A stretch of DNA of 55,146 nt from an archaeon. Lineage in GTDB: Archaea > Micrarchaeota > Micrarchaeia > CAILAH01. Positions 1-55,146 of the stretch are shown here, piece after piece (the first letter of the stretch is position 1; each line of letters opens with the position of its first letter). Below the pieces are notes generated by a model, which worked only from the letters and a program-made list of their open reading frames with translations, did not search any database and was not told where the DNA came from. The stretch lies in assembly GCA_024274875.1 (NCBI GenBank), contig JAJSAH010000018.1, forward strand, positions 1 to 55,146, given 5' to 3'. Made by a program: the position numbers and the translations under genes.

Positions 1-564
1 AGCAAGATTGCTTATCTGTGAAGCAGTTAATCCAGTTAATAATCCACCGTTGCCTATAAAGTATGTTGCAGATACATTTCCACCAACAGTCACATTATTC
101 TGGAATGTAAAGTCACCTACACCAAATGTGCCTGCAGTTACCTTAGACGCTGATACTGCAGAGATTTTTGCATCGGTCACGGCCCCATCTGCAATGTATT
201 GTGAGGTTATGTTCGAACCACCAAAAAACTGGAATGGTGCTCTCTCGTTTCCATTGAAGTCCTGATCAACGCCATTGACATATATCTCCATGTAATAAAC
301 ACTACCATACTCTAAGTTAAGGGGATTTGATACGTTCGATCCTAAGAGCACATCATACGTTCCGCTTGATATCGCACCAATCAAATCAGCAGTTGAATTC
401 CATATAAGCGTGCCCCCTGTCGCACTGTCCCATATCTCAACAACAAGATCACCACTGTTTAATGGCTGATTGTTATCATAGACATTGCCCTGTAATGCCA
501 CCAGATCGGCATTAACAAAAGATATGCAAGATAAGAATAGCATTAAAGCCAATACTTTTTTCAT
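1..564 (-). CDS. Secreted/surface protein, partial (runs off the window start)
   Basis: Minus-strand reading frame from ATG at 564 with N-terminus MKKVLALMLFLSCISFVNADLVALQGNVYDNNQPLNSGDLVVEIWDS; Sec-type signal peptide; open to position 1. Confidence 0.7.
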   Translation of the reverse strand, partial: MKKVLALMLFLSCISFVNADLVALQGNVYDNNQPLNSGDLVVEIWDSATGGTLIWNSTADLIGAISSGTYDVLLGSNVSNPLNLEYGSVYYMEIYVNGVDQDFNGNERAPFQFFGGSNITSQYIADGAVTDAKISAVSASKVTAGTFGVGDFTFQNNVTVGGNVSATYFIGNGGLLTGLTASQISNLA

Positions 565-604
565 AATATCTCCCCCAACTATATCGATCGAAAATATTAT
601 AAAT

Positions 605-1165
605 TTATACCTGAGAAATAAGCCATTGATTCATCAAATATTCGTTTTGCGCGCGGCTATGGATAGATAATTTATGAACTGCTAATCCAGCATAATTTTT
701 TACCACATCTAGTTCTGAGTTTTCAGAAAGCAGTACTAACGATTGAATAAATGATAATTTGTACAACCCCCACACTGCTGCGATCCCAACCCCATCTTTT
801 CGCGTTTTCATTGCAATATCATACAACCGTATACCTTCACCAACTTCTGCAAGAAACCCAATTACTGTTCTCGCATCATCTATTCTTACCTTATCAAAAT
901 CTGATGCGCGCACATCTAAATCATCAATCAGTATTTTTCGTATTTGATTGGTTAGCAATTCTGCATCATCAACAAGATGCATTTTCAGCTTGAATGAATC
1001 AATCAACCTTACGCAAGATAAAAGTTTAAGCCTCCTGTTGCTTGATATGATGTTTGCTATGTGCTCATCCTGAATGAACTTGTCAAAATCAACATACACT
1101 ATATTCTTCCTTCTCTCCTTCTTCTTATCATATATGCGCCTCAAATGCATCGCTTCTCTTTGCAT
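605..1165 (-). CDS. Hypothetical protein, possibly helical-repeat type
   Basis: ORF 605..1222; internal Met at 1165 (MQREAMHLRRIYDKKKER) avoids overlap with the upstream gene; C-terminal VKNYAGLAVHKL resembles repeats in the 16320..17147 protein. Confidence 0.55.
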   Translation of the reverse strand: MQREAMHLRRIYDKKKERRKNIVYVDFDKFIQDEHIANIISSNRRLKLLSCVRLIDSFKLKMHLVDDAELLTNQIRKILIDDLDVRASDFDKVRIDDARTVIGFLAEVGEGIRLYDIAMKTRKDGVGIAAVWGLYKLSFIQSLVLLSENSELDVVKNYAGLAVHKLSIHSRAQNEYLMNQWLISQV

Positions 1166-1202
1166 AATACCACTCCAAATAATATATGAAAAAAATAATA
1201 AA

Positions 1203-1547
1203 TCATTGGAATGTCTCTTCATTCACATCAATATTCAGCTCGTCTTCTGAAAACAGGCTTTCGAGATCATCAAGCTCATTAATCGCATCCTGTAATTCAG
1301 AGCTCTCAGGAACCTGTTCTTCAAGCGCGCTGAGGTCATCGCTTACATTATCAGCACCGAACATGTCCTCATCTATCTGAAGATCTGATGATGCAATTTC
1401 ATCCAATTCTCCTGTCTCGTTTAGTTCCTGCTCAAGCAGTTCAAGTTCATTCATCTCTCCAATACTTTCGCTAGTTGACGGGCCTAAAGACACGCAACCA
1501 AGAAATAATGCGAAGAGCATTATTGCCACCAGTATTTTGCAATCCAT
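1203..1547 (-). CDS. Small acidic putative lipoprotein
   Basis: MDCKILVAIMLFALFLGCVSLG: hydrophobic leader with lipobox-like LGC, followed by a Glu/Asp-rich tail. Confidence 0.6.
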   Translation of the reverse strand: MDCKILVAIMLFALFLGCVSLGPSTSESIGEMNELELLEQELNETGELDEIASSDLQIDEDMFGADNVSDDLSALEEQVPESSELQDAINELDDLESLFSEDELNIDVNEETFQ

Positions 1548-1560
1548 TTACCAATCACCT

Positions 1561-2595
1561 CTACTCTTCAGTTTCATCCGCAGGCTCGTTCTCACTCTCT
1601 GTTTCGTTCTCCTCTTCTGGCTCAAGTTCAGAGTCGGTAGGATTTCCTTGTTGGAGCACATTTCTGAACGCTTCTCTCACATCTTTTATTGCATCTACCA
1701 GATCTTGTCTAACATCTCTTATAAGCTTATGGCCCTCTCTGAACAACTTGTCAGCATCCTTTACATCTTCTATGCTGCTGAATATATCCTTTGCTTCTTC
1801 ATAATCTGCCCGCGCTTGCGCAACCTTCTCCTCTGCTCTGCTCAAAGCCTCTCTTATTTCGCTTACATCATATCCTTTTTCTTCAAGCGCATCTGCTCTC
1901 TCTTCCAGCTTATCAAGAACCATCTCAAACTTATCCAACACATTTTCCATCTTAGCGGCCAGCAGCATTCCTGCATGCTTCTTAACCGCTGCTCTCGATT
2001 CCATCCACTTCTCCCTAATCTCTCTGGCAATTTCCCTGAGATCGCTCATTGATTCAGCTGATTCAACTTCAGATTTCATGTCTTCCAAATCATTTATGTT
2101 ATCTTCCAGTTCTTCAATAATCTCCGCCTTGTCCTCATCGCTCAATGAATCCTGGTTAGAAATCCTATCCTCAAGAACCTGTATATGCGAAATCATAAGG
2201 TCGATGCTCTTATCTATAAAGAGTTTCGCGCGCTCGAACCTCACTTCCGAAGCATTGTTTCTCATCTCTTTAGCGACCATCCATTCTTCTCTAACCTGTT
2301 TATACTCCCTTTTCACTTCTCTGTAATGTTCTGTTGCATTGCGAACTCTTTCTCTAAATCTTTCCCTAACCTGCTCCCATCTTTCTCTGGGACTCATTTC
2401 ATCATTGTTGCTTGCATTGCTATCATCCACCTCTGCATATGCCTCACCATTCATCTCTCCCGCAATTGCAGTTTCAGCAACCTCACTCCCATGGCTCTTT
2501 CCAGCCATATCCGAGCCTGCCATTCCAACGGCAAACGCCACGCCAGACAACAGCCCTACCATCACAAGAGCTGCAAACATTTTATACACATTCAT
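1561..2595 (-). CDS. Secreted coiled-coil protein
   Basis: Signal peptide MNVYKMFAALVMVGLLSGVAFA followed by long charged heptad-like helices and an acidic C-terminus. Confidence 0.65.
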   Translation of the reverse strand: MNVYKMFAALVMVGLLSGVAFAVGMAGSDMAGKSHGSEVAETAIAGEMNGEAYAEVDDSNASNNDEMSPRERWEQVRERFRERVRNATEHYREVKREYKQVREEWMVAKEMRNNASEVRFERAKLFIDKSIDLMISHIQVLEDRISNQDSLSDEDKAEIIEELEDNINDLEDMKSEVESAESMSDLREIAREIREKWMESRAAVKKHAGMLLAAKMENVLDKFEMVLDKLEERADALEEKGYDVSEIREALSRAEEKVAQARADYEEAKDIFSSIEDVKDADKLFREGHKLIRDVRQDLVDAIKDVREAFRNVLQQGNPTDSELEPEEENETESENEPADETEE

Positions 2596-2657
2596 GGTAT
2601 CACCAAACAACTTGCATGGAAACTATATATAATTATATCTGGAAACTTTGGAAACTA

Positions 2658-3410
2658 TTATTCTCCCTTAAAATATTCCCCGAGATACAGCTTGATTACT
2701 CTGCCGTACCTTTCTCTCCTTACTAAATATCTTGCCTCCATTCTTCCAAGCAATTTGCTCAAATGTGATTTGTTAAGATTAAGCTTAACTGCAACATCTC
2801 TCTGCCTTATACCTGGCGTTTCAAAAATTGCACGCAGCACATCTTTTTCATACTCGCTTAATCCTGCAATCTGCTTCTCAAAAATTTCCTTTGCAATTCT
2901 AAAATGAACATAACGCCTATGAATAAAATAAATAACTGCCAAAAAAATGATCAAAGCAAACATAATGAGTTGAAAATCATATTCGTCATGAGTATTTACT
3001 GAATATTTTACTGCGTATATGCTGCTGTTTTCATGCCATCGTATAGGGTTGACTGATGAATATGTTTCAGGATATGCATTGATCAAGGTGCTGTTATCTG
3101 GGAGATATACTTTAAATTCCGTTATATCAAACCCTGGATTGTAGAATGTGAATTCCCTTACATTACCTTTATTGAGAGAAGGTCTTGTGAGTTTAATTAT
3201 GTAAAATGATTGATTATTGCCATGCAAAATCAGCATTCCATCTTGAACTTCATATTCAATATCTCCTTGGTCTGAGATTGCATAATCTACTTCTCCATCA
3301 ATCATAGGAATTTGAACGATTGATTCATTCGTTTTGAGAACATAAACTGTGCTTACATCACCATCAAGATATGCCGTAAGAGATGCAACTAAAAGAAGAA
3401 GATGAAGCAT
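2658..3410 (-). CDS. Membrane-anchored protein with C-terminal winged HTH
   Basis: N-terminal signal/TM, central TM (LIMFALIIFLAVIYFI), C-terminal HTH (GIRQRDVAVKLNLNKSHLSKLLGRMEARYLVRRERYGR). Confidence 0.7.
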   Translation of the reverse strand: MLHLLLLVASLTAYLDGDVSTVYVLKTNESIVQIPMIDGEVDYAISDQGDIEYEVQDGMLILHGNNQSFYIIKLTRPSLNKGNVREFTFYNPGFDITEFKVYLPDNSTLINAYPETYSSVNPIRWHENSSIYAVKYSVNTHDEYDFQLIMFALIIFLAVIYFIHRRYVHFRIAKEIFEKQIAGLSEYEKDVLRAIFETPGIRQRDVAVKLNLNKSHLSKLLGRMEARYLVRRERYGRVIKLYLGEYFKGE

Positions 3411-3439
3411 AAAGCATATTCTATTTTAAAATATATAAA

Positions 3440-4111
3440 TCAACGCCTGCGCATACTGGCAACCTTGCGCATTAATGCATCTTTTTTCATTATGCGATGT
3501 TCTAATTTTTTAGCAACTTCTTGGGAGATCACCGAAACATTCCTTGCATTAACTGGCCTGAAATCTATGCATTTTACGCTCATTGTTGGCACTATCGAAG
3601 CGTACAATGAGACAAGAGCAATCGAGGCAGCAGCTACCAATGCAGATGCTTTTCTCACGGTATTCCTTAAAAATTGCGAAACCCTGCGCCTGCGATGCTC
3701 AGCAAACACTCTGTTGGCATTTTCAAGCGCAATCTTAAGCTCCCGCTCCTTTCTAACAACTGGAAACATGCTCAATCCCATTCTTGAAGCAATCTTCCTA
3801 AGGTTCTTGTACTCCACATCCTTGCCAGAGACAATAAGGCTGACTATCTTATGAGCTAGCTTATGGGAACCTTTGCTTCCTACATGGCCTTTCAAACATT
3901 CCCTAAGTATCGTTTGAATTCCAACATAAGAAATCCATTCATTCGTATAATTCTGCGGAGCAAAATTGTTAATGTTTCCATTCTCAGAAATAAAATTGCT
4001 TTTTATGAATCCTAAAAAGAACTGAGTATTCGCAAAACTAACCTTAATCCTGCTATCACCCGCATGCCATAAGCGCTGCGTTCTGGCATAGAACATATCT
4101 TCAGCTACCAT
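3440..4111 (-). CDS. Hypothetical protein
   Basis: 223-aa ORF with basic C-terminus; no family recognised. Confidence 0.5.
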   Translation of the reverse strand: MVAEDMFYARTQRLWHAGDSRIKVSFANTQFFLGFIKSNFISENGNINNFAPQNYTNEWISYVGIQTILRECLKGHVGSKGSHKLAHKIVSLIVSGKDVEYKNLRKIASRMGLSMFPVVRKERELKIALENANRVFAEHRRRRVSQFLRNTVRKASALVAAASIALVSLYASIVPTMSVKCIDFRPVNARNVSVISQEVAKKLEHRIMKKDALMRKVASMRRR

Positions 4112-4173
4112 AACTCCACTTATTAAATTATATACAAAAGAAGTTTATATATTTTTCTATGCCTTAAAAAAGC

Positions 4174-5100
4174 ATGAAAATCGTTGTAGGACACAAGAAT
4201 CCGGATACAGATACAATCTGCTCCAGCATAGTTATGGCATACTTTATGGATGCAAAACCTGGCAGGCAGGGCGAACTCAATCCTGAAACAAAATATGTGC
4301 TTGAGAAATTTGGTGTTCCGGAACCAGAACTGATAACTTCTGCGGAAGGGCATGAGATTATAATGGTTGATCATACAGAAGAATCTCAGGCGCTGGACGA
4401 CTTTGATAAAGGCGAGGTGATCACAATAATTGATCACCATAAAAACGGCATGATTACAAGCAAGCCAATAATACATTTGACTAAACCAGTTGGTGCGACC
4501 GCTACAATCATTGCTGAACTGTATTTCAACAATAGTTTAGGGTTCATAGGCGCAAAGAATAAAGAGTTAACTCCGAAGATGGCAGGGTTGCTTTTATCTG
4601 CAATTCTCTCAGATACAGTGCTGTTTAACTCGCCTACTACAACTGAACAAGATAGAGTTATGGCATACAAATTGGCAGATGCAGCAGGAATTGATGATAT
4701 AGAAGCGTTTGGGAAAGAGCTCCTTAAAGCAAAATCGACGATAGTTAAAGAAAGCCCCGAGAAAATCGTACAGTACGATTTTAAGGAATTCAACATGAAC
4801 GGAAACAAAATAGGCATTGGGCAAGTTGAGGTTGTTGATGCTGCCGACCTCGAACAAAAAGAAAAAGAAATTGTTGATATACTTAAGAGAAAGGTTGTTG
4901 ATGAAAATTACAGGATGATAGTTTTTGCGATTACAGATGTGCTCAAAAAAGGAAGCAAGGTATTGGTTTTAGGGAATTCTGAGGATTTTGAGAAAGCGTT
5001 TAATATAAAATTGGAGAACGGGGCAGCATTCATGGAAGGCGTAATGTCTAGAAAGAAGCAGCTTGTCCCTCCTTTGGAAGAATTTTACAAAAATGCTTAA
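4174..5100 (+). CDS. ppaC: Manganese-dependent inorganic pyrophosphatase (family II, DHH)
   Basis: MKIVVGHKNPDTDTICSSI, VDHTE, DHHKNG motifs. Confidence 0.92.
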   Translation: MKIVVGHKNPDTDTICSSIVMAYFMDAKPGRQGELNPETKYVLEKFGVPEPELITSAEGHEIIMVDHTEESQALDDFDKGEVITIIDHHKNGMITSKPIIHLTKPVGATATIIAELYFNNSLGFIGAKNKELTPKMAGLLLSAILSDTVLFNSPTTTEQDRVMAYKLADAAGIDDIEAFGKELLKAKSTIVKESPEKIVQYDFKEFNMNGNKIGIGQVEVVDAADLEQKEKEIVDILKRKVVDENYRMIVFAITDVLKKGSKVLVLGNSEDFEKAFNIKLENGAAFMEGVMSRKKQLVPPLEEFYKNA

Positions 5101-5104
5101 TTTT

Positions 5105-5725
5105 TTATCTTAATTCTTTGAAGAATAGCTTCCATGCTAATAAATGCTCATTTGTTGTTCCAAGAGCAATCATCTGCTGAACATCTATTCCTCGTATAGA
5201 TAGCAAAGGATATGGAGGTATCTCGCTAAGCATATACCATCCTAAATATTCGTGTATGTATTGCGAATGTAAATTTTGGGTCAGGATTTCAGCATACACG
5301 CAAGAGATGCCTTCAAGGCTGCACAAAAAAGTGCTTTGATCAACCATTCGCGAGTATATTCCTATATGCCTTGCAGAATCATCAATGCAGGTCTGCAACA
5401 AGTATGCAGAATCGCTTCGTATGCCAACATCATAATCAGACAATTCATACTGCATGCTTACTCCAAACGCATCCTCAAATGTTGCGTATTTTAGCATTAT
5501 CAAATAGCCTAATAGATGCTGCGGATCTCCGAATACGCCTACGGACAACCTATCTTTCAGGGCGTGCATAATCACATCTTCATTGTATAGGGTGCATATT
5601 GCCCCTTTTTCATCAACTTCAGAATGCTTAAGATTAGTGAAAAAATACTTTGACGCGAGCCTACGCACCTTCTTAACATGTTCATCTGTTGGTTTTAGTG
5701 CGCTTAAAACAACACCCCCAGGCAT
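5105..5725 (-). CDS. Hypothetical protein, possibly GNAT-like
   Basis: 206-aa ORF; RHIGIYSRMVDQS...YAEILTQNLHSQYIHEYLGW loosely resembles GNAT motifs. Confidence 0.4.
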   Translation of the reverse strand: MPGGVVLSALKPTDEHVKKVRRLASKYFFTNLKHSEVDEKGAICTLYNEDVIMHALKDRLSVGVFGDPQHLLGYLIMLKYATFEDAFGVSMQYELSDYDVGIRSDSAYLLQTCIDDSARHIGIYSRMVDQSTFLCSLEGISCVYAEILTQNLHSQYIHEYLGWYMLSEIPPYPLLSIRGIDVQQMIALGTTNEHLLAWKLFFKELR

Positions 5726-5787
5726 GGAATTTCTTTAACTGCATTTATTTAATAAATATTTTCTAATCATAACCTATAGGTGGTTAA

Positions 5788-5943
5788 ATGGTGCTAGTAG
5801 AATATGAGGAATTTAAGGGAAACAAGCTAATCGTGCTGAAACGAGATGAAAATGACCGATTTCCGTTTAAGTTTGGGAAGCGGAAGGCAAAAATGATTGT
5901 CGATAATATTGAGGCAATAAAAAAGTTTGCTGAGGAAGAGTAA
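5788..5943 (+). CDS. Small 51-aa protein upstream of Ku
   Basis: ATG at 5788: MVLVEYEEFKGNKLIVLKRDENDRFPFKFGKRKAKMIVDNIEAIKKFAEEE, TAA at 5941-5943; 3 nt before the Ku start; below the size cutoff of the supplied ORF track. Confidence 0.7.
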   Translation: MVLVEYEEFKGNKLIVLKRDENDRFPFKFGKRKAKMIVDNIEAIKKFAEEE

Positions 5944-5946
5944 TGC

Positions 5947-6702
5947 ATGAGAGCGTTATGGACCGGAAATATCCGGTTTGGAATGGTGAGCATGCCTGTT
6001 AAAATGTACAGCGCAAGCAGAGAAAAACTGGCAAAACTGAAACTTTTATGCAAAAAACATCATACGCCTGTGCATCATAAAAATGTGTGTGATAAGGGGC
6101 ATGAGCTTAAAAATAATGAAATAATGCATGGCATTGCATACGGAAAATCAGTTGTTGGAATTCCAGATGAAGATTTGAAACGGATTATGCCATTCAATGA
6201 AAAATTAATCTCAATAATTTCATTCACCGAACCGTATGAGATAGATGAGTTATATGAATACAAGAAATACTACTTAGTTCCTTTTAAAAGGACGCGCGAG
6301 TTTGCAGTATTAAAAAAAGCTATGGAAAAAAGCGGATTGGTTGCGCTGGGAAAGATGATATATAGAAATGCAGAGAGATATGTGATTCTGAAACCATACA
6401 AAAGAATTTTGATGATGATTTCATTGCATTATCCTGCTGAAATTAATCAGATTAAATTGATTGCGCCAAGAATCTCTTCAAAAGCAAGGCCTGAGGAGAT
6501 CGAATTAGCAATGGAGCTGATTGAGCGCATGAAATCAAACTTTGATCCATCAATTATGAACGATGAATTCTGCGATGCATTGGTTACATATGCAAAACTC
6601 AAGAAAAATGGCAAGAAGATAGGTATGCGCAAAATTAGCCCACCTGTTGCAAGAGGCGGGTTTATAGAGTTGTTGAAGAAGAGTTTAGGAATGGTTAAAT
6701 GA
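5947..6702 (+). CDS. ku: Ku protein (prokaryotic NHEJ DNA-end-binding)
   Basis: MRALWTGNIRFGMVSMPVKMYSAS..., VCDKGHELKNNEIMHGIAYGKSVVGIPDEDL, YYLVPFKRTREFAVLKKAMEKSGLVALGKMIYRNAERYVILKP: full-length prokaryotic Ku core. Confidence 0.92.
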   Translation: MRALWTGNIRFGMVSMPVKMYSASREKLAKLKLLCKKHHTPVHHKNVCDKGHELKNNEIMHGIAYGKSVVGIPDEDLKRIMPFNEKLISIISFTEPYEIDELYEYKKYYLVPFKRTREFAVLKKAMEKSGLVALGKMIYRNAERYVILKPYKRILMMISLHYPAEINQIKLIAPRISSKARPEEIELAMELIERMKSNFDPSIMNDEFCDALVTYAKLKKNGKKIGMRKISPPVARGGFIELLKKSLGMVK

Positions 6703-7923
6703 GGTTTTTTCATTTTTGCAATAGGCTATGAAATTCTGAATTATTTGCGCGGATGCGCTTATGGCGTTAGGTATTAAAACTGATGCCTGTTTGTAGCACT
6801 CATCATCACTTAGTTTCCCTTTTCTTCTCTCATGCTGTCCTGTGCCATGCGCATCAACGCTTCTAAAAAATTGCGTCTTCGTTGCTATGCGTTCAACAAA
6901 CTCTTCAAGTTTTTCATCTATGTTTTGCGGATTCCAAGAAGCATCGGCAAATGGTGGATTTAGAGGACCGCTGTCCCAAATCGTAATGTTCATCTTCCCC
7001 TTGCCTCGTTTTAAATGATTGTAATCACTCTTCATTGTCCATTGTTCAAGCGAATCAAGTTTTCCCAACAATACTGTCGGTCCATGTATATCATTGTGCA
7101 CATGCGCAGGCACATGCAAATCAGAAATAAGATGCACTATATGCCCCAACGCATAGTATGCCCTGCTCTTTTTGCCGTTTGCATAAAATCTATAAGCGAG
7201 TTTCCAGTAATCCTTTATGCGCTGCAAAGCGCTCTGAAATTTTATTTCTCCAGATGCAACATTTAATCCTTGGTCATTCTTATCGCGAGTAGGATCATAA
7301 AAATGCGCCATATATGGCCTATTTATTGCATCATCTTCAATTGAACCTGTAATTCTCCTCCATATCCTAGCAGTTACGGTGAATAATCCCTGCAAAAAAC
7401 TGGGGACCTCCATTTCATCGCGCGGAACAATTAATGCAGCATATTCATCTCTGCTTCTGAATGCTCTTTTTGGGGCTTTTGCATACAAATCTTCAAGCGA
7501 TTCGCCGGGCTTGAATACGTAATCTTCGCAACATGCGCCTAACATTATATTTCCGGTATACTCAGTCACTTCTGCATCATTTATCAGTTTTGCCGCTTCA
7601 TATGCAATATATTCATGGCAAGCGCCTTTATTGTTAAGCATTTCGCGGACAAGCATTTGCGCTTCATTAAAATCCATTCTAACCTCATCCCATTCAGCAA
7701 TTTTTCTGCCAGGAGTGCCGCGGGAAGGGAGTTTTCCTGTATTAAAATGCATAACTTGGTTTTTTGAATCATTGGAATAATGCAAATACGATGCAAGCGT
7801 GCAAGCATAAGCGTATGCAGGTTGCATGCATAAGTTTTCAGGAGGCATAAAATATTGCGAAAATAATTCGCGCGCGCGTTCTCGCATTTTTCTAAATGCT
7901 CTCTTCAATTTACCGCGTTTCAT
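6685..7923 (-). CDS. Zinc-dependent phospholipase C / P1-nuclease-like protein
   Basis: AYYALGHIVHLISDLHVPAHVHNDIHG and MAHFYDP motifs typical of the PLC/alpha-toxin-S1/P1 fold; no evident signal peptide. Confidence 0.65.
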   Translation of the reverse strand: MKRGKLKRAFRKMRERARELFSQYFMPPENLCMQPAYAYACTLASYLHYSNDSKNQVMHFNTGKLPSRGTPGRKIAEWDEVRMDFNEAQMLVREMLNNKGACHEYIAYEAAKLINDAEVTEYTGNIMLGACCEDYVFKPGESLEDLYAKAPKRAFRSRDEYAALIVPRDEMEVPSFLQGLFTVTARIWRRITGSIEDDAINRPYMAHFYDPTRDKNDQGLNVASGEIKFQSALQRIKDYWKLAYRFYANGKKSRAYYALGHIVHLISDLHVPAHVHNDIHGPTVLLGKLDSLEQWTMKSDYNHLKRGKGKMNITIWDSGPLNPPFADASWNPQNIDEKLEEFVERIATKTQFFRSVDAHGTGQHERRKGKLSDDECYKQASVLIPNAISASAQIIQNFIAYCKNEKTSFNHS

Positions 7924-7949
7924 GCTATGAATAGGACTTATAGCAATAT

Positions 7950-8747
7950 TTAAACATTGCCCTGTTGCTTAAGTTCCCTAATAGCGCTTACCAGGTGCTT
8001 TACTCTTGCTCCTGAAACCTCCGCTCCGTAATATTCGCAACCATCAACATTCATCACACATTTAGTTGATATGTCAAGTGCAAGAAATGCAGGAGATACA
8101 TCTGTCAAGTTTTCCAGATTGTTGTCCTTAACAAAGAGCATGAATTTCTGCTTATCTGTAATAAGCATCAAATCATATTTTTTATTTCTTGCAGAGATGC
8201 TTATTTTTTTCATCTTTGCGTTTTCGTTGAACATGCTTTTCAGCGAAGTCCTCCAATTAGCGTTGATTGCACGGACATCAGCATCAAGCAAGCCCGCAGG
8301 CCTTGTTTCAGTTTGTTTTTGTTCTGCAGGTTCGGTGATTATGAACGAACTTGCAACAGGCACAATCCTAAATACATGCCTATCATTAATCACTATGTCA
8401 TAGGTAGCGACTTTTGCATACGCATTTGAATCCTCTATATTCTCATCAAGGTCAAATACTAACAAATGCTTGCTTCCTTTCACATCTGCAATTATCTGGT
8501 ATGGCATCTCGCAATCTCTCTGCCTCAACAGCAAATATTTAGGCATACTCGATTTATCTCTAAATAGCAAATATGCCTTAATACTTAAATCATTAAGCGA
8601 TTTTTCATTATGGAGGGGGACATTGGAAAGCTCTGCGCGAACTCCCTTAAAACCTCTTAATGGCTCTAAGAGAGGCGCAAGCGCCTTTGCAATTCTTTTC
8701 CGCTTTTTCTCTTTTTTTGGAGATTTCTCAATTTCCAACCTATTCAA
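7950..8747 (-). CDS. Hypothetical protein
   Basis: 265-aa ORF, Lys-rich N-terminus; no family recognised. Confidence 0.5.
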   Translation of the reverse strand: MNRLEIEKSPKKEKKRKRIAKALAPLLEPLRGFKGVRAELSNVPLHNEKSLNDLSIKAYLLFRDKSSMPKYLLLRQRDCEMPYQIIADVKGSKHLLVFDLDENIEDSNAYAKVATYDIVINDRHVFRIVPVASSFIITEPAEQKQTETRPAGLLDADVRAINANWRTSLKSMFNENAKMKKISISARNKKYDLMLITDKQKFMLFVKDNNLENLTDVSPAFLALDISTKCVMNVDGCEYYGAEVSGARVKHLVSAIRELKQQGNV

Positions 8748-8941
8748 CTTTTACCACCTATTATTTATTACGAATTGCTCATATAAAAATGTTTCGTAAA
8801 AATGAGGGGATATAAATTAGATCCAATAGGGTTTTTTTACACTCTTCTTGAATAAAGGTTCATCTCCAAACATAGCACCACAATTAGATATTGCTTATTT
8901 AAAATATGGGTATTTCGCAACCAGTTTTCCAACAATTCCAG

Positions 8942-9631
8942 TTAACGCTGAAGATACTTAATGCACTTCCTTGAATACATTATAACATATCTTCCTCCAG
9001 CATTCCTCGATATTACTCTGCCATCTGCTACTAAACAAGTGTTTTTGCTCGCAGACACAATAATTTTTTTGCATTTTGTTGTTGCAGGTGATGCGCTCCT
9101 AAAACACGGAGAGATGGGAGTTATGCACAGCATCTTAGAACGAAGAGATAAAGATGCGCCTCCAGCTGAATATGAATATGCAGTTGAACCGAAAGGAGTT
9201 GCGATTACCAATCCATCTCCTCTAAACTCAATTTTGTTTCCATTGAATAAACACTTAATGCGGGCAACGCAATAGTTATTAGAATGAAATACAGCATCAT
9301 TCATAAAATGCGTAAGCACCCTATTTCCTTTTTTAATCTGCATTACAGGCAGAGGAATGTATTTCGCATGAAGCAACTTTAATATGCCTTTCCGCCAGTT
9401 TTTGCGATTCAATTGCGCGCGGTAACTGCTCTCTGACCCAATTAGCAGAACCTTCCCTTCCAATTCATCTAAATAATAGTATAAAGTTCCATCACCGCCA
9501 ATCACAATAGTATATTCAGGGTTAGCGCTATCCCACGCAAATCCCCTGCTCTGCAGAAACTTTTTTACTGCATCCCGCAATCTCACTGCCCACCTTTTCT
9601 TGAGGTTGGCTAACACATTAAAGCTGGTCAC
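8942..9631 (-). CDS. nadK: NAD kinase (ATP-NAD kinase family)
   Basis: VIGGDGTLYYYL, NDAVFHSN, GDGLVIATPFGSTAYSYSAGG, ITPISP motifs. Confidence 0.85.
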   Translation of the reverse strand: MTSFNVLANLKKRWAVRLRDAVKKFLQSRGFAWDSANPEYTIVIGGDGTLYYYLDELEGKVLLIGSESSYRAQLNRKNWRKGILKLLHAKYIPLPVMQIKKGNRVLTHFMNDAVFHSNNYCVARIKCLFNGNKIEFRGDGLVIATPFGSTAYSYSAGGASLSLRSKMLCITPISPCFRSASPATTKCKKIIVSASKNTCLVADGRVISRNAGGRYVIMYSRKCIKYLQR

Positions 9632-9653
9632 ATTAAAAGATTAAAAACAATAT

Positions 9654-10067
9654 TTAAAAAACTGCCTTAACAACTGAAAAAGGAAATTTCGATGCATCTT
9701 GATAAAACTCAAGAGATACTGAACGTTCATCAATACTCATAACGCATTCTCCAATATTCAACAACGCACCAACATTTCTCCCAAACATCTTTTCCAGCAT
9801 CGCTTCTGTCAGCCCTATTGCAAACGGATCAAAATAGAATGCATCACCCGTGCAATATCCTACTAATTTGCCTGTGCGCTTATCAAGTATGGAACCATCT
9901 GATTGAACAGCAATTTTAATCGATGCGTTGGGATTAAGCTGCATTATCTTTCGACCCGCTTCATAAAGATTTGACCTTAGACCTTCCGAAAGATCTTTCA
10001 TGCTTGTGAACTCGCTTTTCCTTGGCGATTTAGCTTTTGCATCTTTAAATTTATTCAAAAATGTCAT
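9654..10067 (-). CDS. Hypothetical protein
   Basis: 137-aa ORF in a tight gene array. Confidence 0.45.
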   Translation of the reverse strand: MTFLNKFKDAKAKSPRKSEFTSMKDLSEGLRSNLYEAGRKIMQLNPNASIKIAVQSDGSILDKRTGKLVGYCTGDAFYFDPFAIGLTEAMLEKMFGRNVGALLNIGECVMSIDERSVSLEFYQDASKFPFSVVKAVF

Positions 10068-10128
10068 AGCATAACATATTTTTAAAGATGTTTAAATAGT
10101 TTATCATTAATTATGTTATGGTGGTAGT

Positions 10129-10668
10129 ATGGCAAAAGCGGTAATGATAATTGCCCCGGAAAATTTTAGGGATGAGGAACTCTTCGTGCCTAAAAAAATT
10201 TTGGAAGAAAACGGGATTGAAGTAGTTGTCGCAAGCACAAAAAAAGGCACTTGCAAAGGCATGCTCGGAGGAACTGTAATCGCTCAGGCAACGCTTGATG
10301 AGATAGATGTTGATAATTTTGATGCAGTGATGTTTGTTGGCGGGAGCGGCACTCCAATTATAAGAAAAGAAGAGAGAGCGCTTGAGATCGCTAAAAATGC
10401 AGCGAGCAAAGGGAAAATTGTTGGAGCAATATGCTGGGCTCCAACAACATTGGCAAAAGCAGGGATTCTCAGAGGTAAAAAAGCAACTGTATGGGTTGGT
10501 CCTGACCTCGAGTACGGAAAAAGCACAGATAAAGTTTTAGAGGAGTACGGCGCAGAATATGTTAATCAGGGAGTAGTTGAAGATGGAAGCATCATAACTG
10601 CTGATGGACCCAACAGCGCAGATTTATATGCAAGGAAAGTGCTCGAAAAAATTATGGTTAAATCATAA
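10129..10668 (+). CDS. DJ-1/PfpI family protein
   Basis: FVGGSGTPIIRKEE and GKIVGAICWAPTTLAKAGIL nucleophile-elbow Cys. Confidence 0.9.
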   Translation: MAKAVMIIAPENFRDEELFVPKKILEENGIEVVVASTKKGTCKGMLGGTVIAQATLDEIDVDNFDAVMFVGGSGTPIIRKEERALEIAKNAASKGKIVGAICWAPTTLAKAGILRGKKATVWVGPDLEYGKSTDKVLEEYGAEYVNQGVVEDGSIITADGPNSADLYARKVLEKIMVKS

Positions 10669-10678
10669 ACAAACGCTG

Positions 10679-11767
10679 TTAAAAAATGCCGAACTTCTTC
10701 TTTTTTATACCTGCAAATTTTCTAAGAAGCTCTTTTTGTTCTCTGTTTAAATTAGTAGGCGTCTCAACAAAAAATTCAACTATATGGTCTCCGTATCCGC
10801 TCGCCCTAAAAATGGGCATGCCCTTATTACGTATTGTGTGCTTGTCTCCTGTCTGGATGCCAGGTTTAATATTGATTTTTTGAGTGCCATGCAGAGTTTT
10901 AATTTCGACCGCGCCTCCCAGAGCAGCAGTCACCATATCAAGTTTCACCTTTGAGAATATATTGTTGCCTTCCCTGGAAAATTCATTATGCGGCTGAATG
11001 TAAACATTAACATACAAATCGCCAATTCCATCCTTGCCAAATTCCCCTCCCTGCGGAACTCTCAACGAGATTCCATGAGGAATGCCTCGCGGAATTTTTA
11101 ATTCAATTTTCTCATATTTATTCTCATAACCTTTTCCGTTGCATTTTGCGCACGGATGTTTAGGAACCTTGCCTGCGCCGTTGCACGCGTTGCATGGCCG
11201 TTCGCTGACCATCCTTCCAAAGATGGTGCGGTTAATTGACCTCACATAACCTCTGCCTCCGCATTCTCCGCATGAGACAAACCCTTTGCCATCTTCTGCT
11301 CCTATGCCTTTGCACGCGTTGCATGGCGCATTATGATAATAAGATATTGATTTCTTAGCGCCTTTGAACACCTCCTCTAAACTAACTTCTAAATCATAAC
11401 TAAGATCGCTGCCATAGTCCTTCCTGCGCCGCATCCTTCCAAAAAATGAGGAAAATATATCGGCAAAAGGAGACCCTGAAAAAATGTCCTCAAAATCTGA
11501 GAAATCTGCTCCCCTGAATATATCTTCAGCAGAATACCCTGAGAATGCAGACGAGCCGTACATATCGTATTGCCTTCGTTTTTCATCATCGCTAAGCACA
11601 GCGTATGCTTCGGAGATTTTCTTAAATTTTTCATCAGCTCCAGGATCTTTATTACGGTCCGGATGATATTTAAGAGCCAGTTTTCTGTAAGCTTTCTTTA
11701 TCTCTTCCTTCGTTGCATTCCTTTCAACTCCTAACACTGAATAATAATCATCTAAATCCATGCTCAC
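10679..11767 (-). CDS. dnaJ: Chaperone DnaJ
   Basis: [35 protein letters not shown] and CxxCxGxG zinc repeats. Confidence 0.96.
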
Positions 11768-13584
11768 TCCTTCTTTTCATACTCAGCATCATAAGATTTC
11801 TTGCTGTCTTCATTACCTGATGGTTGGGATTGGGTATTTGCATTTTCATACATCTTGCTTCCAACCTTCTCCAGCTCCCTTTTAATCTCATTCATCTTTT
11901 CCTTTATCTTTCCTAAATCATCAGCGGTAAGCAATTCACGAAGTTCATCAGAATGTTTTTTAAGGTTGGTTTTTATGCTATCATCGATCTTTTCCCCAAA
12001 CTTATCCAATGTGTCAGACACAGCATAAACAAGCGATTCTGCCTCATTTTTTGTTTCAGCAAGCTCTCTCCTCTTTTTGTCCTCTTCCTCGTATTTCTTC
12101 GCCTCATCCATCTTTTTCTTTATATCGTCCTCATTCATTTTAAGCGGTGCTGTCACTCTTATTTTTTGTTCTTTGTTGGTTGCCAAATCCTTTGCTGATA
12201 CATTGAGTATGCCATTCGCATCAATATCAAAAGTTACCTCTACTTTTGGCACGCCGCGTTTAGCGGGAGGTATGCCATCAAGCGTAAATGTTCCTAACAA
12301 CACATTATCTGAGGCCATTGCTCGCTCTCCTTGGTACACTTTAATGTCTACGCTGGTCTGAAAATCGGCGGCTGTGCTGAATATCTGAGATTTCTTTGCA
12401 GGAATAGTTGTATTACGCTCGATGAGCTTTGTGAATACCCCTCCAAGCGTTTCTATGCCTAATGAGAGAGGAGTTACATCAAGCAGTAGCACATCTTTCA
12501 CTTCGCCTGATATGATCGCGCCCTGAATAGCTGCTCCCTTAGCAACAGCTTCCATAGGGTCGACGCCGCGCTCGATTTTCTTCCCAACATACTCCTCAAC
12601 AAACTTTTGAACAATAGGCATTCTTGTAGGGCCTCCTATTAGGATTATTTTTGTTATATCATCCTTAGTCATCTTCGCGTCATCAAGCGCGCGTTTTATA
12701 GGATCCCCGCATCTCTGAACAATTGGACGCACTATATCCTCAAGCTTTGCGCGCGTAAGCTTATGCACAAAATTCACTGGCTGGCCGTTGCGCATTGCAA
12801 GGTATGGCAGGTTTATTTCAGTGTCCAAAACAGTTGATAATTCAATCTTCGCTTTCTCAGCTGCTTCGCGCAATCTTTGCATTGCTGCAGCATCCCCTGA
12901 TACATCCAAATCATGCTCTCTCTTAATTACAGATAATAAATATTCAATTATAGCATTATCCATATCATGTCCGCCAAGTTGTGTATCACCGCTCGTTGAC
13001 TTTACTTCAAAAACTCCATCACCGAATTCCATCACTGTAACATCCAGCGTGCCTCCTCCAAAATCAAACACAAGTATTTTGTGCTCCTCATTGCTCTTAT
13101 TTACTCCATACGCAAGACAGGCCGCGGTCGGCTCATTAACAAGGCGGATCACATCTAAACCTGCAATTTTGCCGGCATCTTTAGTAGCCTGCCTCTGGTT
13201 GTCATTGAAATACGCTGGAACGGTAATTACAGCTTTTTCGACAGTATCTCCTAAAAATGCCTCTGCATCTTTTTTGATTTTTTGCAGTATGAATGCAGAA
13301 ATCTCTTGCGGAGAATACTCTTTGCCGCCAGCCTTAAATTTGTAATCAGTGCCCATTTTGCGCTTTGCGCCTATTATGGTATTCTTAGGATTGGTGATTG
13401 CCTGCCTGCGCGCCGGCTCTCCAACCAACAATTGTCCATCATTCGAAAAAGCAACAACGCTTGGAAATGATTTTCCATACTGTGATGCACCTTCAGCGCT
13501 CGGCACAATAGTTGCAACGCCTCCTTCCATTACAGCTGCTGCTGAATTGGAAGTGCCTAAATCAATCCCGATTATTTTTCCCAT
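11764..13584 (-). CDS. dnaK: Chaperone DnaK (Hsp70)
   Basis: [22 protein letters not shown]..., [22 protein letters not shown]. Confidence 0.98.
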
Positions 13585-14022
13585 TTAATCAACCTCCTTA
13601 TGCTTTCCTACAATTACCTTAGGATACCGAATAATATTTCCGTTGAGCGTATATCCTTTCCTGACTACCTGAACAATTCTGCCATCATGATCAGGGTCAT
13701 CAACATCAACAACCTGTATCGCCTCCGCAATCTCTGGTGAAAATTCCTCACCATCTGGAGATAATTGCCTTAATCCATGCGAACTGAGAATCTTTCCTAG
13801 CTTTTTAGCAATAAGTTCAACTCCTGAATCATCAGAATGCTCAAAGTATGAGTCAAAATCATCCAATACTTCTATCAGATCCTTTATTATGCTCTCGCCT
13901 GCGCGACTCTCCATCTCGCTCTGCTGTTTTGCAATTCTCTTCTTATAATTCTCAAAATCTGCATACAATCGCTTATACCTGTCTTCAAGCTCAGAGAGAT
14001 CTTTATCAGAATTAACCGGCAT
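13585..14022 (-). CDS. grpE: Nucleotide exchange factor GrpE
   Basis: RLYADFENYKKR and C-terminal RKGYTLNGNIIRYPKVIVGK; directly upstream of dnaK. Confidence 0.93.
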   Translation of the reverse strand: MPVNSDKDLSELEDRYKRLYADFENYKKRIAKQQSEMESRAGESIIKDLIEVLDDFDSYFEHSDDSGVELIAKKLGKILSSHGLRQLSPDGEEFSPEIAEAIQVVDVDDPDHDGRIVQVVRKGYTLNGNIIRYPKVIVGKHKEVD

Positions 14023-14110
14023 ATCTGCACACCTTAAGAATTAAGATATGTTTATGAAATATTAAAATTTAAAAACGCATCGCTTCCTGGCGATGCTCAA
14101 AAATAAGGAA

Positions 14111-15217
14111 TTAATAACCTCTCTCGATATAATAATTTATGCCATGAAATTCCTTTGGTCCTGACGAATGCGGACCTGCGCCGCTTGAATCATCCAAAAA
14201 TGTGATAGCGTATCCTTTGTTGCCCATTCTTCCAGTTCTCCCTATCCTATGCTTATGCGTATCAGCATCGTTAGCAGCATCATAATTAACAACGCATTCA
14301 ACATTATCTATCTGAAGACCTCTCGCAGCAACATCTGTTGCAACCAACACTCTCTTGCGGCCCGACTTAAACTCTCCAAGCGAAATTTCTCGCCTTTTCT
14401 GCGAAAGATCACCGTGTATAGCAACCGCTCTGTACCCTCTTCGGTTAAGCTTCTCAGTTAATATGCTTGCATATCTCTTAGTTGATACAAAAACCAATGC
14501 TCTGTTCTTTCCAAACTTATTAATGCAATTTATAAGTTCTCTAAACTTGTTCTTTCTCTGAACAATTAGGTTCTTTTCGATGATATTATTGCCTAAAAGG
14601 TTGTCCTTAATAGTCACAGTTTCATAATCCTGCACATAATCTTTAATGAGCGAAATCACATTCTCTTCAAGCGTTGCAGAAAACAGGTGAACGCTCTTAG
14701 CGTTCGCTTTCGCAAGTATTCTTCTAACATCATCTACAAACCCCATATCAAGCATTCTGTCCGCCTCATCGAGCACAACTGTATCAAAATCTCTTAAGTT
14801 AATTGTCCCGCGCTCAATGTGGTCTAAAAGCCTTCCGGGAGTCGCGCACAGCATATCAACTTTTCCTTGAAGAATTTTAATTTCCCCTTCAATTCCATGC
14901 CCTCCATACACCGCAAATATCCTTAATTTAGTGTATCGGTTTATATTCCGCAATTCTTCTTTTACTTGCACTACTAATTCACGGGTTGGTCCAACAATCA
15001 ACACAGATTTCTTCTTTCCATCAGCAATCAAGCTTGACAGAGGTATGCCAAATGCAGCGGTCTTGCCGCTTCCAGTATAACTCTTTGCAGCAACATTATA
15101 TCCATCAAGGATTAATGGGATTGTGCGTAATTGCACTTCTGTTGGATTTCTGTAATCCATATCTTTCAACGCCCTCTTTATCTGTGGGCTAAACTCAAAG
15201 CTTTCAAATTCATTCAC
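14111..15217 (-). CDS. DEAD-box ATP-dependent RNA helicase
   Basis: AKSYTGSGKT, VLDEADRMLDMG, SAT, HRIGRTGR motifs. Confidence 0.95.
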   Translation of the reverse strand: MNEFESFEFSPQIKRALKDMDYRNPTEVQLRTIPLILDGYNVAAKSYTGSGKTAAFGIPLSSLIADGKKKSVLIVGPTRELVVQVKEELRNINRYTKLRIFAVYGGHGIEGEIKILQGKVDMLCATPGRLLDHIERGTINLRDFDTVVLDEADRMLDMGFVDDVRRILAKANAKSVHLFSATLEENVISLIKDYVQDYETVTIKDNLLGNNIIEKNLIVQRKNKFRELINCINKFGKNRALVFVSTKRYASILTEKLNRRGYRAVAIHGDLSQKRREISLGEFKSGRKRVLVATDVAARGLQIDNVECVVNYDAANDADTHKHRIGRTGRMGNKGYAITFLDDSSGAGPHSSGPKEFHGINYYIERGY

Positions 15218-15353
15218 TTAAAACACCTTTGTTATAAACGTACTCCAATTCAAAATCCGAACCAGAATACACCTATTGTGGGTTTATTATGTATGGCAGG
15301 GTTTATATAGTTTTCTGGAAACCAAAAAGTATATATCTAATCCCTGTCCATTT

Positions 15354-15875
15354 ATGTGCATGCCTGCAGCAAAATTAATCGTGCTCGAAGGAGGAAAAAA
15401 CAAAAATGAATTCCGCAATCTAAATGTTAAAAGCTATAACAAGAATTTTTCTGGAAAATTTTACTTGCAATCTGCAAGGTACAAAATACAGTATGATGGA
15501 AACAGCACGCTATTTATCGGCAGAAGGGATAACTTGCTGAAAATCGCATACCAGAGCACTTATGATCCAGAAATCATCGAAATGGCGCGCAAGATGGTTG
15601 AGAACGACCTGCCCTCCTCCAGCATTGTTAAGCAGGCAGTGAGATTGGGGTGCAGCACTGCGATCTGTTTCGATATATTTGATAACCGCATAAATTTGGC
15701 GATGACGCGCAGTGTGTTCCTAAAATATATCCAGGATGCAGATAATGTGATGCAGATGGATGCGGAAAAAAAATTATGGACCGAACACTGTGAAATAACA
15801 ACACAGTTTCAAAACTTGTTTGAATGCGAAGTATCATCATTCTATTTCTTGATAAGAATTATTGCAAACAGATAG
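15354..15875 (+). CDS. Hypothetical protein
   Basis: ORF 15276..15875; likely start at 15354 or 15360, after an AT-rich TATA-like stretch. Confidence 0.45.
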   Translation: MCMPAAKLIVLEGGKNKNEFRNLNVKSYNKNFSGKFYLQSARYKIQYDGNSTLFIGRRDNLLKIAYQSTYDPEIIEMARKMVENDLPSSSIVKQAVRLGCSTAICFDIFDNRINLAMTRSVFLKYIQDADNVMQMDAEKKLWTEHCEITTQFQNLFECEVSSFYFLIRIIANR

Positions 15876-15887
15876 AATGAACCATAA

Positions 15888-16310
15888 TCATAAATCATTA
15901 ATGCGCATTTCCATTGCGCAGGAATTTGCAATAACTTCCAACCCATTGCGCGCTGCAAATTCATACGCTTCCTTATTATACGCGCCCGGCTGCATCCAGA
16001 TTAATTTCAAACTATTATGCATTTTTTTAAGTTCAACCGCCTGCTTAACTATCCCTAAAACTGCAGCTGCATGCACAAAAATATCGACCATATCTATGCT
16101 CTTAGCAATATTTTCTGGCAGAGCAATCAATGAAGGATAGCACTTAACTCCTTCAATTGAATCATACTTTGGAGTTATGGGGATCACTTTGAACCCATTC
16201 TTAATAAAGTAGCGCATAACCGCATTGCTGGGCCTGTTTGGGTTAGGCGACGCGCCTACTACTGCAATCACGCGAACATCATTCCAATTCATAATAAAAA
16301 TATGATGCAT
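15888..16310 (-). CDS. CoA-binding domain protein (YccU-like)
   Basis: VRVIAVVGASPNPNRPSNAVMRYFIKNGFKVIPITPKYDSIEGVKCYPSL...IWMQPGAYN. Confidence 0.88.
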   Translation of the reverse strand: MHHIFIMNWNDVRVIAVVGASPNPNRPSNAVMRYFIKNGFKVIPITPKYDSIEGVKCYPSLIALPENIAKSIDMVDIFVHAAAVLGIVKQAVELKKMHNSLKLIWMQPGAYNKEAYEFAARNGLEVIANSCAMEMRINDL

Positions 16311-16319
16311 AAGATTTTA

Positions 16320-17147
16320 TTAAGTAGTATGCTTTCTCTTGCGCACTGCTTCCGGCCTAATAAGATCTTTGGTGATATTAAAGTCATCTTGACTGCGTTC
16401 AGCAATCTCATTGATTGCATTCGCAACAATATTCTTCAATATTCCAGGAATCCCATCACTACGCAACAATCTGTTGAGCAAGTAATACTTCCCATCAAAT
16501 ATGCAATTCTCCACAAGCTTAACCCCAACAATTACCCTATTCTCCTCTGGAATAAGCGAATTTGAGCATACCCCAACCAAATCGTTGAACTCATTTTCTG
16601 TCAAACTCGGCCCTACCATCCGCATATCATTAACGCTGATGTGAATGCTTGCAGCATTCCTAACCTTTCTCGGCAGCGCAATGTTCCTGCACATTTTAAC
16701 CAACATAACTTTATCGCCGCGCGATGCAAAATTATCCACTGCGCGCATTCCCACTTTTTTTAGGTCATTTTTTGCCATTAACTTGATGTTTCGCGGAATG
16801 TTGCAACTTATGCTAAGCCTCGATAATTCGAAAATATCATCAGTGATACAACAATTTTCTATGGCTTTCATTCCGGAATATTCGCGCACTTTCATGAGAT
16901 ATCCCTCATTCTCGCAGATGGAAACAAGCGATTCATAATCGCACATCGATGAGTATATCTCGCACAATTTCATGCCTGCATATTCCCTTACCTGAGGATG
17001 TTGATATGAATCCCTGCCTATAACCTCCAAGTAATCAAGCCTACTGTTTGAGATGCATCTGCGAACCAGCTCCATGCCACACCGTATCCGTTCGCTTTCA
17101 TCTTCGGAAAACCGCGCTGAATACATAAGTTCATTCATGCTACTCAT
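16320..17147 (-). CDS. Helical (HEAT-like) repeat protein
   Basis: Recurring VREYAGMKLCEIY / VREYSGMKAIENC / VRNAASIHIS units spaced about 34-36 aa. Confidence 0.55.
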   Translation of the reverse strand: MSSMNELMYSARFSEDESERIRCGMELVRRCISNSRLDYLEVIGRDSYQHPQVREYAGMKLCEIYSSMCDYESLVSICENEGYLMKVREYSGMKAIENCCITDDIFELSRLSISCNIPRNIKLMAKNDLKKVGMRAVDNFASRGDKVMLVKMCRNIALPRKVRNAASIHISVNDMRMVGPSLTENEFNDLVGVCSNSLIPEENRVIVGVKLVENCIFDGKYYLLNRLLRSDGIPGILKNIVANAINEIAERSQDDFNITKDLIRPEAVRKRKHTT

Positions 17148-17222
17148 AACCCATCACTCTGCATGCATGTAAGATAAGAATTATTATTAAAAAATATAAA
17201 TGAAAAAATGTAACCTATTCTA

Positions 17223-19025
17223 CTATTCAACAGTGACCGATTTTGCGAGGTTGCGGGGGCGGTCGACATCAACCCCTTTTAGGTCCGCTATGTAATACGC
17301 CAAAAGCTGCAAAGGTATTACATTAATTATAGGAGAAACTAACGGGCTTGTTTTTGGAACCTCTATAATATAATCAGCAACCTGCCTGACATTCTCATCA
17401 ATCTCATTAATCACTGCAATTACAATTGCTTTGCGAGCTTTAACCTCTTCCATATTGCTGACTACCTTATCATACAACCCATCTTTTGGAGATATGAATA
17501 CTACCGGAAACCCTTCATCAATCAATGCAATCGGCCCATGCTTCATCTCGCCGGCAGGATAACCTTCTGCATGTATGTACGAAATCTCTTTCAATTTAAG
17601 AGCGCCTTCAAGCGCCACTGGATAATTAATGCCTCTGCCTAAATACAAAAAATTTCTCTTTTGCGCAAGATCTTCTGCAATGCGTTCAACTATCTTTGCG
17701 TTATCGAGCACTCTATCGACCATATTGGGCAAATCTGTGATCTCATTAAGCAATTGGTTATCTGCAACTCCTCCACGGGCTTGGCGCGCGTATAAGGCAA
17801 ACAGCAGCAGCGCAAGAACCTGGCTCGTGAACGCTTTGGTGCTCGCAACGCTTATCTCTGGACCTGCACGAAGATAAATTCCTCCGTCAACCTCGCGCGA
17901 AATCGTTGACCCAACAACATTTACAATACCTATAACTCGCGCGCCTTTCTGCTTAGCAGCGCGCACTGCGCCTATCGTATCCGCAGTTTCGCCCGACTGC
18001 GAGATCGCAATAACTAAATCTCCTCGCCCAATGATTGGGTTTCTATACTTAAATTCTGATGCATAATCAACTTCCACCGGAACGCGAATCAAGTTCTCTA
18101 TAATGTATTTGCCGATTATTGCCGAATGCCAACTTGTTCCACACGCAATGATGATAATACGGCTCACCGAATTTAAGTTCACATTAAGCGTGAGTTTTAC
18201 TGAATTGCCCCTTACCCTGCCTCTTATCAAATTGCTCAGAGATTCGGGCTGTTCAAATATTTCTTTCAGCATAAAATGCTTAAACCCACCTTTCTCAACA
18301 TCTGATAATGATGCATCAAGGCGTTTAACTTGTTTGTTAACGCTCTCGCCGTTAAGTTTTCGAACATGTATTCTATCACACATCACTGATGCGATCTCTC
18401 CATCGGACAAATATACTACTTTATTTGTATTGCCAACTAAAGCAGCCGCATCAGATGCAATGAACATCGCCCCATCTCCAAAACCTATGACTATGGGAGA
18501 GCTTTTGCATGCAACCACTATTCTGTCCTCGCTCTTATGGATCGATGCAATTGCATAGGCGCCTTCAATAGATTTCACTGCCCTTGCAACCGCAGATTCT
18601 AAATCACCATCATAAAATTCCTCTATCAGATGCGCAATAACCTCAGAATCCGTGTCTGATTTGAATGCATGGCCTTTGTCCATCAACATCTTTTTAAGCG
18701 TTTTGTAATTTTCGATTATTCCATTATGCGCAATAGCTATCTCATCTTTGCAGGATGTGTGCGGGTGCGCATTTTCATCTGTGGGTTCTCCGTGAGTGGC
18801 CCACCTTGTATGGCCTATTCCTAATTTTGCATCCTTAAATTCAACCTTTTCAAGTTTTTTCTCAAGTTTTGAGATATTGCCCCCGCACTTTACTGTTGAT
18901 ATCAATCCGCCAGCAATCAATGAGATGCCTGCACTGTCATATCCTCTATACTCAAGCCTTTTTAGGCCCTTGACTAAAAACTCTGCAACATCCCCTTCTC
19001 CAATATACCCTATAATCCCGCACAT
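17223..19025 (-). CDS. glmS: Glutamine-fructose-6-phosphate aminotransferase
   Basis: MCGIIGYIG start (Met 17 of the ORF), GIGHTRWATHGEPTDENAHPH, two SIS domains. Confidence 0.96.
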   Translation of the reverse strand: MCGIIGYIGEGDVAEFLVKGLKRLEYRGYDSAGISLIAGGLISTVKCGGNISKLEKKLEKVEFKDAKLGIGHTRWATHGEPTDENAHPHTSCKDEIAIAHNGIIENYKTLKKMLMDKGHAFKSDTDSEVIAHLIEEFYDGDLESAVARAVKSIEGAYAIASIHKSEDRIVVACKSSPIVIGFGDGAMFIASDAAALVGNTNKVVYLSDGEIASVMCDRIHVRKLNGESVNKQVKRLDASLSDVEKGGFKHFMLKEIFEQPESLSNLIRGRVRGNSVKLTLNVNLNSVSRIIIIACGTSWHSAIIGKYIIENLIRVPVEVDYASEFKYRNPIIGRGDLVIAISQSGETADTIGAVRAAKQKGARVIGIVNVVGSTISREVDGGIYLRAGPEISVASTKAFTSQVLALLLFALYARQARGGVADNQLLNEITDLPNMVDRVLDNAKIVERIAEDLAQKRNFLYLGRGINYPVALEGALKLKEISYIHAEGYPAGEMKHGPIALIDEGFPVVFISPKDGLYDKVVSNMEEVKARKAIVIAVINEIDENVRQVADYIIEVPKTSPLVSPIINVIPLQLLAYYIADLKGVDVDRPRNLAKSVTVE

Positions 19026-19078
19026 GAGAAATATTGCAAAAAATACCTTTAAAAAATTAGTATGCGATTTCATAGCGC

Positions 19079-20080
19079 ATGAAAGCCATCGAGTTGGTTA
19101 TGAAACGGGCTGTTGGTGCTGAAAAAAGAATTGTCTTCCCTGAAGGGTCTGACATTCGAATTATAGCCGCTGCAAGAAGATCTCTTGATAAAAAAATTGC
19201 TAAACCAATTCTTATAGGGAATGAAAAAACTATTATAAAGAATGCTAAAAATGCAGGGGTAGGATTAAAAGGGATTGAAATTGTTGATCCAGTAAGGAGC
19301 GATAAAATATATGAATACGCTAAGTTGTACTCTAAGATTACCAAAACCCCTGTAAAAACATCTAAACTAATCGCTCGCCAGCCAATATTTTATTCTGCGC
19401 TTGCTCTCAAAAACGGAGATGCTGACGGAATGATTGGCGGCTTAGTGTACACATCAGGAGATTTCATATCCGTATGCAAAGGCGTTGTGGGATTAAAAAG
19501 AGGCATTTCTGTTCCATCGAGCTATTTCATAATGGATGTCCCAGGATATGATGGCGGCGAGAATGGCGCTTTGCTGTACGCAGATGCATCAGTCAACCCT
19601 AACCCTACTGCGAAAGAACTCGCTGACATCGCGGTTACCACTGGTTATACTGCAATCAACCTACTTAAATGGAAACCGCGCATAGCTATGTTATCTTTTT
19701 CAACAAAGGGCAGCGCTGTGCACCCGGATGTTGAGAAAGTTGTAAATGCAACGCAGATTGCTATAAAAAAAGCAAGGAATATGAATATTGATGGAGAATT
19801 GCAAGCTGATGCTGCGCTCATCAAATCAACTGCAAAAAAGAAGATTAAGGGAAATTTAGGTTGCGTTGCCGGAAAAGCTAACATACTCATATTCCCGGAT
19901 TTAGATGCAGGAAATATTGCGTATAAGCTTACGCAGATTCTCGCCGGCGCGCATGCATACGGCCCAATACTGCAGGGATTCTCAAAACCTGTAAGCGATC
20001 TATCGCGCGGTGCAAAAGTTGATGATATACTGGGCGTTATCGCAATTGTGTGTGTTATTGCGAAGGAGATGAAAAAATGA
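19079..20080 (+). CDS. pta: Phosphate acetyltransferase
   Basis: RIVFPEGSDIRIIAAARR, DGMIGGLVYTSGD, ANILIFPDLDAGNIAYKL. Confidence 0.9.
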   Translation: MKAIELVMKRAVGAEKRIVFPEGSDIRIIAAARRSLDKKIAKPILIGNEKTIIKNAKNAGVGLKGIEIVDPVRSDKIYEYAKLYSKITKTPVKTSKLIARQPIFYSALALKNGDADGMIGGLVYTSGDFISVCKGVVGLKRGISVPSSYFIMDVPGYDGGENGALLYADASVNPNPTAKELADIAVTTGYTAINLLKWKPRIAMLSFSTKGSAVHPDVEKVVNATQIAIKKARNMNIDGELQADAALIKSTAKKKIKGNLGCVAGKANILIFPDLDAGNIAYKLTQILAGAHAYGPILQGFSKPVSDLSRGAKVDDILGVIAIVCVIAKEMKK

Positions 20081-21258
20081 AAACCATTCTCGTACTGAAC
20101 TGCGGGAGCTCATCAATCAAGTATAAATTATTCAACTCAAAAATGCGCGTGGTTGTTCACGGATTGGTGGAGAAGATAGGTGAGGAGGGTTCGAGAATCC
20201 TGCATTGGAAAGGGATTAAGCGCATGGCAGTCAACATTAATATAAACAATCACAAACAAGGGATACAGGAGTTGCTGAAAATTATTTTAAATAAGGAATG
20301 GGGCGGCATTAAAAATATTAGCGATATATCAATTGTCGGGCATAGAGTTGTTCACGGCGGTGAGATGTCAAAAACTGTGTTTGCATCCAAAAAAACGCTC
20401 AACAGAGTTAAAAAATACGAAGCGCTCGCCCCATTGCATAACCCCCATAATCTTACAGGCATAAAAGAATGCATGAGAATTATGCGAGGCACGCCTCAAG
20501 CAATGGTATTTGATACTGCATTTCATCAAACGATGCCCAAGAAAGCATTTATGTATGGCCTGCCATACGAGTATTATGCGCAGCTAGGCATAAGAAAGTA
20601 TGGATTCCATGGAACTTCGCACAAGTATGTATATGAGCAGGTGCGAAAACTGCTCAGAAAACGCAAATGCAATGTGATCACATGCCATCTCGGCGCAGGG
20701 TCGAGCATCACAGCGATTAAGAAAGGCATCTCGGTAGATACAAGCATGGGACTGACTCCGCTTGAAGGAGTCATGATGGCTACGCGCACTGGAGATCTTG
20801 ATCCTGCCATTGTTCAGCATTTAATTCGCAATTGCAAAATGAGCATCGATGAAATATTTTATGTTATGAATCATAAAAGCGGGCTGCTTGGCATATCAGG
20901 AGTGAGCAGGGATGTAAGAGTTATTGAGGAAAAAGCTAAGAAAGGCAACAAAAGATGCAAATTATCGTTGCAGATGTTTTCATACAGAGTTGCCAAATAC
21001 ATCGCTGCATATTCTGCTGTTCTTGGAGATGTCGATGCGATCGCATTTGCCGGAGGAATAGGAGAGAATGATTGGAAGATTAGAGAAGATATCTGTAAAT
21101 ACCTAAATATTATCGGGGTAAAAATAGACCGCACTAAAAATAAAAAATCAAAAACGCTTATCAGCGCAAAAAATTCAAAAATTAAGGTGTTTGCAATCCA
21201 TACTGATGAAGAAGTTATGATTGCAAAAGAAGCGTTAAATGCATTAAGGAAAAGGTGA
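20077..21258 (+). CDS. ackA: Acetate kinase
   Basis: MKTILVLNCGSSSIKYKLF, GHRVVHGGE, KYGFHGTSHKYV, CHLGAGSSI, DTSMGLTPLEG, FAGGIGEN. Confidence 0.95.
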   Translation: MKTILVLNCGSSSIKYKLFNSKMRVVVHGLVEKIGEEGSRILHWKGIKRMAVNININNHKQGIQELLKIILNKEWGGIKNISDISIVGHRVVHGGEMSKTVFASKKTLNRVKKYEALAPLHNPHNLTGIKECMRIMRGTPQAMVFDTAFHQTMPKKAFMYGLPYEYYAQLGIRKYGFHGTSHKYVYEQVRKLLRKRKCNVITCHLGAGSSITAIKKGISVDTSMGLTPLEGVMMATRTGDLDPAIVQHLIRNCKMSIDEIFYVMNHKSGLLGISGVSRDVRVIEEKAKKGNKRCKLSLQMFSYRVAKYIAAYSAVLGDVDAIAFAGGIGENDWKIREDICKYLNIIGVKIDRTKNKKSKTLISAKNSKIKVFAIHTDEEVMIAKEALNALRKR

Positions 21259-21262
21259 ATAT

Positions 21263-21619
21263 GTGAACATTGCAAATATAGGAATAGATGTTGTTGATAT
21301 TGAAAGGACAAAAAGAATACTTGCATCTAAAACAGGCAGTAATTTTATCGCGAGCACATACACTAAAAATGAGATCGAGTACTGCAATGGATGCCCGGTA
21401 AAATTGTCAGGGCATTTTGCGGTTAAAGAGGCAGTTTACAAAGCACTTGGAACTGGATGGATTAACGGGCGCGAAGTAGAAGTGCTGCACGGGAAGGATG
21501 GAGTTCCAATAGTTAAACTGCATGGAAAAACAAAAAAAATCGCAAAAAACAAAAAAATCAGCGCAAGCATCGCGTATGCAAGCGAAATTGCAATCGCAGC
21601 AGTTGTCATTTACGAGTAA
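21263..21619 (+). CDS. acpS: Holo-ACP synthase (4'-phosphopantetheinyl transferase)
   Basis: IGIDVVDIERTKRIL, GHFAVKEAVYKALGTG motifs. Confidence 0.88.
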   Translation: MNIANIGIDVVDIERTKRILASKTGSNFIASTYTKNEIEYCNGCPVKLSGHFAVKEAVYKALGTGWINGREVEVLHGKDGVPIVKLHGKTKKIAKNKKISASIAYASEIAIAAVVIYE

Positions 21620-21848
21620 GCTTCTTTTTTATGTATGCAATCGCCTGGCCCACAGTCTTGTTGCGGTTGGCATCTTGAGAAGGAACCTTTATGCCAAACT
21701 CATTCTCAGTGGCAGCTATTAATGCGATTATATCCATGGACTTTGCATTTAAATCCTCTACAAACCTCGTGTTATTTTTTATTGCTGACGGCTTGACTCT
21801 GAATATGTCTGAGACAATGCTTTTGAACCTATCCTCGATGCTTTTCAT
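21606..21848 (-). CDS. acpP: Acyl carrier protein
   Basis: FVEDLNAKSMDIIALIAATENEFGIKVPSQDANRNKTVGQAIAYI: ACP fold pattern with candidate phosphopantetheine Ser. Confidence 0.85.
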   Translation of the reverse strand: MKSIEDRFKSIVSDIFRVKPSAIKNNTRFVEDLNAKSMDIIALIAATENEFGIKVPSQDANRNKTVGQAIAYIKKKLTRK

Positions 21849-22250
21849 TCATTTCACAACCCTGAACAAGACAACATTGATGCCTGCTTTCTTCGATACT
21901 TTTGCTCTAACTTTTGCTGGAAGATTTTCATTGCCCTCCTTGATTTTCTCAGGAGTCGATGCATCCAATCCTTCAATCATCGTAAGGAATGTTGGGCCCT
22001 CCTCCAACTCAACCAAACCGTATGCATACGGAGAATACTTTGCAAACTTCTTTGGAGGAAGTATGCTCGTTGAATAGTAATGCACTATGCCTTTTCCTGA
22101 AATTTTCTTATAAGATATATTCCTGCTACCGCATTCCCTGCATGCTGCCACGGGAGGAAAGGTCCATTTCCCGCAATCCTTACAATGCGCGCCAAGTATC
22201 TTGCCTTTTGCAAGATTTCCATAAAACATTTTTGCGATTTTATCAACCAT
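21849..22250 (-). CDS. DUF35 / Zn-ribbon OB-fold acyl-CoA-associated protein
   Basis: HCKDCGKWTFPPVAACRECGSRNISYKKISGKGIVHYYST...PYAYGLVELEEG. Confidence 0.9.
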   Translation of the reverse strand: MVDKIAKMFYGNLAKGKILGAHCKDCGKWTFPPVAACRECGSRNISYKKISGKGIVHYYSTSILPPKKFAKYSPYAYGLVELEEGPTFLTMIEGLDASTPEKIKEGNENLPAKVRAKVSKKAGINVVLFRVVK

Positions 22251-22254
22251 GCAA

Positions 22255-23523
22255 TCACCTCTTTTTAAACACAGTTACAGCAGTTTGCATGCCATACCCA
22301 TGGTTATGCTGAGCAGCAACCTTAATTTCCTTTTTAACCTGCCGCCTTCCTGCTTCACCTCTCATTTGCTTCACGATTTCATATGTTTCTGCTCCTGGAG
22401 ATGCAGCAAACGCATGACCCTTGCCGTGCCTGCCTCCTGAAGTATTCATCGGCTTGTCATGGTTGTACAATGTACGGTCCTCCAAGAACGCCTTCCATGC
22501 CTCGCCTTTCTTGAAGTATCCAGCAATTTCTGAAAGTATTAACTGATAGATCTGCATGCAGTCATGCACAGATAAATAATCTAAATTCTTTCCGCTCACT
22601 TTCGCCATCCTGTACGCATTCTTGAATGCAACCTTGTCAATGAACCAATTTGTCGGGTCCTTGTCATGCCATGGGTAATTGCTCGCTGACCAATGGAACC
22701 CGATTATGTCAATAGGCTGATCACTGAACTTGCGGGCTTTATCCGGTCTTGTAACTATGTATGCTGATGCGCCATCAGCAGTGTTAAGAGCGCTTAACAA
22801 TCTTGTAGGGTATGCAAAGAAAGGATTATTCCTTGATTTCCAATAATCATACGTTGTCCTAAAACGCTTTCTTTTAGATGATTTCTCCAAACTCTCAGTC
22901 ACGAATGCTTTAGGATTAAGCGATGAATGCTTCCTTACCGCCTTATGCACATGATACATCACCCTATCCATTTCATCCAATGGAATATTATTCTTCCGCG
23001 CATAACCTAATGTTGGTATTGCGCCGTAGGCAGTTGCAATGTCATAGCAATGATGGTATGCATAAATCTGATCCACGCCAAAATCAGTCCAATACCATAA
23101 CTGCTGCGGCCCGATGGCTTTCCTCTCAACAGGGTTGTCATTGGGATATGATGACAGAATCTCAGCGCCAGCCACCAATACTGTATCAAATTTTCCGGAA
23201 GATACTGCCATAGCAGCCAAACCCAACCCTGTATTTAATGTTGAGCATGCAGTTGCAAAATGCAACCCAGGTTTAAGATTAAGCCCAAGCCAATCAGCAA
23301 GCTGTGTATGATGGCTGTACACATGAGAACTATGGCTGAGCATGCTTCCTATGTAAAATGCGTCTATGTCCTTCCCTGTCATGCCTGCATCATCCATCGC
23401 TTCAAACGCCGCCTCAGCAATAAGCTCGTGGAATGTTTTTCCCTTAAGCTCAGGAGTTTTAAGAACGCTCCCAAACTTAGTGCATCCCACACCTACAATA
23501 GATCCTTTGGGTTTTGCGGTCAA
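22255..23523 (-). CDS. Thiolase family protein (SCP2-thiolase-like)
   Basis: VGVGCTKFG, FATACSTLNTGLGLAAMAV (nucleophile Cys), GGRHGKGHAFAASP, C-terminal HNHGYGMQTAVTVF in place of the CxG motif. Confidence 0.9.
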   Translation of the reverse strand: MTAKPKGSIVGVGCTKFGSVLKTPELKGKTFHELIAEAAFEAMDDAGMTGKDIDAFYIGSMLSHSSHVYSHHTQLADWLGLNLKPGLHFATACSTLNTGLGLAAMAVSSGKFDTVLVAGAEILSSYPNDNPVERKAIGPQQLWYWTDFGVDQIYAYHHCYDIATAYGAIPTLGYARKNNIPLDEMDRVMYHVHKAVRKHSSLNPKAFVTESLEKSSKRKRFRTTYDYWKSRNNPFFAYPTRLLSALNTADGASAYIVTRPDKARKFSDQPIDIIGFHWSASNYPWHDKDPTNWFIDKVAFKNAYRMAKVSGKNLDYLSVHDCMQIYQLILSEIAGYFKKGEAWKAFLEDRTLYNHDKPMNTSGGRHGKGHAFAASPGAETYEIVKQMRGEAGRRQVKKEIKVAAQHNHGYGMQTAVTVFKKR

Positions 23524-23586
23524 ATCATCACCTACTAAGAACTCAGGGATAAAATTTAAATTACTTGCTGAACTGAAGGATTAGAA

Positions 23587-24114
23587 TTAATATGCATATT
23601 CTTCTTTTTCACCGGAACGTTTATTAGAGTATCTCGAAAGTATGAACAATAAATCAGACAATCTGTTAAGATACTTCAATTCTGTTAAGAACTTCCCCTC
23701 ATTCTCATATAACAAAGATATGATGCGCTCTGCCCTCCTGCAAACTGCCCTCGAAACATGCAAAAACGCAGCAAGCCGCGTTCCGCTGGGCAGTATGAAT
23801 GAATTAAGTCCAGGGAGATCGCCCGCATACTTGTCTATTTGATTTTCAATGTATGAGATGCGGTTTTCATCTATGCTCTCGTCCGAGCCGGCCACATGCC
23901 CCGCAACCTTATACAAATCCTGCTGAACCTCTTTTAACAAACTATTCAACTGATAATCTTCCTCGCAGTGAGCCCTGCACACACCTATGAATGAACTTAA
24001 CTCATCAAGCGTTCCACAGGCACCAACTAATGGAGATTTCTTCTTTATCCTGCCACCGCTGAATATAGAAGTTTCGCCATAATCACCTAATCCTGTATAA
24101 ATCTTATCACTCAT
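23587..24114 (-). CDS. Cob(I)alamin adenosyltransferase (PduO type)
   Basis: IYTGLGDYGETSIFSGGRIKKKSPLVGACGTLDELSSFIG; FILPSGTRLAAFLHVSRAVCRRAER. Confidence 0.92.
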   Translation of the reverse strand: MSDKIYTGLGDYGETSIFSGGRIKKKSPLVGACGTLDELSSFIGVCRAHCEEDYQLNSLLKEVQQDLYKVAGHVAGSDESIDENRISYIENQIDKYAGDLPGLNSFILPSGTRLAAFLHVSRAVCRRAERIISLLYENEGKFLTELKYLNRLSDLLFILSRYSNKRSGEKEEYAY

Positions 24115-24145
24115 GCATAAATTAAGCCGAATATAATATATAAAA

Positions 24146-24433
24146 TTATATCTTTGAATAACCTCTTTTTAACCTATTTTCAGGCCTGTTAAGAATCCGT
24201 CTTCCATAAACCACGCATGCAGAATTATCTGGCAGTTTGAACTTGAACACTTGTCCATCCTTAGGCACTTTTTTTATTGAGCTGTCTTCCGCTCTGAGAA
24301 TTAATACATTGCGCGTCTCATCAATTACCTCGCCCTTCAGTCCTACATGGGGCTTTGAACGCGAACCACTTACAACCTCAACCTGCAAACCGATTAACTC
24401 ATGAACAATGATATTGCGTTCAGTGATCATAGT
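24146..24433 (-). CDS. rnp1: Ribonuclease P protein component 1 (Rpp29)
   Basis: MITERNIIVHELIGLQVEVVSGSRSKPHVGLKGEVIDETRNVLIL; located after L29-aIF1. Confidence 0.9.
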   Translation of the reverse strand, partial: TMITERNIIVHELIGLQVEVVSGSRSKPHVGLKGEVIDETRNVLILRAEDSSIKKVPKDGQVFKFKLPDNSACVVYGRRILNRPENRLKRGYSKI

Positions 24434-24450
24434 ACACGCCAAGCGAAAAA

Positions 24451-24756
24451 TTACCTTATGAAGATGTCAGTTTCCTTAAACCCTAGTTTAATGAGCGCAT
24501 TCTTTGCATCATCCTTGCGGTTCCCCTGCAGCATAATCCGCCCATCCTTATGCGTGCCGCCAGTTGACAGCATATGCTTCAGCTCCTTTGCAATTTTGGA
24601 AATTTCCTTATCATCTAAACCGTCAACAATAGTAACTAATTTTCCAAAACGCTTTTTATCTACATAAATAGTTATCCTGTGAGGCTCCTCCTTCTCAAGA
24701 GCCTCGCATACGCAGATATCCTGCGGCAGACCACATTTAGGACAAATGCCAGCCAT
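24451..24756 (-). CDS. Translation initiation factor aIF1 (SUI1)
   Basis: CPKCGLPQDICVCE; LSTGGTHKDGRIMLQGNRKDDAKNALIKLGF. Confidence 0.93.
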   Translation of the reverse strand: MAGICPKCGLPQDICVCEALEKEEPHRITIYVDKKRFGKLVTIVDGLDDKEISKIAKELKHMLSTGGTHKDGRIMLQGNRKDDAKNALIKLGFKETDIFIR

Positions 24757-24758
24757 CT

Positions 24759-24962
24759 TTACGATACACCTCTTTCCCTGAGGACTGTTAAAAGCCTTGC
24801 AATAGCCTTCCTCAATTCTTTTATGCGGCCAGTATTTATATTCTTTCCGCCGCGCCTGGATGTTGAGTTCTCCTTGACAAGTTCAGCCCTTAATTGATAT
24901 ATGCGCTCCTTTATCATCCTGTCATCCATATCACGAATTTCATTGATTTTCAGCACAGCCAT
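24759..24962 (-). CDS. rpl29: Ribosomal protein uL29
   Basis: LKINEIRDMDDRMIKERIYQLRAELVKENS...INTGRIKELRKAIARLLTV. Confidence 0.93.
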   Translation of the reverse strand: MAVLKINEIRDMDDRMIKERIYQLRAELVKENSTSRRGGKNINTGRIKELRKAIARLLTVLRERGVS

Positions 24963-25784
24963 TTAATCACCTTTGCTTTTCTTTTTCTTCTTGGCAGTTT
25001 TCTTCTTGCTCGCTGATTTCTTCTTCCTTGTTCCTTTCTTTGCCTTGCTCGTTTTTTCAGTTTTGGGTTCAGCATCGCTCTTCGTCTTAGATCTTCTGGA
25101 TTCAGAAGATTCATCTGGTTTTGGCTCTTTGCGTTCTGCTGGTTTCTGCTCTTTCATTGCTTGATCCAAAACAGGTTCTACTTCACTTTCAGAAATCTCA
25201 ACCTTCTTATCTGGGAACTCCACATCTGGAGGAGCGATGCTCACAAGAACGCCAATAGCGCCCGCTTTTGGGTATGCGGTCACATGCGCGCGCTTCACCC
25301 ACCTCGCAGGCTCGCCGGCCTTTGGGAGATAACCTGCCATGGCCCTAAATGTGCGCGCCCTGCCGCCTTTAGCCGCCAATTTGCCGCTTATAACTATCTC
25401 GCACCCAACTGCACCTGCATCCATAATTGATTTTATCATGAAATGCATCATCCTGCGCGGGTTCTTGCCCATCTCAATCAATCTTCTCAGCTTATCAGCA
25501 ATCACCTGCGGCTCAAGGTTGGGCGATGACACCGCAGATATGTTAATCTTTGGATTATCTATTCCAAACTCTTTCTTAAGTCTCTCAGTAATTTCATTTA
25601 TCGTTCTTCCCTTTCTGCCTATCACTCTTCCAGGATTAGTAACTTCCGCAGTGATCAGAGTAATCAAGGGGGTTTTCTGTATAGTTAGGTTGGAGAACCC
25701 TGCTCTCTGAAGCTGATTTTTCATAAAATCAGCTATCTTAAATCGCAATACGGAATCTTCTATAAACTTCCTTTCAACAGTCAT
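24963..25784 (-). CDS. rps3: Ribosomal protein uS3 with Lys-rich C-terminal extension
   Basis: VERKFIEDSVLRFKIADFMKNQLQRAGFSNLTIQKTPLITLITAEVTNPGRVIGRKGRTI. Confidence 0.96.
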   Translation of the reverse strand: MTVERKFIEDSVLRFKIADFMKNQLQRAGFSNLTIQKTPLITLITAEVTNPGRVIGRKGRTINEITERLKKEFGIDNPKINISAVSSPNLEPQVIADKLRRLIEMGKNPRRMMHFMIKSIMDAGAVGCEIVISGKLAAKGGRARTFRAMAGYLPKAGEPARWVKRAHVTAYPKAGAIGVLVSIAPPDVEFPDKKVEISESEVEPVLDQAMKEQKPAERKEPKPDESSESRRSKTKSDAEPKTEKTSKAKKGTRKKKSASKKKTAKKKKKSKGD

Positions 25785-25787
25785 TCA

Positions 25788-26462
25788 TTACACCTTCTTC
25801 TTTGATTCTTTGAGCTTTTTAGATTTGGGAACATGCTTGCTTTTTTCCTTTGGCTTTGACTCCTGTTTCTCAGCGGATTTCTTCGCAGGTAATCTTTCTT
25901 TTGCAACATCGTCCGCCTTCTTCGCCTCCACAGAGGGTTGTTTCTGCTTATTAGATTCAACTGCCTTCTCTTTCTTTTTCTTCTTTTCTGGCAAGCTAAC
26001 TTCTGCAATCTTGCGAGGTTCGCCTTTCAAAACAATCTCTACACGAGCTGTCTCATAATCCCATCGCATCCTTCTTCCTTTTGGAGCAAGTCTCGGAAAC
26101 ATGCTCTGCTTATTCGCCGCCGCGTGAACAACCACCAAGGTATCCTCTTCAAGCTGTTTAACGCGAGCATTATTGATTGCGTTTGCAAGCACCCTCTTCA
26201 CAATCCTAACCGCCTTTACAGGATACCTGCCTTTCTTACCACCTAACTGCCTTCTATGCCCAAGCTTCTTGTTATGTCTTCGATATTCAATGGGAATCTC
26301 CATGCGCTCAGCCTTGCCTAAAAGAGCCATCGCATCATTTACTGGTTTGTTCCGTATATTCCTGCATACTTCGCACAAATCCTTGTAAGATGCATCTAAA
26401 TCATACCGCTGCGCACGCGCAAACTCTTCGCCAGCTTTGCCAAATGAATATCTCATGTGCAT
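25788..26462 (-). CDS. rpl22: Ribosomal protein uL22 with Lys-rich C-terminal extension
   Basis: ARAQRYDLDASYKDLCEVCRNIRNKPVNDAM...APKGRRMRWDYETARVEIVL. Confidence 0.95.
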   Translation of the reverse strand: MHMRYSFGKAGEEFARAQRYDLDASYKDLCEVCRNIRNKPVNDAMALLGKAERMEIPIEYRRHNKKLGHRRQLGGKKGRYPVKAVRIVKRVLANAINNARVKQLEEDTLVVVHAAANKQSMFPRLAPKGRRMRWDYETARVEIVLKGEPRKIAEVSLPEKKKKKEKAVESNKQKQPSVEAKKADDVAKERLPAKKSAEKQESKPKEKSKHVPKSKKLKESKKKV

Positions 26463-26480
26463 ACCTTATCACCAACTAAC

Positions 26481-26879
26481 CTACTTCAACGGAACAAATT
26501 TGCTTCCTCTCGTCGCGCCAACACCAGGTCCTGAATGTTGCACCCTCTTTGTTGTGTGCGCGAAATCGCCTAACCTTCTTCCAACCATCAACGGAGATAT
26601 CTGAACATTAACGAACTCTTTGCCGTTATGAACTCCAAACTTCAACCCAATCCAACTGGGCAAAATGACCGCTTCGCGCACATGTGTCTTTATTACGCCA
26701 CCCTTTCCAGAAGATTTAACTTTCTTAACCTTCTCGACAAGTTTGCGATATGAGACATTCTCAGATATGCGTTTGTATGATCTGCGCGCGCGGGATTTTG
26801 CATATTTTGATATAAACTCTTCATCGCCAAGCTCAGATAATTGTTCTGAATCTTTTCCATATATGTCAATCTTAGCCAT
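26481..26879 (-). CDS. rps19: Ribosomal protein uS19
   Basis: IKTHVREAVILPSWIGLKFGVHNGKEFVNVQISPLMVGRRLGDFAHTTKRVQHSGPGVGATRGSKFVPLK. Confidence 0.96.
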   Translation of the reverse strand: MAKIDIYGKDSEQLSELGDEEFISKYAKSRARRSYKRISENVSYRKLVEKVKKVKSSGKGGVIKTHVREAVILPSWIGLKFGVHNGKEFVNVQISPLMVGRRLGDFAHTTKRVQHSGPGVGATRGSKFVPLK

Positions 26880-26883
26880 TCAT

Positions 26884-27639
26884 TCACCTCTTTTTCTCCT
26901 TGAGCCTCTGCTTAAGCGAGGTCTTTCTACCAGTAGTGCGAGCGGCAATATGGCCAACTTTCTGGCCAGCCGGCGCGTTGCGCGCAACAGCTGTCCCCCT
27001 TCCACTGTGATGCTGTTTGCCTCCAAATGGATGGTCAACCGCATTCATTGCCACGCCTCTCACCTTTGGCCACAGTTTGTTCCTCGCGCGCATCTTATAG
27101 TACGCAACGCCAGCTTTCATAAGCGGGAGCTCTTCCCTGCCCCCCATTGAAAGGCATCCCAACTGCGCCCTGCATTTTGGATTAATTGTGACAGTCCTTT
27201 TAGATGGCAATCTTACATGCACGCCATCCTCATCTTTGGAGCGAATGTATGCTATGCCCCCTGAAGAACGCACGAGCTTGCCTCCATCACCAGGCCGCAA
27301 CTCAATGTTGAATACAGGAGCTCCCTCTGGAATGCTCGAAAGCGGGAGCACACTGCCTAAAGTGGGAGATGCATTAATGCCTTCTTCAATCCTATCGCCT
27401 ATCTTAATCCCCTCTGGAGCAAAGTATACGCGCACTTCATTATTTTCAAATAATACTTTCATCAATATTGCTGAATGAAGAGGATGCCTAAGCAATTCAA
27501 CAACTTCACCAATTATGCGGCTCCTCTTCTCCTTCGCATCGAAAGACCTATAAGCAACCTTGTAAACATACTTATGCGAGGGCGCAATATACCTCGGAGA
27601 CCCCCTTCCACGCCTTTGCGATATTAACCGTTTACCCAT
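26884..27639 (-). CDS. rpl2: Ribosomal protein uL2
   Basis: MGKRLISQRRGRGSPRY; VRGVAMNAVDHPFGGKQHHSGRGTAVARNAPAG. Confidence 0.97.
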   Translation of the reverse strand: MGKRLISQRRGRGSPRYIAPSHKYVYKVAYRSFDAKEKRSRIIGEVVELLRHPLHSAILMKVLFENNEVRVYFAPEGIKIGDRIEEGINASPTLGSVLPLSSIPEGAPVFNIELRPGDGGKLVRSSGGIAYIRSKDEDGVHVRLPSKRTVTINPKCRAQLGCLSMGGREELPLMKAGVAYYKMRARNKLWPKVRGVAMNAVDHPFGGKQHHSGRGTAVARNAPAGQKVGHIAARTTGRKTSLKQRLKEKKR

Positions 27640-27651
27640 TAAATCCCCTCA

Positions 27652-27900
27652 TCATACAACTAAACCGAATTTCGTTGCAATCTCATCAGGAGTATGCTCT
27701 TTAGACAAAGTGATTATTGCCTTCTTAAGCCCCCTTGGAGTGTACATAATATTAATCTTCAAAACTTTAAGGCCATATATGGTCCTCAACTCCTCATGCA
27801 GTGAATCTTTATCTGTGCTTTTATCAACAATAACCTCAAATTTATTCTCGCGCTCAAGAAGCCTGCTCGCTTTTTCTGAGTTAACAACTTTAACAATCAT
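27652..27900 (-). CDS. rpl23: Ribosomal protein uL23
   Basis: SEKASRLLERENKFEVIVDKSTDKDSLHEELRTIYGLKVLKINIMYTPRGLKKAIITL. Confidence 0.95.
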   Translation of the reverse strand: MIVKVVNSEKASRLLERENKFEVIVDKSTDKDSLHEELRTIYGLKVLKINIMYTPRGLKKAIITLSKEHTPDEIATKFGLVV

Positions 27901-28688
27901 GCCAATTCACCCATCTTGATAAATGCGCTTTTGCTCCAAACAACCAATCTGCCTGCCTTGCCGCCAGGAGCAATGTCGCGAACCTTAATCTTGCCCACCT
28001 CAACAACATCAACGCCAGGAATAGATGACGCGCTCTTAAGAATATTGCAATCTTTCGATACTATGAACAAAACCGACTTCCTAACCCTGTACGCTCTGCC
28101 AAGCCTCTTCCTCCTAACCCCAGTTATGCGCTTTTTGCTCGCAACAGACTTTTTAACATCATCTAAAAGGTTAAGGTTTTGCAACAGCTTAATCACATCC
28201 TTTGTCTTGGAGATAGATTCCAAATCATCTACTATAATATAAGGAACATTGTACTCCGCGCCTGTGCGATCTTTTACGGCATGCTTTGAAATTGTTGCAG
28301 CGAGCCCCGACCACAGCGCTTTTGCATATTCTTTCTTATTTATTTTCTCCTCAACAACCTTCTCAACTTTCGGGGGATGCGCCCTGCGTCCCGTAACTGC
28401 AAATGGAATCCTCCTTACTCTGCCATACCTACCCTTAGGAAGTTTTTCATGAGGCAGCATGGCGTGACCGCGATTTTTCATCGTGCGGTATGCATCCTTG
28501 TTTCCTATATAATCCGCGCTTGTCTCCATGCCAGCCCATCGGTAAGGCGATTTTGGCTGGTATGTTTTGGATAATTCAGACCGCACTGCGCGCACGATCA
28601 AATCCTCACGCACCTCGACATTAAACTGAGGCGGAATATCAACCTCCTCAACTTTTTCACCTGCAATTGATAAAACTTGAGCCTTCAT
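27897..28688 (-). CDS. rpl4: Ribosomal protein uL4
   Basis: SPYRWAGMETSADYIGNKDAYRTMKNRGHAMLPHEKLPKGRYGRVRRIPFAVTGRRAHPPKVEK. Confidence 0.96.
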   Translation of the reverse strand: MKAQVLSIAGEKVEEVDIPPQFNVEVREDLIVRAVRSELSKTYQPKSPYRWAGMETSADYIGNKDAYRTMKNRGHAMLPHEKLPKGRYGRVRRIPFAVTGRRAHPPKVEKVVEEKINKKEYAKALWSGLAATISKHAVKDRTGAEYNVPYIIVDDLESISKTKDVIKLLQNLNLLDDVKKSVASKKRITGVRRKRLGRAYRVRKSVLFIVSKDCNILKSASSIPGVDVVEVGKIKVRDIAPGGKAGRLVVWSKSAFIKMGELA

Positions 28689-28699
28689 TCAATACACCT

Positions 28700-29665
28700 T
28701 CATACTGCTTTGGATTTATAAGTTACCTTAAGCTCCCTCTTTGAATCGGGCTTGCGCAACGCCCTTCTCAATTTGATCAAACGCTTCTTAGCTCCTGGTA
28801 TAGAACCTTTTATTACTACATATTTTGTTTTTACAACGCCATAATGCAAAAGACCGCCTTTTTGGTTTATATCAGAGTTCTCGCCCAAATCAACGATTAA
28901 ATTATTGAGCACTGTGCGCTTGTGGTACCCAACTTGGCCGGCCTGCAAAGCAGTGTACTCAACCACGGGAGGATGCCACGAGCCAAGATTTCCAACATGT
29001 CTGCGCACGCCAGTAGCCTTCCTGCGCTGTATGGCCACTCCAAACCGCTTAACAACACCCTGCCATCCTTTGCCCTTAGTCACTCCAATCACATCAACAT
29101 AATCGCCTTTGCTGAACACATCGCCAACATTGATCTCCTTGCCTACGATCTGCTTAACATACTCAACCATTTCATCAATCTTGCTGCCCCCAACTCCTAA
29201 CTCAATTCTCTCACCGCGCTTCTTGCCAGTAGTTGTCAAAGACGGATTCGTAAGCGCGAGAACCCTCAATTCACATATCTGCTCCTTATGCTTATCCAAT
29301 TCGTCAACCATTGATTTTGCTTTTTTTACGCCCGCACGCTTCAATACCGCATCATCCTTCGCAAAAAATGCTCCAATAAGCTTCTTTCCATAAGGCGTAT
29401 GTTTGTACGCGCGAACGCCGTATACAAGCAACGGAGGTGTCTCCACAACCGTGCCTGCTATCATAACCTCTTTGCCTTTGTTCGGTGAAGTAGGATGCGT
29501 TTCGTTGTAAATCACATGCAGCATGCCTGCTTTATAACCTGCAAACCCAAGAAGGCACGGCTTAGAATAGCCCGGCCAAGTGCGTATCCTCCCATTATGC
29601 GTGCTTGCACGCTTGCGCGGCCTGAACGCAAGCGACCCTTTTCGCGACGAATGTGCTTTTGGCAT
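28700..29665 (-). CDS. rpl3: Ribosomal protein uL3
   Basis: MPKAHSSRKGSLAFRPRKRASTHNGRIRTWPGY; GVTKGKGWQGVVKRFGVAIQRRKATGVRRHVGNLG. Confidence 0.97.
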   Translation of the reverse strand: MPKAHSSRKGSLAFRPRKRASTHNGRIRTWPGYSKPCLLGFAGYKAGMLHVIYNETHPTSPNKGKEVMIAGTVVETPPLLVYGVRAYKHTPYGKKLIGAFFAKDDAVLKRAGVKKAKSMVDELDKHKEQICELRVLALTNPSLTTTGKKRGERIELGVGGSKIDEMVEYVKQIVGKEINVGDVFSKGDYVDVIGVTKGKGWQGVVKRFGVAIQRRKATGVRRHVGNLGSWHPPVVEYTALQAGQVGYHKRTVLNNLIVDLGENSDINQKGGLLHYGVVKTKYVVIKGSIPGAKKRLIKLRRALRKPDSKRELKVTYKSKAV

Positions 29666-29733
29666 ACAACCACTTTTTTAAACGTTTTATTTGCGTGCCT
29701 TTATTCAGAAGGCTAATATTTAAAAAAGTATTT

Positions 29734-31305
29734 TTAAGAGATATCCAACCTCTCAACTATTGCCGCATACGCTGGCCTGGATATCGCAAGGCCGAGCAAC
29801 GCGCCTAGAATTGTGGATGTTGCAAACCCAACTATCTCTACGATCCCAGAGAAAAACAACGGAAGCATCGCAACAACGGCTATGACAACATTGCGAGTGA
29901 TTATGTAAAACGCGCTCTTCACTCTCTCATGAATTTCTTCTTTAGAAATACCATGCTCTCCTCTTCTGAATATTTCATCTGTAATTATTATCTGCGCATC
30001 AAGGCTCACTCCCATTGCCGCTATGATGCCAGCCATCGCAGCAAAATCAATCGTTCCAAACCCTCCTATTATAGCCACCAATATAATGATTTCTGCTATA
30101 GAAACAACTATTATCGGCAGAAATAATTTTGGCTCCCTATACCTAAGCGTAACAAATAAAATAATCATAAGAAATGCCGCAGCAGCGCCAACTAAACTCA
30201 TATGCAAAAACTGCGCGCCCAACGGAGCAGGCACGCTAATGGTTGAACCAACGATTGCATTCACAGGAAGCCTGCCTCCGCTCAATACGCTCCTTATTTC
30301 CTTAGCATTCAGTTCTGCCTGCTTAACTGTCTGAGAAGTTCCGCTAACACTAACAAGACGCGATGGAGTGCCTTTTGCAAGACCTTCGGAGAGTATAGGG
30401 GCAGACAGCAATCCCATCGCTTTCCATCGCGATAACGCGAGCCCGTTCGTTTTGGCATTGAATGTTATCACGGGTGCAAGTTCATCATCGGGCAGCTCCT
30501 TAACATTAGAGGTTAAATTTTTAAGATCATCTAAATAGGATGATGTTTGCGATGCAATCACAACCTTAGTTGCATTCGTCATGTTTGCGCCATTATCTCC
30601 GTATAACTCTTTCAGAACAAGCGGCTTCTTGACTTCCCAATCATCAATAATTATTACTTTTATGTCGCTCCCTTCTATGTTATTGAGGTCTGCAATCAAT
30701 GGAAGAACTTCGCTTATGCTGATATCCTTCTGAAAATGCCTTGGCTCAAGCAGAATCAATGCTGACTCAGGCCTGTCAAGGAACATGTACACCGGTTTGT
30801 TGGCCTGCCCATAAGCTACTGCAGCAAACTTGCTTGCGCCCTCCTCAGTAACAGCAAAATCCACTTCCCATCTGTATGCATCTCTCGAAAGAGGACTTAT
30901 CCGACCTTCACCTATGCTGCCAGGCAGTATATCCTTTCCCGTTATCGCAACCTTGCCGTTTATGATTGCCTCAAACTTTCCCTGCTGCTGCAGGATTTTT
31001 TCAACCTGTTTTATCGATGTTTCATCGCCTTTGGCAAGCTCAATCTGGACCTCTCTGGGTGGCAACGGGCGCACGACCACCTGAGAAAGACCAAATTTAG
31101 ATACTCTCGTTTTGAGTATATTAACAATATCGTCCATTTGAGAGGGAGATAAATCCTTATCAAAGGTTATAGGTATTCGCACGCCGCCTTCAAACTCAAT
31201 GCCATAGTTGATGCCTTTTACAAATATAATTAATAATGATATAAGAATAACTGCTGCCAAAAATAATATGCGTTTATCGTACAACAAATCCTTCACGTTT
31301 AACAC
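29734..31305 (-). CDS. secD: Protein translocase subunit SecD
   Basis: GIEFEGGVRIPITF; GMAGIIAAMGVSLDAQIIITDEI-like TM region. Confidence 0.93.
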   Translation of the reverse strand: MLNVKDLLYDKRILFLAAVILISLLIIFVKGINYGIEFEGGVRIPITFDKDLSPSQMDDIVNILKTRVSKFGLSQVVVRPLPPREVQIELAKGDETSIKQVEKILQQQGKFEAIINGKVAITGKDILPGSIGEGRISPLSRDAYRWEVDFAVTEEGASKFAAVAYGQANKPVYMFLDRPESALILLEPRHFQKDISISEVLPLIADLNNIEGSDIKVIIIDDWEVKKPLVLKELYGDNGANMTNATKVVIASQTSSYLDDLKNLTSNVKELPDDELAPVITFNAKTNGLALSRWKAMGLLSAPILSEGLAKGTPSRLVSVSGTSQTVKQAELNAKEIRSVLSGGRLPVNAIVGSTISVPAPLGAQFLHMSLVGAAAAFLMIILFVTLRYREPKLFLPIIVVSIAEIIILVAIIGGFGTIDFAAMAGIIAAMGVSLDAQIIITDEIFRRGEHGISKEEIHERVKSAFYIITRNVVIAVVAMLPLFFSGIVEIVGFATSTILGALLGLAISRPAYAAIVERLDIS

Positions 31306-32413
31306 CTTCTACATGATGAATCATGATTACCGCATTAAGCATCCATGTGGCTATAAGATCCCCTACTAAACCAGCAAGAACTATTTTTGATATAGATTGA
31401 TAAACAGCGATGTTAGTAATTTCACCAACCAAAAACAATGCAACAAATGCAAGTATTGCTGTGAAACTCATTGTAACTCCAGTAAGCATTGCTTCATAAG
31501 CGCTCTTGCGCGGGTTCCTGAACCCTCTTTTAAGTATGCGCACGGTCAGCAGGATATCAGTATCCAACGAGAAACCTATCAACATGAGTATGGATGCTAT
31601 CGCGGCAAGGGATAGAGGGATGTTGAGCAATCCCATAACTCCCAATGCAAACAACACATCGCATGTCGCGCCTGTAAGCACTGCTATGGATGGAACAAAA
31701 TCCCTGAATATCACAAACACTGCGATAGCGCTCAGCACTGCTGCTGCAAGCATAACGCCTTCAATTTTTCCAACGAACACTTCGCTAAGCGATGGGTTTA
31801 TCAGCTTAAAAGAATACGACTCATAATCAATTCTCCCAGAAATCCTCGATGTAATGTCCTCGCGGTACGCAAGCGTCACCTTGGAGAACAAAGACTCAAC
31901 CTCGGGCTTAAGCTTATCGACATCTTCTGTAAGCGTTATGCGCTTTCCTAAAACTGATGAAGAACTCTCCATCAGCTTCTGCCTAAGATCCATTAAATGC
32001 TGTTCCAGTTCAGCAGCTTCCGTCTCCTGAACTGTTGTGCTGCCGTTCGAACCTTTTAACACAAGGATTTCATATCTCTTCTTAGCATACTTTTCATATG
32101 TATCTAAAAAATCCCTGTATGCGCTTTCCAACTCAACGATCTCTGGAGAATGCGCAATCTCAATCTCTGCGATGTTCGAATCGCCAAGTTTATACGAGCG
32201 CACACTAAAATCTGTAAATCGCGCATCATGCAGTTGGGATGATATCTCATCCTCTGAAAGCGGTTTATCAAGTTCAAGAGTGACAAGGACGCCTCCCTTA
32301 AACTCTAAGCCTGGCTCAATCTGCAGCACAAAATATATTGAGATCAAAACCAATGCCAAAGGGATTATTGCAAGTTTTTTGTAATCTCCGCTGTATATGT
32401 CCGGAAGTTTCAT
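31274..32413 (-). CDS. secF: Protein translocase subunit SecF
   Basis: GLEFKGGVLVTLEL; LIGFSLDTDILLTVRILKRGFRNPRKSAYEAMLTGVTMSFTAI. Confidence 0.92.
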   Translation of the reverse strand: MKLPDIYSGDYKKLAIIPLALVLISIYFVLQIEPGLEFKGGVLVTLELDKPLSEDEISSQLHDARFTDFSVRSYKLGDSNIAEIEIAHSPEIVELESAYRDFLDTYEKYAKKRYEILVLKGSNGSTTVQETEAAELEQHLMDLRQKLMESSSSVLGKRITLTEDVDKLKPEVESLFSKVTLAYREDITSRISGRIDYESYSFKLINPSLSEVFVGKIEGVMLAAAVLSAIAVFVIFRDFVPSIAVLTGATCDVLFALGVMGLLNIPLSLAAIASILMLIGFSLDTDILLTVRILKRGFRNPRKSAYEAMLTGVTMSFTAILAFVALFLVGEITNIAVYQSISKIVLAGLVGDLIATWMLNAVIMIHHVEGVKREGFVVR

Positions 32414-32439
32414 CTAATCATCTTCTCGCAGTTTTAACA

Positions 32440-32513
32440 TGGGCCAGGAGAGATTTGAACTCTCGACCTCCCGATTATCAGTCGGGCGCTCCACCAGGCT
32501 AAGCTACTGGCCC
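32440..32513 (-). tRNA. tRNA-Ile(GAU)
   Basis: Reverse strand GGGCCAGTAGCTTAGCCTGGTGGAGCGCCCGACTGATAATCGGGAGGTCGAGAGTTCAAATCTCTCCTGGCCCA; full cloverleaf, anticodon GAT. Confidence 0.95.
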
Positions 32514-32626
32514 GCATGCGCGCGCTAAAACTTTGAGATAAGAAATTTTAAAAATTGATTTCTATTATTGAGCAAATGTTGAATTAATGGAAAGATTTAT
32601 ATATGAACTAAAAACATAAATATTGC

Positions 32627-33283
32627 ATGAAATTGAAAGCGGCAGTTGCTGCCACGCTAATTGCATCATGCATTGGATTCGGGGGGATTAACAGGGCAAG
32701 CGCATTCATAAAATTCAAGCGAGCAGCAATAAACTCGCCAAGAACTCTGCATAATAACAGTATAAAACCAGAATTTAAAGAACAAGGAGGAGAGTACTAC
32801 TATAAGTATAACGGAAAGTATGTTAAAGTGTTGGATGAGGATATTAAAGACCTGTTGGGATGCAAAGATTGCAAACCAGTCCTATCAGCATACAACGAGC
32901 ATGTATATGCTATGCTAGAGACAGGCAAATTCTTATTGCATTATAATGTTGAAATTCATAAAAAATCTGCAGTAAACATCGGAAATGTGAAAAAGATGGA
33001 TGGCTCAGAAAACATAAGATTCATATCTATTGTTGCGACTGCCAATGGCGTATTCTTCATTTACGACGGTGCAAAAAATTTATATTACATTAATAAAGAT
33101 GATGTGAGCAGAGGAGAAGTGCAAGCAATACCCTTGAATGATTATATCTCAGGAAATTCAGTGTTCCTCCCGCGCATTGAATTAATAAACCCACGCAGTG
33201 ATGTAGTAATCCTGAGGTCCCCCTCGCTTAAATGCAACATATATGTTTCGCTTCGCGACAAAAGAATAAAATGTGCAAAATGA
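32627..33283 (+). CDS. Secreted hypothetical protein
   Basis: MKLKAAVAATLIASCIGFGGINRASA signal-peptide-like N-terminus. Confidence 0.6.
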   Translation: MKLKAAVAATLIASCIGFGGINRASAFIKFKRAAINSPRTLHNNSIKPEFKEQGGEYYYKYNGKYVKVLDEDIKDLLGCKDCKPVLSAYNEHVYAMLETGKFLLHYNVEIHKKSAVNIGNVKKMDGSENIRFISIVATANGVFFIYDGAKNLYYINKDDVSRGEVQAIPLNDYISGNSVFLPRIELINPRSDVVILRSPSLKCNIYVSLRDKRIKCAK

Positions 33284-33318
33284 TTAAAAATGATGCATGA
33301 GATATAGGAACGGTGTAT

Positions 33319-34074
33319 TTGATGGTAATGGCGCAAAAAAGTAAACGTAGAGATAATGTGGTGGATTATACAGTAACCGCAAACCTGTTAAGGTTTGAAA
33401 AGCCAAATCCGCGTTATTTTAGAAATCCTGAGATTATTATCAGCGAAGATGGAAAAGAAGCATACATAAGAATTGGGTTGAGGGACAAAAAGCATGTAAT
33501 TGAGATGCGATTGAAGTTTAATAAAAAAACAGATATAAAAAGAATAATGGAAGTTCTTAAAGAAACTACGAATGAGATGGGGGAATTTTACAAGGGAGCT
33601 ATGGTAGATATTGAAAAAGAGCTTAAAAGAGAGAAAGGCAGAGGGTACAAATTGTCAGGCAGAGGGCTTGCTGCTGCAATACGCTCTGCAGTAAAGAACA
33701 ATTGCTATGTCTACAATAAAAAAATTGGGAATTCAGTACTGGCAAGTGACTATTTAAAATACGGGACAGTTGTAGATGCAGTCGCAGCGAAAACAGGAAA
33801 GTACCCTAAAAATATGCCTGTTCAATATGTAGAATTCAAGGAAAGCGATGTTGAAGTTCAGCCCATTATTGCATACAGATCAAAACCTGCAAATAAACAA
33901 AAAATAACTATTGAGGTTGGTGAGATTAAAATAGAACGAGGAGGAAGAAAGAAGGAGAGGCGTGAAGTAAAAATAAGCGTTGGCAAAATAAAAATAAGAA
34001 AGCTGTCGGATGAGGAGTATGCAAAACTGCTCAAAACGCCTAAAAAAACCAATAAAAAGAAGAGTAGGAAATGA
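33319..34074 (+). CDS. Hypothetical protein with internal duplicated beta motif
   Basis: ORF 33313..34074; KITIEVGEIKIERGG / REVKISVGKIKIRKL repeat, basic C-terminus. Confidence 0.55.
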   Translation: MMVMAQKSKRRDNVVDYTVTANLLRFEKPNPRYFRNPEIIISEDGKEAYIRIGLRDKKHVIEMRLKFNKKTDIKRIMEVLKETTNEMGEFYKGAMVDIEKELKREKGRGYKLSGRGLAAAIRSAVKNNCYVYNKKIGNSVLASDYLKYGTVVDAVAAKTGKYPKNMPVQYVEFKESDVEVQPIIAYRSKPANKQKITIEVGEIKIERGGRKKERREVKISVGKIKIRKLSDEEYAKLLKTPKKTNKKKSRK

Positions 34075-35466
34075 TTACAAGCCAAGGAAAAATCTGCGGT
34101 TAAGATGTTTAGTGAACACATCAGCAGATGAGGCGAATATGCAATCCTTGCCATAAAATACAGATGAAGATTTTATTTCTTTCAGCAAACCTTTGCTTAT
34201 GCCATGCTTTATTGGATTTGCCTGTATATCTTTAACCAACTGTTTCACATCAGAAAATTTGCGTTTGCGCACAGCGCATAACCTTTCCCCGCATACAAAC
34301 AAATCAACATTATTAATCTCTTCTCTTATAAAACTCTCCAAATGCCGCCCCATGCGCACATAGGGCCCTTCTTGCACAGAAATGTTTGGCAACTTAGAAA
34401 ACATCAACTCAAACAGCAGAAAACACTCATCCCCACTAACCTCTGCTGTTTGATGCACGCATTCAAAATGTTCGCACTCAAATGAGATTCTTATGTTCTT
34501 CAAGGTTCTTCTGAGTTCTCCCCATAATATATCGTTAACTTTATCTGGCTTCGTGAACTTGAAAAGGATAAAATGCGTGCCGCGCGCCCTGGTATTCTTG
34601 CGTATATCTTGCAAACTCATGGGCTTCAATGTCTCAAAAAACGCCGATGTGGATGGCTTCATGAAAAATATATGCGAAGCAGCAACGAATCTTGCGAGCG
34701 ATTCATCGCTCACTGGAGCTGCAACATTGCGCCGCTTATCAACAGGGTCTATAACTATAAGCGCATCTCCTTTGAATAATGTTGAAAGTAAGCGACTGCT
34801 TTTCCTGCCAACCATATCTATCGCCACAGGAAATTTCCACTCGCGCGATGATTTAATTAAATTGTAAAATGACCCGCTATGCATCACAAGCAATTCGCAT
34901 AAATACCCAGAAAAACCTCCTGTGCGAATCTCAGCGCCGTATATACCAAGCCGTTTTAAAAACACTTTAAGAATGCGCACATCATCTTTTTGAGATTCAG
35001 TTATGTTGCTTAAAACATATTTTGTATGAAATTGCGTTCGATCCACTGCGCTTTTAAGATGCGCAATATCTTTCCCCTTAAGTTTATAGCTTGGCACTAT
35101 ATCTACTCTGTGTCCTTTGTATGTGCCTCTAAGGTAAGGATGCTGCGCATACGCAACTTCCCATGTTTCAAGAACTTGTTTTCCCCACTCAAATGCCATT
35201 GATTCAAGCTCATCTATGGAATACGATTCTGGAAATAATATGAACACATCAAAATCCACATCATCTTTTATGTATGTGCCTTTCGCAAACGATCCTGTCA
35301 GCATCACTTCAATATTATCAGGGGACAGCGAATTAAGTTTTTCAACAACATCATCAGCAGTCTTCTTTACTGAGAGATGGAAGCGGGTTGATGGTTTAAC
35401 CCTTTTAAGGATTTCTTTACGCATTTTATTCCATTCCCTCTCATCGAGATCTCCGCTAAGCATCAA
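34075..35466 (-). CDS. cca: CCA-adding enzyme (archaeal class I)
   Basis: MLTGSFAKGTYIKDDVDFDVFILFP (GS...DxD) and YKGHRVDIVPSYKLKG. Confidence 0.93.
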   Translation of the reverse strand: MMLSGDLDEREWNKMRKEILKRVKPSTRFHLSVKKTADDVVEKLNSLSPDNIEVMLTGSFAKGTYIKDDVDFDVFILFPESYSIDELESMAFEWGKQVLETWEVAYAQHPYLRGTYKGHRVDIVPSYKLKGKDIAHLKSAVDRTQFHTKYVLSNITESQKDDVRILKVFLKRLGIYGAEIRTGGFSGYLCELLVMHSGSFYNLIKSSREWKFPVAIDMVGRKSSRLLSTLFKGDALIVIDPVDKRRNVAAPVSDESLARFVAASHIFFMKPSTSAFFETLKPMSLQDIRKNTRARGTHFILFKFTKPDKVNDILWGELRRTLKNIRISFECEHFECVHQTAEVSGDECFLLFELMFSKLPNISVQEGPYVRMGRHLESFIREEINNVDLFVCGERLCAVRKRKFSDVKQLVKDIQANPIKHGISKGLLKEIKSSSVFYGKDCIFASSADVFTKHLNRRFFLGL

Positions 35467-35473
35467 GATTCAC

Positions 35474-36397
35474 CTATTTTATTGGATACGCTTGATAACC
35501 TTTTAACTTTAAAACATTCGAGAATTGCTCTGAAAACGGCCCAAATACATATACTCTCTTTGGATCGCTGTGCTCAACATACTCAATCAAATCATTATAC
35601 CCTGCATGGTCGCTGAAAGGCAGAGATAAATCATAATACGGATTATTGTATTTTACATTCCACCCGCTTAATGAAGCAAAATATGCTGGTTTTCTGTAAT
35701 GTTTAGTTAATCGCATTTTCAAATCCATGCTAAACATGGATTTAGGTATTATTCCTACAAAATTGTCCCTGAACATATCGGACGCTTCATCCGAATCTGA
35801 TGAGACATAGGATAATGCACTGCCAAGCTTTGCATACCTTCCATTTATCTCAGCAATCTGCTTATGAACAACCGGAGTTATTCCGCAATACTCATTCAAA
35901 ATTTTTGTGAGTTCCTGCGATTTGCCTTTTGGATATACAGTGAATATCACATTGCCATACCTAAGCTTGGTCAACACTTCTCTTTTTATAACATCAGCAA
36001 GCGCTTCTTTCTTGGGAAAGTTGTATTCGGGTGATCCATATGTAGCTTCAATCAACAGCCTATCTGACTCAACTATTTCAGCGCCATCGTATGTGAAGCC
36101 ATCTTCAATACTCATATCACCAGTATACACAAAATTTCCGCCATCTCCGGCAATCTCAATCTGTGTTGCGCCGAACATATGCCCTGCTGGATGAAGCTTC
36201 ACGCTATCCAAGCAAACCCTCTCATTGTATGTTATGCCTGCTATACCTATTGTCTGCGGGGACGCAATTATCCTATCAACTTTACTTCTCCGCGCATGGT
36301 CGGAATGCGCATGCGACACATAAGAAATGTCGCCATTAACATCCAAACCAAGCGTAGCTCCATCCATCTCAAAACAAGCAACCTGCTTAAACAGCAT
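35474..36397 (-). CDS. Metallo-beta-lactamase-fold protein, RNA-processing exonuclease-like
   Basis: ISYVSHAHSDHARRSK (HxHxDH), HPAGHMFGATQIEI, FVYTGDMS. Confidence 0.85.
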   Translation of the reverse strand: MLFKQVACFEMDGATLGLDVNGDISYVSHAHSDHARRSKVDRIIASPQTIGIAGITYNERVCLDSVKLHPAGHMFGATQIEIAGDGGNFVYTGDMSIEDGFTYDGAEIVESDRLLIEATYGSPEYNFPKKEALADVIKREVLTKLRYGNVIFTVYPKGKSQELTKILNEYCGITPVVHKQIAEINGRYAKLGSALSYVSSDSDEASDMFRDNFVGIIPKSMFSMDLKMRLTKHYRKPAYFASLSGWNVKYNNPYYDLSLPFSDHAGYNDLIEYVEHSDPKRVYVFGPFSEQFSNVLKLKGYQAYPIK

Positions 36398-36447
36398 AAT
36401 ATCATATCGAAGAGATATTTTTAATTGTTAATCCTCTATATTGCGGC

Positions 36448-37515
36448 ATGCCGCATATTAAAGAGGGGCTTGCAGAGATAAATGCAAGGGAGGGGGTGTT
36501 CTACAACCCAAACATGGAAATAAACAGAGATTTGCTGGTTTCAGCATTGAAGTGCCTTAATGTAAAGGATTTTTGCGATGGGCACACGGCTACAGGGATA
36601 AAAGCAATACGCGCAGCGCTCGAAGCTGGAGTTGAAAACGCATGCGCTGTTGATCTCAGCAATAATGCATGCGAAAACGCGACAAGTAATGCAAAAATGA
36701 ATAAAGTTAAAGTGAAGGTGATTCATTCAGATATAAGAGAGCATCTTATGCGGCACAATCACGAATTTGTTGAGATTGATCCTTTTGGGTCTCCTGCTCC
36801 ATACATGCACTTCTTAGCAGAATCGTTCTCATGGAGAAAATGCGGATATTCATCTCTCACTGCAACTGACACAGCCGTCCTATGCGGTGCAGAGCGCAAC
36901 GCATGCAGAAGGATTTATGGAGCCATCCCGCTCCATGATGAAATCGTTCATGAAATCGGGCTAAGGATACTTATACAAAGAACGCAGGCAACGCTTGCAG
37001 AAAAGAACATCGCTGCAACGCCCATTTTATCATTATCGCACAGGCATTACTTAAAGGTGTTTTTTAGGATTGAGAGAAGCGCTAAGAAATGCGATGATGC
37101 ATTAAAGTTAATTGCATACTTCGCATACTGCGCGAAATGCAAGCACCGCAAATACATTAATATTGGAGAAACATCGACTTGTGAACATTGCGGTTCAAAA
37201 ATGATGGTCGCAGGACCTGTGTGGAAAGGTTTGACGCATGATTCAGAGTTTGTAAAACAATGCGCGAATCATATCAAAAATATGGAGTATAAACAGATGA
37301 AAGAGGAGATAAAACTGCTCACCGCATGCATAGATGAAAATTTTGATGGAATGTGCTATGACCTTCACAGCATATTCAAAGGAGGAAGCATTCCAAAAAC
37401 AGATAATATAATGCGCAGGTTAAAAGAGAATGGGTTTAAAGCAGAAAAAACGCATTATAAATCATGGATTATAAAAACGGACGCAAGCGCAGCGCAAATT
37501 AAAGCCTTAAGTTGA
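36448..37515 (+). CDS. trm1: tRNA (guanine26-N2)-dimethyltransferase Trm1
   Basis: EGLAEINAREGVFYNPNMEINRDL; EIDPFGSPAPYM; zinc-ribbon CAKCKHRKYI...CEHCG. Confidence 0.94.
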   Translation: MPHIKEGLAEINAREGVFYNPNMEINRDLLVSALKCLNVKDFCDGHTATGIKAIRAALEAGVENACAVDLSNNACENATSNAKMNKVKVKVIHSDIREHLMRHNHEFVEIDPFGSPAPYMHFLAESFSWRKCGYSSLTATDTAVLCGAERNACRRIYGAIPLHDEIVHEIGLRILIQRTQATLAEKNIAATPILSLSHRHYLKVFFRIERSAKKCDDALKLIAYFAYCAKCKHRKYINIGETSTCEHCGSKMMVAGPVWKGLTHDSEFVKQCANHIKNMEYKQMKEEIKLLTACIDENFDGMCYDLHSIFKGGSIPKTDNIMRRLKENGFKAEKTHYKSWIIKTDASAAQIKALS

Positions 37516-38491
37516 GTTCGCGCGCAATCTCTTTGTACCTATTCCTTATCGTAACTTCGGTCACGCCCAAAGCGTCTGCAATATCCTTCTGCGTGCGTTT
37601 CTCGCCCGTAAGCTCGCACGCAATGTAAACTATCGCTGCAACAACTCCCTGCGGGCCCCTGCCTATAACCAAATCCTTCCTCAGCGCTTTTTTATACAGC
37701 TCTTTTATTTTGCCCGCAGTTTTCTGGCCCAGCTTCAATCTTGAAACGGCCCTCGGCACGAGCTGTTCGGGACCTCCCAAAGGAACCTTAATGCCTAATT
37801 CATTTGTTATGAACCTAAATGTCCTGCCTATCTCTTTCCTGTCAACTCCAGATACCTTTGCTATTTCATCAAGAGTACGGGGTATGTTATGCTTCCTGCA
37901 TGTTGCGTATAAAACCGCGCTAACAACATTCTCTATAAGTCTGCCCCTCACAAGCCCTTTCTCTGCAACCTGGCGGTACAGCAAAGCCGCATCTTCTCGA
38001 ACATCTTTTGACAAGCCAAGATATGATGCAATCCTATCCAACTCATTCAATGCAATCATCAGGTTGCGCTCAATAGATGTTGATACGGATGTGCGTTTGT
38101 GCCATTTGCGCATCCTAGATATCTGCGCGACTTTCTTGCCAGAAATCTTTATGCCTCGTATATCCCTATTATACATATCTATTTCTGTAGTCAATCCTTT
38201 ATCAGGCCTTATATACTTAATAGGCGCGCCTCCGCGCGCTTTGCTCTTTATCTCCTCAGATGAAAAAGCGCGCCACTCAGCGCCTAAATCAACTAAATGC
38301 TCCTCCAAAACTAAACCGCAGTCGGCGCATATTAGCTCTCCCCTCTCATAATCCTTAACTATCCTCCTGCTGCCGCAATTTGGGCAAACTGCTGGTTGAG
38401 ATGAAAAACTTTTCGGAGCAGATGCTATATTCTTGGCCTTTGCGGATTTGCTGATTTTTGCAGTGCCGGTTTTGCGGCGTTTCTTCACCAT
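37499..38491 (-). CDS. tfb: Transcription initiation factor IIB
   Basis: CPNCGSRRIVKDYERGELICADCGLVLEEHLVDLGAEWRAF plus two cyclin-like repeats. Confidence 0.96.
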   Translation of the reverse strand: MVKKRRKTGTAKISKSAKAKNIASAPKSFSSQPAVCPNCGSRRIVKDYERGELICADCGLVLEEHLVDLGAEWRAFSSEEIKSKARGGAPIKYIRPDKGLTTEIDMYNRDIRGIKISGKKVAQISRMRKWHKRTSVSTSIERNLMIALNELDRIASYLGLSKDVREDAALLYRQVAEKGLVRGRLIENVVSAVLYATCRKHNIPRTLDEIAKVSGVDRKEIGRTFRFITNELGIKVPLGGPEQLVPRAVSRLKLGQKTAGKIKELYKKALRKDLVIGRGPQGVVAAIVYIACELTGEKRTQKDIADALGVTEVTIRNRYKEIARELNLRL

Positions 38492-38579
38492 ATGCATTAA
38501 AAATAATAGCAAACTTTATAAATATATTTCCACATTCTGGACAATTGCGGACAACGCATAACTAATTTTAATATGTTAT

Positions 38580-40517
38580 TTGCATAATACAAAACGCAAA
38601 AAAGGTGTTGTAGTGAAATATGTGAATGTTGATACTAGCGAAATAAAAATTCCCTCTAAGCTTATTGAGCAGGTTATCGGGCAGAAGAAAGCTGTGGAAA
38701 TCATCAAGAAAGCGGCAAAGCAAAAACGCAATGTGTTGTTGGTAGGGCAACCTGGCACAGGCAAAAGCATGCTCGCTCAAGCGATGTCGGAACTTTTGCC
38801 AGCTGAGGAGCTTGAAGATGTGCTAATATACCCTAACCATATTGATGAGAACAATCCAAAAGTGCGAGTAGTTAAAACATACAATAATATTGAGGAGCTG
38901 AAGCAGGGAAAACCTGGCAGAGGAAGAAGGATTATTGAGGAGTATAAAAAGAGGGCTATGCTGTATGCAACTAAAGGCATTATATCCCCATTCAAGCTCT
39001 TGATTCTTATAGCAATATCTTTCCTGCTTGCAGGATTGGCTTATGAATATTTCGGGGAAGGCGCTGCAAACATTATCGCAGCGGGATTGCTCGGATTGTT
39101 CATTATAGGCGGAGTGTGGATGTTCGTCTCGCAAATCGCAAAACGCGTAGGTCCTGCCGCCTCTTATGAGGGCCCTAAGCTTATTGTAGATAATACGCTT
39201 AAAAGCACTGCGCCGTTCATAGAAGCGACAGGTTCAAAAGCAGGCGCGCTTTTTGGAGATGTTAAGCATGACCCGTTGCAAAGCGGCGGTCTTGGAACGC
39301 CTGCGCACCTAAGAGTTGAGGCAGGAGCAATCCATAAAGCAAACAAAGGTGTGCTGTTTATAGATGAAGTTTCCCTTCTCAGCGCAAAATCGCAGCAGGA
39401 CCTGTTGTCTGCAATGCAGAACAGAAAATTCCCCATAACCGGCCAAAGCGAGCATAGCTCCGGAGCGCTTGTCCGAACTGACCCTGTGCCATGCGATTTT
39501 CTCCTCGTAGCCGCAGGGAATTTGCAGGATGTTGCGAAAATGCATCCGGCGCTGAGATCCAGAATAAAAGGTTATGGATATGAAGTTTACATGGACGATG
39601 TGATTGAAGATACAGAAGAGAACCGCAAAAAATATGTTCAGTTCATTGCGCAGGAGGTTGCAAAGGATGGCAAGATACCTCATTTTGACAACGGGGCAGT
39701 CGCGGAAATAATCAACATGGCACGCAAGATGGCCGGGAGAAAAGGAAAACTTACATTAAGGTTGAGGGAATTAGGAGGAGTTATACGAGCTGCAGGTGAC
39801 ATCGCTGTGGAGAACGATGCAAAAGTGGTTACAAATGAGCATGTGTTAATTGCAGTAAAAATTGCATCGCCGCTTGAACAGCAAATTGCATCAAAAATCA
39901 TTGATTATAAAAAAGAATATGAAGTGTTCAGCAATAAAGGCAATGCAATAGGCAAAGTGAACGGTCTTGCTGTTCTTGGCGAAGGTTCCTCTGGACTTAT
40001 ACTCCCTATCGAAGCCGAGGTTACGCCTGCGAGTTCCAAGCAAGAAAACAAAATTATAGCAACAGGCAAACTTGGGGAGATTGCAAAGGAAGCTGTTGAG
40101 AATGTATCAGCAATAATCAAAAAACATTTGGGAAGCAGCACTGCAAACAAAGACATACATATACAATTCCTGCAGACATATGAAGGCGTAGAAGGCGATA
40201 GCGCAAGCATAAGCATTGCAACAGCGGTTGTGTCTGCGCTTATGAATATCCCAATAATGCAGAATATTGCGATGACAGGTTCGTTGAGCGTGCGCGGGGA
40301 AGTGCTGCCGGTTGGAGGAGTTACTGCAAAAGTAGAGGCGGCGATTGATGCCGGCATGAAAACCGTTATCATACCATACAACAATAAAGAGGATGTGATT
40401 ATTTCAAAGAGGAGAATTGCAAAAATAAAAATAATACCTGTTAAAACGTTTAAGGAAGTGCTAAAATACGCATTAAGAGACTGCATAGAGAAGAGAAAAC
40501 TGCTCGCAAAGCTTTAA
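38580..40517 (+). CDS. lonB: Archaeal Lon protease (LonB, membrane-anchored)
   Basis: [15 protein letters not shown] Walker A, TM insert, [18 protein letters not shown] catalytic Ser, [10 protein letters not shown]. Confidence 0.95.
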
Positions 40518-40522
40518 GCAAA

Positions 40523-42085
40523 TTAAATCGCTTTGGACATGTATGCGCCTTCAAGCGCATAACCAAGTTTTCTGTAATAATTTCTCACACCAACGCCGCT
40601 TATTACAAGAATTTTGTTTGCATCATACTCCTCCTTAGAGATGCGTTCTGCAACTTTTAGCATGCTCTTGCCAAACCCTTTATGCTGCGGCGATTTTTCA
40701 TTACGCAATCCAATCTTTAACATATCTCCATAGACATGGAGTTCGCGCACGCCCATGCTCTTGCCGGTAATCTCCTTCCTGAATGGATTCCATGGTTTCC
40801 GCAATCTCAAAAATCCAAATAGTATGTTATGCCTGCGGTCCTCATAGCTTATAAAAACTTCTTCTCCTTGCGATGCATCATACTTCCTTACGACTAATTC
40901 TGGATTCAAATCATCTATGCATATGCCTTTCCTCAAAACATTCAATCCAACCTCGCGCAACCTGATCTCATTAGATGAACCTATCCTGCTTTCGACCATC
41001 TCGCGGAGATTGCTTTTCTTAACGCCGTCTTGTATAAGGTATGCTGGAATATCTCTCTGGACTCTCATAACACGCACATAATACGGAAAATGGCGATACG
41101 CGCGCACAATTACATCAGCCGCCTCATCGCTTGAGTATGGCTTCACTAAGCCGTTTTTCCATTCCTCATACAGTTCAGTATTCTTCATTATAAGGAGCGG
41201 ATAAATTTTTAGCATATCTGGCTTGTATTTATCGTTCGAGAACAGCTCTTTAAACATATCCTCATCTTGCTCAGGAGAGGAATAAAGGCCGGGCATCATA
41301 TGGTAGCACACTTTTAGCAACGAATCTTTTGCAAGTTGCGTTGCCTTCCAAACATCTTCCAAACTGTGCCCACGCTTAGTTCTTGCGAGCACTTCTTGAT
41401 TTAATGTTTGCACACCTATCTCTACGCGAGTCGCTCCAAAACTTAGCATATCATTTATATGAGTTTCAAAACACCAATCAGGCCGAGTTTCTATTGTCAG
41501 CCCTATGCACCGATGCGCTGATAACTCATTTTTCTTGATTGCATCACCAACAGATGGTGATTCAAAGCCATTGAGCGCATTATACATCCCCAATACAAAA
41601 TTTTTCTTATATTCAGCGTTCTGCGCAAGAAAAGTGCCGCCTTGTATAATCAACTCGCATTTATCTGTTGGATGCCCTATCTCTTCAAGCTGGGAGATGC
41701 GAGCGGCAACCTGAGAATATGAATCAAACTTGTTCTGTATGCCACGCATTGTGGCAGGCTCAAAACCTGTGTATGAATTAGGGGCATAATCGCCTTTCGG
41801 GCAATATGTGCATCTTCCGTGCGGGCAACTGCTTAGAGACATTATAGCTATATTAACTATGCCGCTTGCGCTGCGCATAGGCCTCTTGCGAAGCAGAGGA
41901 ATTAAATAAGATAAATTCAATTGCCTGGCGCGAGCTACCAACTCAGAATTCCTAATAAATGAACATCCCCTGCGCTTGCAAACTTTGCGCTTGATTCGTT
42001 CAACATCATCCTTGGACATTGAGGAATTTACAGAGTATTCTGCGTGTATCGCTTCGAGCACAGCATCAAGCATTTCTTGCCGCAT
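40523..42085 (-). CDS. elp3: Elp3-family tRNA U34 modification enzyme (radical SAM/acetyltransferase)
   Basis: SSCPHGRCTYCPKG; FDSYSQVAARISQLEEIGHPTDKCELIIQGGTF; GFGKSMLKVAERIS. Confidence 0.95.
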   Translation of the reverse strand: MRQEMLDAVLEAIHAEYSVNSSMSKDDVERIKRKVCKRRGCSFIRNSELVARARQLNLSYLIPLLRKRPMRSASGIVNIAIMSLSSCPHGRCTYCPKGDYAPNSYTGFEPATMRGIQNKFDSYSQVAARISQLEEIGHPTDKCELIIQGGTFLAQNAEYKKNFVLGMYNALNGFESPSVGDAIKKNELSAHRCIGLTIETRPDWCFETHINDMLSFGATRVEIGVQTLNQEVLARTKRGHSLEDVWKATQLAKDSLLKVCYHMMPGLYSSPEQDEDMFKELFSNDKYKPDMLKIYPLLIMKNTELYEEWKNGLVKPYSSDEAADVIVRAYRHFPYYVRVMRVQRDIPAYLIQDGVKKSNLREMVESRIGSSNEIRLREVGLNVLRKGICIDDLNPELVVRKYDASQGEEVFISYEDRRHNILFGFLRLRKPWNPFRKEITGKSMGVRELHVYGDMLKIGLRNEKSPQHKGFGKSMLKVAERISKEEYDANKILVISGVGVRNYYRKLGYALEGAYMSKAI

Positions 42086-42111
42086 ACCTGAAATTTGCGA
42101 ACAACATATTT

Positions 42112-42513
42112 TTAATCATTGCTGACTATCGTTGAAATTATATGACGAGTCCTTGGCCCATCAAACTCGCACAATAATACTCTCTGCCAGGATCCAATCA
42201 TCAACCTCCCATTCCGTACAGGCACTGCCACAGAAGGTCCAAACATTCCTGATAGGAGATGAGCTGAAGCATTATTATCTATCGCATCATGCTTCCATTG
42301 CGCGTCTTGCGGAATAACTGCTTTGAAAAAAGCGATGAAATCCTGCTCAAGATTGGGCTCAAACTCATTAATGATTAATGCGCAAGTGGTATGAGGAGCA
42401 TAAATTAAGCATACGCCATCATCAATCCTCTTGGCACCTGCAATCTCAAACACATGGTCAGTAATGTCATGAATGGAGATGCCACTGCCAGTATTTATAG
42501 TGAAACTATGCAT
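42112..42513 (-). CDS. YjbQ/UPF0047 family protein
   Basis: GVCLIYAPHTTCALIINEFEP; GSWQRVLLCEFDGPRTRHI. Confidence 0.92.
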   Translation of the reverse strand: MHSFTINTGSGISIHDITDHVFEIAGAKRIDDGVCLIYAPHTTCALIINEFEPNLEQDFIAFFKAVIPQDAQWKHDAIDNNASAHLLSGMFGPSVAVPVRNGRLMIGSWQRVLLCEFDGPRTRHIISTIVSND

Positions 42514-42520
42514 GAGAATA

Positions 42521-43747
42521 TTATAAGATGAATTGATATATAGCTAATGCGCCTATGCTAAGAGCAGAAACAAACAAAGATACAAGCATGGCGCGTTTCA
42601 TAATATCATTGCGGCAAGCCAACCCAACAAGAGAATTGGCGGTGATTGTGCCAAGCAGAGAACAGACAACTGCAATTGAGGTTGTTGTTAGGTCGTGCGT
42701 GCCATTTGCATTCATGGAGAGAAGAGATGCGATCGTTGCAATCGTGCTGAAAACTCCTCCTACAAAAGCAACTGCATAGTATCCTGCTGTGGATGTTGAA
42801 ATAACTGTATCAAGAAGCGCAGAAATGATGAGAAAAACTAACGCAAGCTCAACTGCCTTGGTGATTGTAAAAGGATGGTTCATTTTGAGCACTTTTATCT
42901 TTACTTCGCGCGCTGGATTGAAATACTGCGCAATTAAGTGAACTGCTATTACTGCAACAAAATACGGCCACACTTTAAGGAACACTGGAAGCGAAATAAT
43001 GAATATGAAGAGCAAGTTCCTAATAGAACTGGCAGCAATTGCGCTGCTGTACGCTCTATACAATGATTTTTTTATTCTGGTGGCTTCCTCGGATAGAAAG
43101 AAGATCACAGAGGTGCTGTTTATGAGTCCGCCTAAGAACCCCATAACATACAATGGAAGTTTAGGGTAAACACGATGCAAAATAAATGCAAAAAAGCTGA
43201 TCGCCGACACATAATATATCATATTAAAAAACATGTCCAAATTGAAAGTCAAACCATGCAGAGTATATGTTTGCGGAGTGATGGGATAGAGAACGAATAT
43301 GATTATCGCAAACCTTATTATATCGCTCCATTCAGCATCAGTAAGCTTCTGCGTGAATTTTACTGAATATTTCTTTGCGTACAGTATCGAAGTGATTACC
43401 ACCGACAATGCAACCGCTTCAACATAAAAATAATAGGATACAAAAATCCCAATTATAAACACAAGCGGAAATAGAACTAATGTAGTCAATCCGCCAGTAC
43501 GCGTTTCAGATGAAATCCTGTAAAAATAGTATGAAATAAAGAGAATGCATGCAAAAGATATAAGAGGAAAATAAGTTAGGTTTCGATCAAGAACTGACAA
43601 CTCAGCAGAAAGCATCCCTAACAACGCGATGAAAAAAAATGTTCGCGCACCGAACATATGTTGTTTTTTTGCGTACTCCCTCTCTATCCCTACCAATGCG
43701 CCTAACGCACCGGCCAACCCTACTTTTATGAGAAGGTTTAGCATCAT
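42521..43747 (-). CDS. MgtC/SapB-DUF4010 membrane protein
   Basis: LIKVGLAGALGALVGIEREYAKKQHMFGARTFFFIALLGML followed by many TM segments. Confidence 0.85.
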   Translation of the reverse strand: MMLNLLIKVGLAGALGALVGIEREYAKKQHMFGARTFFFIALLGMLSAELSVLDRNLTYFPLISFACILFISYYFYRISSETRTGGLTTLVLFPLVFIIGIFVSYYFYVEAVALSVVITSILYAKKYSVKFTQKLTDAEWSDIIRFAIIIFVLYPITPQTYTLHGLTFNLDMFFNMIYYVSAISFFAFILHRVYPKLPLYVMGFLGGLINSTSVIFFLSEEATRIKKSLYRAYSSAIAASSIRNLLFIFIISLPVFLKVWPYFVAVIAVHLIAQYFNPAREVKIKVLKMNHPFTITKAVELALVFLIISALLDTVISTSTAGYYAVAFVGGVFSTIATIASLLSMNANGTHDLTTTSIAVVCSLLGTITANSLVGLACRNDIMKRAMLVSLFVSALSIGALAIYQFIL

Positions 43748-43755
43748 ATAATTAC

Positions 43756-44526
43756 CTACCTGCTACCCACTGCATCATTAATCGTCTTTGAAAAAGATTC
43801 CACTTTTTGTTTAACATCATCGATGTTCTCAACAACTGTTCCAATCTGTATCATATCAGCGCCTGCTTTGATGATATCGCGAGCCTCATTTAAAGTTCTG
43901 ATGCCGCCCGCAACCATGTAAGGAGATTTAGTCGCCTTTCTAACAGCGCGCACCATCTCCGGAGGAACTGGACCTAACTCACTTGCTGACCCTGCATCTG
44001 TGAAAATCAAGTGATTGCCAGCAAGCTCTCCTGTGAGCGCAAGCGCAGCTGCAAGTTTTGGCTTGTTGCGAGGCATAAGTTTCGCATCGCCTACCCAACC
44101 TACTGTACCGCCTGGCTCAACAACTATGTATGCAGTTGGGATAGATTCAATTCCAAAGGATCTTATGAGCGGCGCTCCAAGCATCTGTGCCTGCCCAAGC
44201 CAATAAGGATTCCTCGAATTAAGCAATGTGAGAAAGTATATTGCATCTGCATATCTAGTAATCGTGCCGACATTTCCCGGAAAAAGTATCATTGGGACAG
44301 AAATATCTTGTTTGATCTGTTTTGCAACCATATCAAGCAATTCGCCCTGAACGCTCGTCGAGCCACCAATCGCTATCATATCCGCTCCAGATTCCGCTGC
44401 GGCGACTCCGGTCTTGATTGCAACTTCAGGAGAAACATAATCAACCGGGTCAATCACAATGGATAGAATCGCCTTTCCTTTATCGATTTTATCCAACAAA
44501 TACTGCTCAACCTTTCCTGGATTCAT
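43756..44526 (-). CDS. Geranylgeranylglyceryl phosphate synthase
   Basis: IDPVDYV, AIGGSTSVQG, ILFPGN, YIVVEPGGTVGWVGDA, VAGGIRT. Confidence 0.92.
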   Translation of the reverse strand: MNPGKVEQYLLDKIDKGKAILSIVIDPVDYVSPEVAIKTGVAAAESGADMIAIGGSTSVQGELLDMVAKQIKQDISVPMILFPGNVGTITRYADAIYFLTLLNSRNPYWLGQAQMLGAPLIRSFGIESIPTAYIVVEPGGTVGWVGDAKLMPRNKPKLAAALALTGELAGNHLIFTDAGSASELGPVPPEMVRAVRKATKSPYMVAGGIRTLNEARDIIKAGADMIQIGTVVENIDDVKQKVESFSKTINDAVGSR

Positions 44527-44573
44527 CCAATCACCAAATATGCAATATATGTTATACAAATAATATTTTAAAA

Positions 44574-45227
44574 TCAGTAATATATTGCATTTATAAGATG
44601 TTCTGATTCGATGCGGTTAAGCAACCGTACTGTATACAGGTAGCGAACTATTGATTCGCTTGCAATCCTCATCAAAAGATGCAACGGCAATTCTGAAAAA
44701 CGATTAACCCTGAACTTAATCCTTATATCGCCTATGGAAGTGAACAATACTGCAACAGAACGCTCAACATCCAGCGCGAACAACTCATCATTCATAGAGC
44801 TCGGTTCATAGCGCTTCGCAAGCGCCGAAATGTCTTTTCCGGTTATTCCAATTGCGCGCGAACTTAACGCGCGCACATACATCACGCGGTCCTTTCCTGC
44901 CGGTATTAAAGATAATTGGCCATTCCTGTCTGCCCTAAGCGCTCTCGAAGACCTTTGCACATACTCTTTCATAGATAGCAAACGATTTTTTCCGTATATT
45001 ACCGCTAAACACGCCTTGCTTAATGTTTTCTCCAAGCCGCTTCTAATTAAAAAGCTCCTGCCAGAAATTTCGTGCCTCTTTGCACTATGAGCTGAATGAC
45101 TCTCAACTGTTGACATTTTGCCCGCAGAACATCCCATTATTGGGCCAGATGCGAGAACTGCAATGAAAGCGAATTTTGCAGGAGCACTGCGTTTCACAGC
45201 AACCTTACATTCTTTTCTCATGCGCAA
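44574..45227 (-). CDS. Hypothetical protein
   Basis: 217-aa ORF, one hydrophobic segment near the N-terminus; start uncertain. Confidence 0.45.
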   Translation of the reverse strand: MRMRKECKVAVKRSAPAKFAFIAVLASGPIMGCSAGKMSTVESHSAHSAKRHEISGRSFLIRSGLEKTLSKACLAVIYGKNRLLSMKEYVQRSSRALRADRNGQLSLIPAGKDRVMYVRALSSRAIGITGKDISALAKRYEPSSMNDELFALDVERSVAVLFTSIGDIRIKFRVNRFSELPLHLLMRIASESIVRYLYTVRLLNRIESEHLINAIYY

Positions 45228-45636
45228 TCAACCTGCTCTTAGGGATTAATGGTTTTAAATATGTTCCTTTTTTGAGAGATATGCCTGCCCCTTTGCCATC
45301 AGTAGTTTTTAAAATAACAAGACCATCGCTGCAACTCTCGCAATTAGTTTGAATAGGAATGTTTGAGTATGCTTTATGCAAATCGCGCATGCCAACATCA
45401 ATAAAATTCTTTGAGGCAAGATGGCCAAACTGCAGAACAAAATTCAAAGATGGTTTTATGCCATACAGAGTGTTCAGCTTCCCAGCAAGCATGCCCTTGC
45501 GCTGCATCCTCCCATAATCAACTTTAAGGATATCTGAGCAGAGTATGTATACATTGTTCTTCCGCTCTTCAACGCAAAACCCCTTAGGAAGCGCAATGCC
45601 AAACCGGTGATTAATAAACTCTACAAACTTACTCAT
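45205..45636 (-). CDS. PUA-domain-like protein
   Basis: Start MSKFVEFINHRFGIALPKGF; RMQRKGMLAGKLN...LQFGHLA; adjacent to a NOP2/Sun methyltransferase. Confidence 0.55.
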   Translation of the reverse strand: MSKFVEFINHRFGIALPKGFCVEERKNNVYILCSDILKVDYGRMQRKGMLAGKLNTLYGIKPSLNFVLQFGHLASKNFIDVGMRDLHKAYSNIPIQTNCESCSDGLVILKTTDGKGAGISLKKGTYLKPLIPKSRLIAHEKRM

Positions 45637-46450
45637 CGTTACTCCCCTTAACAATCTTAGCCACAAAAAATGCTTCATCAAGTTCATAACGCACAACATT
45701 CTCGTTTATATGCGCATCTTGACCGCAACCGCGAGCATAATCAAAAACAATATCTGAGCCAGCATCAGCGATAACGGCATTCGGCCTCTTAGCAAGCAGA
45801 TGCGCTACAACATCCTCATTCTCATCTATGGTTGTTGTGCATGTTGAATATACAAGCACGCCACCATCATCAAGCAAGTCAAATGCGCGCAAAATTAACG
45901 ATGTCTGCAACCTCGCCAAAGAGCGTATGCGATTCTCACTGTGCGAGATGCAACCTTTTCTTGAACCAATGCTGCTGCAAGGCGCATCAACCAAAATCTT
46001 TGTAAATTTAATGCCTGAGGGAAACCGTCGCCCATCATAATTAGTTATGCATGCGTTCAACACGCCTAACCTATCTATATGGCTTCCCAAACTTTTCAAT
46101 CTCATATATGACGAGTCGTTAGCAACTATGACGCCTCTGTTTTGCATGTGCATGCTCATTTGCGTTGTTTTACTGCCTGGAGCTGCCGCCAAATCAAGCA
46201 CGATATCATTAGGTTTTGGCGCAAGAATCATAGCGGGAACCATCGATGAGAGAGATTGTATATAATAATGGCCTAATTGATACTCAATTGTCCTGCCAAG
46301 AGATTTTTCTTCGCGCCCAGACACAGTATACGCGCAATCATACCAAGAAACCTTATCAACCGCGTAGCCCTGCGATTCAAGCGCATCATGCAACTCGCGC
46401 GGTTCTGTGCGCAAACAATTCACTCTGATGCTAACCCTGCTAAAATCCAT
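45629..46450 (-). CDS. NOP2/Sun-family RNA m5C methyltransferase
   Basis: VLDLAAAPGSKTTQMSMHMQNRG, ILVDAPCSSIGS, LVYSTCTTTIDENEDVV. Confidence 0.94.
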   Translation of the reverse strand: MDFSRVSIRVNCLRTEPRELHDALESQGYAVDKVSWYDCAYTVSGREEKSLGRTIEYQLGHYYIQSLSSMVPAMILAPKPNDIVLDLAAAPGSKTTQMSMHMQNRGVIVANDSSYMRLKSLGSHIDRLGVLNACITNYDGRRFPSGIKFTKILVDAPCSSIGSRKGCISHSENRIRSLARLQTSLILRAFDLLDDGGVLVYSTCTTTIDENEDVVAHLLAKRPNAVIADAGSDIVFDYARGCGQDAHINENVVRYELDEAFFVAKIVKGSNDE

Positions 46451-46513
46451 ATGGGAATATGAGGAGCATATAAATAATATATTTTTAATCCATCTATTAT
46501 ATTGAGTTAATAT

Positions 46514-46602
46514 GGACCCGTAGTCGAGTGGTTAAGACGCTCGCCTCACAAGAATTCTGCTGGGAACGCGAGAGATCCCCCGTTCGATCCGGGGCGGGTC
46601 CA
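46514..46602 (+). tRNA. tRNA-Val(CAC) with 16-nt intron (46551..46566)
   Basis: GGACCCG/CGGGTCC acceptor, CTCGC-CTCACAC-GCGAG anticodon arm after removing AGAATTCTGCTGGGAA; BHB central helix CUCA/UGGG with CA^A and AA^C bulges. Confidence 0.92.
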
Positions 46603-46603
46603 C

Positions 46604-47545
46604 TTACCGGCATTCGCCCGAATCCTTAAGGTAGGTTATGAATTCGCGTATGCCTTCCGCAAGAGTCGTGCGGGCTCTAAACCCTAATTCGCGCCTTGCC
46701 TTCTCTGAACTCACAACACGATCATACATAAGCATCTGAACAAACTCATACGGCACCCCCTCTTTCCCTTTTATTCTACGGTACGCATTATACAACGCAA
46801 GGAACGGCCGCGACATAAATCTGTTGATACGAATATATCTTCTTTGGGCGCCAAGAAGATCAGCAACATACTCTACAAGCTCAAGCAAAGTCATTTCATC
46901 ATCGCAATTTATATTGTATACGCCCTCAGCGTTTTTATGAACTGCAAGCAGCATTGCGTTTGACACATCTCGCGCATGAACCATCGGAATATGATTGCTG
47001 CCGTCGCCAAATATTGGCATTCTCCCTTCTCTAATCAATCTGCACGCCATTCCAAACCCTTCGCCAAATCCGCTGCCATATATCATAGATGGCCTAAGTA
47101 TGCACACGTTTCCAAAGTAATTTCTGCATAATAACTCCGCTTCAAACTTGGTACGCGCATATGGAGTATCAGGATTAAGGGGCGTGCTCTCAGTTATGTT
47201 CTGATTATCTAACTTTCCATACACAGAAATTGAACTAACATATAAAAGATTCTTGATGCCCGCCTGCTCGCATCTCTCCAAAAGCGATTTGGTCCCTTCA
47301 ACATTAACATTGTAAAGAGTTGAGTATTTTCCAGACATATCAGTATTAGCTGCTAAATGAACTACCCAATCGCATCCTTTAATTTCATTATAATCAAAAT
47401 CATGCAAACTGCCGCGAACCATTTTACAGCCATCAATATTCACTGAACGGCTCAACGCCACAACATCATAATTGTTTCGCAAAAAAAGAGGCAAAACATG
47501 CCTCCCTAACCTGCCTGTGCCGCCCGTTATGAAAATACTGGTCAT
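46604..47545 (-). CDS. NAD-dependent epimerase/dehydratase (extended SDR)
   Basis: FITGGTGRLGRHVLPLFL, YVSSISVYGKL, TPYARTKFEAE. Confidence 0.93.
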   Translation of the reverse strand: MTSIFITGGTGRLGRHVLPLFLRNNYDVVALSRSVNIDGCKMVRGSLHDFDYNEIKGCDWVVHLAANTDMSGKYSTLYNVNVEGTKSLLERCEQAGIKNLLYVSSISVYGKLDNQNITESTPLNPDTPYARTKFEAELLCRNYFGNVCILRPSMIYGSGFGEGFGMACRLIREGRMPIFGDGSNHIPMVHARDVSNAMLLAVHKNAEGVYNINCDDEMTLLELVEYVADLLGAQRRYIRINRFMSRPFLALYNAYRRIKGKEGVPYEFVQMLMYDRVVSSEKARRELGFRARTTLAEGIREFITYLKDSGECR

Positions 47546-47556
47546 GCGATCACTGT

Positions 47557-48009
47557 CTAATACATGCCTTTGAGCTTGGTTATTGCCATCCTAATTTTAT
47601 CCATGGCGCTGCTGTACCTTTGGTCATATGATTTCAGCATCGCTTCCAAACCTGCGTCATCAGTATCAGAAATAACGAATGAGTATTCCTTATTATTCCT
47701 CTGCAAAATACCTCTCTTCTCAAGCCGCAGCAAATGATATCTCACTGTTTTTTCGCTGCAAATAGTCCCTTTCTTTTCCAGCAAATTCATTATCTCACTT
47801 ACTTGCACGCCCCTGTGTTCTCTTAATTGCATGTCCAACATCACTTCTATCAAATCAATCAAATATTTTCTCGATTCATTAGGGTTTATTAGGCCTAATG
47901 CAAGAGCCAACCATCTAATCAATGATGCACGCGTCAGCGTCACATCAGGAGGAAGCCTCATATCCCTTACAACTAATGTGTTGAGGATGTGCTCTGATTC
48001 AGGAATCAT
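47557..48009 (-). CDS. Winged-HTH transcriptional regulator
   Basis: MNLLEKKGTICSEKTVRYHLLRLEKRGILQRNNKEYSF. Confidence 0.7.
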   Translation of the reverse strand: MIPESEHILNTLVVRDMRLPPDVTLTRASLIRWLALALGLINPNESRKYLIDLIEVMLDMQLREHRGVQVSEIMNLLEKKGTICSEKTVRYHLLRLEKRGILQRNNKEYSFVISDTDDAGLEAMLKSYDQRYSSAMDKIRMAITKLKGMY

Positions 48010-48018
48010 AATATCACA

Positions 48019-49236
48019 TCATACCAAAGATACTTTGCCATTTATATCGCGCACCCTGTTATAATCGCATGATTCGCGCTTCTTCCAAGGGTTAACATAC
48101 ACAAACACTTTCTCGTCATCATCCACGCTAACAACCTTCCCAAGATAATTGCCAGAAGATGAATACACTTCTTTGCCAAGCAAATCTACGCCGCGCACCA
48201 TATCCATTTTCAAATAATGAACCACTTCCATGGACAGCGCGCCAAGCACAATGCTGAATATAAACACATTCACCAACTCGCCAAAGAACATATCAGAAGT
48301 TACCCAGCTTGCAAACGCCCAAATTATATACAGTATGATTGCAGTCAGCACTGAGTAGAACAGCATGCGGAGAGTTGCAAGGTTCTTGGATGCGCGTATA
48401 TTGTCATACAATCTTCCAACATAGATTAAGAACATTGGGGGAACAAAGGAAATCACTAAAGTGCGCAGAGCATAACCTACTGATTCAAGAGCATCGTATG
48501 TTTGGGATGTTTTTATGTACTGGTCTATGCTCATCCACACTGCTAGCACGAATAACGGAAAGGCTATCACATAAGCAATAGTGCTTACCTCTTCTGAACT
48601 GAACTTAAAATGAGATAATGTGTATAGCAACCTATCTTCAATCCCAAATCCTTTTGCAAGAAGATAAACGCCAAGCAATGCAGCTACCGGCCTCCATTCA
48701 AATCCCAAAGAATAACTTATTACCAAGCCGAGAAGAATCAATGCAGGAATACCTATAAAAATTCTGGCAAAGTAAGGTTCCTTCAACTTATCAAGAATGA
48801 GAAGGTATGTCCTCTCAAGCTCCTTGGATTGCTTCATCGAAACCTGCTTTACTGCATCTAATTTCATGCGAGAATTGATTATGGGGAGTATTTGCTCATC
48901 ATCACCGCCATCGCTCACGAATATGCATGATTCGGCAGGAAACTGAAGCAGAACTTTATCTAATTGTGATGAAATCTCCCTGTCAGCGATATAACCTCTT
49001 CCCGGATCGCCTGTGAGCGTAGCTATTTCAACATCCTCGCCTTTACTCCTCATTAAATCATATATCCTTATTGCTTCAAATATGGTGTTGCCGTCAACTT
49101 CCTCAGGGTCCTTGAGCAACAATTTATTGGCGGCGTTCAAATTCATCGATTTGCCTATTATAGGACCGCTTATGCCAACTTTTTCCTTTAAATCTGCATC
49201 CCTGTCAACGCACAACACTAAAATCTTTTTAGGCAT
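48019..49236 (-). CDS. DUF373 family membrane protein
   Basis: MPKKILVLCVDRDADLKEKVGISGPIIGKSMNLNAANKLLLKDPEEVDGNTIFEAIRIYD...VSDGGDDEQILPII plus TM segments. Confidence 0.9.
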   Translation of the reverse strand: MPKKILVLCVDRDADLKEKVGISGPIIGKSMNLNAANKLLLKDPEEVDGNTIFEAIRIYDLMRSKGEDVEIATLTGDPGRGYIADREISSQLDKVLLQFPAESCIFVSDGGDDEQILPIINSRMKLDAVKQVSMKQSKELERTYLLILDKLKEPYFARIFIGIPALILLGLVISYSLGFEWRPVAALLGVYLLAKGFGIEDRLLYTLSHFKFSSEEVSTIAYVIAFPLFVLAVWMSIDQYIKTSQTYDALESVGYALRTLVISFVPPMFLIYVGRLYDNIRASKNLATLRMLFYSVLTAIILYIIWAFASWVTSDMFFGELVNVFIFSIVLGALSMEVVHYLKMDMVRGVDLLGKEVYSSSGNYLGKVVSVDDDEKVFVYVNPWKKRESCDYNRVRDINGKVSLV

Positions 49237-49289
49237 GCTTATGAATGCTCTTATAAAACTTTTAAAGTTAATAATGCCTAAGTGTAATC

Positions 49290-49859
49290 ATGAAAGACGC
49301 TAAATTTCCAGGTGATGAGATCAGCGAAGAAATTGAATATGCCGCGGGGGAGGGTGCATATTCAGAAGATGGTATAGTTAGAGCGGAGCAGTGCGGCTGG
49401 CCCTGCGCAGATGATGGATCGAGAACTATCAGCGTAGAACCTATGTTCTCCACACCAGTGAAGCTTAAAGTTGGGCAGGAGATGTATGGGATAGTAGAAG
49501 ATGTGGGGGATACGCATGCCACAATAACGCTCTCATACGATAAATCAAAAGGAGTAAGGTATGACTTATCAAATGATTATTCTATGCTCAGGATTGAGAA
49601 TGCTAAGCAAAAAGGGCAGTATGTAAAGTATATGAGGGACCTTATCAGAATAGGCGATGTAGTTAAAGTGAAAATATTGAAGTTTGTCAAGGGTGCAATA
49701 GATGTTACAATGAATGGCAAAGGGCTTGGAGTAGTCAAAGCGTTCTGCACGCAGTGCAGGACGCCGATGGCGCTTAAGAATAATAAGTTATACTGCCAAA
49801 AATGCGATAGGAGCGAAACGCGTAAAATTGGCAGCCCGTATTTAGAGGTGATTGATTGA
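49290..49859 (+). CDS. csl4: Exosome complex RNA-binding protein Csl4
   Basis: PGDEISEEIEYAAGEGAYSEDGIVRA; S1-like domain; C-terminal zinc ribbon CTQCRTPM...CQKC. Confidence 0.92.
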   Translation: MKDAKFPGDEISEEIEYAAGEGAYSEDGIVRAEQCGWPCADDGSRTISVEPMFSTPVKLKVGQEMYGIVEDVGDTHATITLSYDKSKGVRYDLSNDYSMLRIENAKQKGQYVKYMRDLIRIGDVVKVKILKFVKGAIDVTMNGKGLGVVKAFCTQCRTPMALKNNKLYCQKCDRSETRKIGSPYLEVID

Positions 49860-50122
49860 AACTGAATTATGTTGTGGATGAAAAAAATCACATAGAAGTG
49901 CAGTTTATTGGAGAGGATTACAGCATACCTGCAATTCTCAAAGATATATTGGCAGATATGAAAGATGTTGAGTTCGTAACATACATTGTTGGCCATCCTA
50001 GCAGAGATCCGCCAAAGCTGGTTCTGAAAACAAACAAAAAAGATGCAAAAGAAATATTTAAAAAAGCTCTTGCAACCGCAATTCAAACGCTTGAAGGTAT
50101 GAAAAATGCGTTCAGCAAGTAG
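49856..50122 (+). CDS. rpoL: DNA-directed RNA polymerase subunit L
   Basis: IGEDYSIPAILKDILADMKDVEFVTYIVGHPSRDPPKLVLKT. Confidence 0.9.
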   Translation: MKLNYVVDEKNHIEVQFIGEDYSIPAILKDILADMKDVEFVTYIVGHPSRDPPKLVLKTNKKDAKEIFKKALATAIQTLEGMKNAFSK

Positions 50123-50642
50123 CAGTAGCTTAAAAAAAGGCATTAGAGTTATTGGGATAGATGAAACTCCGTTCAAAAAGGGAGATGAATTCACAACGCT
50201 CGTGGCAGTCGTTGCAAGGAAGGGCAGGCTGGAGGATGTGATTACATCAAAAGTTCATGTAGATGGCGATGATTCCACAGATAAAATTATACGCATGATT
50301 AGGAAGAAATACCTGAAACAAGGAAAAGTTATAATGATTCACAGCATAACAACCGCAGGCATGAATATTGTAGATATTGAGAGAGTAAGCAAAGAACTTA
50401 ACTGTCCTGTGATAAGCATAACTGAACGGCGCGTGCATGGAAACTTGATTAAGCAGGCCATAGAGAAAAAATTTAAGCATAAGTTAAGTTTGGTTAAGGA
50501 AATGCATAAAATTGGCAAGTATTATGTTTCATACGCTGGCGCAAGCGAAGATGTCGTGCGCAGGCTGGTTAAGGCAATAGGATTCGAACCTATTCGGTTA
50601 GCGCATGTGATTGCAAGAGGGATTAAAAATGGAGATGGATAA
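50106..50642 (+). CDS. DUF99 family protein
   Basis: GIRVIGIDETPFKKGD...TLVAVVARKG; IEPIRLAHVIA-type C-terminus. Confidence 0.88.
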   Translation: MRSASSSSLKKGIRVIGIDETPFKKGDEFTTLVAVVARKGRLEDVITSKVHVDGDDSTDKIIRMIRKKYLKQGKVIMIHSITTAGMNIVDIERVSKELNCPVISITERRVHGNLIKQAIEKKFKHKLSLVKEMHKIGKYYVSYAGASEDVVRRLVKAIGFEPIRLAHVIARGIKNGDG

Positions 50643-51543
50643 AAAAAACAAGGTATTGGCAATATATGCAGTTGCTGCCGTATTTGCAGTATTATTTATT
50701 CTGCTTAGAATGGATTTTCTTGCAATCGCAGGAGCGCTTATGTTCATCATAGGAGTTGTATATGAGAGCATGGTAAGCGCTAAAGAAAAAGGGTTCAAAA
50801 ATGAAATAAAAGAGATTATTATCGCAATTATCGTTGCCGTCGTGCTATGGAATGTTAGCGCATTCGCGCTCAACACGAGCTCGCCGTTCAACGCAGTTGT
50901 TTCGTGCAGCATGCTCAACGCATTGCAAAGAGGAGATGTTATTGTGTTGTATGGAGGAGAAGTGAACACAAATGAAATCAATATTACTGAACATGATTTT
51001 GAAACTATGATTAACAACAGAGAGGAGCATTATGTATGCGGGTTCTGCAAACAAGGAGAATCTTATGAACCATGCTCAATCAACCCTGCAACAGGCATGA
51101 AAGCTGAGGGAGATGTGCTGAAATACGACTGCGGAGCCTGCATTCAAAAATACTTCAACGAAGAAAAAATTGTTGCATGCACTAAGGGAGTGTACATAAA
51201 CAACGAGTATTTTGACGCAACGAAAAAAGAGGGAGATATCGTGGTGTACAGGCCTAAAAAAGCCGACCTGTTTGCATCAATTGGTGATATTATACACAGA
51301 AGCATCGTAAAAATCAATGTAAACGGGGAGCAGTATTACCTCATAAAAGGAGACAATAATCCAATGTTTGATGTGCAGGCATTCGATGCATCATTGTCAA
51401 AAACAAACAGCTTGGTTAATTCATCGCAACTGCTCGGCAAATCTATACTAACCATACCATACATAGGGTATATAAAACTCGTTGCAACAGGGCAATTCGC
51501 GAACCCAGAAAACTGCAATACGCTGATGATATACAAAAACTAG
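50629..51543 (+). CDS. Signal peptidase I-like (S26) protein with Cys-rich insertion
   Basis: VVSCSMLNALQRGDVIVLYGG (Ser-containing box), DIIHRSIVKINVNGEQYYLIKGDNNPMFD (ER-type His box); CGFC...C...CGAC insert. Confidence 0.8.
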   Translation: MEMDKKNKVLAIYAVAAVFAVLFILLRMDFLAIAGALMFIIGVVYESMVSAKEKGFKNEIKEIIIAIIVAVVLWNVSAFALNTSSPFNAVVSCSMLNALQRGDVIVLYGGEVNTNEINITEHDFETMINNREEHYVCGFCKQGESYEPCSINPATGMKAEGDVLKYDCGACIQKYFNEEKIVACTKGVYINNEYFDATKKEGDIVVYRPKKADLFASIGDIIHRSIVKINVNGEQYYLIKGDNNPMFDVQAFDASLSKTNSLVNSSQLLGKSILTIPYIGYIKLVATGQFANPENCNTLMIYKN

Positions 51544-51600
51544 CAGGACACATTATACTATTAATGTTGGAAAAAGTAAATTTATTGCAAAGGTGCCTGA

Positions 51601-52635
51601 ATGAAATACGATGTGCATGTGGTCGGAGGAGGCGTAAGCGGGGGAATGGCGGCATACCTGCTCGCTAAGAAAGGATACAATGTGCTAATAAGTGAGGAAG
51701 ATATGAAAATTGGTGTTCCAAAACATTGCACAGGAATCATCTCTGTGAGAGGCCTCGAAGAAAGCGGGTTTGATTATAAAAGCGCAATAGTGAATGAGCT
51801 CTCAGGATCATACATCATAGGACCTGATAATACAACGCTGTTTGCATCGAGGAATAAAACTCAAGCGTATCTAGTTGACAGGGTTATGCTAGACAGGATT
51901 TATGTAGACATGGCTGTGAAAGAAGGCGCTGATATGCATTTGGGCGAGAGAATAAAACAAAGGAATGATTACAAAGCGCCAATAATAATAGGCGCAGATG
52001 GCGCAGCGTCAACAGTCGCGCGCATTGAGCAGTTTGAACCTATAAAAGAATATGTGAGAGGATACCAAGAAGTAATACATTCCCCTGACATTGAAAACGA
52101 CCACTGCGTCAGAGTGTATTTATCGCAAAGGCTGTTTCGGGGATTTTTTGGATGGACAGTGCCAATAAGAGATGGAGAAATGCTATGCGGATTCGGGATA
52201 ACAACAACTGCTAGTGCGCACGTGATTATGGAAAGGTTCCTTAAATTGATAAAACTTAATAAATGCAAGAGAGATCAGGGGTTCGGAGGGCTAATTCCCA
52301 TAAGCTATAGAAAAAGAAATCAAAAGGGCAAAGTCATGCTTATAGGCGATGCAGGAGGATATGCAAAAGCAACTACGGGCGGAGGAGTTTATTTTGGAAC
52401 GCTCTCAGCGAAGGCCGCAGCAAAATGCATAACTGAAAACCGAATTAATGATTATGATTTGGTTATGCAGGAACACGCTAGGGAGCTTAGAATGCATCGA
52501 ATATTAAGAAAATTATACAATAAATCGAATGATTTAATAATTAGAGCGTTGCTTAAATTAGGCAAAGCAGCAGGTATTGAGAAACGCTTACAGAAGAAAG
52601 GTGATATAGATTATGTCTCATCATTCATCAAGTAA
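51601..52635 (+). CDS. Geranylgeranyl reductase family FAD-dependent oxidoreductase
   Basis: YDVHVVGGGVSGGMAAYLLAKKGYNVLI; PKHCTGIIS; LIGDAGGYAKATTGGGVYFG. Confidence 0.92.
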   Translation: MKYDVHVVGGGVSGGMAAYLLAKKGYNVLISEEDMKIGVPKHCTGIISVRGLEESGFDYKSAIVNELSGSYIIGPDNTTLFASRNKTQAYLVDRVMLDRIYVDMAVKEGADMHLGERIKQRNDYKAPIIIGADGAASTVARIEQFEPIKEYVRGYQEVIHSPDIENDHCVRVYLSQRLFRGFFGWTVPIRDGEMLCGFGITTTASAHVIMERFLKLIKLNKCKRDQGFGGLIPISYRKRNQKGKVMLIGDAGGYAKATTGGGVYFGTLSAKAAAKCITENRINDYDLVMQEHARELRMHRILRKLYNKSNDLIIRALLKLGKAAGIEKRLQKKGDIDYVSSFIK

Positions 52636-53359
52636 TCAAAAAATTGAATATCTGCCCAACCATATAGCGATTATACCAGACGGAAACAGAAGGTGGGCTA
52701 GGGAAAGAGGGCTTTATGTGCTGAAAGGGCATGAGAAAGGAATTGATAAAATAGGGGAAGTCCTTAAATGGTGCAAGGAATTTAAGATAAAATATGTCAC
52801 CATGTGGGGATTCTCTACAGAAAACCAAAATAGGAGCAAGGAAGAAGTGAAAGGTTTAATTAAACTATTCGAAACTAAACTCACAGAAATAATAAATGAT
52901 GCAAAAGCAAAAAGGAAGGATGAGAGCAATCACCCCAAGGTGAGGATAAGGTTTTATGGAGATATAGATAAGCTGTCATACACGCTGAAGAAATACATTG
53001 AAAAAATTGAGAACCAAACAAAAAATAATGATGAATTCTTCGTCAATTTTTTGCTCAACTACGGAGGAAGGCAGGAATTAGTTAAATGCGTTGCAAAGGC
53101 CGCTGAGGATTATAAAAAGGGCAAACTGAAAAACATAGATGAAAATGCAATAAGGAAATACTTCACAACCGGCGACCTGCCAGATGCTGATATAGTCATA
53201 AGAACCTCAGGAGAATACAGGCTTTCCGGATTAATGCCGCTGCAAAGCGGGTATAGCGAATTATTTTTTGTGAAAAAATATTGGCCTGATTTCAGTAAGG
53301 AAGATTTTGTTAATATACTCAAAGAATATTCAAGGCGCGAAAGAAGGTTTGGAAGATGA
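52613..53359 (+). CDS. uppS: Cis-prenyltransferase (undecaprenyl diphosphate synthase family)
   Basis: IAIIPDGNRRWARERG, MWGFSTENQNRS, LLNYGGRQEL, DIVIRTSGEYRLSGLMPLQSGYSELFF. Confidence 0.96.
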   Translation: MSHHSSSNQKIEYLPNHIAIIPDGNRRWARERGLYVLKGHEKGIDKIGEVLKWCKEFKIKYVTMWGFSTENQNRSKEEVKGLIKLFETKLTEIINDAKAKRKDESNHPKVRIRFYGDIDKLSYTLKKYIEKIENQTKNNDEFFVNFLLNYGGRQELVKCVAKAAEDYKKGKLKNIDENAIRKYFTTGDLPDADIVIRTSGEYRLSGLMPLQSGYSELFFVKKYWPDFSKEDFVNILKEYSRRERRFGR

Positions 53360-54714
53360 CCGATTGGATAGGTTGGAAAGTATTGGATGAAGGAGCGTAC
53401 AAGATCAATCTGCCGAAACTAAGCGATGAAGAACGCGAAGTGGTCAACATCGTGTGCAAGGAATACAGCGATACTGCAAAAGATGAAATAATTGAAAAAG
53501 ATGAGGTCGCAAAGAAAATAATTAACAAGCTGCTCATGCAGCATCTTAAAAACAACAGAATGCTGGCGGATGAAGAGCAAGTAAATTACCTAACTGAAAC
53601 AGTATATATAATTAGTTATGGGTATGGACCGCTGTCATACTTATTAGAAGATGATTTATTGGAAGAGATTGCAGTGATAGGGCTTGAAACACCCGTATAT
53701 GTATTCCATAGGGAAAAAGGATGGCTAGATACAAATATAACGATTACATCGCGCGAATCTCTCATAGACATCATAAACAAGATGGCGCGGAAAGTAGGCA
53801 GAAGGATAACAATACAAAATCCTAGGCTCAACGCAGTGCTCCCTGATGGTTCAAGGCTGCACGCCACTATCGAGCCGATTTCTGAACTCGAACTAACAAT
53901 CAGAAAATTCAGAAAAAAGCCGCTGACTATAAAAGACCTAATTAAAACAGGATACAGCTTCGAGTTGCTGGCATTTCTGTGGATGGTGTTCCAAAACGAT
54001 AAGAATGTGATAATCTGCGGGAACACTGCCGCAGGAAAGACAACTGCGCTAAATGCGCTGTTTTCATTCGTGCCGCGCAATGAGAGAATTATTATACTGG
54101 AAGAAACTCCGGAAATAGTAGTAAAACACAAGCACCAAATAAAAATGAAATGCGATCCTGCAATGAATGTGGGAATGAAGGAATTGATTGAGGATAGTTT
54201 AAGGATGAGACCTGACAGAGTAATCATAGGGGAAGTGCGATCAAGAATGGAGATACTTGCAATGATTGAGAGCATGAATGCTGGGCAAGCAAGAGGATGT
54301 TATGCAACTATGCACGCGCACAGCGCAAAAGAGCTTGTGTCAAGAATGAGATATAATGGGGTTATCCCATCAGATATAAATGCAATTGATTTAGTGCTTG
54401 TGCAAAAAAGATTCCTTAGGTTTGGCAATGGAAAGTCAGTTAAAGAAATGCGTAAAATCATCGAGGTATGCGAGCTTGAAGAACGCAGGAACTCTGTGCT
54501 GATTAAACATCTTTACAAATATGACCCTAAAAGGGATTGCGTTGTTAAAACAGCTGCGCGCTCTAAGATAATCAGCGATATTGCATTCGCGAACGGAATG
54601 GATGAATCTGAAATACTCAGCGAAATCGAAAACCGATCAAAGTATTTAAAGAAAACACTATCCAAAAGTATAGATATTGTGGAAGCAATTCAAAACTATG
54701 GGGCTGTGGGCTAG
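53356..54714 (+). CDS. Type II/IV secretion-system (VirB11/GspE-like) ATPase
   Basis: IICGNTAAGKTTALNALFSFVP Walker A, IIILEETPEI, RMRPDRVIIGEVRSRMEILAMIESMNAGQARGCYATMHAHS. Confidence 0.93.
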   Translation: MTDWIGWKVLDEGAYKINLPKLSDEEREVVNIVCKEYSDTAKDEIIEKDEVAKKIINKLLMQHLKNNRMLADEEQVNYLTETVYIISYGYGPLSYLLEDDLLEEIAVIGLETPVYVFHREKGWLDTNITITSRESLIDIINKMARKVGRRITIQNPRLNAVLPDGSRLHATIEPISELELTIRKFRKKPLTIKDLIKTGYSFELLAFLWMVFQNDKNVIICGNTAAGKTTALNALFSFVPRNERIIILEETPEIVVKHKHQIKMKCDPAMNVGMKELIEDSLRMRPDRVIIGEVRSRMEILAMIESMNAGQARGCYATMHAHSAKELVSRMRYNGVIPSDINAIDLVLVQKRFLRFGNGKSVKEMRKIIEVCELEERRNSVLIKHLYKYDPKRDCVVKTAARSKIISDIAFANGMDESEILSEIENRSKYLKKTLSKSIDIVEAIQNYGAVG

Positions 54715-54837
54715 CCTGGTATGCTACCAGCTTCGGGCACTGCAGAGAGGAGATAAAATACTTTGCGCCTCTCAATTGTAGGATAAGCTGGAGACCCCAG
54801 TTCAAAAGCAATAGTTCTGGAAATCTGGGCAGCCCCA
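54700..54837 (+). tRNA. tRNA-Pro(CGG) with two introns (54738..54785 and 54807..54823)
   Basis: GGGGCTG/CAGCCCC acceptor; CCAGC-TTCGGGA-GCTGG anticodon arm and CCCAG-TTCAAAT-CTGGG T-arm after removing a 48-nt and a 17-nt insertion; 73 nt after splicing. Confidence 0.9.
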
Positions 54838-54885
54838 TTCTAATTATAATTTTTTAATCATTAGCAGCCTAAAAACATCAATCCT

Positions 54886-55030
54886 GCGGCAGTAGTCTAA
54901 CCTGGTTAGGACATGGGCCTTCCAAGAACCTTTTCTCTGGTGCGCAGGAATACCTGCTTTCCAAGAAAAGCTTCGCCAAAAGAAGGCATGAGGAAAGCCT
55001 ATGATCCGGGTTCAAATCCCGGCTGCCGCA
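54886..55030 (+). tRNA. tRNA-Gly(TCC) with 71-nt intron (54925..54995)
   Basis: GCGGCAG/CTGCCGC acceptor; TGGGC-CTTCCAA-GCCTA anticodon arm after intron removal; BHB central helix CUUC/GAGG with CA^A and AA^A bulges. Confidence 0.92.
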
Positions 55031-55146
55031 TTCATTATGTTTCTGCGCCAGCCTTGCAAATCAAAGATTTGCCACTCTCGCTTTGCTTCGCAAACCTCGA
55101 TCCCGGCTGCCGCATTCATTATGTTTCTGCGCCAGCCTTGCAAATC
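55016..55146. repeat. Direct repeat containing the tRNA-Gly 3' end, period 84 nt (copies 55016..55062 and 55100..55146, second cut by the window end)
   Basis: ATCCCGGCTGCCGCATTCATTATGTTTCTGCGCCAGCCTTGCAAATC occurs identically twice. Confidence 0.95.

Follow-up and report, generated by a model that had tools for sequence, protein, structure and literature searches.

Acyl carrier proteins (ACPs) are usually viewed as essentially foreign to archaea, with a part in fatty-acid or polyketide synthesis in bacteria. What, then, do an ACP and its activating enzyme do in a micrarchaeal genome, where they lie between genes for a phosphotransacylase and a kinase on one side and for a thiolase and a DUF35 protein on the other? 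In the window (the whole stretch of 55,146 nucleotides that was analysed), the six genes form two converging groups:

pta, 19079-20080, plus strand: single-domain phosphotransacylase of 333 aa (PF01515, 329.7 bits)
ackA, 20077-21258, plus strand, ATG start at 20077: acetate/propionate-family kinase (PF00871, 449.5 bits; TIGR00016, 463.5 bits)
acpS, 21263-21619, plus strand, GTG start: holo-ACP synthase (PF01648, 50.7 bits)
ACP, 21606-21848, minus strand: acyl carrier protein of 80 aa (PF00550, 35 bits; TIGR00517, 73.7 bits)
DUF35, 21849-22250, minus strand: zinc ribbon and OB fold (PF12172/PF01796)
thiolase, 22255-23523, minus strand, TTG start codon uncertain: thiolase of 422 aa (PF22691/PF00108)

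Open reading frame analysis confirmed the genes, strands and spacing first read from the sequence: pta and ackA overlap by 4 nt, a gap of 4 nt separates ackA from acpS, the ACP start base adjoins the DUF35 stop, and the 3' ends of acpS and ACP overlap by 14 nt. Among relatives this last feature varies, an overlap in some and a gap in others, so that the overlap itself carries no signal. The family matches listed exceed their curated cut-offs, that of TIGR00517 being 70.45; for TIGR00516 the acpS product falls slightly short (56.7 versus 59.8).

A bacterial-archaeal chimera, a concern of the earlier note, was rejected on the grounds that the contig flanks are archaeal on both sides (ribosomal proteins L3, L4, L2, S19, L22 and S3, with RNase P, TFB and LonB), that the GC values compared match (0.419 versus 0.413) and that the cassette recurs in independent assemblies. 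Among 301 Candidatus Micrarchaeota genomes, all 11 that bear the thiolase carry the convergent set, pta being cut by a contig end in two. That independent genomes share all six genes, arranged convergently in one order, indicates more than chance. Furthermore, an ACP co-occurs with the cassette thiolase in 11/11 versus 2/290 genomes (Fisher p = 2e-18), the ACP family being absent from the rest of the 301-genome phylum set except for two unrelated cases. One of these lies on a 5-kb phage-like contig and was set aside; the other belongs to a biosynthetic cluster with AcpS and an adenylate-forming enzyme, different from the cassette module. Pta occurs in 12 of the 301 genomes, nine of which are cassette genomes with Pta inside the cassette. 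Judged from sequence, pta-ackA-acpS and thiolase-DUF35-ACP are well supported as one six-gene module.

The archaeal framing of the earlier note proved too narrow. The module also occurs, reshuffled, in Asgard archaea, Patescibacteria, Oleimmundimicrobium, Streptococcus, Lachnospiraceae, Atopobiaceae and Erysipelotrichaceae, and the majority of the relatives found are anaerobic bacteria; it is mobile and has moved between domains. The set is constant across changes in order and strand (collinear in Asgard archaea, convergent in Patescibacteria, collinear in a different order in Oleimmundimicrobium). Comparison of 80 named loci, comprising 67 cassette-type and 13 canonical (ordinary archaeal) thiolases, placed an ACP within 4.5 kb of 63/67 of the former, the other four ending at a contig edge, and beside none of the 13 canonical thiolases. 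At the 67 cassette-type loci, DUF35 is present in 66, Pta in 56 and a kinase in 54, with Pta or kinase missing at some bacterial loci within the sequence stretch examined; the phosphopantetheinyl transferase (PPTase) switches type (AcpS or Sfp), yet remains close by in many loci. DUF35 and ACP are fused into one gene at three loci, in gut bacteria, and thiolase and DUF35 at two, which shows that thiolase, DUF35 and ACP act together. Distance correlations are high for thiolase/DUF35 (0.91), ACP/DUF35 (0.87) and Pta/ACP (0.78); that for thiolase/AckA is weak (0.25), suggesting that these two genes have in part evolved separately.

The kinase of the gut form is a genuine butyrate kinase (TIGR02707, 398 bits versus a cut-off of 289), whose neighbours include PucR-type regulators, a monocarboxylate-type transporter and oxidoreductases of the FAD and FMN types, and additional ACP-Pta-Buk or ACP-Buk sets occur without a thiolase. 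Substrate hints among the gut neighbours, namely a vinylphenol-reductase-like FAD enzyme and a lactate-type transporter, do not converge on one substrate, nor does the 3-hydroxyacyl-CoA dehydrogenase neighbouring the Secundilactobacillus locus converge with them. A plasmid search returned one cassette-clade relative, on a Paracoccus megaplasmid (46% identity), where the thiolase is accompanied by one small unnamed gene at the DUF35 position and no ACP is annotated, as well as a Chloroflexota plasmid thiolase-DUF35 pair adjoining KAS III, a reductase and a CoA-transferase.

The modelled ACP (pLDDT 91) has the four-helix ACP fold, and its helix II (37-51) opens with Ser37 (codon 21738-21740), in a motif A-K-S instead of D-S-L. 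The latter is usual around the modified Ser of ACPs and is not strictly defining. This Ser is found in 78/78 ACPs detected at cassette loci, the preceding Asp in 1/78. The predicted pI of the window's ACP is 10; it is basic in most Micrarchaeota and acidic in CPR and gut forms, and a basic pI is thus not a defining trait. Both the ACP and the holo-ACP synthase are the only ones in the window's genome, and a sole ACP family member was found in several small genomes (Micrarchaeota, Sifarchaeum and a Patescibacterium); the genome of Streptococcus ovis, in which fatty-acid synthesis is expected, has more ACPs besides the cassette one. All 11 AcpS members compared share Asp9, Glu56 and Lys60, which occupy the places where metal-binding and catalytic residues are expected. 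The catalytic residues of the thiolase are the nucleophile Cys93 (codon 23245-23247), His320 and His370, of which Cys93 and His370 (GH motif) do not vary across two alignments, one of 36 and one of 39 sequences. A Cys nucleophile, a GH-motif His and a DUF35 partner are the marks of a DUF35-associated thiolase, and the closest solved folds to the model (pLDDT 91.7) are the archaeal thiolases 7YVY, 4YZO and 6ESQ, followed by SCP2 thiolase, PhlC, MucABC and BbsB. The DUF35 protein, with four conserved zinc Cys and 6ESQ chain E as its closest PDB relative, is the predicted partner and scaffold of the thiolase.

The earlier note had read the locus as an ACP-linked acyl or ketide pathway, built on a thiolase rather than a KAS enzyme and possibly coupled to acetyl phosphate. 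That thiolase-DUF35 is tied to a genuine ACP and a dedicated activating enzyme is borne out by linkage in relatives (convergent in all 11 Micrarchaeota carriers and reshuffled elsewhere), by the status of the ACP as sole member in the genome, by the lack of KAS and FabZ there and by the DUF35-ACP fusions; the coupling to acetyl-phosphate chemistry likewise held, phosphotransacylase and acyl kinase accompanying the module despite changed gene order and kinase family. The chain-building part found no support, since KAS, FabG and FabZ/FabA are missing from the window's genome (~90% complete), leaving no complete FAS-II set there, and no reductive partner is conserved alongside the module. No ketoacyl synthase is found in the 11 cassette genomes, where PF00109 gives only short thiolase cross-matches; FabZ/FabA appears in one of the 11, as a 72-aa fragment, and SDR (FabG-like) matches in six of them are unlinked to the cassette. 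On gene content, the module is not one for fatty-acid synthesis. The separate mevalonate thiolase that the earlier note proposed to look for is present elsewhere in the window's genome, in a canonical thiolase-DUF35-HMGS set with its own DUF35, and is 28% identical to the cassette thiolase. The cassette pta is the only Pta in the window's genome, and cassette genomes already carry PFOR and an ADP-forming acyl-CoA synthetase, so that the cassette Pta-AckA is unneeded for ordinary acetate formation.

Given that the sequences show a conserved module with a dedicated ACP, intact catalytic residues, gene fusions and absent fatty-acid synthesis, the best explanation, held with moderate confidence, is C-C cleavage by thiolase-DUF35 onto holo-ACP, followed by ATP formation through Pta and kinase. 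AcpS would place phosphopantetheine on Ser37 of the dedicated ACP; thiolase-DUF35 would cut a beta-dicarbonyl substrate at a C-C bond via an acyl-Cys93 intermediate, with holo-ACP as the acyl-accepting thiol, replacing or exchanging with CoA; Pta would then interconvert acyl-S-ACP plus Pi and acyl phosphate, and AckA or its counterpart acyl phosphate plus ADP and short-chain acid plus ATP. Such a single C-C bond reaction, probably cleaving and ending in ATP, fits better than a chain-building ketide pathway. Three elements of this scheme are inferred, namely acyl-ACP as the substrate of Pta, a catabolic net direction, and a beta-dicarbonyl, either free or activated, as the starting compound. 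In the archaeal/CPR form, which has an acetate kinase, the acyl group is probably acetyl; in the gut form, with its true butyrate kinase, it is probably larger. Since Pta and the kinases work in both directions, gene content alone does not settle which one is used; counted for ATP formation were the gut-form butyrate kinase and its transporter, oxidoreductase and regulator neighbours, and the Pta-kinase tandem is that of substrate-level phosphorylation. No substrate-forming enzyme is conserved adjoining the module in archaea. The wider proposal, of a substrate-level phosphorylation in which the acyl group stays on ACP from C-C cleavage to ATP and which was transferred among DPANN, Asgard archaea, Patescibacteria and gut anaerobes, is plausible and is advanced tentatively.

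Every enzyme being reversible, AckA and Pta might instead spend ATP to turn acetate via acetyl phosphate into acetyl-ACP, which thiolase-DUF35 would use for C-acylation of an acceptor or condensation with it, in the manner of PhlACB with phenols and MucABC with tetramic acids. The nearest non-thiolytic fold relatives are indeed the C-acyltransferases PhlC (5M3K) and Streptococcus macacae MucABC (9VBO), and PhlC forms an acetyl-Cys and is active in vitro without CoA (PMC6392133). However, conserved genes for making an acceptor are lacking, the butyrate kinase of the gut form lies among transporter and oxidoreductase genes, as is typical of catabolism, and the PhlA/HMGS-like third subunit that PhlACB requires is absent from the cassette genes; this biosynthetic direction is rather unlikely. 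Less probable still is a logic like that of citrate lyase or malonate decarboxylase, with ACP as a permanently acetylated subunit from which the substrate displaces acetate, Pta-AckA serving only to prime or re-prime it. The dedicated ACP and PPTase, the fusions to an enzyme subunit and a route from ATP and acetate to acetyl loading would suit it, but an acyl-ACP transferase gene (CitF/MdcA-like) is not conserved with the module, and a thiolase forms its acyl-enzyme unaided, making such exchange unnecessary. The sequences of Pta and AckA resemble ordinary CoA enzymes, as expected if pta-ackA served CoA-based acetate metabolism and ACP-AcpS-thiolase-DUF35 were mere neighbours separate in function; this is very unlikely in view of the rarity of Pta in the phylum outside cassettes, the acetate route already provided by PFOR and the ADP-forming synthetase, and a link kept in bacteria where kinase family and gene order differ. 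That the module is left over or transferred from bacterial fatty-acid or polyketide synthesis, as ACP and AcpS as classic parts of fatty-acid synthesis and the six genomes with FabG-like reductases might suggest, is highly improbable given the lack of ketoacyl synthase in all 11 genomes and of FabG in the window's genome, the lone FabZ fragment, an ACP without the DSL Asp and with a basic pI in most Micrarchaeota, and the other ACPs of Streptococcus ovis.

If true, cleavage onto ACP with ATP formation would give DPANN and CPR organisms, whose metabolism is poorly understood, an additional energy step independent of CoA, would mean that ACP can serve energy conservation outside the chemistry of fatty acids, polyketides and citrate lyase, and would correct annotations that assign the cassette genes to fatty-acid or acetate metabolism. 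Cultivable carriers are Streptococcus ovis DSM 16829, S. moroccensis DSM 105143, Dielma fastidiosa and Tractidigestivibacter scatoligenes. A search of the open-access (PMC) literature, subscription papers and preprints lying outside it, found no description of the module.

Compared with the archaeal mevalonate thiolase/HMGS/DUF35 complex, the cassette has a thiolase and DUF35 of the same fold, with the nucleophilic Cys, the VHDC His and the GH motif, and its DUF35 is nearest to 6ESQ chain E; the module differs in having no HMG-CoA synthase gene, in adding ACP, PPTase, Pta and kinase, and in a thiolase that is divergent and longer at about residues 130-230. The C-acyltransferases PhlACB and MucABC share the DUF35-bound thiolase subunit, the acyl-Cys (shown for PhlC) and chemistry at a beta-dicarbonyl or phenolic carbon, but at only about 22-24% identity, and PhlACB has a third, KAS/HMGS-like subunit where the cassette has ACP, phosphotransacylase and kinase. 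Two-component thiolase-DUF35 C-C cleavage is also found in benzoylsuccinyl-CoA thiolase (BbsAB) and the steroid aldolases Ltp2-ChsH2 and Sal-Shy, which in contrast act on CoA thioesters without an ACP; NCBIfam scores for these types lie far below cut-off (30 versus 250 and 71 versus 750). Citrate lyase and malonate decarboxylase likewise cleave C-C bonds in catabolism and have a carrier protein of their own, but their catalytic subunits are different, and to our knowledge their operons contain no thiolase, DUF35, Pta or kinase. Finally, the Pta-AckA and Ptb-Buk pairs of substrate-level phosphorylation are the same two enzyme families in tandem; these are normally fed by acyl-CoA, whereas those of the cassette are tied to an ACP and its PPTase.

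The window sequence bears out the two converging operons of the earlier note: the plus strand encodes pta, ackA and acpS, the minus strand encodes the thiolase, DUF35 and ACP, and all six products match their expected families in profile searches. The host belongs to Candidatus Micrarchaeota, as do the closest named relatives of the cassette. Archaeal genes for ribosomal proteins, TFB and LonB flank the cassette, and family searches of the window's genome (833 kb in 24 contigs, ca. 90% complete) recover one AcpS and one ACP family member. The following features of the window are relevant here:

19079-23523, both strands: the six-gene cassette
23587-24114: cobalamin adenosyltransferase, which directly adjoins the cassette and separates it from the ribosomal operon, and is not kept with it elsewhere
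5947-6702: Ku-family protein (PF02735), which suggests that this Micrarchaeon may carry out end-joining DNA repair

A thiolase profile search of 301 Micrarchaeota genomes identifies 11 carriers, mostly metagenome assemblies, from four families and eight genera. All 11 carry the six-gene set in the same convergent order, and with it the linkage of ACP, AcpS, thiolase and DUF35 that the earlier note suggested looking for in relatives; in two, pta is lost to a contig end within the cassette. PF00550 occurs in 13 of the 301 genomes, namely the carriers, a phage-like contig and an unrelated AcpS/adenylating-enzyme biosynthetic cluster; the co-occurrence of ACP and thiolase gives p = 2e-18 in an exact test that assumes independent genomes, while related genomes are not. 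The latter cluster (L067:14128-17132, genome G113), in which AcpS, an adenylate-forming enzyme and ACP lie among sugar/surface-like biosynthetic genes, is a second use of ACP in Micrarchaeota, unrelated to the cassette. Of the 301 genomes, 12 have Pta; nine of these are carriers, each with a single copy that lies inside the cassette. Outside the cassette the carriers share only a ferritin-like pair, and thus the kept unit is the cassette and not the region.

This linkage extends beyond the phylum. A pattern-based scan of 84,980 named genomes gave at least 80 thiolase loci, and its counts refer to the matches listed rather than to a census. Among these matches, near relatives (58-78% identity) occur in Borrarchaeum and Sifarchaeum (Asgard), two Patescibacteria (CPR), Oleimmundimicrobium, a Parvarchaeota contig and one further archaeon, and a further branch (ca. 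30-35%) in Streptococcus, Lachnospiraceae, Erysipelotrichaceae, Atopobiaceae, Coriobacteriaceae and Secundilactobacillus. Searches of the listed loci with six gene profiles place DUF35 (66/67), ACP (63/67), Pta (56/67) and kinase (54/67) beside cassette-type thiolases, the four loci lacking ACP all ending at a contig edge; DUF35 adjoins all 13 listed canonical archaeal thiolases, and ACP, Pta and kinase adjoin none of them. Gene order and strand vary from lineage to lineage, which argues that function, and not merely recent inheritance, holds the set together. In a quick tree with long branches, all cassette thiolases separate from the canonical archaeal enzymes (SH-aLRT 100), the window thiolase clusters with those of one Micrarchaeon and two Asgards (99), and that of another Micrarchaeon clusters with Oleimmundimicrobium and Patescibacteria (99), a split that argues for transfer of the cassette across domains.

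Two methods detect single proteins joining DUF35 to ACP at three loci (L097:11255-11959, L104:11277-12038 and L112:11262-11963, from Erysipelotrichaceae and Oscillospiraceae) and thiolase to DUF35 at two (L100 and L106); no description of natural DUF35-ACP fusions was found in the literature searched. These fusions show that the three act together. The pairwise distances of thiolase, DUF35 and ACP are also correlated with one another (0.77-0.91; 0.78 for Pta versus ACP). The phosphopantetheine transferase (AcpS in archaea, CPR and some loci of gut bacteria, Sfp-like in other gut loci) often lies near the cassette despite its change of type. Furthermore, each of the 78 ACPs recovered from these loci has the Ser, whereas 77 do not have the usual preceding Asp, which suggests dedicated partners. 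Olsenella-type loci (L118-L123, L127, L129 and L131; e.g. L120:2929-5916) carry a further ACP ca. 6 kb from the cassette, adjoining an Sfp-like transferase and a conserved protein of ca. 650 residues.

The thiolase alignment shows no variation at Cys93 or His370. At position 320 the archaeal/CPR branch keeps His (VHDC), whereas the gut branch mostly has Asn, as bacterial thiolases do. The nearest folds to the thiolase model (pLDDT 91.7) are the archaeal 7YVY, 4YZO and 6ESQ, followed by SCP2 thiolase, PhlC, MucABC and BbsB. In a direct search, canonical thiolases match the window protein at both ends and not over residues ca. 165-219, which lie within the loop domain that helps to bind CoA in thiolases; this divergence would fit a changed thiol partner.

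The cassette probably works by C-C cleavage onto ACP, followed by Pta and kinase steps to ATP, both direction and substrate being those we infer. AcpS would make holo-ACP, thiolase-DUF35 would cleave a putative beta-dicarbonyl, holding the acyl group on Cys93 and handing it to the ACP thiol, and Pta would swap ACP for phosphate, from which the kinase would make ATP. The part of this scheme up to acyl transfer onto ACP is proposed because of the gene fusions and linkage, and the ATP-forming direction because of the kinase families (true butyrate kinase, Buk, in gut forms), the catabolic appearance of gut neighbour genes, and the existence of ACP-Pta-Buk or ACP-Buk sets without thiolase. Thiolase-free sets lie at L102:17858-20473 (-), L112:19586-20973 (+) and L156:9734-12801; Collinsella has a second ACP-Pta-Buk set of this kind, and Dielma an ACP-Buk set with an Sfp-like transferase and a metallo-beta-lactamase-fold protein, hinting that other front-end enzymes may feed an ACP-linked acyl phosphate. 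The reverse direction, C-acylation driven by ATP, is a possible alternative, because structurally close proteins, PhlC for example, carry acetyl on a Cys and transfer acyl groups to carbon (PMC6392133).

Ordinary acetate formation would not need the cassette Pta-AckA, since PFOR occurs in all 11 carriers, and so does a domain resembling succinyl-CoA ligase, of the type seen in ADP-forming acyl-CoA synthetases (a weak match in one carrier). Nor is the cassette the mevalonate set: the search for a separate HMG-CoA synthase-linked thiolase that the earlier note had called for finds one, with its DUF35 and HMG-CoA synthase genes, elsewhere in the window's genome, and it is 28% identical to the cassette enzyme. 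The cassette is likewise not one for fatty-acid synthesis: the search for FabG/FabZ/FabF homologues, also called for, shows no complete FAS-II, as no carrier has a ketoacyl synthase, ten of the 11 lack FabZ, and five, the window's genome among them, lack FabG.

A Chloroflexota plasmid (L155:4469-9654), in which thiolase-DUF35 adjoins KAS III, a ketoacyl reductase and a CoA-transferase, shows that a different thiolase-DUF35 pathway is also carried by a mobile element. Each enzyme family in the cassette is already known; searches of the open literature gave no description of a phosphotransacylase and kinase combined with a thiolase-DUF35 dedicated to ACP. The cassette is akin both to DUF35-thiolase enzymes and to Pta-kinase energy conservation but combines the two with a dedicated ACP, and if acyl-ACP is the energy-rich intermediate, it would be more than a variant of either system.
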